NCBI GenBank assembly: GCA_016987375.1
Contig: PJRA01000453.1
Span: 744,884 to 808,883, forward strand
DNA length: 64,000 nucleotides
Direction of reading: 5' to 3'
Source: Brachionus koreanus
Taxonomy: Eukaryota > Rotifera > Eurotatoria > Ploima > Brachionidae
In this document: in pieces, positions 1-64,000 of the stretch
How positions within the stretch are numbered: the stretch's first letter is position 1
Layout: each line of letters opens with the position of its first letter
Program-made: the position numbers and the translations under genes
Notes under the pieces: model-generated
What the model saw: only the letters and a program-made list of their open reading frames with translations
What the model was told of the DNA's origin: nothing
Database searches by the model: none

Positions 1-4
1 TCAC

Positions 5-1264
5 TCATTCGATTGAAAAAGTTAGAGTGGTCAGATGATAATATTCCTTCTCTGGATTTAAAATACAATTTGGAAATTGTTTCTTCAAAAAGAATATAGA
101 AATTTTTGATTTTTTTTTTCATTTCAACAAAAAATTACATGATTCAATGAATCTGGATAATTGTGAGCTTCTAAGCAAAATCCATGATGTTTTTTAAAAT
201 GTGAACCATGAGAAGTACTAATATCCAAAAAGTTTCCTGTGTAAAAATACAAACCTGGCTGATTGGATTTCAATTCAAACATGATTCCATTTGAAGGATT
301 TTTAACTCTTTTATAAAATAAAATAATTTAAAACCCTAAAAAATAAAATTTAAATTACGATGCCAAAACACTCAGAGCTAAATCAGAACTATTATTATTT
401 CCTAAGAAATAATTATCAAATCCATTCTCAGGCCAGTCAGCGTCTATTGAAATGCGTTCAGCAAGCAAGGTAAAATCTCTTAAATCGTATTTAGACTGAT
501 CAACTTGTTTGCAATTACCAGAAACTGTATTGTCCGTGTTAAGCTCCAAATACTTGTCTGAATTAATCTTAATTAAATGATTGTATATTCTATCGGTTGA
601 GTCACGTCCATTGAGGTTGAAATAAAAATGGTTTGTCATATTGACAGGTGTTGGCTTATCTGTTATTGCTTTATATTCAATACTTAGTGTATTCTCATTT
701 TCCTCCAATTTAAACCAAGCATCAAACCAAACTTCACCCGGAAAACCTCCTTCTCCGTCAGCACTTACATAACTAAATTTTACATGATTGTCGACAATGG
801 CAGAAGCCCAGTTTTTCTAATAATAAGAAAAAATTTATTTAAATAATTTCCTAAATATGTCTACCATTGCTAGACCCTTGGGTCTTCCATGCAAAGTGTT
901 ACCTCCTTCATTTTTTTCCAAATGATAAACATTGCCATTTAGTTCAAATCTAGATCTAGCAATTCGATTACTAACTCGACCAATTGTGGAACCAATGTAG
1001 GGATTAGACAAATACTCTAAATAATTTATTTAAAATATAATCAAAAGAGTTTTTTTTTCTAGCTTTGCCTTCAATAGTTTCAAATCCTAGTGCAATATTG
1101 ACCATTTTGCCGGCTTTATCCTTGGTCAGAACTGACTGAATTGAAGCTCCATAAGAAATTAAAGATACCGAAAAACCATTTTTGTTAGTCATTGTGTATT
1201 TTTTTACTATTTGTTTATCCGGAAGCTTACCGAATAAACTTTCTTCGATTTTTACTTGATTCAT
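5..1264 (-). CDS. GALM: Galactose mutarotase (aldose 1-epimerase)
   Basis: Complete five-exon gene of 351 residues, close to the usual ~340. Exons: 1264-1064, 1014-865, 816-359, 307-139 and 82-5; the stop is TGA at 7-5. The protein interconverts alpha and beta anomers of galactose and glucose in the cytosol, feeding the Leloir pathway. Family landmarks seen: SYGASIQSV near the N-terminus, the substrate-binding GSTIGRVSNRIA, the catalytic His in VNMTNHFYFNL, and the catalytic Glu in FCLEAHNYPD. Phases agree across all junctions. The first intron (1063-1015) has no GT donor; a GC-AG intron restores exactly the family spacing between GFETIEG and NPYIG. The remaining introns are 45-60 nt GT-AG. 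Identity is secure; only the GC donor is inferred. Confidence 0.95.
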
Positions 1265-2169
1265 TATTAGAATAAAAATTTCTTAATTTTTTTAATTCAA
1301 AATTAAAAAAACAACATATTTTTCATATCTAACAAAGTTGAATTTTTATATTAATAATTTATTATTATTGTTTCATTAAAAGGAAACATTTTAGAGTCTA
1401 TTAAACTATTATTTAAATCAAAACTAGTTAATTATTTCAAGTGGAAGAAATCAGATCTGAGTTGAAACAAAAGATAATTATTTTTTAAGGCATTTAATTT
1501 AATTATTTGTTTGTTTTAGAATATTTTTTTTTAAAATGTTTAAAAAAAGACTGCATTTTTGTCTGAAGAAAAATTTTTTTTTAATTAAAAAAATTTATTT
1601 TATAAAAATAATTTGAAAAAACATATAAAAAAAATCATTTATAGTCGCACGCTTTTCATCCTTGGAACAAATGACCTAAAATAAAAAAATTAATCAATTA
1701 TTGAACACGTAATATTTTAAGCAAGAAAAGCTTTGGTTCCTAGAACAAAGATCACTTTTCAGGCTGTAAATAATTCACCAAAGATAAAATTGACAAAAAA
1801 GGAAATTTAAATTTAAATGAGAATATTTTTGTGTTTTTATGTTAGGACTATTTGTGTAATATACTTTGGCGATATAAAAGGACCAAAAAAATAATAAAAT
1901 AGATATTAGAATTGTTAGAATTAGATTTTTAAATTCCAAAAAAAGTCACATTGACGACTTTTTGAGAATTTTTTTTAACACAACAACATACATTATTAGA
2001 AAAAAGATTATTGATCAGCGAGAATAGCATTACCATTTTGATTTTTTAAACATTATCATCTACTAGACAAATAAAAAAAAAATTTAAGTATCATTATTTA
2101 TAATTTGGAAAGGTCAAGAAGTGTTAAGATTTTTAAAGCTGGTATTTTTTTGTTGCTAAGACAACGCTT
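1265..2169. other. Intergenic, GALM promoter side / NME8 3' side
   Basis: About 900 bases of AT-rich sequence with poly-A and poly-T runs between the GALM start and the NME8 stop. It should contain the GALM promoter and the NME8 3' UTR. No coding exon, repeat pair or RNA gene is visible. Confidence 0.5.
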
Positions 2170-5119
2170 CTATTTACCTGATTTATCAAATTTGATATCA
2201 CCGAAAAATAATTTTATCTCATGCTCGGCTTGTTCTTGGGTGCTCGGACCATGCAATGCGTTTTTCAGCACATCAATTCCATACAAAGCCCTCAATCTAT
2301 AAAAAAAATATTTCTAATTATTTTAAATAAATTTAAATTAAATAAAAAAATAAACATAATTGTTAAATAATAAAAAATTTGATATTTAGATATTTTTTAA
2401 TTAAAAAAATTACGATTCGGGATTTTCTTGTTTGGCTTTTTCAGGATCTACGGGTCCGATTGTTTGTCTCCAATTCTGAATGGCATTTTCTCTTGACAAA
2501 ACCATTATTTCAGTCTCGCCACTTAAATTTAAAAGTAAAAAAAATAAAAATTCAATTTTCCATTTTTTCTAAAATTTTCTACCTGGTCATCAAATTGACC
2601 AAATCATCATAGTATTCTTTATCACTGGCATTTTTATACATCTCTTTAGCAATTTCTTGGCTGAGTGTATCGGATTTTTTTGTCGCTATAATAAAACCAA
2701 AATCTTCAATTTTCTTTTTAATTTCCTCTTGAATTTAAACAAAAAATAAAATAAAATTAAAATCTTAAGAATTATGAGATTTAAGTACCTCTTTTTTCAG
2801 GTGTTAGACCAGGTTTTAGGACAGCAACTGTCTGTTCCATGGGAAAGAAAGTTTCTATTTCTTTTTGTGCCTGCTCTTCAGTCGACGGTCCATGCAAAGC
2901 ATTAATTGGAGATCCCTCGACATCAAATTCGTTTCTTAAAGTTCCGGCTGCTTCTTTTATTTGTTCTTTTTCCTTGGGTCCAAGCAAGCTTCTCCAAGTT
3001 TGAATGGCATTTTCTTTGGCCAAACAAAGAACCATCATCTGACCACTGGTCATTTCTTTGACCAAATCATCAAAATAAGGTCGGTCCTTGTGATCGGCAT
3101 AGAATTGCTCAGCTTGATCAGCACTTAATTGAACAGTTTTGCTCATTGCAATTCTAAATCCTTTATCCTGAATTCTTTTAACTATTGATTCATGGTGCTT
3201 GTTGAACGCACTCGGTCTAATCAAAGCAAGTGTTCGTTGTATTTTTTCATTTTTTTGAGAATTTTCGTAATCAGGAAAGAAAAACGCAAGCTCTCTAGTA
3301 GCCGATTCGTGGCTATCACTACCATGAATGGCATTCATTAGCTTATCACTGGCATACTGACTACGGAACGAGTCTGGATTCTCTTGTGGTTCCTCAATAT
3401 CGGCTCCAATATCCTGGCGCCAGTTGTTTATAACATCTTCGCTGTTTCCTTCTTTGGTCAAAGCCAATACACATGATTCATCACTGGTCATGTACCGGAT
3501 TAAGTCATCAAAGTGAGGCTGAAATTTTTGAAAAATTTTAATTCAGTTGAATTTTTTTTTTCAAAAATAAAAAAAAATTTTTTTAAATTTTTATTAATTA
3601 CATCATCTTTTTTGTGACCGTAAAATTCCCTGGCCATTTTTTCAGTAAATTGAACATTTCGTTGTTCGACTATTTGGTATCCTTTGTCTTTAATTTTTTC
3701 TATAATCTCATCTTTTTTGTTCTTGGCAATCATGTCTGGTTTGATTATACAAATGGTAATTGGTCTTTCGGTTTTAACTTTTTAAAAATTTAAAAAAATA
3801 AATCAATTTTTTTCTCCAAATTTTACTCAAGTGATGCACTTGTTCCTTTGATTTTTCTTCGGCTCGTTTTTTTCTTAATTTTTCAATTTCTGAATCTGTA
3901 ATCTAAAATTTGTTTAAAAAAAAAAAAAAAATTCTTGAAAAAGATAGTTTACTGGTTTTCTCTCCGCTTCTCCTTTGAGCACTTTGTGTTCTTGCTCGAG
4001 TTGTTCACTGATGGTTCGAACAATCAAGGGAGCATTAGCACCCCTGACCACACTTACCAGTTCCTTGCCCTGAGGAAAATATTTGAAATTAGTTTTGAGA
4101 AAAATTTCGAAAATTTACCTACCGCATAAAAAAGGAAACAGGGCTCACTGCGTCCCCTGTAGTCTTCCAGTGCATTAATTGTATCAGCTTTAGCCTTAGT
4201 AGAAAAAAATTTTTAAAAATCTAGTTTCAAAATGCATTAAGATTAAATATTTAAAAGCAATTTATATCTAATAGATAGCAAGCAAATATTTATGTGAAAC
4301 TCACTATGGCAAAGTGTAATTTGTCATCACCGAGTGTGTTTTTAAGTGATCTAAATCTTGACTCCATGGCCCTAAGGGGTCCGCCATAGCTCTGGTACAC
4401 ATCAATAACTATTCATTTATTTATTAATAATAATAATAAAAATAATAAAAAAATGTGATTTTTTTTAAATTAAAAAAATATAGTGATAAATCAAAAATTT
4501 GGTCTAGTGGTGAATTTTTTGTGAGACTAAAAAAATGTGAATTTTAGTCTAAATAAATAATTAATTTTAATTACAACGGCGAATTTTAGCAAATCGTCTG
4601 ACTGTTCCATTTTAATTTTTTTAAAGATGTTCTCAAATGCTTTACATGGTCCACACCAAGCCTGGTACGCTTCGGTAACTAGCAAAAATTAGATTAGAAA
4701 AAAAAATAAATGGATAAACATTCTTTGGGGACTCGAATTATAAACATGCATCTACAACAGGGAATACTTAAATGCAACAAATAAAAGCGCTAAGGGCTTA
4801 AAATTCTAAATTATTACACTAATGAATTTAATATTAGTTTTATATTTGCAAACACTTTTCATAAATCGAAGGACATGATACGATGGACCTGTCCATCTCT
4901 GATAAATATCAATTACTAGTATTGAAAATTTAATCGAATAAATAAATAAAGTTTAGAAATATGTTCGTCTTTTACCGATAAGACCTTCATTTTCCAGCAG
5001 TGTTTTCCATTGATCATCTGTCTCAATTTCTTGCTTAATTTAATTTCCTGTTAATATTTGGCTTCACATTCAATTTAATCAATTACTTGTAAAGCAATTT
5101 CGGCTTTTCTTCTTGCCAT
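2170..5119 (-). CDS. NME8: NME8/TXNDC3: thioredoxin plus three nucleoside diphosphate kinase domains
   Basis: Spliced protein of about 580 residues (human NME8 has 588). It begins MARRKAEIALQ in exon 5119-5087, then exon 5033-4976, then one of three alternative exons (see 4305-4915), then 4194-4123 and further exons to a TAG at 2172-2170. Order: thioredoxin domain (about residues 10-110), a charged linker, then three NDK domains beginning near PITICIIKP, KIQRTLALIRP and EQTVAVLKP. Each NDK module keeps the NxxHG region with its histidine (NAIHGSD, NALHGPS, NALHGPS). Orthologues are components of sperm flagella and ciliary axonemes, including the sea-urchin outer-arm dynein intermediate chain IC1; a ciliary role here is by homology. 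The C-terminal boundary is less sure: a splice at TCA-G before the stop could add another exon. Confidence 0.92.
4305..4915 (-). other. Cassette of three mutually exclusive thioredoxin active-site exons in NME8
   Basis: Three tandem homologous exons at 4915-4818 (98 nt), 4678-4575 (104 nt) and 4408-4305 (104 nt). All start in phase 1 after an AG and end in phase 0 before a GT. They read VIDIYQRWTGPSYHV, VTEAYQAWCGPCKAF and VIDVYQSYGGPLRAM in 5'-to-3' order, so only the middle one has the CGPC redox pair. Lengths are all 2 modulo 3. Joining copies 1 and 2 meets a stop inside copy 2. Joining 2 and 3 (or 1 and 3) makes TAG at the next junction. Skipping all three makes GGC TAA. Exactly one copy per transcript is therefore the only productive splice. 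Introns: 60, 139, 166 and 110 nt. Splicing itself is inferred; the sequences and frames are seen directly. Confidence 0.85.
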
Positions 5120-5868
5120 TATGTTTGATTAGATTTAAACAAAACTGGTTAGACTTCTATCAACTAAAAATTTTAAAAATTAAAATAATTTTGTTTTGAT
5201 TAAGCTTGTAAAAAATAAAAAAAAAAAAGTATAAAAAAGTATTTCCATGGAAACAAATTTTTTTTTTTAAGTAAAATCAACAAATTTTAAAAATTAATTT
5301 TTTTTTTGGATGATGACTAGAATTTTGTATACTCTAATTAGCCAATTGTTCTTGTTTTGAATTTAAGTTCTAAAATTAAAATTAAATATTTAGTTTTAAA
5401 TAAATTTGTCCATCTGCATAAAATAAACTCATTCATTAAGCTTTGAATTGACAGTAAAGTTTTTTTGAAATTTTTCTTAATTTCTTAGCATTTTTTCAAA
5501 TCCAAAAAAATTTTTTCTCTTAAGTCACAATAAATCAATAAAAAGCTTCCTTTTTTTAATATTAGAATTTAAATGAAAATAAAAAAAAAAATTCTTTTGT
5601 TTCTATTTTTATTTTAATCAGTCAAGTAGAGTAAAAAAACCTTTCCTGTCAGTAACATTCGTGAATTTTAATTTTTTTTCAATCAGATGATGTAATATAT
5701 AATCAAAATTTAGTTTGTTTTAATTTAATTTAAACTCAAAAGAAAATAAAATTTTAAAAAATTTTTTTTTTATTCAAACACCCACATTTTACATTTATTT
5801 ACATATAATATTACATAATTTAATAATACCAGGCTAAAACAAAAAAAAAAGGAAAAAAAAAACACAAT
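5120..5868. other. Intergenic between NME8 and the semaphorin
   Basis: About 750 AT-rich bases with homopolymer runs. It should hold the NME8 promoter and the 3' UTR of the semaphorin. No gene or repeat is recognised. Confidence 0.45.
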
Positions 5869-8800
5869 TTAAAGATAGTATCGATTAGAATTCGATAGAG
5901 TATTAGATAAAATACTATTTTTGCGTTGAATATCTTCATCTTTAATTTTCAAAATGTTCAGATAATTTTCCCGACGACTGAGACTAGAGCGAACTGATGA
6001 TCCCGATGATACACTTGAACATGTCGATTTAGAGCTAAGAAACTTGGGCTGATGAACAGTGGTAAAATAGTCGATTTCCTCATCGTTTTCAATGCAAAGT
6101 CTATTCACATCTAGGACACATGGATTTGCCTTCAAATAAACATATCTTGACTCTGGATGATCGGCTTTGTTGGCAGACAAAACCGATGACTTGGTAGAAG
6201 TGTAAGAAATTGTTGACGAAAGCTCGAAAGGACTTGGTTGCTGGGCACTTGAAAAAACTCTGTTCTCAGGCTTTTCTCTTTTTTTCAATTTTTCGAATAT
6301 GGTCACCATGGGTAGCTTAAATTTTGTCTCATTGTGTCTCAATTCCAATAGTGAGCTGCTCAATTTAAGCATTAGAAAAAAACACGTGAATATAAATAGA
6401 AAAGCAACAAATAAAACAATCAATATAAACAAATAAATATTGATTTTAATATTTATTTCATTTTCATTTCTAATTATTTGCTCAGTATATCCGCTAGAAT
6501 TAGTCTCATTTTTTAAATCAATTTCTTTTTTAAGCTTTAAAAGAGTAAAAGAGACTTTGGTTGAATTTAAAGTGACCGGTATTGTGTCTGCATTAAGCTT
6601 GTAATTGAAACACTTTGAGTGCTTGGCAGACCATTGACAGTAGGGGTACAAATTTTGATCACACTTTTCCATGCTTTTTTTTTGCTCACAAAAATCAGCT
6701 GGCATTGAAATAAGCTTATTTTGAGTTAAAATTACAAAAAAATCTGCATCTTTTTGAGCTATAAATTTTAAATTTTTAATCTGAGTCGATTTAGTCTCAA
6801 TTATTTGAGGCATAAAAAATTGACTAGGAATTTTGTTGATGTTGTTTTCAACTTTGGAGAAATTGATGTTTAAATCAGTGCCATTGAAGAGTTCAAACTG
6901 TTCAGAGTAAATCAGCTGGTCTTTGTCGAGCACAAATGTCAAAATTCTTCCATTTTCAGTGCCGACAAACAAAGTGTCTTTGGATTGAAAATCAACATCT
7001 ATGGACACAAACCGGTCGGACGTAGAGCTTTCGACCACAATGGCGTCGGATGAAATTTCTTTTTGCATGATAAAATTTTTTCGCGAAAAGACCAAATGTT
7101 GATAGGTTAGCTCGTTAGGACACTGACTAGGTCTTGGCTTGGGCACTGATTTTTTGAATCGATTGTAACTTTCGCCAAAGTCAAAATTTCCGTTTGATTC
7201 AAATTTATACTCGCCATGAAACGAGTCCATTATTTGCTCCATGTCAAATTTGCAGATAGCCGATGCGGTTATCGAATTTGTGGATGTGCTAAATACTGCA
7301 TAAAAGTATTCTTTGCCATTTTCGTTCTTATAAACTTCACTGACAGATTCTAAGATTATTTTTTAAAAATTTAAAAAAAATAAATTTATGAGTTGTTTAT
7401 TTATTTTACTTATTTCATCAAAGTAAAATGTGGTTGACTTTTTGAAAGTTGGACTGAGAGATTCGTGAGAAAATGCAGAATTGATGGCTGGGTTGTGAGT
7501 GCAGCTAAGCTTGGATTTCAAATAGGTGGTCCAAATGTTGCGCAATGAATTAAGAGGTGCACCTCTATCATTCAAACAAATATGAGCTATGTAAGAACTT
7601 TTGTACGATTGTCGTGAAATACGATTTTCATCATTTAAATTTGTCACATCTTCATTGAAAATAAAAAATATTCTTTTCTCATTTTTAAAAGTGCTTATAA
7701 ATTCAGCTCCTAAAATAAACAAATTAGCGAAAATATTTTATTTTAATTTAATTTAGAACCGGTGTTAAAAACATTTATTTTTTATTCAGATTAGATTTAA
7801 AAGATTTACTTTTAAATTTGTTACTTGGTCTTTGCCAGTAGGCCAGGTTTTATACTCAGCTTGGATTTTTAAAATTTTTGCTTTGCATATTATTTTGTAA
7901 ACAATTGAACAAGGACTAAAATTGTGTATATCTTGATTTATATTAACGTGAGTCAAAAATTTTGGATTTTTTTAATTTATCAATAAAAAAACAATAGTTT
8001 GCTAATTTTCAAAGTATAAATCATAATGTTTTATTAGTCTTAAGCCATTTATAGGAGAGTAGTTCAATTCCTCTATTCTACCATTCACGCTATTGAAGCA
8101 TAAAACTCACAGCACACTTCTTCAACTTGATCTTGGTTAGTAAAATGTCGTCCTCTAACAAAATGAGCCATTGAAAGAAAAAAAATAAACTGAAGAACAA
8201 ACACTGGGCTATATGCTGGGTGAGAAAGAAGTTGGATCCCTTCAAGCACTTATATTTTTGTCATTGTACTTCTAGCTGTTTGAGGTCTAGTGTTATCTTG
8301 AAGAAGTTTTTGGTTGACCAAAGAAGAATACTTTTGTTGTAGTGGAGCATACATTTGTTGTCACGACCGTTTGAGCCAGCTGAAAGAGTATAGCCCCTTG
8401 GAAATTCCACCATACATACAAAATCATCTTTATATCAAAGTGTACTCTTTTCACGACTGATTTAGCTGGTTTAGATGGATATAAAAAGCCCGTATAGCGA
8501 GTGGTTTGTGTGTTAGTCATGCAAGCAGAGGGTGGAGGGTTCTAAACCTACTGAGGGTGGAAAAATTTCAAAATGTCTCTACAATACGGGGCGCATGTTT
8601 AAACCCCTTTCATAAAAAAATGGGAGACTGGTTTCGACTGGGAAANNNNAATGGATATAAACATTGATTTCTGTTATCATAATTTCGAAAATAGATCTAT
8701 TTCTCATCACAAGTAATGATCTGTTTGAAAAACCGTTCATCTAGGCGATTTAAGTAGTTACTGCTGTTGCTGATAGGTCTTATTACCAATAATGATTTAT

Positions 8801-9977
8801 CAGTTCATTTAACAATTTTTTTTTGAATAAAATAAACTGATGAAGTTTGATTAAACCCAAAATTTTCAAATAGTTAAAAAAATTTTTTTTCCCTATTTCA
8901 AAGAGAAAACTTAAATAGTAATAAAACATAATAAAATATATTAATTTTTTAACACCAGTAGTTTTTATTTTAAATTTTACTGTTAAGCCAGGAATTATCA
9001 TCTACATTTGTAGTAATGCGGTCTTGATCGTGTAATCCATTAATGCTAGTAAAAAATCTATTCAAGTCTATTGAATTAGCAGCATACAATCTGTTATTAG
9101 CAAAATTATAAGCATATTTGCTTTCATAGGCCTTTAGTGGTGCTTGTCCGACTCCGCTAGTTTCATTAATAATATAAGAATTCCAAAATTGACCATATGT
9201 ACTCTTTAATAAAATATTAGACAAACAATTATTTTTTATTTAAAAAAATATCAAACTTTTTTCAAGCCGTAGAAACGGCATTTTGGATTAAGAGCGTTTG
9301 TAGAACAAATTTTGAATACATTATCATTTATTTTTAGGTAAACTTTAATGTAATTATCACACTCATCCTTTAACAAAAAGCGGGTCAGATTTTACGATTT
9401 TTTAATTAGATCTAAAAAATACTTTATTGTTTATGATTGATCTGTTCAGGCAGCTTATTGTGTCCATTTGAGAGCTTGTCCATGTTTGATTCTTAAAAAA
9501 AAATGTCAATTTTTAATAGACAATTTATCATGTCAATTTACACTTATGATCTGTAGATCAGGCACTCTTATTTGATACAAATAATTCCTTATTAAAATAA
9601 ATATTAGAAATTTTGATTTATCATTTGTGAGCTTAATTTACCTGGCCCCGATAAAAATCGATGACTGATCTGTGTCAAACACATTGCTCTGAGATGATGA
9701 CAGCAATTGAAAATAATCTCGATTCGAGTAAACACTCTCGAATAGTTTGACTCGATCATTTCCTTTAAAAAAAAAGCCATGAGTTAATTGAACGATCTAG
9801 TTTCAAGATAAATATTTTTTTATTCTATCAATAAAAAAAAACTAATTGAGAAAAAAAAAATTTCAAAATACCAATTAGTTGTGTATTCACTTTGAAGTTG
9901 TAGTCTATTGTTTGATGCCATGCGTTAGCATAGATTAAAATTTTGACAAAAAATATAAATTTTATAAAAAAAATCAT
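5869..9977 (-). CDS. Transmembrane semaphorin (class 1-like): sema, PSI, TM, short tail
   Basis: Multi-exon gene of roughly 800 residues starting at the ATG at 9977-9975. The first exon encodes a signal peptide (MIFFIKFIFFVKILIYANA). Sema-domain landmarks follow in order: FIGARNYLYQI, CDNYIKVYLKI with ICSTNALNPKC, then FYFDEIKSVSEVY and FYAVFSTSTNSITASAICKF. A PSI module with CEQKKSMEKC and CQWSAKHSKC comes next, then one membrane helix around INIYLFILIVLFVAFL and a Ser-rich cytoplasmic tail of about 150 residues ending SNRYYL. Sema plus PSI plus TM without Ig or thrombospondin repeats matches invertebrate class 1 / class 6 semaphorins, ligands or receptors for plexins in guidance. Most introns are 50-70 nt; the one at 8980-7710 is 1271 nt and has taken transposon insertions. 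An AG lies immediately before the ATG, suggesting a 5' UTR intron or trans-splice site. Confidence 0.92.
8062..8770 (-). mobile_element. Decayed mariner-type transposase, split by a SINE
   Basis: On the minus strand, inside the 1.27 kb semaphorin intron, fragments read in order as a mariner transposase. They include KQIITCDEK (family: TGDEKW) followed by a stop, FLYPSKPAKSVVKR, ILYVWWNFQGAILFQL (family: WWDxKGxxxxELL) and LLSHPAYSPVF (family: HPPYSPDLAPSD), then a degraded C-terminal stretch. Several stops and frameshifts show it is dead. A 165 bp insert at 8486-8650 separates the DEKW part from the WWNFQG part. Terminal inverted repeats were not found, so the ends are approximate. Confidence 0.8.
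8486..8650 (+). mobile_element. tRNA-derived SINE inside the mariner, with 11 bp target-site duplication
   Basis: The insert is flanked by ATGGATATAAA at 8475-8485 and again at 8651-8661, a direct target-site duplication. The head resembles a tRNA: GCCCGTA at 8488, an A-box-like TAGCGAGTGG at 8495-8504 and a B-box-like GGTTCTAAACC at 8538-8548. About 100 bp of unrelated body follows, ending just before a 4 N gap (8646-8649) that probably hides the A-rich or simple-repeat tail. Because it interrupts the mariner coding region, it is the younger insertion. The SINE family is not recognised. Confidence 0.75.
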
Positions 9978-12900
9978 CTAAATTTAATTATTTTTTAAAT
10001 TAGTAAAAAAAAATAAAAATTCAAAATAGGTCCTTTGGGCTGACCGAGCAGACTTAGTGTAAACAATTCTATTGCAAAAAAAAAAGAATGTGTTATTGCT
10101 AAAACTTATTGTTTTAAGCCGTAAAAATATAATTAAAACAATTCTGAGAATCGAAAGAGCCGAAAGAAAAATAAAATATAGAAAAAAAAAACAAAAATAT
10201 ATTGGCATCTTGAGACTAGACTTGAACAAAATTTGAGATAAACGACTGAGAATTGGTTCAAAGCGGAAATTACTGAACTTAGGTCAACAACAATTTAGCA
10301 AAAAAAAAAAAGAAAATTACTTTTTAATAACTTTTCAGTCAAATCTTACAAATTTATAGAGCTTGTTTTCTCTTCTTTTTTTTTCAACTAGTTCTCAAAT
10401 TAAAATTCTTAATTTTTTTCTTTCATTTTTATGAGACTAAATTTGATATACCTGTAATTCGAATTTTAAAAGCATCTCAAATGGATTAACACACTTGATA
10501 ATATTTGTTTATAATTTGAAAAAAAAAAAAATGAAAAAAAAAAAACAAAATTGAAATAGCTCGAATATACTTTTTTTATTTGCTATATGTGTGATAAATA
10601 GTGAACTAGTGCCGCGTGTGCCTAATCCCCCTACCCTACTAATTGTATAAAATTTTGCAAATTTTTTACTACATGCCAAATCCCATATAAGCAAAATTTT
10701 CATTTTTTCTAAAGTGTGCCTCAAAAATATCCAAATCCTTTAATAAGTTTAAAATTTAAGAACATAAAATGTCCACTTAGCGAATTTATTGTTTTTACAA
10801 TATTTCACTAAATATAAATTAAAGAGTCCTAATTTTATGACCTTTGTGTGTATAATTTTTTTTCTCATTTAAATAAGCAAAAACGTTTATCTAACCCTAA
10901 AATTTATCGGGCTAAATTTGAATAATTCTTACACCCGAGTGAACAACAATTCATCATCTATTACAACTACCTGTATCCACTAACCTTTTTATTTCTACAA
11001 ATTTAAATAATAAATATTTATTGTATAAATAAATTAAAATTAAGTAATCCGAGCATTAAATAATTGATTCTTGGCAAAAGATTAATAAAATTTAAATGTT
11101 AAAGTCTTAAGCTCTAAAGAACGCGTATTTTGCTTTGTTGTTTATTATTTCTCTTAGAGCGACTAATAAGCCCCTAAATTTAATTTTCATATATTACTTA
11201 ATTATTAGGCGAAAATTTGCTCTTTACTTACACTTAATAAAACTTGCTTATTTTTCATTTATTTTTTAAAGCCGAATTTATATCTGGAAACAATGGCAGA
11301 GTATCTGCCTACTTGCGTAATCACTCAACTCTAATTCTTGCTCGGAAATAGAGCACCGAGCTCTCTATTTTTTTTTTTTGTTAAATAAAACATGATCGCA
11401 CATATATTAATCTAAGTATTGAAATTTCCTGTGTATCCAAGTGCAGGTGTTGTGCTACCAGTGGTCTGAAATCTAAATTGATCAAGCATATATTTATTCA
11501 TTAGAAGCCTATAAAGAACTAATGCTCTTTTTTTTTTATTTTGCATTTAAGCTGAGAAATAATGAATGGTCCGGATTAGAAAATTCGATAAACAAAGATA
11601 TTTGTAAATAGCTTGAGAGCCGAATTTTGCCTTTATCTGCTAGAGCAAATTTTGTGGAATTTTTTTCGAAAACTAATTTAAAACAAATTCTATTCTAGAG
11701 AAAAAAAAAAATTTTTCAGGTCAGATAATTACAAACAAATATTGGTTGATTCTATTTGGTGCACATATTCCTGTAAATGATCTCATTAATCCTTGCATAT
11801 TTAGTTTGTATGCCTGTCATCAATTTTCTCTTGTTGACAAGCAAACGCTCAAATATTTGAAAAATTTATCATCTCTTAAATGATTAGCATTAAAAAAGTT
11901 AAAATTCACAACAGCTTGAGGAAACAATAGTCTTTTTTTGTGGGATATTTATTTAAAAATACTAATTTTGGACTCATTCAAGTATGAATTGAGCAAAAAA
12001 TTTTCTTCTTGTATCTCTCTCTATTCTTTCTGTCGGTGCTTGAAGGTATAAGCGTTTAACCCAGAAAACAAAAAAACGATAAAAACACATTTAAATTGTT
12101 TTAATTGAGATTTTTCAAGAGATTTTGATCGAAATTGCTCTAAATTGGATCTGTAAGAAAAGCTCAGTTAAATTTGTTTCAACACTTAACAGGGTCAAAT
12201 TAACTGTAAAATACTATTTACTATTCAATTGTTCACTCTTAAGAATATAATTATCAAAATTGCTACTATCAACTCTATTTTTAAATATTTGATATCCCCT
12301 AATTACAAGCAAACATCATCATTACAAATTTGTCAATATTAAATAAAATCGTTCTATCAAAATTATAAATTATTAACGAAAAAAAAATTACAATTAATAT
12401 TTAATTAATTTAAATAAAATATTCTCCTTTATTTTCTTTTTTTTGAATAATTAAAGCTCTTAACTTAATTTAGCAAAAAGTGTTTTTATGCTTTGATTTT
12501 GCCGATTTCGGCCAGAATAAAAACAGAGCTAAATGAGCGCAATTGAAATTTTGAGTGCTCTTTTTTATTTTTTATTGAATTGGTTGGTGGTCTTTTCCTC
12601 GGTGCTGAATAAAATGGAACTATTGACCCTTCAATGGACACGTGCCTGTCTCGTCTAATCTCGGATTAAAAGACTTGTTAAAAAAAGAGAATTACGTGTT
12701 TTCTAATTTAGGTTATTATTTGTAAAGACAACTAAGAGTTAAGTCTACTTTAATACAAAAAAAATATTTTTTAATCAAAATCCATTTAGAAAAAAAAAGA
12801 AAAGAAAAATTCTAATAATAAACTAAGCCAAATATTTGCCAAATTCATTTAATGGAAAAATGAAATAAAAGAAATTATTTTATTAATGTTTCTTTTTTGT

Positions 12901-13835
12901 GACTCGATTTTATCAATAGATAAATTGGCCAAAAATCACGTAAACTTTATAAAATCACATTTCCACACTGTTTACTCTGAACGTTAAATAATGTAAATTA
13001 ATTTATCCGTTTCTTTTCACTTTTTCAGGTTTAGTCAACCGAGTCATATTAAACAAAAATTAAAAAAAAAGTACTTAACCTCAAACAGCACAATTTGGCG
13101 GCATCAAGAAAAAAAAACATCAAAAATACTAATCTAAATCGATCTTAAATGGATAGATAAAAATCAAAATAAAACCAAAAAAAAAAGATAATTTTATTTT
13201 AATTCATTTAAACGCCTTGTAAATCAATTTTTTTTCTTTCATTGCAAATCTCAACCTAAACAATAAGGGTTAATCTAAACGCAAATTTTAGAACATTCGA
13301 ATTATTTTTTTTTGTAAATGAAATTTAAAAAAAAATTTTTGCTTTTCTTTTTATTGTTATTTGCTGGTGTTCTCTAAAAAAATAAAATTAGATGGAAAAT
13401 TTAAAAATTAAAAAATTAAATAAGCTGATTTATTTTCTAGATTGAGATTTTCTAAATAAAGAATTAGTGGTATCCTAGTCATTTGGACAATTATCCCAAA
13501 ATGAGATCTCTTACGTAATTAGCCAATTAATAGTAAATTCAAAACTAAGATTAAACTAAAAAAAAAATCAAAAAAAAATATTTGTACTTAATTAAATTAA
13601 TGGAATGTTTAAATATAATTTTCATAGAAGTTAGCTGCCTGGTCGATAAAATTATTTGCCCAGATCATTTAGCTATTCAGCCAGGCTGTAATAAATAAAC
13701 TTGAAATTTTGGCTTTGCTCTCTTCAATACTTGTTCGGATATTTAATCCGACTCACCAAATCACTTAGAATTCTTTTCATTCACTTAATACTGAATAAAT
13801 AGTTTTTTTTTTTTTAACAAAAAAAATAGACTCTA
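9978..13835. other. 3.9 kb gene desert upstream of the semaphorin
   Basis: The longest gene-free interval in the window, between the semaphorin start and the DUS4L stop. I found no exon with splice-consistent homology, no inverted-repeat element and no RNA gene. A few short open stretches on the minus strand (for example near 11405-11520 and 11545-11700) are no longer than chance allows at this base composition. Position suggests semaphorin promoter and enhancer sequence. Confidence 0.4.
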
Positions 13836-15271
13836 TTATTTTATTATGGTTTCTTTTAAAAATATGTTCTCATTTAGAAAGTCTAAAACAGAACTGGTGC
13901 TAATTAGCGAATTGAAAAATCTTCTCTCGCTTTTGGCGAGATTGTTCTGCAGCATTTGGGCAAGGACCTGGTGAAAGTACTGAAACGGAGTGCCGTATTC
14001 GATACATATGTTGACCCAGTCGCTGACGCACTCGACCGGGGTGCTCTGATGCCCGGCGAACATGGCCGGATTCTCAAGCAGCCCGCGTGCACACATCACA
14101 CCGCGCACATTTGCTTTACTCTTAACTCGCTCGCAGTCTTGCAGCGAAAACAAGTCTCCATTGGCAACTACTGGCATTTGCTTGACACTGTCCGCCACCA
14201 GCATCAATTGGTCCAAGTGTACCGGCTCGTGACGTTCGTGTTTTGTTCTTGCGTGAACTGTCAGATAGCTACAGCCGGCACTCTCTAACTGACGACACAA
14301 ATCAATTGTTTTGCTAATAAAAAAATCAATTAAATTTTTAATTTTAATCATTAAAAAAATAAAAAACTTGAAAAAAAATTTTTTTTTTTAAATTACTGTT
14401 GAGAGTCTAGCTGAGTTAAATTCAAAAAAAATTGTCATTAGAAATTTTTTCCCTATTGTACAATTAAGTTGAAAATCAGAAAATTTATTTTTTTTTTTTT
14501 ATCAAGAGGAAATAAATTTATTTCAAGTCAAGTCAAGAGCTAATTACTATTTAATTGAACACTTAAAACCTGAAACCAAGTCAACTGAAAAATATGCAAT
14601 ATTATCCATAACTAAAGAGCTCTTGAGCTCTATGAATTATTTTTAAATATTTGTTTTTAGATTATTTACTTTTTATTAAAAAATAAAATAAATAAAACCA
14701 GCATTTTTAACTAATATTTACCTTAAATTTTCGTGTAAGCGTATTTTAACTGCAACGGTAAAGTCCTTGTCATAATTGAGTCGTTTTCTTGTCTCTTTGA
14801 CCATCTCGCAGACGAGATCATTTTTGTCAATGAGACCGGCACCGACTCCTTCCTGAATGGCCCATTTTTGCGGGCATCCGCAATTGAGCTCGACGCCATC
14901 GGCACAATTTCGCACAAACTGTGCCGATGAAGCAAAGTCGTTTGTATTATTGGCTGCGAACTGGACTATCAAAGGCCGGTCGAATTCGTTTGTTGTAAAC
15001 TCATTGTCTCTGGCTTTTTGAGAGCGCACAAACGAATCGGACATAATCATCGGCGTATAGGCCAGATCGCAGTCGTATTTTCTGATCAGCTCTCGAAATT
15101 GCAGCCTTTTGAAATTTAAATTTCAAATTTAGTTTTTAAATCATTTTTTTTTTTTTTTTATTACTTTGTATAGCGAACCATTGGTGCGCACAGCTTGACC
15201 ATGTCACTTGATTCAAAAAGTTCAAGTGGTTTTTTATATTCAAATTTTTTGATTTCACAGTTCTCAGTCAT
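13836..15271 (-). CDS. DUS4L: tRNA-dihydrouridine synthase 4-like
   Basis: Three exons (15271-15165, 15105-14722, 14313-13836) give about 320 residues, matching the family. The product is a flavoenzyme that reduces uridine to dihydrouridine in the D-loop of tRNA with FMN and NAD(P)H. Seen: the FMN-binding start VKLCAPMVRY, YTPMIMSDSFV, RPLIVQFAAN, the catalytic-cysteine motif VELNCGCPQKWA, VKIRLHENL, the His/Arg active-site stretch YLTVHARTKHERHEPVH, PVVANGD and GVMCARGLLENPAMFAG. The second intron (408 nt) is longer than usual here. The ATG sits three bases after an AATTTAG acceptor-like site. SSBP1 ends 118 nt upstream on the same strand. Confidence 0.95.
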
Positions 15272-15389
15272 TTTCTAAATTATTCAAATTAATTTTTGTT
15301 TAATTTATTCTTAAATTGTGTCTTAAAACAATTTAATTCAAAAAAAAAAAAGAAAATAAATAAAATTTTTGAAAAGAGCACTTTTTTTA

Positions 15390-15872
15390 TTAGTTTTGAT
15401 TGAATTTATTCAAAAAAATGAGATCATCAGCCACAATATTTGTTACTAGTCTGGGCTCACCGCTTTTGTTTTTGACCAAGTCATAGTGTAGGCGTCCAGT
15501 GATGTGCAAGCGGTCACCTTGGCGCACTTTGTTCAAAGCATATTCTTGTAATCTGTGCGAAATCAAAGTAATCCGGTGCCAGTCAGTTCGATATTTTGGT
15601 TCTCCTTTTTCACCCATTCCTTGATATTCATTTGTGGCCATGGAAAAAAGAACAACCTTGTTTATTCTCTTGTTCGATTCATTATTTTCATCCTGGCCTG
15701 CAACTTTCGGGTTATGCCCGACACGGCCAATAATTTGAACCAAATTTAAAGTTCTTTCTTTAGAAATTTGCTCAAACTTTTCGTCAACTTTGTTTCTTTG
15801 GTCACATACAGTTGAATTGATCGAAAATGATCTGATAAGTGATTTGTTTAATAGTGCACGACTTAGACTCAT
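15390..15872 (-). CDS. SSBP1: Mitochondrial single-stranded DNA-binding protein
   Basis: Single-exon ORF of 160 residues. The first 20 or so residues are basic and Ser-rich (MSLSRALLNKSLIRSFS), a mitochondrial presequence. The OB-fold follows: LNLVQIIGRVGHNPKV, VVLFSMATNEY, YRTDWHRITLISHRLQEYA, QGDRLHITGRLHYDL and a final strand before the C-terminus. It coats single-stranded mtDNA during replication by POLG and Twinkle. Vertebrate genes have introns, so lack of introns here may be loss. It lies 118 nt upstream of DUS4L on the same strand. Confidence 0.95.
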   Translation of the reverse strand: MSLSRALLNKSLIRSFSINSTVCDQRNKVDEKFEQISKERTLNLVQIIGRVGHNPKVAGQDENNESNKRINKVVLFSMATNEYQGMGEKGEPKYRTDWHRITLISHRLQEYALNKVRQGDRLHITGRLHYDLVKNKSGEPRLVTNIVADDLIFLNKFNQN

Positions 15873-18236
15873 AATCTAAAGCTATTTAAAGACAGTGATG
15901 AGAAATTTCAAATAGTGCTTTTTGAATCAAAAGCCCATTTATAATGAATTGAAAAAACATCTCAAGGAAAATGTCCATTAATGATTTTAAAATACTCGTT
16001 AAATTAATTGTCTAGATTTTTTAATTGATTTTTAACGCTCAGCTTAAGTTTCTTGTAGAAATTTTTATAATATTTCTTCTTTTTTTTTTAAATTCAATCT
16101 TGAACAAATACACAGTTTATTTGGTACATAATTAAAATAAATAATTAATTTATTGCTAAATAATTTTTTTTTCAGGTTTGAATAGACAAAATAATTTGAA
16201 TATTTGATTATTTAGTTATATTTTATTCATTAAGAAAACAATTTTGTCGGTCTTTCAAGCCGCAAAATGAATTTAGCTAGAATTTTTTTGTCAAAAATTA
16301 ACTTATTTTGGGCTATTTAGATTAATATTTATTTGCAAAAAAAAAATTCTTTTAATTTTAAAATTAAATGTTTTTTGTCATAAAAAAAACTTTAAATTAA
16401 ATTAATTTGAATTTCAAAGTATAAAATGAGAAATTTATTCAAGCTTGAGCTTTTGCGTAATAAATGATTATTTTTTTTAAATTGATTTGTTTTTTATTTA
16501 CTTGCTTTATTTAACTATTATGATGAAAAAATTCTCTGAAATTGTAAAAAAATATTCATGGAAAATTTTTGAATTATATATCAAAATGCAAAACAAATAT
16601 TCAAATAGCCAAAACGTAACTTAGTGATTTGAAATTAATTTTTTTTTAATTCTTTAGAAACTTATTTGATTACAAATTGTTTAGGAAAATTATCGATTAA
16701 TACAAAAAAATAAGCAATAAAAGGAATTTTATTCTATTTAATAGAGAAAATTTTGAAATGTAAATTAGTATAAAAAACATTCGAAACTTTTTCTATATAA
16801 TTTTCAATTTATTTAAACTATTAATGTTCTATGTATTTATTTGGAGAGAAAACAATTAGTCATTTGATATATAAATAATTTTTTAAGGACTATCTTTTTG
16901 AAAGTTATTTGGCATTGAAGAAGTCATATAAAAACTGAACTAAACTTTTATTTTTATATTATTTATTTTTTTCTAAATTCAAATTGACAATTAATAAAAA
17001 AGTTCTTGAGCCTTTTAGTCTAAAATATTTGCATTTGTTTCTATTATTCTTTTAAACAATGGTTAACAATTTATCAAAGAGTTAGTTAATTTATTTGATT
17101 ATTTTTTCTATGTCTCTTTTGGTGATTCACAATTTCCCAAAAATTTTAAAAATAGAATTACAGACTAATATTCGCAAAATGAGTATAATTTTAAATTTTT
17201 AAATTTTCAGATTTTCAGATTTTTTGTGCAAACTTACAGAATATTAAAAAAAAAAAAAAAACTCTCTCAAATTATTTGGTAAGCCAAAAAAAATAAAAAA
17301 GTTGATCAAAAACATAGACTTATTTTTAATTAATATAACATTGATAAAAATAATCCAAATAAAAATGCTGAAATTTAATTCAAATATTTAAATGTCTACG
17401 AAATCAAGTATTTAATCTTTTTAATTACTACACTAATATTAGAAATGTGAATTTTGGCAGCTAATACATAGGTTGCATAACCCGTTTTTTTTTCTCTAGA
17501 AAAAGCTCTGCTATTCTGCAAAATAGTAAATGAATTAATTTAATCTTTTAAAAATTAAAATATTGGGTGCAAAATCTTGAAGGAGAGAGGACCTTTGAAT
17601 ATTTTTTTTAAAGATAAATAAAATCTTTTCTGATCAAGAGATCAAATTTGAAATTTTCAACGTTTAAGCATTCAATTTTTGATAATATCAATTTGATTTA
17701 TGTAGATTTTGTTACAAATTGGAATTTTTCAATTTAAATATATTGTTTTTAATAAAAGGCCCAAAAAAATTAAGGTTTTGGTAATAAAAATGTGAGAAAA
17801 ATAACTTTTTTTCAAAATTTTAAAAATGGTTTTATTCTGAAAAAATCGTTTCTTACTTAATTTTACGTAAAATGACACAATTTTTGGTAAAATTTTTAAA
17901 TTAAAAAAAGACTTAAAAATCAATAAGTTATTTCTCCAAAAATTTTCAAAATGAATTAGTAATTAAAGCTAATTTAATAAAATCTAATAATAGAGAAAAA
18001 TCGTTTGGATTTTTTTACAAAGAGATCAATGAGATTGAAATTCACTACGTTCAAGCTTTCTATTTACAATAATATAAATTTTTAGTCAATTTTTATAGAT
18101 TTTATTAAAAAACTTAAAACATTTGATTTAAATTTTTCAATGTTTAATTTTTCTAATTAGTCAAAACTTTACTAAATTAACTTTTTATACAATTTAGATA
18201 AATAAATAAAATGTTAATCAGTCTATTAGACAAGGG
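15873..18236. other. 2.4 kb AT-rich intergenic region
   Basis: Very AT-rich sequence upstream of SSBP1 with no long open frame, no splice-consistent homology and no inverted repeats seen. The right-hand edge runs into a repeat copy at 18237. Confidence 0.4.
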
Positions 18237-18377
18237 TTTTGTGAAATTTAGTACAATATAACAGAACAAAAAGTTAAAAAGTCTTATTACTATACTTTTA
18301 AAAGTCAAAAGCAAGTTCTGTAAATACAAAATGGTGCAACATTCAAAGTTGCACTATTATCAACAACATGGTAAAAT
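18237..18377. mobile_element. MITE family TTTTGTGAAATTT, copy A (cut by assembly gap)
   Basis: Begins with TTTTGTGAAATTTAGTACAA, the same terminus as the complete copy at 48134-48316. It contains the family core palindrome GTGCAACATTCAAAGTTGCAC near 18333-18353. The right half is lost in the run of N from 18378 to 18985. Confidence 0.7.
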
Positions 18378-18985
18378 NNNNNNNNNNNNNNNNNNNNNNN
18401 NNNNNNNNNNNNNNNNNNNNNNNNNNNNNNNNNNNNNNNNNNNNNNNNNNNNNNNNNNNNNNNNNNNNNNNNNNNNNNNNNNNNNNNNNNNNNNNNNNNN
18501 NNNNNNNNNNNNNNNNNNNNNNNNNNNNNNNNNNNNNNNNNNNNNNNNNNNNNNNNNNNNNNNNNNNNNNNNNNNNNNNNNNNNNNNNNNNNNNNNNNNN
18601 NNNNNNNNNNNNNNNNNNNNNNNNNNNNNNNNNNNNNNNNNNNNNNNNNNNNNNNNNNNNNNNNNNNNNNNNNNNNNNNNNNNNNNNNNNNNNNNNNNNN
18701 NNNNNNNNNNNNNNNNNNNNNNNNNNNNNNNNNNNNNNNNNNNNNNNNNNNNNNNNNNNNNNNNNNNNNNNNNNNNNNNNNNNNNNNNNNNNNNNNNNNN
18801 NNNNNNNNNNNNNNNNNNNNNNNNNNNNNNNNNNNNNNNNNNNNNNNNNNNNNNNNNNNNNNNNNNNNNNNNNNNNNNNNNNNNNNNNNNNNNNNNNNNN
18901 NNNNNNNNNNNNNNNNNNNNNNNNNNNNNNNNNNNNNNNNNNNNNNNNNNNNNNNNNNNNNNNNNNNNNNNNNNNNNNNNNNNNN
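18378..18985. other. Assembly gap (608 N)
   Basis: Undetermined bases. Apparent reading frames across it are artefacts. The gap starts inside a dispersed repeat, the likely cause of the break. Confidence 1.
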
Positions 18986-19225
18986 CCGAAACAATAAAGA
19001 ATAAAAAAATTAAACAGAAAATTTAGATAATTTTCTTTAAAAAAAATTGATTCAATTTATTAAAATTCATTCGCGCACCATTTTTTTTTTGAAAGAAAGA
19101 AAGAAAATAAATTTACCTGTCCACTCGGACCGACTAAACAAAATGGAATATTATCTTAGCAATAAATAAATTCTCTATTTTAATTTAAATAATATGAGAA
19201 AAAATTATATAAAATAATTTTTTTT
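18986..19225. other. EFR3 3' flank
   Basis: Short AT-rich sequence after the gap and before the EFR3 stop codon; no gene seen. Confidence 0.4.
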
Positions 19226-22200
19226 TTAATTAATAAACAATTTGGGAAAGTCAATATCACCAAGAGTAACCGATTTACTTTGATTCAAATTCTCCTTATT
19301 CAAATGAGACTGAACACTGGCATTAGTGCTCAAACTGCTAACGCTAGCATTCGATTTGTTCGGATCGGCAAAGTCTTTGGACACAAAATCAAACACTTGC
19401 TGATACTTTTCATTGCACATCAAATTTTGGTTAGTTCTGAGCAAATTTTGCTTTAGCTCATCGAACGGCATTTGATAAAAATCCCTGATTATTTTCTGGT
19501 TTTTCTCATGCTGATCGTCAACGGACACGTTAATGCCAAAAGGGGGCATACCGGCAGGCGCGATGCTACTATTAGGTCCGTGAGTGCTCGAGCCGACGCC
19601 TAGGCCGCTATTGCTCAGATTGCTGGCGTTCACATTCGACCCGCTATTGAACAACATGCGTCGTATGGTGTCAAAACTAGTCAAGTCGACATAATTACTT
19701 CTCATTCCGTTCACAGACGTAATTGTTGTCTGATTATCGTCTATGTAAAATTTCATGTTCTCTTTTAGCTTGGGATCGAGTTCGAAGCCGTGGTCTATGC
19801 TTATTTGGCTAGCGCTGTCGTAGGAAGTGTCGTCGTCCATCGAGTCCATGTCGATAGAGCGGCGCGGCGTCTGGTTGCTCTGCGATATGCCGCTGAAGCC
19901 GCGCGAATGGCCCCGATTGAACGCCTCTTCGTCGGCCGTCTCACTCTCATTCGAATACGGATTGCGATAGCGCATCGCCGACTGCACGCACGGCAATGCT
20001 TGCACATAGGCAAGCGACAGCGTGTACTCGGCACTTGTAATCAGCAAATTTTTAGAAACATTATTTCTAACGAGTATTTGTTCGATGCGCTTTTTGTCGA
20101 ACATCCAAGGCGACAACTTGACACACCAGTCAATTTCGTTGTCGCTGTTGCGACTCAGCTTGTCCACATAGGCCCTGTAGTCTTTGGCCGACTCGGTCAT
20201 GTCTCGCCTGAGCTCGGACTCTATTTCGCTGAACGAGCTAACTTGGGACTGTATGCCCGAGTCGCTCGCCGAGTCCAGCAAAATGTACTCCGGATAGACA
20301 AACTTGTACAAGTCTTTGCGCCGCCTCATGTCGCATATTTCGCTTACATAGTCGTACAAATCGCCTATTTGGCTCCATTTGGCCACTAGTAGAAAATAGG
20401 CGCATATAAATTTGTGCACTGAGCACTGTAGACTAAAGTTAAACGGCGCCGAGTCGTGATTCAACAGCGCCAAGTCTTGTACATAGAAACCGAAGCGTAG
20501 AAAATCGACCAAAAATTCGCTATCGTTCAAAAAGCCTAGTACAATCAGACTCAATGTTACATAGACTGATTCGTAGTTTTCGCGACGATTGTTGGCTATG
20601 AACAAGTACTCGTTAAAATGGGCGAGTATTGTGCGACCGTGTTTGCGCATGAACATTGAATCGTCGCGACTCGACCGATATTTTGTCCTATTTCGATCGT
20701 CTAAGCTCAATTGACTTAGAAACGTTTGATTTCGACTAAGTGTTTGTTTGGTCTCGTGTTTGTTCAATGAAAGCGCACTATCGTTTAGACTGGTGGCCGA
20801 TTTGAAATTTTTTTTCAATACAGGCACACGATACGTGCCCGGCTTAAGCGCATGTATCCGCTCGAGCATCTGATACTTGTCTATGAGCAATTGTAGTATT
20901 TCGTTGGCTTTTTTGCGCGACGCATAATCGCTGACTAGAATTAGCTTGAGGCTGTCCTCGAGAAATTGTTGACTGCCGAACGCGCCGAACACTTGCACCG
21001 GCTTGTATCTCGTGCATATTTCGTACAAGCATTCGTAGTATTTGACTCGTTTGCGACTGTTCAACAATTCCAATTCGTTTTTGTCCGTTTGTGCGTTGCC
21101 ACTCAGCTCAAAATAGCTAAATTGCTGCGTGTTTATTTGACGAGCGAAAAATACTAGTATGTCATTTTTGGCATAGTCGGGCATATTCTCGGTAAATTGA
21201 CGCATTGCGCTTATTATCTCCTTTTGCAGTTTGTTCTCGTCGGACAAATTGTCGGCCTTTTGCGACGACAAATTGTACGATTTTTCCACACTTATGTTCA
21301 TGTGCTTGAGCAAATTGTTGAATATGTCTATTATTTGACCGGTGGTGCCCACAGACTGCATGGCGCTTATTTTAGTGCACAGGATTATGGTGCGTATTAT
21401 TTTGCATTTGAGTGGTGCACGCGAGTTTCGATGCGAGTCCAGGTGTTTGAGAAGCTCGCGTACAACAAACGCGTGCTGTTGTCTCACATTGTATATGACA
21501 ATTAGAAAAATACATCTAACAAATTTGGTCAAGTTCCATCCGTGCTGAGTGTTGTCGTCCAAAAAATCCAGTATTGGCACGACTATTTTGCTTATTGTCG
21601 TATAATCGGCCTTGTTGCATATGTTTCTTAACAAAGTTTTAGCCTCGTGTTCGGGATCGGGCTGTTCAGTGTTAGTTCTGTTCTCGTTTAGACTTATGAC
21701 CACGTTTTCCTCGTCGGCGCACTCCGAATCTCGTTTGAACTCGACTTTTAGCGCCGACTCGCTACCCATCTTGTCCACGCTTCGTCTCAGCCTAGTGCTC
21801 ATGTACAAATCGCCGTAAATGTACTCGGTAAGCTCTTGTTCGTCCTCGTTATAGTCGTAGTCGCTTTGATCGTGACGATCGTTGTTTTTCGCGTCGCGCG
21901 CTAAATAGCGTTCGTGTATTATGAACAAAATGCCAGCTACTATTTTGTCGACATTGTCCCAAATGTAGCCAGCGCGTAAATTGTCGTCAGGCACTAGTCT
22001 ATGAACCATAGTGGCCAAGCATTGCAGGCCACTAGTTCTTATTTCGGCACGTATGGCCTCTTCTTTGTTGTTATTAAAACACAATGAGCTAAATTGACAC
22101 ACAAATTGATCGAAATTTAAATTGTAATTTGACAAATTAGAAGATTCTTTTTCGCAAAATTTTTGGAAAAGACCAGCTGCTTTTTTTTGATAGCGAAGCG

Positions 22201-22618
22201 ATTCGTTGTTGATGGTTGTAAGGGTGCCGTAGCTGGACGCATTCGACATGCCATTCTGGGACACCGACTGGGTTCTCAGACCGTAGCCTTGTTCGAGCAG
22301 CTTTTGAATCACTTTCAAGTAGGTCGGAGCGTAGTAGTTCAAATTTTGTGGCGTTATGGCTAGTAGAATTTTTTCCAGCGCTTCGATTGTATTCTCTATG
22401 TACTTGGCGTATTTGTAGCCGTTGTTTAGTGCCCATTTCAAATTCTGGTACAAGTATTCGCCTATTTTGGACAATTTCTCCGGATGAACAGTCGCATAGT
22501 AGAGCAGCTTGTCCACTTCGTTTTTTACCAGCGGCGCGTCGTTCTGACGCGGATAGATATTGTCCACTTTGCGCTTATATTTTGGATAGAAGCAGCAGCA
22601 AGCACAGCATGATGACAT
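19226..22618 (-). CDS. EFR3: EFR3 homologue (plasma-membrane anchor of PI4-kinase III alpha)
   Basis: One uninterrupted frame of 1130 residues. I take the start at 22618 rather than the in-frame ATG at 22660 because it places MSSCCACCCFYPKYKRKVDNIYP at the N-terminus. This matches the cysteine cluster that is palmitoylated in EFR3/rolling blackout, followed by KYKRxVDNIFP. The armadillo/HEAT-like body follows (VDKLLYYATVHPEKLSKIGEYL, EIRTSGLQCLATMV). EFR3 docks the TTC7-FAM126-PI4KA complex at the plasma membrane to make PI4P. It is about 300 residues longer than human EFR3A/B because of acidic and Ser/Asn-rich insertions (around residues 260-340 and 930-1130). It is intronless and clearly more GC-rich than its flanks. 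Identity is secure. Confidence 0.93.
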   Translation of the reverse strand: MSSCCACCCFYPKYKRKVDNIYPRQNDAPLVKNEVDKLLYYATVHPEKLSKIGEYLYQNLKWALNNGYKYAKYIENTIEALEKILLAITPQNLNYYAPTYLKVIQKLLEQGYGLRTQSVSQNGMSNASSYGTLTTINNESLRYQKKAAGLFQKFCEKESSNLSNYNLNFDQFVCQFSSLCFNNNKEEAIRAEIRTSGLQCLATMVHRLVPDDNLRAGYIWDNVDKIVAGILFIIHERYLARDAKNNDRHDQSDYDYNEDEQELTEYIYGDLYMSTRLRRSVDKMGSESALKVEFKRDSECADEENVVISLNENRTNTEQPDPEHEAKTLLRNICNKADYTTISKIVVPILDFLDDNTQHGWNLTKFVRCIFLIVIYNVRQQHAFVVRELLKHLDSHRNSRAPLKCKIIRTIILCTKISAMQSVGTTGQIIDIFNNLLKHMNISVEKSYNLSSQKADNLSDENKLQKEIISAMRQFTENMPDYAKNDILVFFARQINTQQFSYFELSGNAQTDKNELELLNSRKRVKYYECLYEICTRYKPVQVFGAFGSQQFLEDSLKLILVSDYASRKKANEILQLLIDKYQMLERIHALKPGTYRVPVLKKNFKSATSLNDSALSLNKHETKQTLSRNQTFLSQLSLDDRNRTKYRSSRDDSMFMRKHGRTILAHFNEYLFIANNRRENYESVYVTLSLIVLGFLNDSEFLVDFLRFGFYVQDLALLNHDSAPFNFSLQCSVHKFICAYFLLVAKWSQIGDLYDYVSEICDMRRRKDLYKFVYPEYILLDSASDSGIQSQVSSFSEIESELRRDMTESAKDYRAYVDKLSRNSDNEIDWCVKLSPWMFDKKRIEQILVRNNVSKNLLITSAEYTLSLAYVQALPCVQSAMRYRNPYSNESETADEEAFNRGHSRGFSGISQSNQTPRRSIDMDSMDDDTSYDSASQISIDHGFELDPKLKENMKFYIDDNQTTITSVNGMRSNYVDLTSFDTIRRMLFNSGSNVNASNLSNSGLGVGSSTHGPNSSIAPAGMPPFGINVSVDDQHEKNQKIIRDFYQMPFDELKQNLLRTNQNLMCNEKYQQVFDFVSKDFADPNKSNASVSSLSTNASVQSHLNKENLNQSKSVTLGDIDFPKLFIN

Positions 22619-22970
22619 TATTTTTGTCTGGCTGAATAGAATCCTAACTTTTACAATCAAAGGTCGCAGAAAAAAAAATTAAATCTAAAACTTGTTTTTA
22701 TTTTAATTTTATTTTAGAAAATAAATTTTTCAAAATTTTTAAATTTTGTCTATTTTTTTTTTTTTTAATTTTTTTAATTTTCAATCGGAATTAACTTAAA
22801 AATCTATAAAATAAAAAACAAAATTAATAATAACATTTTTTTACTTTTAGAGTTGTTAAAAATTGCAACTAACTAACTAAGTAGTAATAGAATCAGAATC
22901 AATTAGCTTGATTGAAAGACTAAATATTGCTTTATTCGAAGGCTTACCAATGCATACATCATTTATATTA
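22619..22970. other. EFR3 5' flank
   Basis: AT-rich flank with poly-T runs, presumably holding the EFR3 promoter; no other feature recognised. Confidence 0.4.
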
Positions 22971-23195
22971 TTAACACTAGAAGCACCAAGCATTTTTTCA
23001 GGTTTTTTTAATCCATAAATATTTTATAAAAAAACTAAAATAATTTTACAAAGTAATATCATTTTTTAAAGAAAATTTTAAAATCTACATAATTCAAAAA
23101 AGATATATTTATTTGAAAAATCCATTCAAAAAATATGAGGATTTAAAAATTTTTCAAACGAGTCAAAATGACTCGTTTGGTGCTTCTAGTGTTAA
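22971..23195. mobile_element. piggyBac-type MITE 1 (TTAA target site)
   Basis: A 225 bp element bounded by TTAA at both ends with perfect 19 bp inverted termini TTAACACTAGAAGCACCAA. A subterminal palindrome AAACGAGTCAAAATGACTCG lies next to the right terminus. TTAA duplication plus CACTAG termini is the piggyBac signature. It has no coding capacity. Confidence 0.85.
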
Positions 23196-24061
23196 TGTTG
23201 GTATTTATTTAAAGTTAAAGCCACATTGGCAATTATACTATGTATAAAAAATAAATAAAAAAAAGTTCTTTAATTAACAAAATAAATTCAGTGAACTTGA
23301 GTTACAAAAAAAAATTGACAAATTCAAAAATAAATTGAACAAATTAGTCATTAGCAGTCATAGGTTTCTTAGAGTAGAACTGACTTTAAAAAATTTAATT
23401 TCTATGAAAATTTTTTCATACAAAAATAATGATAAGATTTAGATCTAACAAACTTAGTTCACAATGCTTAAAATTTTCGATTTATAGGAATTTTCCAAAT
23501 TCAAAAATTAAATTTTCTAAATTACTCTCTTCGAGAAAAAATTGCTTTCAATTTCCTTTAAATTGTGCAGAGATGAGAATCCAAAGGATCGGCTCTGCGT
23601 ACCAAACTCAATCCTAACCCAAACTTGATACTCGAAAAAAATCATTGCTAATGCCTGAAACTATGTGATAAAATCTTGAAATTTTAAATAAAATATTTTT
23701 ATTCATATCTAACTTTGATCTAGGAAATATTTTTTTCATTTTAGAGAAATGATTTTCAGCGCATCTAATTTCAATTGAATACATTTTCTTTAAAAAATAT
23801 AATAATTTTTCTTTAGATTTAGAAACTTATTTGAAGGAATCGAAAAATTGCCTATAGATCTTAAAAGTAAAAAATAACTCAGACTTGAACTTAAAATTTA
23901 GGCATTTTATTTTTAAATTTAATCTTTTCTATTAAATAATTTATAAAAGCTTTTTACAGCTTTAAATCTAAACGATTAGGAAAAAATAACTACTTTAGTA
24001 CATATTTATTTATCAGACAAATCTTTTCGAATTGAAAAAAAAATATTTTTAATGAGATCAT
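23196..24061. other. Intergenic, LSM3 3' side
   Basis: About 870 AT-rich bases with no gene or repeat recognised, between MITE 1 and the last LSM3 exon. Confidence 0.4.
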
Positions 24062-25429
24062 TTAGACAGTGTTTCTGGTCAATGGGGATACTAAAATAAC
24101 ACCGTCACCGCGAACAAACAGCATCGGAATTGTTCTTTTTGTAGGCTTAATGGAAAATAAATAAAAAATTAATCCTCAAGCTTTAAACGACTTAGAAGAA
24201 AGCAAATTTTCGAAAAATAATGGAAAATCTCAAAATAGGAGCACATTTATTATGATTTTGTTTATTTAATTAATTATTATTGCCAAATTTATCATTTTAT
24301 TGTTTTAAATTTGAGAGGAAAATTATTCAGTTCTTCTCTGCAACTGAACAAATCATTGATTATTTGATTTGTTTGATAAAACATTGGGAAATTAAATTTC
24401 TTTGTGCCTAGACAAACAAATCGACTAAAATTTTTTGAAATTCTTGCTTAAATAATGTCCAGATTAATTAAGTATGATAGTTTAAAAACAAAACAGACTT
24501 AAATAACAACGCAGTCTAAAACGATGAGCATTTTCGTTTTTTTAGATTTTAAATAATCTATTTAAGGACACAAAAATAAAGAATATCCAACAATTTATTT
24601 GAATGAATAAACTGCATGAATGTTGCTATACTTAAATTTAGAAAATTTTTGAATAAATAATGTTTCAAAATAAATAAACTAAAGGTAAGAACAATGAAAT
24701 ATTGAAGAAAAAAAAACTCCATTCTAATTTGAAAATTAAAAAAAAATGTCGATTATTCTCTTTTTTTTTAAAACTAAAACTCAATTTTTTTTTTTTTTAA
24801 TTAATTAAGAAAATTTCTTATCACCTGTCATTTTATTTTTCGTAAAATATGCCAATAAAATAATTTTAGATTAAAACTCCAAGGGTATAAACATGAAATT
24901 TCTTTGAAAAGAGAAACAAATTGACCCGTTTTAATACAAGCCCGTGGCATAATTTAAAATTCAAGCTAATGATGTTTAACAAAGCCTTTTTAAATTCACA
25001 AGAAAATTGGAAAAAATTCAAATTAGCTTTAATCTAATGTTGACTACGGCAAAAGTTTGCTTTCTCTAAATGGGTCAATTGCTTTTCACATTTACTTTAT
25101 AGACTTCTTCATAAGTTTCTTCATCTATTTCTACCGAGGTTACTGTTTCCTCTACTTCGCCCAGGACCATGTTCAAATGCTGGTCATAAGACTTAACAAT
25201 TTTAGCTTATTTTCATATAAAATTGGCACATTAGTCTTTATATTTACATGCAATCTTCCTCTGAGCTCGCGGTCACTTCTCATTTTCACATATATTCTCT
25301 CGTCTAGACTCAATTTTATCAAATCTAAAGGCTCTTCGATTGTTTGGGTGGATATGGGCTGTCAAATATACATATTGAAAGTCGAGTCTAATCGTATAAG
25401 AAAAAACCTACTTGCTCTTCTTCAGTCAT
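24062..25429 (-). CDS. LSM3: U6 snRNA-associated Sm-like protein LSm3
   Basis: Four small exons: 25429-25412 (MTEEEQ), 25358-25248, 25191-25096 and 24145-24062, all phase 0, giving 102 residues, exactly the human length. Sm1 is seen in [20 protein letters not shown] and [20 protein letters not shown]; Sm2 in [17 protein letters not shown]. LSm3 is a ring subunit of both LSm2-8 (nuclear, U6 3' end, splicing) and LSm1-7 (cytoplasmic decapping and decay). The third intron (25095-24146) is 950 nt while the other two are 53-56 nt. Because each exon is short, the gene gives no long open frame and is easily missed. Homology is near-identical across the fold. Confidence 0.95.
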
Positions 25430-26298
25430 CTCGTTTTTCAAAGCAAAAAAAAATTGAGATAAATTAAAAATTATTTTTATACTATCTATCCAAAATAAAT
25501 TTTATGTTCAAAATGCTAAATTTTTGCTAGCAGAAAAACATAACAAGCTACCTAAATTGTCTTCATAATTATCCCACTCTTTTTCCAAAATTATTCAAGT
25601 CTGAACATTACTCTTATTGCTGTCTTGGCTACATTACAACATTTTGTATTTGTTTCCCTGGCAAAATACCTATTTGATTGATTTTAATTCATAATTTTAA
25701 TTATAATATGTGACAAATATTTAGAAACGATTGTTTCTAGCACTAAGAATTATGCTTTTTTTCTTTTCATTCCTTTATTGATTTGTGAATCCATCTCGAT
25801 AGAACGTTTCACGAAAACCCAATTCTAATATTCTTCCAAAATCTCATGTTACATGAAAATTAATCACATAAATAATTAAAGTTGTTTGACTAGAAGCCAC
25901 AAATATTCAGTTGTATTTACTCTGCAACTCTTTTTTTTTCAAAATGTTTTTTTTTTAGTTAAAACCAAACATCCCGATCAGATTTAGTTTATACTAAATC
26001 CTTAATTTATATTCATTATCAAATTATTAATTGATTTTTTTCTAGAGAAAATTTTTTTTATTTTTAAATTTCAATTTTCAGATAATTTAAGTGAGCATTA
26101 GTTAAATTCAATTTATTAGTGATCTATACCTGGAAATTTTGTCCTGTAATAATTCTAAATTATATAATTATGTTTTAGCTGAGGACTAATTTTATCTTAA
26201 TGACTTTTAAAATAAGCATAAGATTTAAACTGAATTGTGTATCGTCAGTTATTGATTTTGAATACATAATTTCAATTTATCCCCAATAGTATGATTAA
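25430..26298. other. Intergenic upstream of LSM3
   Basis: AT-rich flank; no exon, repeat pair or RNA gene seen. Confidence 0.4.
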
Positions 26299-27000
26299 AT
26301 GATGAAAATCAAAACCCTAGATTTAAATAAATTAATTACATCTAAAGAGCATAATCTTTATTCTGAAGAAAAAATATCGATTTTTAATTTTGTTACAAAA
26401 ATAACCGGAAATTTTATCTATGAAGAAAAATATTTGGGTCTTGTCCAATATGTGATCATTTTACTTAATAATGCTTTTTTTGTGAACAAGACTGATCAAC
26501 AAATCAATGACTACTTAATGTTTGAATAAAAAACATAAAAATTAAGATGAAGATAAAAAAATTTTGTAATGAATGTTTTTATTCTTGATATCAGTCCTCA
26601 AAGATTGATTTAAATGCTCCACAAGAACTACATCGCCATGAAAAATGGCATATTTGGCACTGGTAGATCTTTTTCTTTGCTTCAAATTTATTACTGTACC
26701 AAATTTTTTGTACTAAGATTAATAGAATTTCTAATCGTTTTGGATTTAGCCAATCTAAGCTTTTTTCTCAAAAGGTTTTAAATCCTCAAAGAATACTTTA
26801 ATCTGAAGGAGCATTAGCTCGGTACAGAAAACAAATAAATATCTATAGTTTATAAAATTTAAATTAACAGTCTTGTTGACAAAACCAGTATTATTAAAGT
26901 GATCCCATTTTTTGCGATCAATTGATCACATATTGGCCAAGACCCAAATATTTCAAAAAAACTAAAAGATTAGAAACATGTGCATTTTATCAGTTGAACT
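26299..27000. pseudogene. Inverted pair of decayed ORF fragments (unknown mobile element?)
   Basis: A sequence near 26427-26503 (+) recurs inverted at about 26955-26862, with a ~20 bp extra block in the second copy; both arms encode GFVNKT/FFVNKT-like peptides. The plus arm ends an open frame of 76 codons (26299-26529). The minus arm continues, with one apparent frameshift in an A-run, into LDWLNPKRLEILLILVQKIW and then YQCQICHFSWRCSSCGAF, a C-x2-C...C-x2-C pattern ending at a stop near 26590. A zinc-ribbon transposase of the ISXO2/IS1595 kind is one possibility, but the resemblance is weak. I do not assign a function. Confidence 0.35.
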
Positions 27001-27472
27001 CAGACAAAAATAGTTCAATGTCCTTTAACTTGATCTTTAAAAATTAAACAAAATTACCAAAATTTTCATTACATAAATTCAAAATTGATAAAAATAAATG
27101 AGTCCATTGAAAAAATTTAAAAATACAGCTCTTAGAGCCTAATAACAACGAAAAAATTGTTAATTTAAATTTGAATTTAAAAAAAAACATAATGAAGAAA
27201 TCAGATCTAAATTAAATATTTAAAAAGTAATAATGAAATAACAGGAAGTCTTGTCAATATCTTTTTTTTAATTGCTATCAAAATAATTTGGTGAACAAAA
27301 ATAAAGAAAAATTAATTTTTCCAAATTAAAGTTAAACAAAATTGATAATGATTTAATTTATCAAAGGCTATAAAGTTTAAATAAGCTTTAGAATTTAATT
27401 GAATCTGAAAAGAAAAGGTATATATGAAATATATAAAAATTCAAATTTTTTATTAAATTTAATCTTTGTTTT

Positions 27473-27608
27473 AGATTTAAATTCAAATTTTGAATTTCAT
27501 CATTTTGCCTTCTCTTCAAAAAACATCAAATCAAATTAGACCTTAAAATAAATATAAAATTTACTTTTAAAAGAAAAGGTAAAAACGATGAAATTCAAAT
27601 TTGAATCT
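27473..27608. repeat. Imperfect inverted repeat
   Basis: Arms at about 27473-27516 and 27570-27608 are inverted relatives sharing TTGAATTTCATC and a CCTT/TCTT edge, separated by ~55 bp. A third partial copy of the right arm lies near 27411. It could be a foldback element or chance enrichment in AT-rich DNA. It sits 100-230 bp upstream of the MED23 start. Confidence 0.4.
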
Positions 27609-27702
27609 AATATAAAATAAACTTAATTTTTCACCAAAAAATTTTCAAACAAAAAATTTTTTCTTACAAAAAATTAGACATAATTGTTCAAATGAAAATA
27701 AA

Positions 27703-30700
27703 ATGGCAACTGTTAGAGATCAAATAAAATTCATAATCAATAAAGCTTTTGTAATTTTAATTGAAAAAAATAATTAGGTATCTAATTTATCTCTATATTT
27801 TAGTCGTTTGAGACCATCGATGAATATTCTTATGCCAGCACAAGCATCGACATTGTCAGTCAACAATTGAAAATTTGCTACAATGATTTAGTCAATTTGT
27901 ACGATTCAATATCAAAGCAGGCAGAGGTAAATGAAAAACAATTAAAATTCAAATGAAATTGTTTTTTTTGTTCCAAAGGGTCAAGAGCCCGATGCAGGCA
28001 ATAAAAAGGAAGCAATTAGTGAATTAGTCAATCAAATATTTCAGCAAAAACATACCAAAAAACAGCTTTTAATCATTCGTCTAGTGACAATGCTAGTCGA
28101 TAACAAAGTAATAGAAGTTAGGTTTGCAAGCGAGTTCATGCTTAGCAATTTGACGTATTCAATCAGCAGCGAAAGATCAGAAAACTCTGATGTATCCGCA
28201 AGTCCTTATATTTGGTGCAAAATACTTGACTGCATTCGAAATTTTATAGTTCAACATGACTACAAGTCTTGCCGAGATATACTTAGAATGCTGCTTGATC
28301 TAGTCAAGAAAATTCCCCATGATGAATCAAGTGTGCCGCCTCAATTGGAAAGCGAGGCATGGTTTTCGAAATCGGCGCGCAAAAATAAACTTGTAGCTGA
28401 CCGAAGTGTACTCATTGATGACCAGCCAGTGATCTATAGCCATCAGTTTGCTTCATCAGAAACAAACGATATAAAACTGGAATCTTTATTCGAGGTAAAT
28501 TTGTCATTTGGAAAAGAAAGAAAAAAATAATTTTTTATTTTCAAAATAGATAATTAATTTTTTAATGAACAAAAATAATTATTTCATGCCAAGATATTTG
28601 GCTTTAAACGAGATTAAAATTGTAATATCATTTGGAAAAGAACCATACCATAAAGTACAAATATATTTTTGATTTAAGAAAAAAAATAATAAATAATTTC
28701 TTAATCAAGAGATTTCATAAGTTATTTACTGATTTTATACATTCATTCTTGCCTATTGCCAACATGATGTCGGTCTCGGGCAGAGATAGACTTATCCCTA
28801 TAGTCGGATTTTCAAATTTGTACAATTTGTACAGTTTTTGGCGCTACAATCCAACAGGCTGCAAATTTAATTCCAGTGGTCCTTTACCTTATTATAAAGT
28901 AACTTTTAAATGAAAAAAAAATCAAAAAAAATTTTGAAAAAATTTTTTATTCAGCATGTAACAAAACCTCATCCGGAGTTTTTTTTTTACATTCTTCGTC
29001 AAAATACTACTCAGTACTTGTTGCTTAGTTTGATGAATTTAAATCGTACCATTAAGACCAGATATCCAGTATTGGAAAATCAATTTGTCAATGCTATTGT
29101 ATTCACCATGGAGTTGACCGAACAAAATCCAAACAACATTTTTGGTATTTTCTTTTCATATACATATAAATGTTTTTTATAATCAAATAAAAGTATATAA
29201 AATTTTAAAAAAAAAGAAAATTTAAGAATTTGGAACAATTTGGTCAACAATTTGATCTATTTGATTCAAATAATTCATATGCCATCTTTCATTCAAGAAT
29301 TGATTTCAATTGTAATTAATTTAAATTAGAAAAAAAGCTATTTGTTTTTTTTTTTCTAATTTTTATTTTCTCAAAAGCTTAAAGAAAAAAATCACAGTTT
29401 TAGAGAAAGTCGAGATTGGCTCATGTGGTTTTTTTTGATGATAATGGTGACCAACATAGCCAAGAATTGTTTTACCGAAATTTTCAAATTATGTGATGTC
29501 CTATACAAAGAAAATGAACAACTGCCAAGACCAGAAATGAACTCTATTTATTCAATAATTAAATTGGCACCGTTGGCTGTTTACATATCAATAAGTTCTT
29601 CTTTTGGCGCACAAGAAAACGCCTCAGGACAAAATTCTAAAACCAAAACACTAGTTTTTCCTGAATATTTAATGGACCATTACAATTTTCTTCAAGAATG
29701 CATCAGTTTTCAGCATCAAAATGACTATGCATTAGCCATTTGTCTTAATGCTTGTAAGAAGCATATAAATTCTAATTTTTTTTTAATTTTTTTTTCTAAA
29801 TTTAAAATTTAATTTTAGACTCGTATGATACTTCACATTTAATGCAGCTATTTAACTCGCTTTTGGACAAAATTGGTAAGAATGCTCAAATTCAAATGTC
29901 TCAAAATCAAATGCCAATTGTCAATTCTCCATCTGGAATGACTAGCCCTAATAATTTGGTCAATTCAATATTCACTACGCATCAACCTTTGGCCATGGAG
30001 GTGATCAGCTTTCTCAACTTGCATGTTCGATTTACGTAAAAATTCGATTTTTTTTTATTAAACAAAAAATTTAAACAAAAAAATCTATTCTAATAGTTTA
30101 ACGGGCTATTTAACTAACATTTTAAATCAACGAACACCTCAAAGGACAATTAATATGAACATTCCTGTATCAATTGTAGAAACACTAGCTAGACTTGTAA
30201 TTTACGATCCTGACAATTTTGTCAAATACTTAAATCGTAAAAATTAAAAATTGATTTTTTTTTTAAAATAAATTTTTCTTTCATTTAGAACATTTTTGGC
30301 AAGGCCTTTTATCTGTAAATACGAGCACATTAGCTCAACTTCAATCCAACCAGTCTGGTCAAAATGTGCACTTATCGTATTTTTACCAACAAATGAATTT
30401 GCTAATTGAAATGATAACTTTCCGTCTTAAACAATTAAGTTTTACGCATAAGACAACTTTTTTGATTCTAATCAATAGCTTATATACTCATCCGTCATTG
30501 AGTGCAAATGTGGCACAAGCTGCACAGGCTCAAAAGCCGGTCCAAAGCACACCCCAGATGCCTCAGCTAAAAGTCGATCAAATAAATTTCTTAAAACATC
30601 CGTTGATTTACATGAATTCCCAATATGCCATGCTGAAAATTCTGTCAAGTTACAATGGCGGAGATTTCTATGAATTGCTAAACAGTTTGCATCCAACTAG

Positions 30701-33570
30701 CAAGCATTCGCCAGCATTGTTCGTAAATCAAGAATCTGAAGAAATAAATAAAGCTATAATTTTTGTCATTGCTCGTTCTGTTCATTTGACCTGTAAAATT
30801 CAACAATTTTTTAAACTTAATTTTTGATTACATTGTTTTTTTTTTATTGTAAATTAAAGCTTCTGATCTTTGTCCATTTGAAAATAAAGAAAAAGATGAC
30901 ATGCTAAAAAATTTGCTTAAAGACATTATTCAAAAAACACCAATATTTTTTCATGAGCACACGCTTGATTATTTTCCAAAAGTGATGCAGGATTTTTTGA
31001 AACGCGAACAACAGCAGATGCGTCCAGATTTGATCTATACAGACTCGTCAAATAGGCAGTACAAAATGGCCCTGAAAAACAAAGTAGACGAAGATGTTGT
31101 CCGATTTTTGGGTTAAAATATATATCCATAAAATTAATGTTTAAATTTATTTTATTTTTTGTTTTAGAGTCTAAAGCAGCTAATCAAACCATGGCTATAT
31201 TCCAACAGCCTAACCAAATAAATGCTCTGACTTATTTTAGTGTTTTTTTTAATGTTCTGCTAAACCATTCATACAGTCCAAATTTAAACAAATTATTAGG
31301 GGATTTATGCTAGTAACAGCTAGATATTTATATATATATTTTATATAAATCTAATTTTATAATTTTAAGCTGCATAAATGGACTTGATAACAGAAAATTA
31401 AGTCAATCATTGCGCACATTTTGCGACTATTTAGTAATAGAATGCTCAAACAAATCAGTGGATGTTATTAATAGTGTAAACTAAAAATTTAAGTTTTTAT
31501 TTAGAAAAAAAAATTCAAAATTTATTATAAGTATTGCAGCATTGTGGTTCAGATGATAACAAATTTCAGTTTGTTTTCCTACGATCGATTTTTGTACATA
31601 ATGGTGATTAAATTTAAAAATTTTTTTTAAACTTGTTAAACTGAATTTTTTTTTGCTAAGACCTTTCGAAGCTTTGATGAAAACGATTGTCTTTTGTCAT
31701 TTGAAATTTTAAATTTTGTCCTCACAAACAACATGGACTTTAACTCTAAATTAAATGATTATTTTAATGTAATTTTTTATTGTTTTAAAATAAATTATAA
31801 AATGGATGGTTGAATAAAAAATTTATTAGTGCTGGAATGCGCATTCAGAAGGTGATGAATGGAATCCGTCTTTTTACGGTCAGTACATTCAGACTCATCC
31901 AGAGAAGCACTTTTTTGACAATCTAAAAGAAAAGTGCAATGTTCCTATCAACGAAGCCATTATAAATACTTATTATGGGAGTTTGATTCTTCGTTGCTTG
32001 CCAATTCTTGATTTTTTGAACAATCGATACATTGAACTAAAAAGTCAGTCAACCAGTGCAGAAAATTTGTTGGATCAATTGAATCATTTGTACAAATTCC
32101 ACTATAATCCAATATCGTATGTATACAACACGTACATGTATTACAATAATAAATTTCAATCTGCTGCTGCCATGGGTATAGACATGCTGAGTAGAAGCAA
32201 AAAAAAACGATTGTTTTTTATTCTAACAGGTAGAAAAAAGTGAAAAAAATTTAAATTTATTAAAAAAAAAAATATGAAATTTTTCTTAGTCCAAAACTGT
32301 GTTCAATTTTCAAACCGTTTTCGCAATTATCTTTCTCAAGTGAATATCCAAGAGTTGAACAATCCAGATATATCAGTGAACATTGACTATAGCTATTATT
32401 ATGAACTAATTCAACGTTTGGTTAAAAATATCCTTTTTAGATTTAAATTTAAATTTAGTAGAAATCATTTTTTTTTCTTTAACAGTTTTTTTTTTGCACG
32501 AATTTTAGACCAAGAGTCGAACCAGAATTTTTTGTCTTTAAAAAGCGAATTTCAAAATCCATCTTGTCACATGCTCTATGAAACTCTTTGCGAGTTGATA
32601 TCACTAGAGTTGTTCACCACAGATCCGTCTACATTTACACAAAATATATCCAAAAATATAATAAATATGTTTTTTGTCGGGTATTAAAATCAAAAATTAA
32701 ATTTATTTGCTTTTATTAATTTTTATATATATTCAAGAAAATTCAATGATCCACAATATCACATTGATGATAAAGTGTTTGACTATTGGACAAATGCAGC
32801 TGGTATTATCATTTCAAGTTTACCTGTAATTTTCTAGGACAAAATTGTTCTAAAAATATTGAACTTTTTTTTGTTCAGGAGTCATACTGGTATTCAATAT
32901 ATGAGGTAATATCAGATACAATGTTAAATGACCAAGTATTGAATCGATATGGGCCTTTGGAAGATAACTCAGTCTTTTTTTATCAATTTGACACATTTTT
33001 AGCGATTGAAAAAAATTGTTTTAGCCGATTAACACTGGTGATTGCACTGTTTCATTCAATACTGTGCCATTCTGATGCTAACCAATTCCAGTACTTTTTC
33101 AGGTATTTATAAACCAACACTAGATCATTTGTTCAGATAATTAAATCTAAAAAAAAAGGTTTTTAAAAGAGCGTAAACAAGAACTGGTTCGCACTGAATA
33201 CCATTTTTTATTCATATGTAAGCTTGTCGGACCTTTTTTGTCAAAAATTCACATTGAAAACACAAACTTGTTGATTGAGGTAGAGTTTTAATTTAGATTA
33301 AAACTTATAAAATTTTAGCATTATTTTTTAATTTTTTGCTTTTAGTTTGCACAAGAGCTGTATGATATGATTTATCTAGTAGATAAATCAAGTGAAAAAA
33401 TATTCAATATAGAGACGATTTGTAACTTTTTTTACCATTTAAAATACAGACACATCGGGGAGTCGATCAAAGAAAAAATACACCAAATTATGCCTAATTT
33501 TAGGCCAGAACTTAAAACTCTTTTTAAATACATAACTAGTGAATTAAATCAGCAAATTCAAAAGTCCTAG
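27703..33570 (+). CDS. MED23: Mediator complex subunit 23
   Basis: About twenty short-intron exons beginning MATVRDQIKFIINKAF (27703-27750, next exon from 27804) and ending LNQQIQKS at 33570; about 1200-1300 residues. Collinear MED23 landmarks: MVSVSGRDRLIPIVG with GPLPYYK, LENQFVNAIVFTME, SRDWLMWFFLMIM, LMDHYNFLQECIS with NDYALAICLNA, FVNQESEEINKAIIFVIAR, the region around FYGQYIQTHPEKHFFDNL, GSLILRCLPILDF, LDQLNHLYKFHYNP and the C-terminal FCNFFYHLKYRHIGESIKEK. MED23 is a tail-module subunit linking activators such as ELK1 and C/EBP to RNA polymerase II. Individual exon edges in the middle are not all checked; the identity and collinearity are secure. Confidence 0.93.
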
Positions 33571-34421
33571 ATTAATTGATTAATCTTTTATTCGATTTAT
33601 TAAGCACTCCTAAATTAAAATATTCTCAGTTTTAATTATTAATGGTTAAAAAGAATAAAATTTATTTTATAAATAAATAATAAAAAATCATAATTTTTGA
33701 TTTAGTTTTATTTTTAAGATTTCAAAAAAAATCGTTTAAATAGAATAAAAATTAAAACACAAATATTAATTAAAGTTAAAAATTTTGGAATTGAAATGAA
33801 CATCTTTATTTGGACTGATCGTGCTAAACGGCACAAAATTTGTAGAAAAAAAAGTCCGACATCCATCTTTAACTGTTCAAATGAGTGTTTAACTATGGGA
33901 CAAACAATGTACTGCAAAACTTTGTCTTCTTTGTCAATCAAATAACCACAAAATGAAATTTTTTAGAACATGACCATAATTTAGCAGTGAAAAGTGATAT
34001 TCAAAAAATTCAAAATTAAAAACTTTAATCAACCAAAAATTTTGTTTATTTTAATATAATTTATTCAATGTAAAATGCACACATCTGATCATGTTTCTTC
34101 TATAGGTCTTTTGGCCTAAAAATTGTTAGTAGCTGAAACTAAAATTAAAGAGATCTGATCTAACAAATTTTTTAATAAAGCTAAACCTCACTTTTTATTA
34201 TTAGATGAAATTATTATTGCAAAAACTATTATTAATGATCGTGATTTTGTTGAAGTGAACCCTCTATTGAAAGCTAAAACTGTTCCACTTGTACAACAAT
34301 AAAGATAGACGAAGACCGACATTAGAATTTAAAGCATTTAAAAGGAAATGATAATAATTGGTCTTGTTATTGACTATTTTTATAATAAATAATAATTTTT
34401 TTGTACTAATTTTTTAATAGT
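33571..34421. other. Intergenic, MED23 3' side
   Basis: AT-rich. Two short open stretches look slightly protein-like, 33941-33714 (-) and about 34160-34300 (+), but neither has recognisable homology or splice partners. They may be relics of mobile DNA. Confidence 0.3.
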
Positions 34422-34620
34422 TTAACACTAGAAAGCCCGGAGAGTTTTTAAACCTAAATACTTTTTGATGGAAATAAATTTTTTTAAAAAAGCTTTTAAA
34501 AACTAAGCATTTTGTTTTTGATTCTTAAAAAAATTTAATTAACTTTTAGAAAAAATATTGAATTTTTTTGCATAACTAAATTTGAAATTTTTATAAATCA
34601 GCCGGGCTCTCTAGTGTTAA
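34422..34620. mobile_element. piggyBac-type MITE 2 (TTAA target site)
   Basis: A 199 bp element with TTAA at both ends and 19 bp inverted termini TTAACACTAGAAAGCCCGG (one mismatch in the right copy, GAG for AAG). It has no coding capacity. The outer TTAACACTAGA matches MITE 1 at 22971; the interior is different. Confidence 0.85.
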
Positions 34621-34743
34621 TTCTTACTATTTCCGTTTATTTTTTTAATCTCAGTTTTTAGTATTTTCTTTTATATTTTACTTATTTATTTAATCATTTA
34701 ATTTAATTAAAAAAATATATGCAATGTAATTCAGACATATTAG

Positions 34744-34896
34744 TGTGATATAGCGACATCTCTGTCGATATCACTGAATTAGTTAACTAACTAAACCTTG
34801 AGCGTTTAAGTTAGAATGGAGCATAAATAGCTGCTCCTAATCGTCTAACGAGGAGATCGGATAGACGGGCCCAAGGGTACTAATGTAAACATTACA
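34744..34896. mobile_element. 153 bp solo LTR with 5 bp target-site duplication
   Basis: The segment starts TGTGATATAG, ends ACATTACA and is flanked by ATTAG at 34739-34743 and 34897-34901, the TG...CA plus 5 bp duplication pattern of an LTR. It is much more GC-rich than its surroundings. Inside are a 12 bp-stem hairpin at 34745-34774 (GTGATAT and CGACA arms, loop TCTC), a TATA-like CATAAATAG and an interleaved pair CTCCT/AGGAG with CGTCT/AGACG near 34833-34867. No internal retroelement coding sequence lies next to it, so it is a solo LTR, most likely from a small Copia-like or TRIM element. Confidence 0.65.
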
Positions 34897-35013
34897 ATTA
34901 GAGTCATCAATTGTGCCATTTATATTTATTCAATAAACAAATAGACTTCTTTTTTAATATAAATTTAACAATAAATAAATGCTCTATTTTCTAACAACTA
35001 TTTTCTAACATAC

Positions 35014-35135
35014 AAATTAAGTACAATAGAATAGAAAAAAATGTTAATAATTTTTAAATATTTTTTTCAAAGATCAAAAGAAAGTTCTATAAATACAACA
35101 TGATGCAGCATTCATATTTGCATAGTAAGCAGGAT
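35014..35135. mobile_element. MITE family TTTTGTGAAATTT, copy B (partial, diverged)
   Basis: Aligns along its length with copy A at 18248-18370: AAGTACAATAGAATAGAA, then AAAGTTCTATAAATACAA, then GATGCAGCATTC. The outer terminus is eroded, the core palindrome is damaged and the right half is not recognisable. Confidence 0.55.
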
Positions 35136-36991
35136 TGTGATAAAACTTAGTAAATTTAGCATGATTAAAATTTGAACAAATTTGATTTTAGTGAATTTTG
35201 TAGAGATTTTACACATCAACTTACACAAGCAGACTATAACTATTGATGTAAATTTATATGTAGCACTATATTGCATTTTCAGAATTATTCAAAACCTTTA
35301 GAAAAAAAAAATTTATTTATTTTTTGAATTTATTTAAAATCGTTTTCATTAATTTTTATTAATTATTCTATTTAAATAAAATACATACGTTTACTTTCTA
35401 GATTTTAAGATCAGTCTCAATTTCTTTTTGTTGAAAATAGCTGATTTTCTGAGTTCAAAATTGTATTCCAGGTAGAAAAAAAACGTTGTCTAAATACATT
35501 TTCTATGATGTCACTAACAAATCTAATTCAAGTGAAGTTAGTTGAATCTCACCATGATGAAATATCATATTAAATAGCAAGATAAGATTCACTTCTTCAC
35601 CTAAACTAAAATTCATATTTTTTTTTTTAACAAACTAAAAAAACTTAGTGCTGAAAACGACGATGATTGCCCAAAAGTAAACTAATGCCAAAAGAGTTAG
35701 ATCTGACATCATGATTCTAAAAATATTTTTTTTCCATTGTCATCTCTAGTCTTTTAGCTCAGTTCTTCTCTTTTATTGTTTGAAAAATTGTGTGCTTTAA
35801 CTTAAAAATTCTAGCTGTATTTATAACTCATTTGTCTCAATGGTAATTTCTATTATCTATCATAACTGCCTTTTGAGTATGTTAATCATGCTAGAGCTAT
35901 CATGTGACAATTTAATTTCTAGTGTTTATATCTATAATAAAACTAGTAAAGAAGCCGAGTGAGTTATCTATTTAAGATAATATAGCTTTAAGTTAAAACC
36001 GGGACAATTAAGAAATAAAAAGCAGATTAAAAAAAAAATTAACTCAATTGACTTTATTGATACCTTTACTCCTCTTAGCGATTAGAATGGTAAATAATCG
36101 TCATTTTCAACACTGAATTCGGTCTTTATCACTTAGTAATTCAATTTTTTTATATTATTTAGGCAAATATTTGAAAAAGATAATTTTTTTATCTTTTTTT
36201 TATTTTTCGAAAAATAAATTTATCTTTTTGACTGGTTGTTATAGCATCCATTCATATTGTGCAATGAAATTAACTATAAGAGCCAATTTTTTGTGTCTAT
36301 TTGAGTTGATCGCTTCTTTTGAGCTGGCCTCGGTGATTTCAACAAAATTCTATTAAATTTAGCTTAAATATTTAGTCGGTCTTTTTTATTTATATCCGTT
36401 TTAAAAAAACAAAAAAAAAAAAACAAGATGTAATTAAGATAATTTTTATATTACTCTGGTTTATTACTGATGCGAAAAAGGGCGCTTAATTTCTTAGTCC
36501 AGTTAAATTTATGTAGGCCATTAAAATTTATCTCTAAGCAAAAACTAAGCACAGTTAAGATAAAAGTTAAAGCTTGATTTTTTTTTCAATTTAGCAACAA
36601 CACCTTGCTTGAGTATAAAATTTATCAGCATAGTTAGAAAACCTTTAAAATACAATACTATTATTCTCATGTAATAAAAAAGAAATACGTTTTTTTTTTT
36701 TTTTAAAAAAAGAAATCTAATCAAAATTAAATTTGCTTAATTATCAAAAACTTCTATTTGAATTTTAATAAAAATTTTATCAGTTTGTAAATAGCTCAAA
36801 TTTTTTTTTTTTTTTTCAAACAAATTAAATTAAATTAGACATGATGAAAATTGACTTGAAAATTAAAAAAAAGAAAACAAAAATTTTTTTAAAATTTTTC
36901 AATAAAAAAATAAAATTGAAAAAAAATGAGATTTTATTCATTTTAAAAATATAAAAAAATTATATATATTTTTTTTCTAATATAACTAAAA
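35136..36991. other. Intergenic, C1orf50 3' side
   Basis: About 1.9 kb of AT-rich sequence with homopolymer runs; no exon, RNA gene or bounded repeat was recognised. Confidence 0.4.
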
Positions 36992-37600
36992 TTAAATTAC
37001 ATCTTTAATTGATGCAATAGCAGGTTTGCTCATTACTTGACTAATAAGAGCTTTTCTTTCGTCAACGTTCTTCAATTGATCGATAGGAGTCCACGAGTTG
37101 TCGTATTCAAGTCTGTAGGCGCCCAAGAACGAGTGTGGACACTTGTTGCCCCAGTCACTTGGAGACATGATACTCATGTACCTTTGGCCGGATTCTCTTT
37201 CATAATAGTAGTAAATAGTACCGGGCCGTTTGAGCACATTGCATGCTGCTTGGTGTAATTCTTTCTCTAACTTGGCCTTTTCCAATATTCCTCTGGCTTG
37301 TTCTTGCAAAAATTGTATCTGCTCGATTACTATGTTCAGTTTATTAGTAACATTTGATTGTATACTTTTATCAGCCTATTACAGAAATTTCATATTAATG
37401 TCTATGTTAATTGAGACTTTGAATCTTACATTTTGAATTTGTTGGGCCAGTGCGATCAAATCAGCGGTATAGTTTGGCTGGACTAATGAATTTTCAACAA
37501 GATTGGCTTAAAACTAAATTTTAGAATTCTGACCATGTTTATTTAGCGATTTACCTTCTTCTCTGTTGAAACTGCCGCTAATTGCTACTTGATTTTCCAT
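36992..37600 (-). CDS. C1orf50: C1orf50 homologue (DUF2452)
   Basis: Three exons from the ATG at 37600-37598. The first reads MENQVAISGSFNREE; the second contains VENSLVQPNYTADLIALAQQ; the last runs from about 37375 and ends IASIKDVI with the stop at 36992-36994. About 165 residues. The conserved core is clear: LHQAACNVLKRPG, YYYYERESGQRYMSIMSP, WGNKCPHSFLGAYRLEYDNSW. The family is widespread in eukaryotes; I know of no firmly established biochemical role. The gene is divergent from SLC35B4, with 342 nt between start codons. Confidence 0.92.
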
Positions 37601-37942
37601 TTTTTGGATTTTTCAAATCACTATTTGGATGCTAAATAGGAAAAAATTCAAGCTATTATGTAAGAAATTTTTATTTTAGTCTATGTAGCCTTACACACTT
37701 ATTCTTAAATTATTATATGCTAATCATATTTGCTTAATTATGGGAAATATTTTGGCGTGCTTAAGTTTCTTTAAAAAATCTCAAGACAAATATTTAAAAG
37801 CTTGCATTTTAAACTAGACAGACTGAAGAGTTGGCTTTTAGTATATACCAAGAGAATAATTCACTAGCTAAAACATATTTTATAATAGTGATAAAAAAAC
37901 CGTTTACTCGGCAAAAATATGATCAATAACTGACTCATTCAA
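37601..37942. promoter_or_regulatory. Shared divergent promoter region of C1orf50 and SLC35B4
   Basis: 342 nt separate two outward-facing start codons, so both promoters must lie here or overlap the genes. No core promoter motif is distinctive enough to place. Inferred from layout only. Confidence 0.4.
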
Positions 37943-39174
37943 ATGCATTATTTTTTGGCAATATTTACAGTTTTTTTGGGCTGTTGCAGCAATGTTTTCT
38001 TCTTGGAACTTTTGACTAAGTATTTATAAAAAATGAAAAAAAAAATTTTTTTTCTCATTTTTTAGTGTCCATCCAGGTAGTGGCAACTTGATCACACTGG
38101 CCCAATTTTTGTTCATCTCAGTCAAAGGCTTTGTTTTCGAGCACAAATTTGGAACTAAAAAGTCAATAATACCCATCAGGTAAACCAAAATTCAGAATTT
38201 ATAACCAATAATTTTGTATTCATTTGCCAGAAAGTATATGAGTTTGGTTATAATGTTTTTTGTGGTCAGTGTGGTCAACAATTATGCCCTCAACTTCAAT
38301 ATATCAATGCCACTACACATGATTTTTAGATCGGTAAAAAATTTAACCAACAAATAACATAAAAATTTTGAAATTTTAAAAAAAAAAAGGGATCATTGAT
38401 AGCTAATATGTTTTTGGGCATATTAATTCTTAATAAGAAATATTGCTTCAGGGAATATCTATCAATATTACTAATCACAATCGGAATAATTACATGTACT
38501 CTAGCCTCTTCAACCGAAATTAAATCAACTGATAAAGTATCTAATGATATTGTTGATTTTTTATGGTGGATTGTTGGTAAATAGCATGAAAATTAATCAA
38601 AAAAAATTTATATAATTTTACTTCAAGGAATTTTAATGCTTACGTTTGCGCTTTTGCTTTCGGCAGGTATGGGAATCATACAAGAAGGCTTGTACAAAAC
38701 TCATGGCAAACATCCATCTGAAGCTCTTTATTATAATGTAGTATTTTGAAAATTTAAATTATACATTTCTAACATATTCCAAAGCATGTACTAACACTTC
38801 CAGCTTTTTTGCTACTTTACAATGATTTATCAACTCAAGTGACAGTTTACAATCAATCAGAGCCATATGATTTAATTCTATTCAGTATTCCGATTATGTG
38901 GCTGTATCTAATCGGCAATACCATGACACAATATGTTTGTATTAGCTCCGTGTTTGTTCTAACTACCGAATGTGCATCACTAACAGTTACTCTAGTTTTG
39001 ACATTGAGAAAATTTGCTAGTTTGATAATATCAATAATTTATTTTAAAAATCCTTTTACTATTTGGCATTGGGTCGGCACTTTACTTGTATTCTCTGGAA
39101 CTCTCATGTTCACCAATTTCATTAAAATAGTCAAAGACAAATTAACTGCTAAAGACGAGAAAAAATCTCTTTAA
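37943..39174 (+). CDS. SLC35B4: Nucleotide-sugar transporter SLC35B4
   Basis: Five or six exons with short introns, about 330 residues, beginning MHYFLAIFTVFLGCCSNVFF and ending LTAKDEKKSL. Landmarks: HPGSGNLITLAQFLFIS, VVNNYALNFNISMPLHMIFRSGSLIANM, ILNKKYCFREYLSI, GIIQEGLYKTHGKHPSEALYYNH and FKNPFTIWHWVGTLLVFSGT. Eight to ten hydrophobic segments and a Lys-rich tail (KDEKKSL) fit a Golgi/ER antiporter importing UDP-xylose and UDP-N-acetylglucosamine in exchange for UMP-type nucleotides. MRPL50 starts 161 nt downstream on the same strand. Confidence 0.93.
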
Positions 39175-39335
39175 ATTATTCTAGTTTTAGCTAATTTAAT
39201 TAATTTTAATTTAGAATAAATTTTTTTGAATTTTTTGGATTTTTTTTTTCAAATAATTAAAAGCAATTTGGGATTCATATCCCTAATTTAAATTATCATT
39301 AATTAAGAAATTAAATTTGATTTTAAAAGCAAAAA

Positions 39336-40090
39336 ATGATTAGTTTGCTAAGAGTTGGACGATTTTCTTTTTCAAAATCAATACTAGAGGTTTATTTTTT
39401 ATAAAAATTAAATCAAAAAGATAAATTTATTTTTTGAAAAGACTTCTACCAGAGGTCTTGTGTCTTTCAAAGATATTTTTGGTTCAAAAGAAAATTCAGA
39501 GGTAGCTGAGACAAGCAAACAGAACGAAAATTTGATAGCAACAGATTTTGAAGCAATAAAAAATACTGAGTAAATTTTTAGTTTGAAAAAATTTAAAAAG
39601 CGTAAAATAATTTTACTAAAGAACAACGAGATTAGTTCGAGTAAAAGCATACAAACCGCCAGAAAATGTTGAACAATTAATTAAAAATTTTTGTCAAGAA
39701 GTTTTTGATAAAAATTTCAATGATCAAAATTTTAAAAGTTTATTGCTATCAGATCCTGGTTTAAAATTTAACTTATTAACAAAATGCATATCAGCTTTTA
39801 AACACAATATTCCAAATACATATTTGAATGATATTAAAAATGTTCAAGATTTAATTGAGTACTACACAACAGAATTAAAAGACACCAGTCCTCTTGAGGA
39901 TATTTATCAACAACAAGACCTGCCAAAGAATATTCATATAAACTTGGAATACAATCGGTTCGTACCCGAAACTGACAAATTCTTTAATGGCAAAGATGCC
40001 TTTCCAGAACGAAACACTGTTGTAACTAGTTTATGGTACTCAAAGAAATATAAATCTGTCAATAAAAAAAAGCCTTATTTTATTAAATAA
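39336..40090 (+). CDS. MRPL50: Mitochondrial ribosomal protein bL50m
   Basis: Three exons: 39336 onward (MISLLRVGRFSFSKSILE, a basic mitochondrial presequence), a second from TSTRGLVSFKDIFGS, and a third from TTRLVRVKAYKPPENVEQLI to 40090; about 200 residues. The family core is visible: YKPPENVEQLI, LLSDPGLKFNLLTKC, IPNTYLNDIKNVQDLIEYY and LPKNIHINLEYNRFVPE. It is a metazoan component of the large mitoribosomal subunit. The junction phases (0 and 2) are consistent. Confidence 0.88.
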
Positions 40091-40645
40091 ATTGATAAAA
40101 AAATTGATTGAAATTTTAATTTAAATAAAAAATTTTAAGAGTAAATTTATTAAGAATTAATTTTTATATGTAATTTATTTAAACATGATATATTTGAGTT
40201 TTGATTAAAAGTCTAAAATATAGATATAAGATGAAAAAAGTAAAAAAATTGCTTAGTTTGAAACAATTTATTGTTAATTAAAATAAAATTACCATTTATT
40301 AATACATGTCAATTATCAAGAAATATTCAACTTTTAATACAATAAAACAATTAAACTTTGAAATAAATTTTGTACAAGGAAAAACAACAGTTCAATTAAA
40401 CGTAAAATTTATAGGAGTATAAAAACAAGAAAAGTCTCTTTCAAATCAAATTGATAAACAAATTTTTCATTCGAACATTGATTCACAGAGAAAAAAAAGT
40501 AAAATATATCAATTTTGATTCAAAAAAAATAAAACAAAATTGTCATCATAGATCTATTATGCATTCAAAAAAACAAATTATCCTTAAAATACAGAGAAAA
40601 TATCATAAAGAGTTTTTTAATTTCTTACCACTAAAATCCATCTAA
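40091..40645. other. Intergenic with weak hints of a small spliced ORF
   Basis: AT-rich. An ATG at 40306 opens about 32 codons up to a possible GTAAAA donor, then about 23 more codons after a 28 nt gap, then unclear continuation. It has no homology and low complexity, so I do not call a gene. Confidence 0.3.
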
Positions 40646-40888
40646 TTAAAGATAAAGTCCATCTAATTTTTTACTGCTTGAAGCATTACCAAAGCTTTCA
40701 CCGTTTTGATTCAATAGAGCACTATTGCTATAAACAGGCTGATTGTAATTTTCAAACGGGTAATCTCCATCTGAATACTTTAGAGCTTTTTTTTTCATTA
40801 TTGTTTTTCCGTTTATTTGTTGGCTTATTGTATTTATTTGTTTTTTTAGCTTATCATATTTTCTTTTAAGCTTTTTTACCCTGCACAT
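40646..40888 (-). CDS. Small orphan coiled-coil protein, family member 1
   Basis: Single exon, 80 residues. It begins MCRVKKLKRKYDKLKKQI, a Lys-rich helical heptad-like stretch, then a polar Asn/Ser/Tyr-rich tail with QPVYSNSALLNQNG and ends DGLYL. The N-terminal MCxxxxKLKRK and the PxYSN-x-L tail motif recur in the ORF at 45406-45783, so the two are likely paralogues about 4.5 kb apart on the same strand. No signal peptide or membrane segment. I do not recognise the family. Confidence 0.55.
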   Translation of the reverse strand: MCRVKKLKRKYDKLKKQINTISQQINGKTIMKKKALKYSDGDYPFENYNQPVYSNSALLNQNGESFGNASSSKKLDGLYL

Positions 40889-41249
40889 TTTTGAATGGTT
40901 TTTTAAATTTCAAGATACACTCTCTTTTTTATAATGTATTCAAAATTCTTATTTGAAAAGCTTAGGCTTCTAATGGGTTTTTAAACTTTGTCTAAATTCA
41001 ACTAGTTTTTTCATTAGAACTTTTTCACTGTCTAATCATTCTCTTTTTTTAAAGATTCATTGGTTGATAGATTTTTATTCGTATATGTAAGACATTTAAA
41101 ATTGTAGTGTCATTTTTATAAATTATTCTAATTTTAGCTAAATGAATTTTTTTTAAATTATTTTTGAAATTTTAAAATTTAAAGTATTTTAAGATAAAAA
41201 TAGAATAGTCTAATCAATCAAAAGCATTTTTAATTAACTAAAATACAAC
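40889..41249. promoter_or_regulatory. Divergent upstream region of orphan 1 and DCAF4
   Basis: 361 nt between the start codons of a minus-strand orphan and plus-strand DCAF4. AT-rich; no specific motif placed. Assignment is from layout. Confidence 0.35.
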
Positions 41250-42809
41250 ATGGGGCCAAAAAGCAACCAAAGCAAGAAGCAGAAAAGTAATCATAATCGC
41301 ACTGACCGAGAAAAAGGCAAGTCATTTGAAACGGCATCAAATAGCTCTTGTGATACAAATGAACTTCCCGGTTTTTACTTTGATCCTGTAAAAAATAGAT
41401 ATTTTAAAATTCAACAAAACACTTTTGGAGTGCATAATGTTCCAACCAAAGAAATTATAAAAATAAAATTAGAAAATGAAGAATTGAAAAAAAAATGCAA
41501 TAATCAGCTTATTAAGCGTAGTTTGATAGCATATTTACTAAAAAAAGAGATATATGGAGCAGATAATTCACTTAGACTTGACTTAACTGATAATCTAATA
41601 ATTAAATCGAAGCTTAAGAGCTTGTGTTTTTTGGATTCAAATTCTCCAATTAAAAAAATAGAAGTTTTACCTTCTCAATTGTTTTTAGATAGAAAAAATT
41701 TTATATATATTTTAATTAATTTTGTTGGAGTTCCATTTATTTACAAAGTATTTGAGTTGTGTACAGATATTTTTCAGAATGAAGAAAAGCTCTCTAGAAG
41801 TCAATGTTTAAAGAAGTTGAGCTTTATTGATCAAAATGAAAATGGTATTGTTACTGGACCGATAGATCATATGGTTTCGAATTTACCTGCTTTCATGGCA
41901 AGCCAAAATCATATTTTATCTACTTATCAATCAGTTGATCACAATGATAATAGACCTTATAAATTAAAAATTTCAAAAATTGACATCTATGGTCATGATT
42001 CTGATTTATTGGTACAAATACCGAAGTATTATAAGAGTTATAAGTTTCCATTATGGTGCAGTGATGTCAACAAAGAAATTACAAGATGTGCAGTTGGACT
42101 TCATCAAGGTGCTGAGGTGAATAATCTTGGAGATAATCACTTTTTTAGATTAAATACTTATCGTAGTGACGTTTTCTGTATCAAATTGAAGCCAGAATCT
42201 GACTTAGTCTATGCAGGTTAAAAAATAAATAAAAAAAAAGTCAATTTAAAATATTTTAAAGGCTGTAAGAGCAAACTATTATTTGGATATGATCTAAGAT
42301 GTAGAGTAAATAATCCAATATGTGAAATGAAACATGAATCTTGTGTAAATGACTTGATTTTTTGTCCTAAAAATTCTAACTATTTATTTGTAAATGATTT
42401 TACTGGAGAGGTATTTCTAAATGTTATTGTAAAAAGATTTATAGAATAGTTTTGAAAGATAAATTTATGGGACGTTAGACATCCCATTCACAGTGTAGTT
42501 AAGTTTTCGGATGGTCAAAATTGTAACTCAAGATGCTCAATTAAATTAAACAGCTCCGGAGATTATCTTTATTTAAGTATGTACAAAAAAAAATTTAAAG
42601 TAAACATTTTGATTTTTTTATATAAAGTGCCCAAAGATGGTCACATAAGAGTTTTTAATACTGTCACTACAAATTTAATAAAAACGATTATATCTGCCGA
42701 AGATAAAGATCCAAACCAGCTTTATTCAGAAATACCAAGTATTCATATTTTTGATGATTTGAGCATGCTTTATGGTATAGACCATAAACTAATGTATTAT
42801 TCAATCTAA
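41250..42809 (+). CDS. DCAF4: DDB1- and CUL4-associated factor 4 (WD40)
   Basis: Four exons: 41250-42218, then from CKSKLLFGYDLRCR to VNDFTGE, then INLWDVRHPIHSVVK, then PKDGHIRVFNTVTT to 42809; about 480 residues. The diagnostic N-terminal element NELPGFYFDPVKNRYFKI is near-identical to DCAF4/WDR21. WD40 strands include INLWDVR and HIRVFNT. DCAF4 is a putative substrate receptor of CUL4-DDB1 ubiquitin ligases. The middle of the protein is diverged, as expected for WD40 blades. It is convergent with PAF1, with 267 nt between stop codons. Confidence 0.88.
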
Positions 42810-43076
42810 TTAATCAATTAAGATAATTTTAAATAAAGCTATCCATTTGGATAAAAATAAAAATAATTTTAAAAAAAAAATTTTTACTTAAAATTTTCTT
42901 AAGGCCATTTGAAAATAAATTTTTCTATAGGATAGACAATTTTTAGGAAGTAATTTTCAAGAAGAAATCACTGATTTTTTTAAATTTATTTAAAAAAAAA
43001 AATTGTTTTTTTCGAATCTTAAATTTTATTTTTTTATAAACAAAGACTATGTAACAAATAGTTATACTATTTAATT

Positions 43077-44605
43077 TTAATCAGAATTTTCATCTGTTTC
43101 ATGTTGGGTTTCTTCCTCTGCAGTATGCTGTTCGGCAATTTCGTCTCCAGTACTTTGACTTTCTTCATTTTGTTCAACATTTTCTTAAAATTAATTGAGA
43201 TAAAAGTCAAAAAAATAAAAAAAAAATTTCTTGTCAAAAATACCTTGCTCTTCTTCTTCATCACTTTCCTCTTCACCACTAATGTTTTCTAAATCTCTAA
43301 GTCTAGTACGCTTTTAAATAAAATTAATACATTAATTGATAAATTTTTACTATTTAAAAAAAATAAACCTGATTTTTTTCTTCCTGTCTAGTAAACGGTC
43401 TGTATCTTACATTCAATTTTGTGTTTCCAACTTTACCTAATTTGGTACGTCTCTTGCTTAGTCGGACTCTTTTTAAAATGAATAGTTAAACTAATAAATA
43501 AAATTTGGCCAACAAAAAATAATAAACCTTGTTTCCAATTCATTGTAAAAAACACCATTATCTTTAATGATAAAAAAATAATTCTCTTCATATCCATATG
43601 ATGATTTTGACTTGATATTCCATGTATATTCTCTGGATAGTTTGAATTCGTATTCATCATCGGCATCATATTCAGTTTCATTTTCATCATCACGATGTCG
43701 CTTATGCACAGTATCTTGGGTTGGGAGAAAATAGGCCACAAACTGTTCACCATTTTTGTCTACTAATCCTTTGATTAGCGCCTGGGACATCTCTACTTGT
43801 TGTTTTCTTTCTGAATCCGCTTTGGATGTTGGATCGTCATCGAAGAGAACTTGTGCACTCGAATGTCTCCACAACTAAAAAATATTTTTTATTTTTTGAA
43901 ATTAAGCTTAAATTATTTACGTCAAAATCAGGAAATATTTGTAGTTCTTGTTGAGCAAATACTCCTGGTTTGCTGTAGTGTTTGGTGATTTGTTTTTTAG
44001 TTGCTTCGAAACCTTGTTCAATAGCAGTGATTTGACTATCTCGGTCTTTGTAATAGTCAGTTTCTTTAAGTTTCTTTTTGACCGAGTATCCAACTCTTTT
44101 TTTTCAAGTGAAATAAAAAAATTAGCAAAACAAAATAAAAAAAAAATAAATTTTTGAATTTATTTTTATACTTTGATTCAGCCGAATCATATTGTTTGGG
44201 CTGAAATCTTGTGTTTTCGGCTGATATGTATTCATTTCTTCTCATCCATGAAACAGTCTTGTTATGCTGTTCAGCTCTTTTTAGATCTGCTGCAGACACA
44301 TTGTCTTCTTCGAGTAGCTTTTCATCATTTGGATGCAAATGCGAGTCTTGATCTAATTTGTTATAATCTTGATTGATCAAGTCAATCCGAATGCCCAGAT
44401 CTTGTTCATTTAGAATGTCCCATTTGAAATTTTTTTCCAAAGAAGTAGATTTGTATTCGATGTAACGGTTTGAATCAAAAGGGTAGACTATTGATTTCGG
44501 TTCAAAGGGTATATCAGGCAATTTATTTTGATACTTTATTCGACAAATTAGGTCTGATGTACCTGATTTGTGAGAGCTTGAAGTGCTTTGACTGTTACGA
44601 ATCAT
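43077..44605 (-). CDS. PAF1: RNA polymerase II-associated factor PAF1
   Basis: Six exons: 44605-44172, then from KVGYSVKKKLKE, from LWRHSSAQVLFDDDP (about 43874), from RVRLSKRRTKLG, from RTRLRDLENISG, and a last exon ending TDENSD with TAA at 43079-43077; about 410 residues. Collinear landmarks: LICRIKYQNKLPDIPFEPK, YKSTSLEKNFKWDIL, DEKLLEEDN, WMRRNEYIS, QFVAYFLPTQDT, SREYTWNIKSK, GYEENYFFI and YNELETRVRLSKRR. The acidic Glu/Ser tail is shorter than in vertebrates. PAF1 scaffolds the complex that couples elongating Pol II to H2B ubiquitination and H3K4/K36 methylation. The start at 44605 is chosen over an upstream in-frame ATG because the conserved region follows it directly. Confidence 0.94.
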
Positions 44606-45405
44606 TTCCGAAAAATTAAAGAAATCTTTATTTTGCTTTATATAAATGGAAATTTGAATTTTTTCGTTGCAAAACTTAATTAACAAATAGTTAAAATCAA
44701 AGAAGAATTATAGAGAAAAATATTTAGAATAGACCATCTATTCCAATAGATTACTAAACATTAAATGCAAAGATTTTTATTAAAAATTTCAAAATAGAAA
44801 AATGCTATGTCTAAAAGCTTCAATTAAGCATAAATCAAAAAAACTTTGAAAAAATGCGTAGGCTTATTTTGAACAAGGTCTCGTGTTATAGAAGAAATAC
44901 ATGCTTGTTTATTTTAAGAGTTGCATTTATGATTTCAGTAGTTAAAACAATCAACCAAAAAATCCACTTAAGCCAAAAAAGCATATACTATATTTAGGGT
45001 GATATCAGATTTTTCGACAATTAATAATTTGGAATTAAAAGATTTAAAAAAAATTCAAGATAAAAATTTATTTTTTGAAAATTTTCTAACATTTCTTAAC
45101 AAACCATTAATTTAGCTTATAACATATTGCCTTTTTTTAATAAATTAGACAATAAAATCACACTTATAATTTCCAAAAAAAAAACAATTAGATAAATTTT
45201 TTTAAGTGATAAACATATTTGAAAATTTAAAAAAATATTACACTTAATTGAAAAATTCCATTAATTAAGCCAAATTGACATGTTATAAATTTGATAATTT
45301 ACAAATTGTACTTTAAAAATAAGTATTTAAAAAGATTACAAAAAGAAATTAAAGTATTATTCTAGAATTAAAGTATTATTTAAATCTAAATTGATCTCAA
45401 TCTTA
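44606..45405. other. Intergenic upstream of PAF1
   Basis: 800 AT-rich bases, presumably PAF1 promoter and the 3' flank of the next minus-strand ORF; no other feature seen. Confidence 0.4.
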
Positions 45406-45783
45406 TTAACAAAATGTTTTGTAATTTGTTCGTCCATATTGACAAGAATTTTGAGCCATTGTTTTATTTTTAGCCTTGTCATTTGTACCAACCATCGAAA
45501 GCTGATTCGAATATGGTGTGTTCACATCGTATTCTTGTCCATATTGACAAGAATTTTGAGCCATTGTTTTATTTTTAGCCTTGTCATTTGTACCAACCAT
45601 CGAAAGCTGATTCGAATATGGTGTGTTCACATCGTATTCTTGTCCATATTGACAAGAATTTTGAGCCACTGATCTTGCTTTTTTTTGATTTAGTATTATA
45701 TGCTTTAAGATTGGCTCTAATATTTTAATTTTTTTCTCCAATACTTTTGTTTTCCGTTTTAGCTTATTAATTTTGTTACACAT
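45406..45783 (-). CDS. Small orphan coiled-coil protein, family member 2, with internal 35-residue repeats
   Basis: Single exon, 125 residues. It begins MCNKINKLKRKTKVLEKKIK, a Lys-rich coiled-coil stretch of about 45 residues, then two full and one partial copies of a 35-residue unit beginning MAQNSCQYGQEYDVNTPYSN. The unit contains one Cys and the PYSNQL motif also seen (as PVYSNSAL) in the paralogue at 40646-40888. No signal peptide or membrane helix is visible. The repeat units look identical at DNA level. Function unknown. Confidence 0.55.
   Translation of the reverse strand: MCNKINKLKRKTKVLEKKIKILEPILKHIILNQKKARSVAQNSCQYGQEYDVNTPYSNQLSMVGTNDKAKNKTMAQNSCQYGQEYDVNTPYSNQLSMVGTNDKAKNKTMAQNSCQYGRTNYKTFC
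45432..45675. repeat. Tandem repeat, 105 bp period, about 2.3 copies
   Basis: The marker GTCCATATTGACAAGAATTT starts at 45432, 45537 and 45642, giving an exact 105 bp (35 codon) period. Copies 1 and 2 look identical base for base, including third positions, so the duplication is recent or being homogenised. It lies in frame within the orphan ORF. Confidence 0.9.
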
Positions 45784-46560
45784 GTTTTAATCGTTGTGTT
45801 TTTAGCTTCTGATGAACATTAGCTTTTTATATGGTCATGAAACATAAAATTTCACTGCTTTCTTTTTAATCCTTTATTTTTTGAATTTTGATCATGAGAT
45901 TTTTGAATAATCAAATAATCAAGCTTCCAACAATAGTTTTTATTTTTTAACTGCAGAAAAAATATTTGCCACGATATTTGTATTAGCTTTTTGTTTTAAA
46001 ATGGTCAACAATTCTACCTAATGTTTTTATTCTAATTTTATTTCGAAATTTATTTCTTTAGAGTTTGTATTTTAATATTATGTGATATCTTTGTGATTAA
46101 TTCTAAAATCTTCATTGGGTTTAATTTAATAACATCGTTATTTCAGTCGCTCTTAATTTTTCTTTAGCTTCTTTGCTAAATTCTCTAGCTTTTGAAAAAA
46201 TTCAATCTTGCTTTGTTTCATAGCCGTTTTTAAAACAATATGACAATATTGTCTTCGTAGGCAATCTTTTTATTTTTGAAATAAAACTTTATTATTCAAT
46301 GAGTTTTAACTTTTTTCGAAAAAAAAAATTTTAATCAAAAACATTTTTTAAATTAAATTTTTGTTAAATTAAGCGCCAAAAAATACTATGTTTTATTAAC
46401 TGACTCTAAACGATAAGTGCACTAAAACTTGGAAACAAAAAAAAAAGATAAAATAAAGCTTGCAGTTAAATATCAACCAAATGGTAGCATGGTAACCATT
46501 ATTTAAAAATTTAGAGAAATTTATTATTTATTTTGGACATTTTAAGTCATAAAAATTTAA
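45784..46560. other. Intergenic between two orphan genes
   Basis: About 780 AT-rich bases; divergent upstream regions of the flanking minus- and plus-strand orphans. No feature recognised. Confidence 0.4.
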
Positions 46561-47158
46561 ATGAATGACGATAAAATATTTTTTGATAAGCTTTTCGAAA
46601 ATAATAAGTTATTGTCGAGAGAAAAACATATAATTTTTAAATCACTAAATTTTTTTCTAAGGTGTCTAACCTCAACTGCTTTAATTGATTTAAATGATAT
46701 TTTCAATGAGCTTAGGCCATTTTTTGCATGCATGAAAAACAAAGCTAAACCCAATTTTAACTCTTTTTTAAAAATTAGAAAAAACAAAACTTTTTTAAAA
46801 AAAAACAAATCTCACGATTCTCCGTCAAACAACACGAAATCATTTAGAATGAGTCAACCAAACACTCAATTGATTAATGAATACCCAGTGTACAAAAATG
46901 GTAAAATTGTTTATCCATTTAGTCACGATACAAAACATTGCGTAATATTTCTGCTTTAATTTAGAGAACACGGAGAAAAAATTCAAAGCTAAATGCAGTG
47001 GTAGCGAACAGCACCCAAGAGGTGTAGTATCCGTAGTAAAAATAATTACAACAAACACACTAGAAGAACCTCGATACAAGAGAAAAAACAAACTGGCAAA
47101 CACCAAATTGTCTAACAACAAATCTTTAGTAATTAATAATCTTTTTCATGCTATTTAA
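46561..47158 (+). CDS. Two-exon orphan protein
   Basis: Exons 46561-46900 and 46965-47158, joined by a 64 nt GT-AG intron in phase 1, give 177 residues. It begins MNDDKIFFDKLFENNKLLSR, then a moderately hydrophobic amphipathic stretch, a very basic Lys/Asn segment, SQPNTQLINEYPVYKN, and a C-terminal half with KCSGSEQHPRGVVSVVKIIT ending NNLFHAI. I recognise no family. Read-through without splicing also stays open for another 19 codons, so the splice is inferred from the open second exon. It ends 53 nt before the next plus-strand start codon. Confidence 0.45.
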
Positions 47159-47211
47159 GTTTTTAGCTTAATATATAAATTGTAAAATTTTTGGCTCAAC
47201 TGCTTATAAAA

Positions 47212-50200
47212 ATGAATTTTAATTTTAAACGTAGCTTTGCAAAATCATGCTATGTATTGCCAATTAGGCTAGAAAATGACCAAGAAGATGATGACTATGC
47301 GAAGCCAGAGCTTCGCATTGTCCGAGCATGTTCAGTCTGTAGACAAAAATTTTACTAAACCAGTTTTTAAATTTTTTTTTGTTCTATAGGAATCATGTGA
47401 TGATGATTTGATCAAATGTGAAAAAGAAAATTTCCAGCTTAAATATGAGAATTCTTATTTGAAAAATTTAATAGCAAAGCTGAGAGACAGTGTTAAAAAT
47501 TTAGAAGATGCCAAAAAAGAACAAGATTTCAATGACAACAAGTGCTTTCAACTTAACAAAAAAATTTACGTCCTTCAGGTAATGTTGAATAATTAGTCGA
47601 CATGTTTTGTTTTCACTTCAGTTCTTAAGTGCTTTTAATTATAAGTTCATTGCGGACTCGGCTAATCAGGTCAGGAGTCCATTTATTTCTTAATTTATAC
47701 ACTCATTTAGATTACAATAGTTAAGTATCAATAATTACCAACCATTAATCTTTTTTCTTTATTAAAATTATAGTTTATTTTGAATATTTTAAATATTTTT
47801 GTTTTTTTATATGATTGCTTAACTATTGAGCAAAAATGCTTTAATTTTAAAATTATATATTAGCTTAAATTTAAGTTTAAATAAAAGAAAATTCTAAATT
47901 TTATTAAAAAAAGTTTTGTCTTAACAAATAAAAACTTATTATTAATTTTTAATGAATTGTAATTTTGAAGTAAAAATTTCAACGATTATTTTATTTTTTT
48001 CCCAAGTAAAATCTCAATTTTTTTTTATAAAAAAAGCAACATAGAATTATAAAAATTATTTTCAAAAAAATTTACCCAATTTAATGTTTAATTATTTATT
48101 TAAAAAAATACAATATTCCAGATCTCTTTTGTCTTTTGTGAAATTTGGTACAAAATAAAAAATAGAACAAAATTTAATGCTAAAAAAGCTTATAAATTTC
48201 TTATTAGTTTTGTTGAAAATGCAGCTTAGTGCAGCATTCAAAGTTGCATCAATAGTTAAAAAGTTATCAGAATTTTAAAAAATTTTTTCTGTTCTATTGT
48301 TCTAAATTTCACAAAACCATTGCCTTTAATTGATCAATTATAAATTGGATAAAATTTGTTCAAGGGTTTATTTATTTTTTCTAAATAAAGATTTATTTGG
48401 CCTTGATTTTTAGCCTATACCGGCAAATAAAACCAGCTATTTACTTGAGCCTTAAATTATATAAGCAATCTAATTAAAATAATATAAAATTTTGAATAGA
48501 AAAGAATAAAGCTGCCATATTTGTCTAAACGATGTTTTTTTGTATTAAAGGAGGAGCTGATTAGGGTGAAAATGATGCTGGACCAGTGTCAACAGATGAG
48601 AAAAAGTGACATAGAACGGAATCAAATATTGCAAAATAGACTTGATATGCTTGAAGTACATTTTTAAAAAAGCCCTAAAAGTTAAATGAAAATAAAAAAA
48701 ATTATTTGTTAAATTAGAAAATATCGAATTCAGAGCCAAACTCGGCGTTAAATAATCAGTTTGAATTAGTGAATCAAATAACAAAACTTCAAGTATGTTT
48801 TAAACTAAAACCAAAGTTTATTTTTTATTTTAGAAAATTTCCTAGGCGTCAGAAAGCATTTTGAGGCAAAGTCTTGAGAACGAAAAATTGAAAATCAATG
48901 AACTAAATGATCAAATATTTGATTTAAAACGAACACTGCATCGTTCAGACTACAGCTTAATTGAAAAAAGTCTCGAAAATTCTCCCAATACAAATGTAAG
49001 CTTTTTCTTTTGTTTTCTATTTATTAATAAAAAAATAAATTGTTTTTATAACCTGCTTTGATTTTAATTTTAAGAGTGATAAACTTTACAATGAAATATT
49101 AGAAAATTTAAAGTCGCAGGGTCTTAGCCAAGAAACGAGCAACTATCGTGAAATAGTCATTCACTTATATAAGCAAAAAATGAACGCTCTCAGACAACTA
49201 CAAGATTTTACTTTTTACATTAAGGAATTAAATCCTGATATTGGCAATGATCCTCTGGATGCTATGAAAGTTTGTCAAAAAAAAAAATTTTTTTTGAAAA
49301 ATTTAAAAAAATTCTATTTAGCAATTATTTACTGAGATGAAATCTTATCAGCATGAAATTCAACAGTTAAAGCAAAAAATTGAGCTAAACAAATGTGAAA
49401 TCAGGCTTCAGCAAGACGAGTATCGACGTCAAATAACAAGTCTGAATGAAGAATTGAGCAAAAAAGTCGAGAATAAAGTCAATTTTTTGGTTAGAGAAAA
49501 AATTGAGGACTCGGCTATTGAAGAAGATGCTCTCAGTCAGAACATTCCAATCTATACCAGCACTGCTGAATTTGTCACTAGTCGAACAATTACAATTCCG
49601 TCACATGAAAACTCGTCATTCTATGCCATAGATACTGAAAATGTGGAGAACGTTGCAACAGTCAATAGATACGTGTCTGAATGCAGCAAAGTAGAAAAAG
49701 TGGACCAAGAGACTCAGTTTGATGGCGAATTTAACAATATTTCAAAAAAAGAAAAAGAATTGAGGCTTACGTGTGAAAATTTGAATGAACAGTTGGACAA
49801 AATCAGAGCTGAAAAAAATACCACTGAACAAAAGTTAATATCACTTTTATCAGAATTGAAACAAATTCAGAATGAAAATTACAATCTTGCTGGCAAGCAT
49901 GAAACTCAAATTCAGCTTTTAAATGAACAAATAAATAACTTTCAAGTAAATTAATCTAAATTTAATTTTTAAGTTTGTGTTGTGCCTTTTTTTTTTTTTA
50001 ATTTTTTTTCATTAAGGAAGAAACAGTAAGATTAAAAAATGAAAATAATCAACTAAGATTTCAGCAAACTAAAAATAACAATGAACTTACTCAATTAATG
50101 TAAGATTTTTTTATATCTTTTTTATTTTAAAATTTTTGACAAAAAAGATATATTATTATTTTGTTAAGTCAAAAAAGCAAATTTTCAGAATTTATTTTCA

Positions 50201-53200
50201 ATTGAACTTTTTACAGACTAAAATAATGAAGATTTGCTATTTTTCAAGAAGATTTGATTTGCATGATTTTATATTTTTTTCTAAGACTATTTTCAATCGT
50301 TTTTTGAATAATACTTTTTCTAATTAACTTTAAAAAATGAATATTCATTTAAGGTTTAGATATTTTTTTATTTTTTTAACAATTACTCTGAAAAAAAAAT
50401 TGTTTTTGATTGATAAATAAATAATTAAATAAATTTTTGTATATCCAAATATTTTATTGATATATAATAGTAAATGTAGTAGTATTTGCAGTATAGATAT
50501 TTCTTTCTTGACTAACGCTCGAAGGCGTTTAGCTTTCTCGATTATAAGGCTTTGGCAGAATACTTTGTCACTTAATGCTTTTTTTCTTTGTGTTCTTCAA
50601 ATATTTTTGGCATTATTAGCAAACCTGATACCAAAACTATTTTTATAGTCTAGTTACTTTTTTTAAAATATTTGTTTTTAAAGCATATGAGATTCAAATA
50701 TTTCAATTTACTTTCACAAAGCTTTTTTCTAGTTGAATCAATTAACTTTGAAGCTCTTCTTGAAACATTTTGGAGTTGATGATCATTTGAAAATATCATT
50801 TTTCTTTATCCATTGATAAGATATTAAAATAATATAAGCTATTTATTTCAAAAAAGGTAACAAAAAAAATGATTTCATTTTACTTAATTATTACTTATTT
50901 GGCAATTTTTTTCTTTTAAAAATTTTTTAATAAAAATTTGAATAAAAAATCATGAAGTGACTTTTTTTTTTTGGTTTAAAATGGTAATTTATTTAATTTC
51001 AGACATTGTTTAGTGAGTATATGTAAAAAAAAAAAAAAAAAAAAATATTTTTTTCCCAATATTTATATATGCATTAAAATATACAAGTTACGCATGTCCA
51101 ATAACTCAAAAACTATTTTTTCTTTTCAAAAACGGATTTCAGATTTGAAGTCTACACAGTTAACTTAGTTATACAGTAATCAAAAAGATTTCGTAACTAT
51201 CATGATAAAAAAAGTCAACTATCATATTGAGGCGCCTTTATACTAAAATAATTTAAATTATATTTAAAATTTATTTAATTATATTTAATTTTAATATCTA
51301 AAGTTAACTTCTTTTAATTGAAATGAGTTTATGAATTTACCATCAACTTCAAGATGTCCTTCTTGTTAATTTTTTAAAGAATTTGATATCTATTTTTACA
51401 CTAGAACTTCATATGGCTGTTGCATCCTCCAAATGGTGACTGACAAAGCTTATTTGAATCAATATTCAGTTAGCTTATACACTCATTCATCTTTTTAAAA
51501 TGATAAATATCTTTAAATTTATGATGTTAGAAATTACATTTTAGAACATTATATTTGTGAATTTTGAAAAATAAAAAAGAAAAATTTAAATTTTTTTTGC
51601 TAATACGCTCATTTTTCAAGAAGCTTTAGCTGATATAAAATTTATATAACACGGATTTCCACAGAGTAAATTTGAGTTGCAAAAATTTTGTCTAAAACGA
51701 TGCCATGTCCAAAACCTTTTTGATACTTTTTAAACTCTCTTTTTAATCTGTTTATTTCTTGTCGAAGTCCATACTAAAATTTTTCAATTTAAGAAGCTTA
51801 TTCATAAGAAAATAACATTCAATTATATCAAAAATTAATTTTGAATTTAAATTTTTAATTTTTGATTATAATAATCTAAATTTTATTAAAGTGTTTAATA
51901 AAAAATTTAAATTTTAGCGATAATTATGAGGAGAAGATAAATGAAAGCAATACACAAGAAAATAGAATTAAAAATGATATGGAAGTAATTCGTATTGAAA
52001 ATGACAAATTGCAGCAACGATGCGAAGAGCTAACTGAGACTATTAACAAAAATTTAAATGATTCTATAAAAAGAAGGTTTTTTAATTTAGGAAAAAAAAT
52101 ATTTGAATTAAATTTTATTTAATTTTTGATTTAAGTGCTGAATATAATTCGGAAATATCTAATTACAGCCTTGAGTTGTCAAAAATCAAGTTAGAAAATG
52201 AAAATTACAAGAACGAAAATGAGAAGCTAATCAACGAAATGTATTATCTTAAACAAGAACACGCTAGCTCTAATGAGGATTTAAAAAGAAAAATCCTAGC
52301 TTATGAAAATGATATTTCTTTAATGAATAAAGACATTAGAAAACTAGAAATTGAGCTTAACAGTTCTCGTCTAGACTACAAAGTTAAATGTGACGAGATA
52401 GAACGCTTGCAGCGATCTTTAGTCGAACTAGATGAGCTCAAGGAAAAGTACTCTGAAACCGAACACAAATTGAATAATCAGATTAAAACAAGTCAACATG
52501 TTCAAGAAAAGCTACATCAACTTCAGAACGAGCTCATTTCCAAAGGACTTGCTAATGAAACAAATTTTATTTCCAATTCAGCTGATGCAAATTATGAAAA
52601 TATAATCGACAATTTGAAGTACATTATTCACGAACACTTAAACCTCAGAAATTTGAGCAGCCAAAACGAAATTGAAGAGTTGAGATTAAAAGTAAAAAAT
52701 TTTTTTATTCCTTAAAAAATAAATGCTTAATCAAATAAAAAAAAAAAATTAATTTTTTATTCAATTTTGAGATGTAAAAAAATGAGAATTTCTTAGAAGG
52801 TTTTTAATTATCAAAACCATTTGGTTTTAGTAAATTTTAAATTTATTTCTTAATTTAAAACATATGCTATTTTTATTCATTTAGAGACTAGTTTTTCTCA
52901 TTTCCTTTTAATAAAGATTCACGACTTGCACATGAAGTTAAATCATGAAAAACTGCAAAATGAATCACTCGAAATGAAGTTCAAATTGGTCGATCAAGAC
53001 AATCAAAATTTGCGAAAAACACTGCTGTACAATAGTAGAAAAAATCTAAATTCTGACAAGTAAGCAAAAATGACAAATGATTTTAAAAAAAAATTTGTTT
53101 TTGATTTAATTTATCACTAGAGCAAGCAAAACTCATATGGAACAAGTTAATGAACTGATTCAAAAAGCTCAAAAAAATGCTATGTCTGTTCTGGCGTCCA

Positions 53201-53244
53201 ATTCTTACAAAAATTCTTCAAACGAACTAAATATTACAAATTAA
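47212..53244 (+). CDS. Long coiled-coil protein (possibly centrosomal or Golgi)
   Basis: About twelve exons (from 47212, 47390, 48552, 48718, 48846, ~49075, 49322, 50018, 51917, 52136, 52917, 53123) give ~840 residues, ending SSNELNITN. Nearly the whole protein is heptad-rich Glu/Lys/Leu/Asn coiled coil, for example LKQKIELNKCEIRLQQDEYR and LEKYSETEHKLNNQI-type stretches, interrupted by a Ser/Thr linker around TSTAEFVTSRTITIPSHENS. Near the N-terminus KCEKENFQLKYENSYLKNLI loosely resembles the CM1 core (KENFxLK...L) of centrosomin/CDK5RAP2 proteins; that is a hint, not an assignment. The first donor is GTCTGT, a weak site, so exon 1 is the least sure. Two introns are large: ~970 nt (holding a MITE) and ~1.8 kb. 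Confidence 0.75.
48134..48316. mobile_element. MITE family TTTTGTGAAATTT, complete copy C
   Basis: 183 bp bounded by inverted termini: TTTTGTGAAATTTGGTACAA on the left and the complement of TTTTGTGAAATTTAGAACAA on the right, with AGAACA continuing on both arms. The core CAGCATTCAAAGTTGC matches copies A and B. It lies in an intron of the coiled-coil gene. No convincing target-site duplication, so the superfamily is undetermined. Confidence 0.75.
50102..51916. other. 1.8 kb intron of the coiled-coil gene
   Basis: Far larger than the typical intron here. Two minus-strand stretches read as short Lys-rich helical peptides: KAKRLRALVKKEISILQ near 50550-50480 and LRQEINRLKREFKKYQKG near 51775-51710. 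They loosely resemble the N-termini of the orphan family at 40646 and 45406. Neither has a convincing start or splice partner, so they are noted as possible relics only. Confidence 0.3.
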
Positions 53245-53389
53245 AAAAAATGTTAAAATAAATTTATTTAGATTAGCAGTTTTAAATGTCTTCTTGTATA
53301 TTTTTGTTCCGAGCTTTAAATTTTAAGTCCTAAATAAAAAATTTTAATAAAAATTTTTTTTTTTAATTTTTTCTCTATCTTAAAATAAG

Positions 53390-54086
53390 ATGTTTAGACT
53401 TTTGTTGATAATTTTTTTGGCATCAAGTCGTCCAGCTAGAGCCAGCATTTACGGTTTTTCGCTGGGCACCAGTTGTTCTCAAGTTCCAGTCATATCAGAC
53501 TTTGACATTTCAAGAGTAATCAAATCAAATATTTCAAATATTATCTCATTAGTTTAAATTTAAGTATGTAGGCACTTGGTATGAAATAGAGCGCATACCG
53601 ATGTTTTTTGAACGAGGCCTCAATTGTGTAACAGCTAATTATGAGCTGCTCTCAGACGATAAAATTTCTGTCAAAAATTCAGGAATAATGAAGTAATAAA
53701 CAAAAATTAATCAAAATTAGATGAAATTTTTATTATAAAAACAAAAAAATTAATTAAGAAACGGAAAATCATCTTCGGTAGTTGGCGAGGCCTATGCTCC
53801 TAATGCAGCTGAAGAACCTAATAGGTTGTATGTAGACTTTAGAAATATTGGAAAACATTCTGAACGAAAAAATGCAGCCAATTACCATGTTTGGTTAACT
53901 GATTATGACAATTATTCTCTAGTTTATTCATGCGACATTATCCTCGGCTTTATTAAATTTGAAGCTGCATGGATCTTGTCTCGCAGCAAACAATTAGGCG
54001 AAGACAAAATTGAACATTTGAAAAGCGTTCTTAATTCGTCAGGTGTTGATCGAGCAAAACTGGAGCGTGTATCGCAAAATTGCTAG
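53390..54086 (+). CDS. Secreted lipocalin, apolipoprotein D-like
   Basis: Three exons give about 185 residues. Signal peptide MFRLLLIIFLASSRPARA, then CSQVPVISDFDISRYVGTWYEIERIP, the lipocalin structurally conserved region 1 (GxWYE) in the ApoD/Lazarillo style, NYELLSDDKISVKNSG, GEAYAPNAAEEPNRLYVDF, YHVWLTDYDNYSLVYSC (region 2, TDY) and AWILSRSKQLGEDKIE (region 3, with Arg). Four cysteines fit two disulfides. These proteins carry small hydrophobic ligands extracellularly. It starts 145 nt after the coiled-coil gene; an AG lies directly before the ATG. Confidence 0.9.
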
Positions 54087-56152
54087 CTTAGAGCCAAAAA
54101 CAACCAAAAATAATTAAAGAGCTTGGAATTATTTCTAATTTTCAATTCCGTTTTTAATTTTCTTCAAACATTCTATTTTTAATTAAATAAAATAAATGCA
54201 AAATATTGATCTTCTACTAAAACCGATTAAGTACTTACTCAAACTAAAATTATAATTAAAACAAGTCAGACACAAATCTTAAATCAAACAAATTTTTTAT
54301 TTTAAAAATTATTTCATCAAACTAAGCTCTTGTTTATTAGGAAAATAAGATACTCATTTAAACAATTTAATTGAATTATTTAAATCGTGATTTTCTCTTT
54401 TTCCATGACGTAACTTGATACAATATTTTGATCAACTTTCTAATCAGTTTTAGTTTCATTATTTATTGTCATGCGTAGGAAATTTATTGCCTTGATTATC
54501 ATAACTTAAGCAAATAGGATAAAATTAAAAGAAAAAAAACCACAGTTAGCTTTTGGAGCCCGGTGATTTTCTGTAAGATAGGCAAAAATAAGCGGCAGAC
54601 GCACACAGATAATCAATATTATTTAAAGTAAGTGTGCATATAGTGAAAAATAGCTTTTAGTTTAGAAATATCAGTAAAATAACTTGTTTTTCAACAATCA
54701 GCGTTATATAATTAATCTATTGATTGTTTTTAGGCAATAAATATAACAAGATAAGGAAAAAATGGCTTCCTGATCATTAACCTTGGATAGATCAGCGCGC
54801 CAACAATTTTTATTTGCAATAAATTGATTTATTTTAAGGAATAATTAATTTTTTTACATAATAAATAAACTTGAAATAAATATTAATAAAAAAAAAAACA
54901 AAGAAATAGAGTCATTAATTAGTTTTTAATTTTTTAATCTCAATCGACCTAAATTTTTTTTCTAGACAGTTTCAAAATTTGTCTATATAGCTGCGATATG
55001 AACAAAAAAAAAGAGAAAAAAAATTTTTTTTTTTTTTAAAGAATTTTTATTAGTGTAAGATATGCGCGTTTTTCTAGATAAAGCACTCAAGTTTCTATTT
55101 ACTAAAGATGATTATTTTTTAAATAAAAGGTAAATAAGCCACATTTTTGAAGAAAATTTTTTCAGTTATACAAAAAAACCAAATCCCCTATATTATCTAA
55201 GAGCAAATTGTTTTTAAAATAGTTAAATAAACTGAGCTTAGTCAAATAGGCTTTACGAACTAAATGTAATCCATGGTTAAATTTTAATGAGCATTTCTAA
55301 GTTAATCATGTTTCACGCCAAATACAAACTTGGCAATTTTTAACCGATCACAATTTAGTTCATTTAAAAAAGTAGCATCATGAATAGGCCAATGTTTCAC
55401 AGGCATTGGATTATTGATTTGAAATAAAGAGAACTTTTTTTTTTTTCGACAAGACAAATCTACTAGCATCAATTTTCACTCAATTTTAAATTTAAGTATA
55501 CACTGTCTAAAAAGTTAATTTGAAAAAAATAAAAGGTTATTATTTGCTAATTTATGATTCTAAATTCTCAACAACTCTTTAATGTTCCATTCTTATCAAA
55601 TGTCAAACAGATTGGTTATCAATACGCTCAATTAGCGTTCATTCGAGCAAATATTGTGCATGATTAAGGTAGCCCGAGGTGTTGTTTTTTTTCTTTTTTT
55701 ACTTTATTTAAAATCAATAATTTGGCTATGTTTCATAATTTATTAAAATTCGAAATTTTTATCTGAAATGGAAGTATAATCGCGGAGTATTTAGGTACAA
55801 ATAAAATATTCTAAATACTTTTAATTAAAACTAAAAGCTTTTTTTTTTTATTTATTTTATTTTTTAAATCATGAATATTCATTTAATAAAAGTGTCTTGG
55901 AAAAACAAGTCTTAGAAATTGACTCATATAGCTAAATTGTGACTAATTATGGGGACCACATCTTGAATTAGATTTTGTCTTCTTTCTTTTGTTGATTATC
56001 TAAACTCCAAGAGCTTGATTTTGTTAATTTCTTTTTTGAAAACTAAACTCTTACCCAAAGCACTCAGGCACAGTAAATATTTCATAAAAATTATTTAAAT
56101 TTAGATTTTATTTAAAATAGTCGAATAAATGTGAGTTTATTTTGAACAAAGA
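54087..56152. other. 2.1 kb intergenic upstream of EFA6
   Basis: AT-rich with a short, more complex patch near 54540-54610 that could be promoter or 5' UTR. No coding exon or bounded repeat is recognised. Confidence 0.4.
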
Positions 56153-59100
56153 ATGGCTTGTGCGAACTCAACCAAAACCACATTCAAAGTGGTTGAAATA
56201 TATCGAAACAATTCATCAAGCAGCTTGTTGAATACAAGCGGTCAAGCGGATGATGAGGCAAAGTCAAGTCAAATGTATCACTTGCTCGGCTTTAATCTAG
56301 TCGGAGGATACTCGACCGATTTGCCGATTACAATTGTAGACATTATGAACCAAAATGGCAAAACCCCTAAGGTGATACAAGCATTTTTTTTGTTGTTGTT
56401 GTTGTTCTAACAAATTTAGATAAGAATTAAATTTTTATAGGTTGAAGAAGGTGATATTATACTCGAAATAAATGGTATTAGTACAAGACACATGACATTA
56501 AAAGAGGGTATTTTAAATCCATTTGTATTAGAGTCCTTTGTTTTAACAATTTTGGTATTTTAAGTCTACAAGCAATTAAGGTGTTGTGGAAATCGTATAT
56601 ATTTGAAAATAAAATCAGGTAATTATTAATCCTTAGGAAATTTTTCCTAATTCATTCTAAAAAAAAAGATTTCTAATTTAAAAAAAAAATGGGTGTAATT
56701 TAGAATAAAAAAATTTTATCAAATTATCTAGGGTTTCGCTATTTTATTATTTCCGTTCTGAAAGCAACAATGCTTTTTTTTTTGTTTTCAACTGGAAAAA
56801 AATTTTATTTTTATGTTCTAATTTTATTTTATTTTTTTTCTAAATGAATAAAATTTGTGCACAATAAAGTAAGTGGTTGTCTTAATTATCATTTCGTTTG
56901 ATTGAAGACATTAAGAGCTTTATATAAACATAAACTGCGGAAGCTAATTTCTCATGATTGATAAAATTGTTTTTTTGTTATTTAGGAAATAAGAATTTTT
57001 CTTTCAAACTAGCATTAATATTAATTAGAAAATACAAATGTCAATTTCAAGATTATTAGGTATATGTTTTAAAAGTAATATTATCTGAATAGCAGCCTCA
57101 CCAAACATGAGGCAAGAAATCCATACTTTTGTTTAAAAATATAAATTTAAGCAAATAAAATATCATTTTCTAATTATTTAACTGGATTTTTGTGTTTAAT
57201 TTAATCAGAAATTAATATAAATAAAAGTAATTCCAGCCAACAGATATGATTATTTGGTTTTTAACACTCAAAGGCCGGAGGGGTCTTTTGAATCCCTTTT
57301 GTTACTTTCTTTGTTTGTTATTCAATAAGTGTATCATTTATCATAATATTTTTTTATTTTTTTAATTAATTTTTTTTCAATCATATCTTAAATCAAAAAT
57401 ATTATATAGTTTTGTAAATTTTTATAAAAAAAATAATTTTATTATCATTGAAAAAAAGTAAAAAAACGAGTCAAATAAAATGGGTCGACAAATTCCTCTT
57501 GCCTTTGAGTGTTAAGACAAAATGTTGTCCACTTAAAGATTTACAAAGAGAAGTATCAGTGCCAACAGTGTTGCTAAATTTTAATTAATTTGTGGCACAT
57601 TTTTTATGCCAGAAGACAACAAAAGGTCATCATTGTATTTTTTTCGTTATTAGTGTGATGATTAATCTATCATTTATGCGAACTTATTTAAAAGAAATAT
57701 GTTAAAAATTTTGACATTTAAGTGATCATCTTAGCCAATATAGATTAATATTTAAATTTGTAAAGATTCCGACCATAGACAAAGATTAACTGAGCTGCTA
57801 AATCAAAAAGAAAATTTGAGTATCTTGAACAATTTGACTCGTGCCAGCAGCAAAAGTTGTGACAACTATTCATTCTTGACCAATTCGACAACTGTTCAAA
57901 ATTTGTCAACAACCACTTTGGATAACTCGATATCTGCCTCTGAATCAACAGGATCGATTCAAAAAGCATCAGACAAATCACTAGTCGAAACAGTGACCCA
58001 CGACCTAACAGATCAATCGTCCAATTCTCCCATTAGCTCAAACGACTCGTCCGACTGCATAACCGAATCGGAAACCCACAGCGAACATGTGTACGACAAT
58101 CAATTGAACACCAAAATGCCCACCGATCTACCACTAGTCAACACAAACACTTCGCCAGCTTTAAACTTTCAAGTAGAAATTGACGATTTTGTCAAGCAAA
58201 AAATAGATGAAAAGCTAAAAGAATGCGAAACTGACGATTCTGATTCGGACTCTGAAGTTCAAGTATACACACCAAAAGGTGTCGATTTGCCTTCAGCACA
58301 GCGTCTTGCCAAGCGTTTGTACTACTTGGACGGCTTTAAATCTAGCGATGTAGTGAGACATCTATCAAAAAAGTAATTATTAAATTAATTTTTTTTTTTT
58401 CTAACTGACTTCAGCCAAGACTAATTTTAAGAATAAATTAAAAATTTAATTTTTCAAGTCATGAAATTCAAATTATTTTTTAATTATTCAATTATTCACG
58501 TCATTTAGTGAAATATTAAACTAAAGATATCCTTAAGGCTTTCGGTTCTAATGGGATTTAATTCTTAATTCCAGTCACTGATGCATCCATTCACCTTGTA
58601 GTTTATTTAGCCTTGATCATAAAAATGAAGTAGTTTCGATTAATTATGCTATTTGAAATTAATTATTAATTTCTTTCATACTTTAGAACAGAACCAAGAA
58701 AAAGACGAGCAAATGAGAAAAAAAAATCAATAAATTTCAAATTACTTAGATTTTTGTTTCACTATTATTTCTCTCTTTTTAAACTCTCAGAAACCAATCT
58801 TTGGTCGTCGTTTAAAGCGCATTGTCACTATCTTAATTTGAATTGGTAATTAGAAAGCTAGAAATGTATTTGAATCGCGAACGCATTTTAAAATTCACAA
58901 TGCATTTATATTAATCACCAGGGTTCAATGGCTCAATGAATACTTGAACGGAAAAAAATGAAAATAAAAAATTCAACAAGTTTAGATGAATTATTTGTAA
59001 GAGCTGTTCATTTTAAGGAAAGCGTAATTTATCAACAAAGAATAATAATAAGCAAATATTGTAATTTAGTGATTGTGTGTGTGTGTTTGAGCTCCAGTAT

Positions 59101-62100
59101 TGAGACACTTGGCCTACCGGATTCTTTTTTTTTTTTCTCCAATTTTTATTTAATTTATTTTGAGTCAATCTCAGCCTATTAAGCTATTCTAAGCTAAACT
59201 TTATAATTCAATATTCAACTTTTTGTTGCTATATTAAATTAGACAATGATTATTTGAATTGTGTACACACTTTATCCGAAAAAATATCGAGCATTATTTT
59301 TCTAATCAAATCTTTGTGTGTCCATTGAGACAAATTATGTGCCAGTATTAACAAAAAAAAAATCTCGCGTAACATTGAAGACAAAATAGTGCCAAAATTC
59401 GATGCTTTCCAAAATAAGACAATTTATAAAACACCTTTAATTTAAATTAGATTTAAAATATTTTTATATTTACTTTTTATTTATATTTAATTGATTTAAT
59501 TATCAATACAGTTAATCCGATTCAAGAAATTCTTGAATTTTGGGAATATTGACAAAAATTATTTATTTGTTTATTTGTGTGTCGAGCTTTAGGCTCATTC
59601 AGATTAAAAGTATTTAAGAAGTAAAAAAAAGTTTAATAAAAAAAAAACACAAAAAAAAATTTTTTATAAAAAAGGGTCTAATTTTAGAGGTTTATTTTTT
59701 AATAGTATATTTACATGATGATTAAGTTCTAACACCCACTTGTATGGGACACTTCATGTAGGCTATTAGAGAGCCAATAACTCTATAAATAAAATTTTTT
59801 TATTCAATACTTTTTAATTTTTTATTCAAAAGTGGATTATCAAATTTTGGTCAATTTCATTATTCCGACATTAAATGCTCAAACCGACTGGGTCCGATTA
59901 ACTGAGGGTTGACTGTATTAAAAAAATATTAAAATAAAACTTTTATATAAAAATTTTTAACAGGTGTAACAAATAAATAATTATTTTTTCAATTTAACTG
60001 GATTATTTTAAAAGATTTCTAATCTATTAAATGAGGCTTATTAGTCTCGATTAATTTTTTATTTTCTACCAAAATGTATTAAATAATTAAAGATTCTTTT
60101 TAAAACTAAGTGCCGAGGCAATTAGGCGAATTTATTCGAGTGCAAAAATAAATGAATGATAATTTAGAAAAATCAATGGCTCGATAATAGAAGCATGGCT
60201 GATCAATTCTGAGACTAAGTTTAATTTTAATCAAAATTCAATACGAAAAGAAAAAAGATTATTGTTTATTAGAGCAAATATAAAAGAAAAATAAATTGTT
60301 TATTCAAATCGGGGACCAGTGAGACCCGGAAATTTATTTCCTTTTCAAAATTTCTATTCATTAATTTGGCATTAAGCCTTAGCATTCAAATTATTCCCTA
60401 TTCAGTTTAAAAAAAAACTCTTTCTCGATTGATTACGCAATCAGTAAATCATAAATTTTTAGTAGATTTTTGTTCTTGAAACTCGGTAAACCAACAATAT
60501 AATGTACATATTTACCGACTTGAAATTTTATATTTGCTTATTGAAGCGCTAACAGAAAAATTGCAAAATGTTTAAAATTTATTAGTTTAAATAAATTTCC
60601 GAAAGTGAAATATAATCCGATGTGTTGCAGCTCAGCTGAATCTGGGTTAGCTTGGCTTAAAAAGAAATAACTTTGCACATCAATTGGTAAAATTTTCTCA
60701 TTTAAGAAACGACTTTAGCTCACTGGTGGCGGAAGAATATCTCAGGCTGTTCAACTTCCAGAGTTTGACCCTTGACGCTGCACTTCGAAAGTTCCTCAAG
60801 CAATTCCAGTTGGTCGGCGATGCACAGGAAAAAGAACGCGTGCTAATGTACTTTGCCAAACGATACGTAGATGCCAATAACACTACATTCACTGATGTAG
60901 ACAGCTGTCATACACTTACGTGTGCTATAATGCTTCTCAATACGGATTTACATGATCCGGTAATTTTGAAAAATAAAAGCATAAATAATATTTTTAAATT
61001 TTTTTTTAATTTTAAAGAAAATTCAAAATAAAATGAGTTTAAACGAATTTATTGAAAATCTAAAAGGCCTAAATAATGGTTATAATTTTTCCGATGTTCT
61101 ACTTGAATCTTTGTACAGTGCTATTAAAAACGAACCGCTCGAATTTGCATGGTAAATACATTTTTTTTTCATCAATGTTCAGTTTCAAAAAATTTTTTTT
61201 TAGTCCATGTTCTTTAAAAATCCATAATTAGTAAATAAATTAAGCAATAAAAAATTAAAATCAATAAAAGAAAAATTTTTTTTTTGAAAAAAATTATTAT
61301 AAAAGATTTATTATTTATTTTAATTAGGAGATGGGATTTTGAAAGACTAGTTTTTTAAGATTAATCAATACTTTGCTATTTTTTACACTCAAATTAGGAC
61401 AGAGTTAAGACACAATCTATCTAAGCAAGTCTAAAAAGTTAGGAAATCTATTAGGTGTAAAAATACAAAAATGGTTTTTCAAAAAAGCTTGAATAACAAG
61501 GTTGTTTTACGTTAAATAATTTACCTATTATAAGAAGATATATAAAACTTAATTTCCTAAAGATTATTTTGCCGAGGACATTTTTATGAAAGAGTCATAT
61601 GCAATGTCATTTGTCTAATTCAAATAATAAACAACATTCAAATTAAATGATAATCAATTTTTTTCCATTAGAAGTTAAGTTGCATTCGTATAAAATTTCA
61701 AATCTTTTCGAAGTCAAGTCAAAAGACTTTTTTTAAAAGAAAATTAAAAAAAAGCCAAGTTACTAACTTGAAATCAAATCAAATTAAATTCCTAAAAATC
61801 ATGATTTTAATAAAAAAAGCGTAAATTTGTTTGTTATTTCTAGGATAATGGGCTATGTAACTCATTAACTTTTCCTATGCTATTTATTCCTTCCTATATT
61901 GAGGTCCATTTTTTCCTACTATTTCACTCCTATATGCCATATCGATATTGTATGTATTCTCATATTAATATTGACCACAGCTTATAGCCTTGTTGTTGGG
62001 TTTCTCATGAGCCTATCAAAGAACTTACACCGTCTATTTGTCAAGCATATATCATTGCTCTCATGGTCAATTGTTATAAAAAGCGGAATGTTTCTACACG

Positions 62101-63853
62101 ACCTCTTCAGATCAAACATTCGTTTTAAATTATTTGACTCAGTTGTTTGTACTCTGCCTACATCATTGTTGTTTAAAAATATAAAAAATTTAAAACTGAA
62201 TTAGCTTGTTTACTTATCCTAAAGTTCTAAAATAAAATGCTGAAAATTGAATAAGCTTATTCTAAAAATTTGCTCATAACTAGAAAATTTTTTTCATGGT
62301 AAAAGATTACTTTTTTGATATAAAAATCTGAGCTAATTATTGAAGTTGTGAGGGTACTTGGTGGATCTTTAGATATTAGTTGGTTTTAGATAACTTTATT
62401 TTTAAAAAGCAAGCTTGTATTTATATTTTGAAGTCTAATTAAAATTCTAAAGCAATTTTAATAAATTAATAACAAATGTTTAAAAAACACTAAGAAAAGC
62501 AACTAATTAAAAACATTAAAGAATATTGTGGAATCATTATATCCTCACAATGTGCTACGTGTCACTCCACAAAGTTTAAACGTTTTATTGATTAAAAATA
62601 ATTGATTTGAGAAATAAATCTAATTGTACAATAACTATTGTAATAACATGTAAAGTAAAAATTGTCATTAAAATCGTAAATCATTACAAAAATAGATTAG
62701 TTTTAAAATTAAACTAGATAGAGACTAGCTCTAGCGCTTTGGTTGTTGGTATCACTGTGAGATTTTTGATGACTTTTTAATCACAAATAAAACAAAAAAA
62801 AATATCTAATGTCAATCTCTGTTTTTTCAATTAAATTTGCAAAAATTATTTTATTAAAAAAAAAAGTTGATATTAAAAAAAATTCTTTAATTTAAAAATA
62901 GCTTGGATAACGATGATTTTGATGACATGAATGGTGCCGCATCGAATCAAATGAGTGGCAATTACACACTTCGTCCGCTCAGCTCAAATCCATTTTTACA
63001 ATTGCCCGATCCACATACGGCCAAAGAGTATAAATTTGGGTGGTTGCTCAGAAAATGCTGCATTGATTCGGACGGCAAAAAGTCAGCCTTCCTAAAACGT
63101 AGCTGGAAAATGTTCTACGCTAGTCTACGTGACATGGTACTTTATCTGCACAAAGACGACAAAGTGTTTAAACAAAACAATTTTGATAATATCACGAATG
63201 CAATCCGTATTCATCATGCGTATGCAAGTGTGGCCTCCGACTACAGGAAAAAACAATTTGTTTTTCGTCTAAAGACAGCCGACTGGGCTGAGTTTTTATT
63301 CCAAACTGCCAATTCAAATGAACTATATGAATGGGTAAGCACAATTAATTTAATAGCAGCAATGTTTTCTAGTCCACCTTTGCCCGGGGCAATCGGATCT
63401 AACAAGGCGTTTCAAAGGCCCCTGCTGCCCGTCTCCAAGACCAGATATTCTATGCAAGAACAATACGAGTATCACAAAAAACATCTCAAACAGCTTAAAG
63501 GTGATCTTAGTCGGCTAGAATCGGCCGCTGGTGCTTTCAATAATCCACAAACTCACACTCCCATAGTTCACTTTGACAAAGAAAAATACAACTATCTTCA
63601 ATTCGAGATACAAAGATTCTCTGTGTACGCTAGTATCTTGGAGGAGAATATTCAAGCCGAGCAGAACATTCAAAATCAGCAGTCGCCCAAACCGGTTGTA
63701 ATAAATGAGCTGAATTCGTCAAATATATACATTAATGGAGGAATTCATAATTTTCCCGAGTCTAATTCCATCAAGCAGACAATTCTACAAAATTGTTCGG
63801 CCGTGTCGCCAAGCAACATTCATTCAAACACAAATTCGAAAAAAATAAACTAG
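56153..63853 (+). CDS. PSD: EFA6/PSD: ARF6 guanine exchange factor with PDZ, Sec7, PH and coiled coil
   Basis: Seven exons: 56153-56371, 56441-56507, 56565-56618, 57766-58372, 60706-60959, about 61019-61151 and 62902-63853; about 760 residues with consistent phases. An N-terminal PDZ domain (LLGFNLVGGYSTDLPITI, EEGDIILEINGIS, YKQLRCCGNRIYLKI) is followed by a Ser-rich linker. The Sec7 domain spans AKRLYYLDGFKSSDVVRHLSK, LDAALRKFLKQFQLVG, the catalytic-Glu loop GDAQEKERVLMYFAKRY, HTLTCAIMLLNTDLHDP and SLYSAIKNEPLEFA. The PH domain (FGWLLRKC, KRSWKMFYASLRDMVLYL, RLKTADWAEFLFQ) leads to a coiled coil after PLLPVSKTRYSMQEQ. EFA6 proteins load GTP onto ARF6 at the plasma membrane and shape cortical actin and microtubules. 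A PDZ at the N-terminus is as in insect Efa6. Confidence 0.93.
57261..57515. mobile_element. piggyBac-type MITE 3 (TTAA target site)
   Basis: A 255 bp element in the third EFA6 intron, with TTAA at both ends and 15 bp perfect inverted termini TTAACACTCAAAGGC. Subterminal blocks are partly inverted too (GGAGGGG against CCTCTT). No coding capacity. It shares TTAACACT with MITEs 1 and 2 but is otherwise different. Confidence 0.8.
59509..59915. mobile_element. Pogo/Tigger-like MITE
   Basis: A 407 bp segment in the 2.3 kb EFA6 intron, flanked by TA. The left end reads CAGTTAATCCGATTC; the right end, in complement, reads CAGTCAACCCTCAGTTAATC, typical of pogo-class termini. The arms stay related further in (GGAATA then TTGACC/TGACAAAAATT). 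The left terminus lacks the outermost ~11 bases of the right one. No coding capacity. Confidence 0.5.
61152..62901. other. Large last intron of EFA6 with an unexplained complex patch
   Basis: 1.75 kb. Between about 61880 and 62204 the base composition is richer and both strands look protein-like. The plus strand holds a 101-codon hydrophobic frame (61899-62204); the minus strand holds about 48 codons containing DICLTNRRCKFFDRLMRNPT, loosely like the tail of a LINE reverse-transcriptase ORF. No identity is assigned. Confidence 0.35.
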
Positions 63854-64000
63854 AAGCTTTAATCTAATAGCTTTACATCTAGAGTCTTAATCGAATATTT
63901 TCCGAGCCACAGTGCTTATGGAGTGAAATCTAATTTTTAAAAATTAATAATCAATAGTTTTTTTTTTAATTTTTTTTGTTATATAATTTTTTTATTTAAT
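63854..64000. other. EFA6 3' flank
   Basis: AT-rich sequence after the EFA6 stop codon to the window end; probable 3' UTR. No other feature. Confidence 0.4.

Follow-up and report, generated by a model that had tools for sequence, protein, structure and literature searches.

The gene and its surroundings

The window analysed here, a stretch of 64,000 nucleotides from the rotifer Brachionus koreanus, holds on its minus strand, at 2170-5119, an NME8/TXNDC3-type gene with 11 exons per mRNA, the third of which is present in three tandem versions (cassettes 3a, 3b and 3c, in short a, b and c). Its product has a thioredoxin domain at the N-terminus and three nucleoside diphosphate kinase (NDK) domains, which is the composition given for NME8/TXNDC3 in the accessible part of PMC2777172; in the isoform carrying b, Pfam finds Thioredoxin at 35.1 bits and the NDK domains as three stretches. 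The best solved relative of the gene product is human NME9/TXNDC6 of the respiratory axoneme (E 1.1e-76), and this match, together with the Pfam domain make-up, bears out the NME8 identity assigned in the preliminary description of this DNA. Among the matches listed, the nearest named proteins are those of Brachionus plicatilis (515/579 aligned residues) and B. calyciflorus. The gene appears to be single copy, as the 839-bp cassette region matches itself alone in the 83-Mb, 92-contig assembly, with no second gene copy or allele, and high identity in a protein search of the same assembly was confined to the NME8-type gene. Its parts are, in the order of transcription:

5087..5119, minus strand: exon 1, with the start codon (MARRKAEIALQ), placed by gene model and alignment to human NME9
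4976..5033, minus strand: exon 2, constant, upstream of the cassettes, phase 1 at its end
4916..4975, minus strand: intron 2, 60 nt, preceding 3a, docking signal not above shuffles
4818..4915, minus strand: cassette exon 3a, 98 nt, encoding VIDIYQRWTGPS followed by a tail of 21 residues with no detectable homology; the weakest copy, possibly a relic
4679..4817, minus strand: intron 3a-3b, 139 nt, GC 0.28, the highest among the gene's 12 introns
4575..4678, minus strand: cassette exon 3b, 104 nt, encoding VTEAYQAWCGPC..., with WCGPC; the sole CxxC copy
4409..4574, minus strand: intron 3b-3c, 166 nt
4305..4408, minus strand: cassette exon 3c, 104 nt, encoding VIDVYQSYGGPL..., with YGGPL; groups with bdelloid Y-type cassettes
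4195..4304, minus strand: intron 3c-exon 4, 110 nt
4123..4194, minus strand: exon 4, constant, downstream of the cassettes, starting in phase 0 (AKADTINAL...EPCFLFYA)
2170..4069, minus strand: exons 5-11 (3953-4069, 3827-3902, 3602-3777, 2789-3518, 2583-2727, 2414-2521 and 2170-2296), encoding the end of the thioredoxin domain, the three NDK domains and the stop

By its GC content, the intron between 3a and 3b looks as if it held a remnant of older exon sequence or control elements. On its upstream side the gene adjoins exons of a Sema-domain protein (5869-7737, minus strand; a weak PSI match). Short minus-strand fragments at 8085-8760, with four N at 8646-8649, resemble by eye a decayed mariner-type transposase; Pfam gave no match for 8085-8249 on that strand. 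A run of about 600 N at 18375-19000 splits the window. Elsewhere in it, Pfam identified the following genes or domains:

355-813, minus strand: aldose 1-epimerase
13839-14387, minus strand: dihydrouridine synthase
15393-15872, minus strand: SSB
19229-22678, minus strand: EFR3
39620-40087, plus strand: mitochondrial L50
62891-63850, plus strand: PH domain

Cassette exons in Brachionus and similar swaps in other rotifers and bivalves

The preliminary description reported three tandem homologous exons at these positions with common phases and lengths of 2 mod 3, each encoding a strand and active-site helix of the thioredoxin fold and only the middle one containing CxxC. Both the arrangement and the anatomy stand, with a being related to the other copies in its first part only. 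All three exons have GT-AG borders and a length of 2 mod 3, are entered in phase 1 and left in phase 0, and for each of the three pairs 0/2000 shuffles reached the observed relatedness score. We searched 2635 translated window pieces of at least 15 aa with a profile of 45 cassettes, none from the window. It recovered b (E 4e-16), a (E 6.9e-5) and c (E 5.2e-21), the value for c not being independent because the profile contains the near-identical c cassette of B. plicatilis. The next-best piece had E 0.91, and no fourth cassette copy was found among these pieces. The thioredoxin profile PF00085 (cut-off 23.5 bits) scored 38.6 with b, 23.7 with c and 20.2 with a. An assembly error as the source of the copies was ruled out, since they differ at more than half of their residues and two of the types recur in other species.

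With a single cassette, the mRNA stays in frame as far as the natural stop, giving proteins of 579 (a), 581 (b) or 581 (c) aa, and skipping of all three leads to a stop at codon 32, as previously noted. The further claim that any pair gives a stop is correct at the mapped splice sites, where two-cassette products end at codons 94, 98 and 100 and the triple product at codon 94, but it does not extend to a possible inner acceptor, a CAG ending at nt 17 inside each copy, which, if used in the copy lying downstream, keeps the double cassette in frame for 3/3 ordered pairs. The frame rule is strong and, because of this inner CAG, not absolute. Judged by their protein letters, gene models of B. calyciflorus and Adineta ricciae look as if they used the inner-CAG joint.

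Two protein searches returned 158 and 148 matches, of which 120 each were listed, together comprising 161 different proteins; the database is clustered at 90% identity, and isoform counts drawn from it are lower bounds. A single cassette was parsed in 156/161 listed proteins, and the other five (P0002, P0049, P0121, P0122 and P0123) are gene models with parts of two. Tandem cassette pairs occur in models of B. calyciflorus, A. steineri and A. ricciae, and in two Rotaria models the first cassette is truncated. In the B. calyciflorus model, b comes first and the inner portion of c after it, as in the window, and a is missing. Exon b is identical to its B. calyciflorus counterpart at 34/35 positions and the inner part of c at 24/29, the remainder of that protein at 429/545, so by these counts b is conserved above the rest of the protein and c about equally. 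The B. plicatilis entry shows c only, identical at 34/35 positions with a remainder of 481/544. Three protein pairs of Rotaria socialis, the contigs being equally long within each pair, differ at 19 positions, all within the cassette, where YGGPC stands against WAGPC. In a cassette tree of only 35 columns, nine rows from bdelloids, Brachionus and one metagenome protein form a starred Y-type clade (100/98), and since this clade spans bdelloids and Brachionus, the Y-type cassette is probably older than the bdelloid-monogonont split. Taken across species, the comparisons lend good support to exons b and c.

Swaps of the same protein segment are annotated in bivalves. The Mercenaria isoforms X5 (CGPT) and X22 (CGLC) have identical flanks (90/90) and agree at 14/35 cassette positions, and Dreissena P0048 (CGPV, a GenBank hypothetical protein) and P0089 (CGLC, isoform X19), from contigs of equal length, likewise combine 90/90 flanks with 13/35 in the cassette. 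All mismatches of the two pairs fall in the cassette (21/21 and 22/22), and gaps are the sole differences elsewhere. RNA reads underlie database models of this type. Twelve of 29 listed species-cassette record pairs with a flank identity of at least 93% have a cassette identity below 70%; three of them are pairs within a species and nine are between species (Rotaria, clams, oysters and scallops), the latter being a hint, short of proof, of unlisted alternative exons. Oysters P0040/P0087 and scallops P0005/P0061 each have flanks identical at 86/90 positions and cassettes identical at 19/35 and 22/35, which may hint at hidden alternative exons in further bivalves. The cassette tree was also considered as proof of a shared origin of the rotifer and bivalve swaps and was dropped for this purpose, 35 columns being too few to resolve it.

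Exon 3a and the active-site motif

Exon a matches the cassette profile at positions 1-11 only, and shuffling its 21-residue tail did not lower the score, with 311/500 shuffles scoring as high or higher. Its codon log-odds is exceeded by 61% of the stop-free blocks in the window (13% for b, 12% for c), its GC content is 0.28 (b 0.38, c 0.42), and its branch in the cassette tree, at 2.62 changes per column, has no starred placement. One protein-database search on the cassette region (one candidate) returned zero matches and thus no outside relative of a. Scans of viral_contigs (one pattern stretch) and genome_contigs (404 stretches), neither of them a natural home for rotifer DNA, gave no relative. 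Searching related species for the cassettes, as the preliminary description had suggested, was informative for b and c, which are conserved and have annotated alternative proteins in other rotifers, and gave no relative for a in the one search made.

We lean towards a cluster with two options in use, b and c, with a as a duplicate in decay that no longer has thioredoxin sequence in its tail; this would be a narrower form of the mutually exclusive reading preferred below. The tail without detectable homology, the empty database search, and a GC content and codon use near background all point this way, as do the B. calyciflorus model with b and c and the presence of two types among bdelloid proteins. 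However, in a the two splice sites, the phases and the open frame are intact, as is the core VIDIYQRW.GP, with TGPS at the active site, and the first 12 residues of a score best against the first-position cassette of A. ricciae, nemertean and oyster cassettes following within one point. The open frame is only mild evidence, since some 13% of the window's 99-nt blocks contain no stop. Either exon a is a third option that changes fast, or it is a copy undergoing decay, and we consider a function for it rather doubtful. The proposal of three functional isoforms thus went too far, given that a has no outside relative in the single search and consists mostly of non-homologous sequence.

NME8-type proteins were previously taken to have a fixed CGPC. 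Among the listed relatives from rotifers, molluscs and other spiralians this is not the case, as CGPC occurs in 19/45 distinct cassettes and the first Cys is missing in 20/45. A redox switch proper, with b as a dithiol enzyme and c and a as enzymatically dead forms, appears unlikely to us. It would account for the presence of CGPC in b alone and for clam pairs that set CGLC against CGPT or CGPV; among the pairs seen, a dithiol form faces a dithiol-less partner in Brachionus (b) and in the clams (CGLC type). It would further fit an effect of redox state on the outer arms of Chlamydomonas, described in the accessible text of PMC10886578, and a study cited in PMC13256974 in which sperm without the NME8 thioredoxin domain were more sensitive to oxidative stress. 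Yet the first Cys is absent from both cassette options of Rotaria socialis, and b itself carries Glu at position 3, where 44/45 outside cassettes have Asp. Moreover, NME8 and NME9 are reported, in the available sections of PMC2777172 and PMC13256974, to be without thioredoxin activity even with CGPC. This report stands against the sperm protection cited in the second of these sources, and the earlier wording of one redox-active and two redox-dead isoforms is doubtful and over-read the motif. Because so many cassettes (20/45) lack the first Cys, both R. socialis options do, and no thioredoxin activity is reported, the swap is more readily understood as altering the active-site face, i.e., its contacts and possibly redox sensing, than as turning an enzyme on or off.

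AlphaFold models of P0001 (YGGPL) and P0132 (WAGPC) predict the same cassette elements, a strand at 29-35, a helix at 42/43-56 and a strand at 61-67. Model confidence over residues 31-50 is 66 and 63 for YGGPL, and 83 and 78 for WAGPC. The pTM values are low (0.43 for YGGPL and 0.40 for WAGPC), and the domain arrangement is therefore unsure in both models. The YGGPL model aligns with the human axonemal NME9 chain over 128 columns (TM 0.91 by target, rmsd 1.5), and the fold match of the B. plicatilis protein is the human axoneme chain 8j07_v1.

Probable exclusive cassette choice in a putative outer-arm subunit

That a single cassette is constitutive and the others are silent duplicates without regulated use is very improbable: the B. 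plicatilis entry shows c alone, and c is about as conserved in B. calyciflorus as the remainder of the protein (24/29), but b exceeds this remainder (34/35), and the Rotaria and bivalve protein pairs also speak against it. Marginally less probable still is double inclusion via the inner CAG, producing a thioredoxin domain in which the helix is duplicated, the way certain rotifer models read, for while 3/3 ordered pairs are in frame and 5/161 listed proteins hold parts of two cassettes, the fusions use differing makeshift joints, of which two cut the first cassette short, 156/161 listed proteins have a single parsed cassette, and a second helix would be expected to break the fold.

We consider it highly probable, from the sequence comparisons above, that the locus is a mutually exclusive exon cluster in an NME8/TXNDC3-type gene, a cluster that exchanges the active-site face of an outer-arm dynein thioredoxin subunit. 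One gene would probably yield a motor subunit in versions that have the redox motif and versions that lack it. Each mature mRNA would take one cassette, whose product runs from a thioredoxin strand through the active-site loop and a helix to a second strand. Exclusive splicing in vivo, which we infer, agrees with the annotated protein pairs of Rotaria and bivalves. It is probably kept by splice-site choice together with decay of skipped and double-inclusion mRNAs, and the frame rule would clear most of the wrong products. Competing RNA pairing is one known means of selection and is not required for mutually exclusive clusters. The competing docking and selector elements envisaged in the preliminary description did not emerge from this one genome: in six pairs formed by the four introns, with 200 shuffles each, base-pairing was not clearly above shuffles (as strong in 19/200 shuffles for the strongest pair, and in 32, 38, 67, 109 and 193 for the others). 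The introns between the copies (139 and 166 nt) are longer than the shortest introns of the gene (49-61 nt), which makes simple crowding an unlikely means of selection.

By homology, the product would belong to the thioredoxin subunits of outer dynein arms, and its presence in the rotifer outer arm is presumed from its relatives. According to the accessible parts of the respective sources, the sea urchin outer-arm protein IC1 has NME8 as its orthologue (PMC8754002), and NME9 is an LC3-type subunit on a heavy-chain tail (PMC10886578). The rotifer protein has its thioredoxin fold in common with the outer-arm subunits LC3, LC3BL and NME9. The LC3-like subunit LC3BL of Tetrahymena is described, in the part of PMC8500839 available, as switching contacts between the beta and gamma heavy chains. 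According to PMC10886578, whose accessible text does not mention cassette choice, CxxC is retained in LC3, LC3BL and human TXND6. Most likely, the cassette swap would alter the CxxC-bearing face and with it the contacts with dynein heavy chains or the redox sensitivity, and it would act across different cilia, sexes or life stages.

The human TXNDC3/NME8 isoform TXNDC3d7, reportedly described by Duriez in 2007, is said to arise by skipping of exon 7. It belongs to the same family and is stated to bind microtubules and act in cilia (PMC8754002, as far as its available text goes), but it is a single isoform, whereas the rotifer gene offers a choice among homologous exons. An NME8 splice isoform is hence already known in human (PMC8754002), and tandem exons with mutually exclusive use are an established class. 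Those described in the accessible text of two human surveys (PMC5740500, PMC9741552) are likewise homologous neighbours used one per mRNA; in the rotifer, by contrast, the exchanged segment is the one that bears the CxxC of an axonemal thioredoxin. A term search of the main texts of these surveys, as available, did not find 'NME8' or 'thioredoxin' in either or 'TXNDC' in PMC9741552. The Rotaria and bivalve protein entries are already in public databases. Within the accessible open-licence literature, which excludes most subscription papers, we found no published swap of a thioredoxin active-site cassette.

The role of the NME8/NME9 thioredoxin domain is called unresolved in a 2026 review (PMC13256974, in its available portion). 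A natural swap that takes out the cysteines and leaves the protein otherwise unchanged offers a ready test of motif versus surface, here in an animal that swims and feeds by cilia. Mammalian NME9 is reported from non-sperm motile cilia only (PMC11779644, in its accessible part). The rotifer cluster suggests that alternative splicing, beyond gene duplication, diversifies outer dynein arms. With slightly less than even confidence, we propose that Spiralia tune their outer dynein arms by splicing NME8 active-site faces with and without redox cysteines, and that the swap goes back far in rotifers, with bivalves either sharing it or having acquired it anew. If true, different cilia, sperm or life stages would carry motors that differ in redox response or in heavy-chain coupling.
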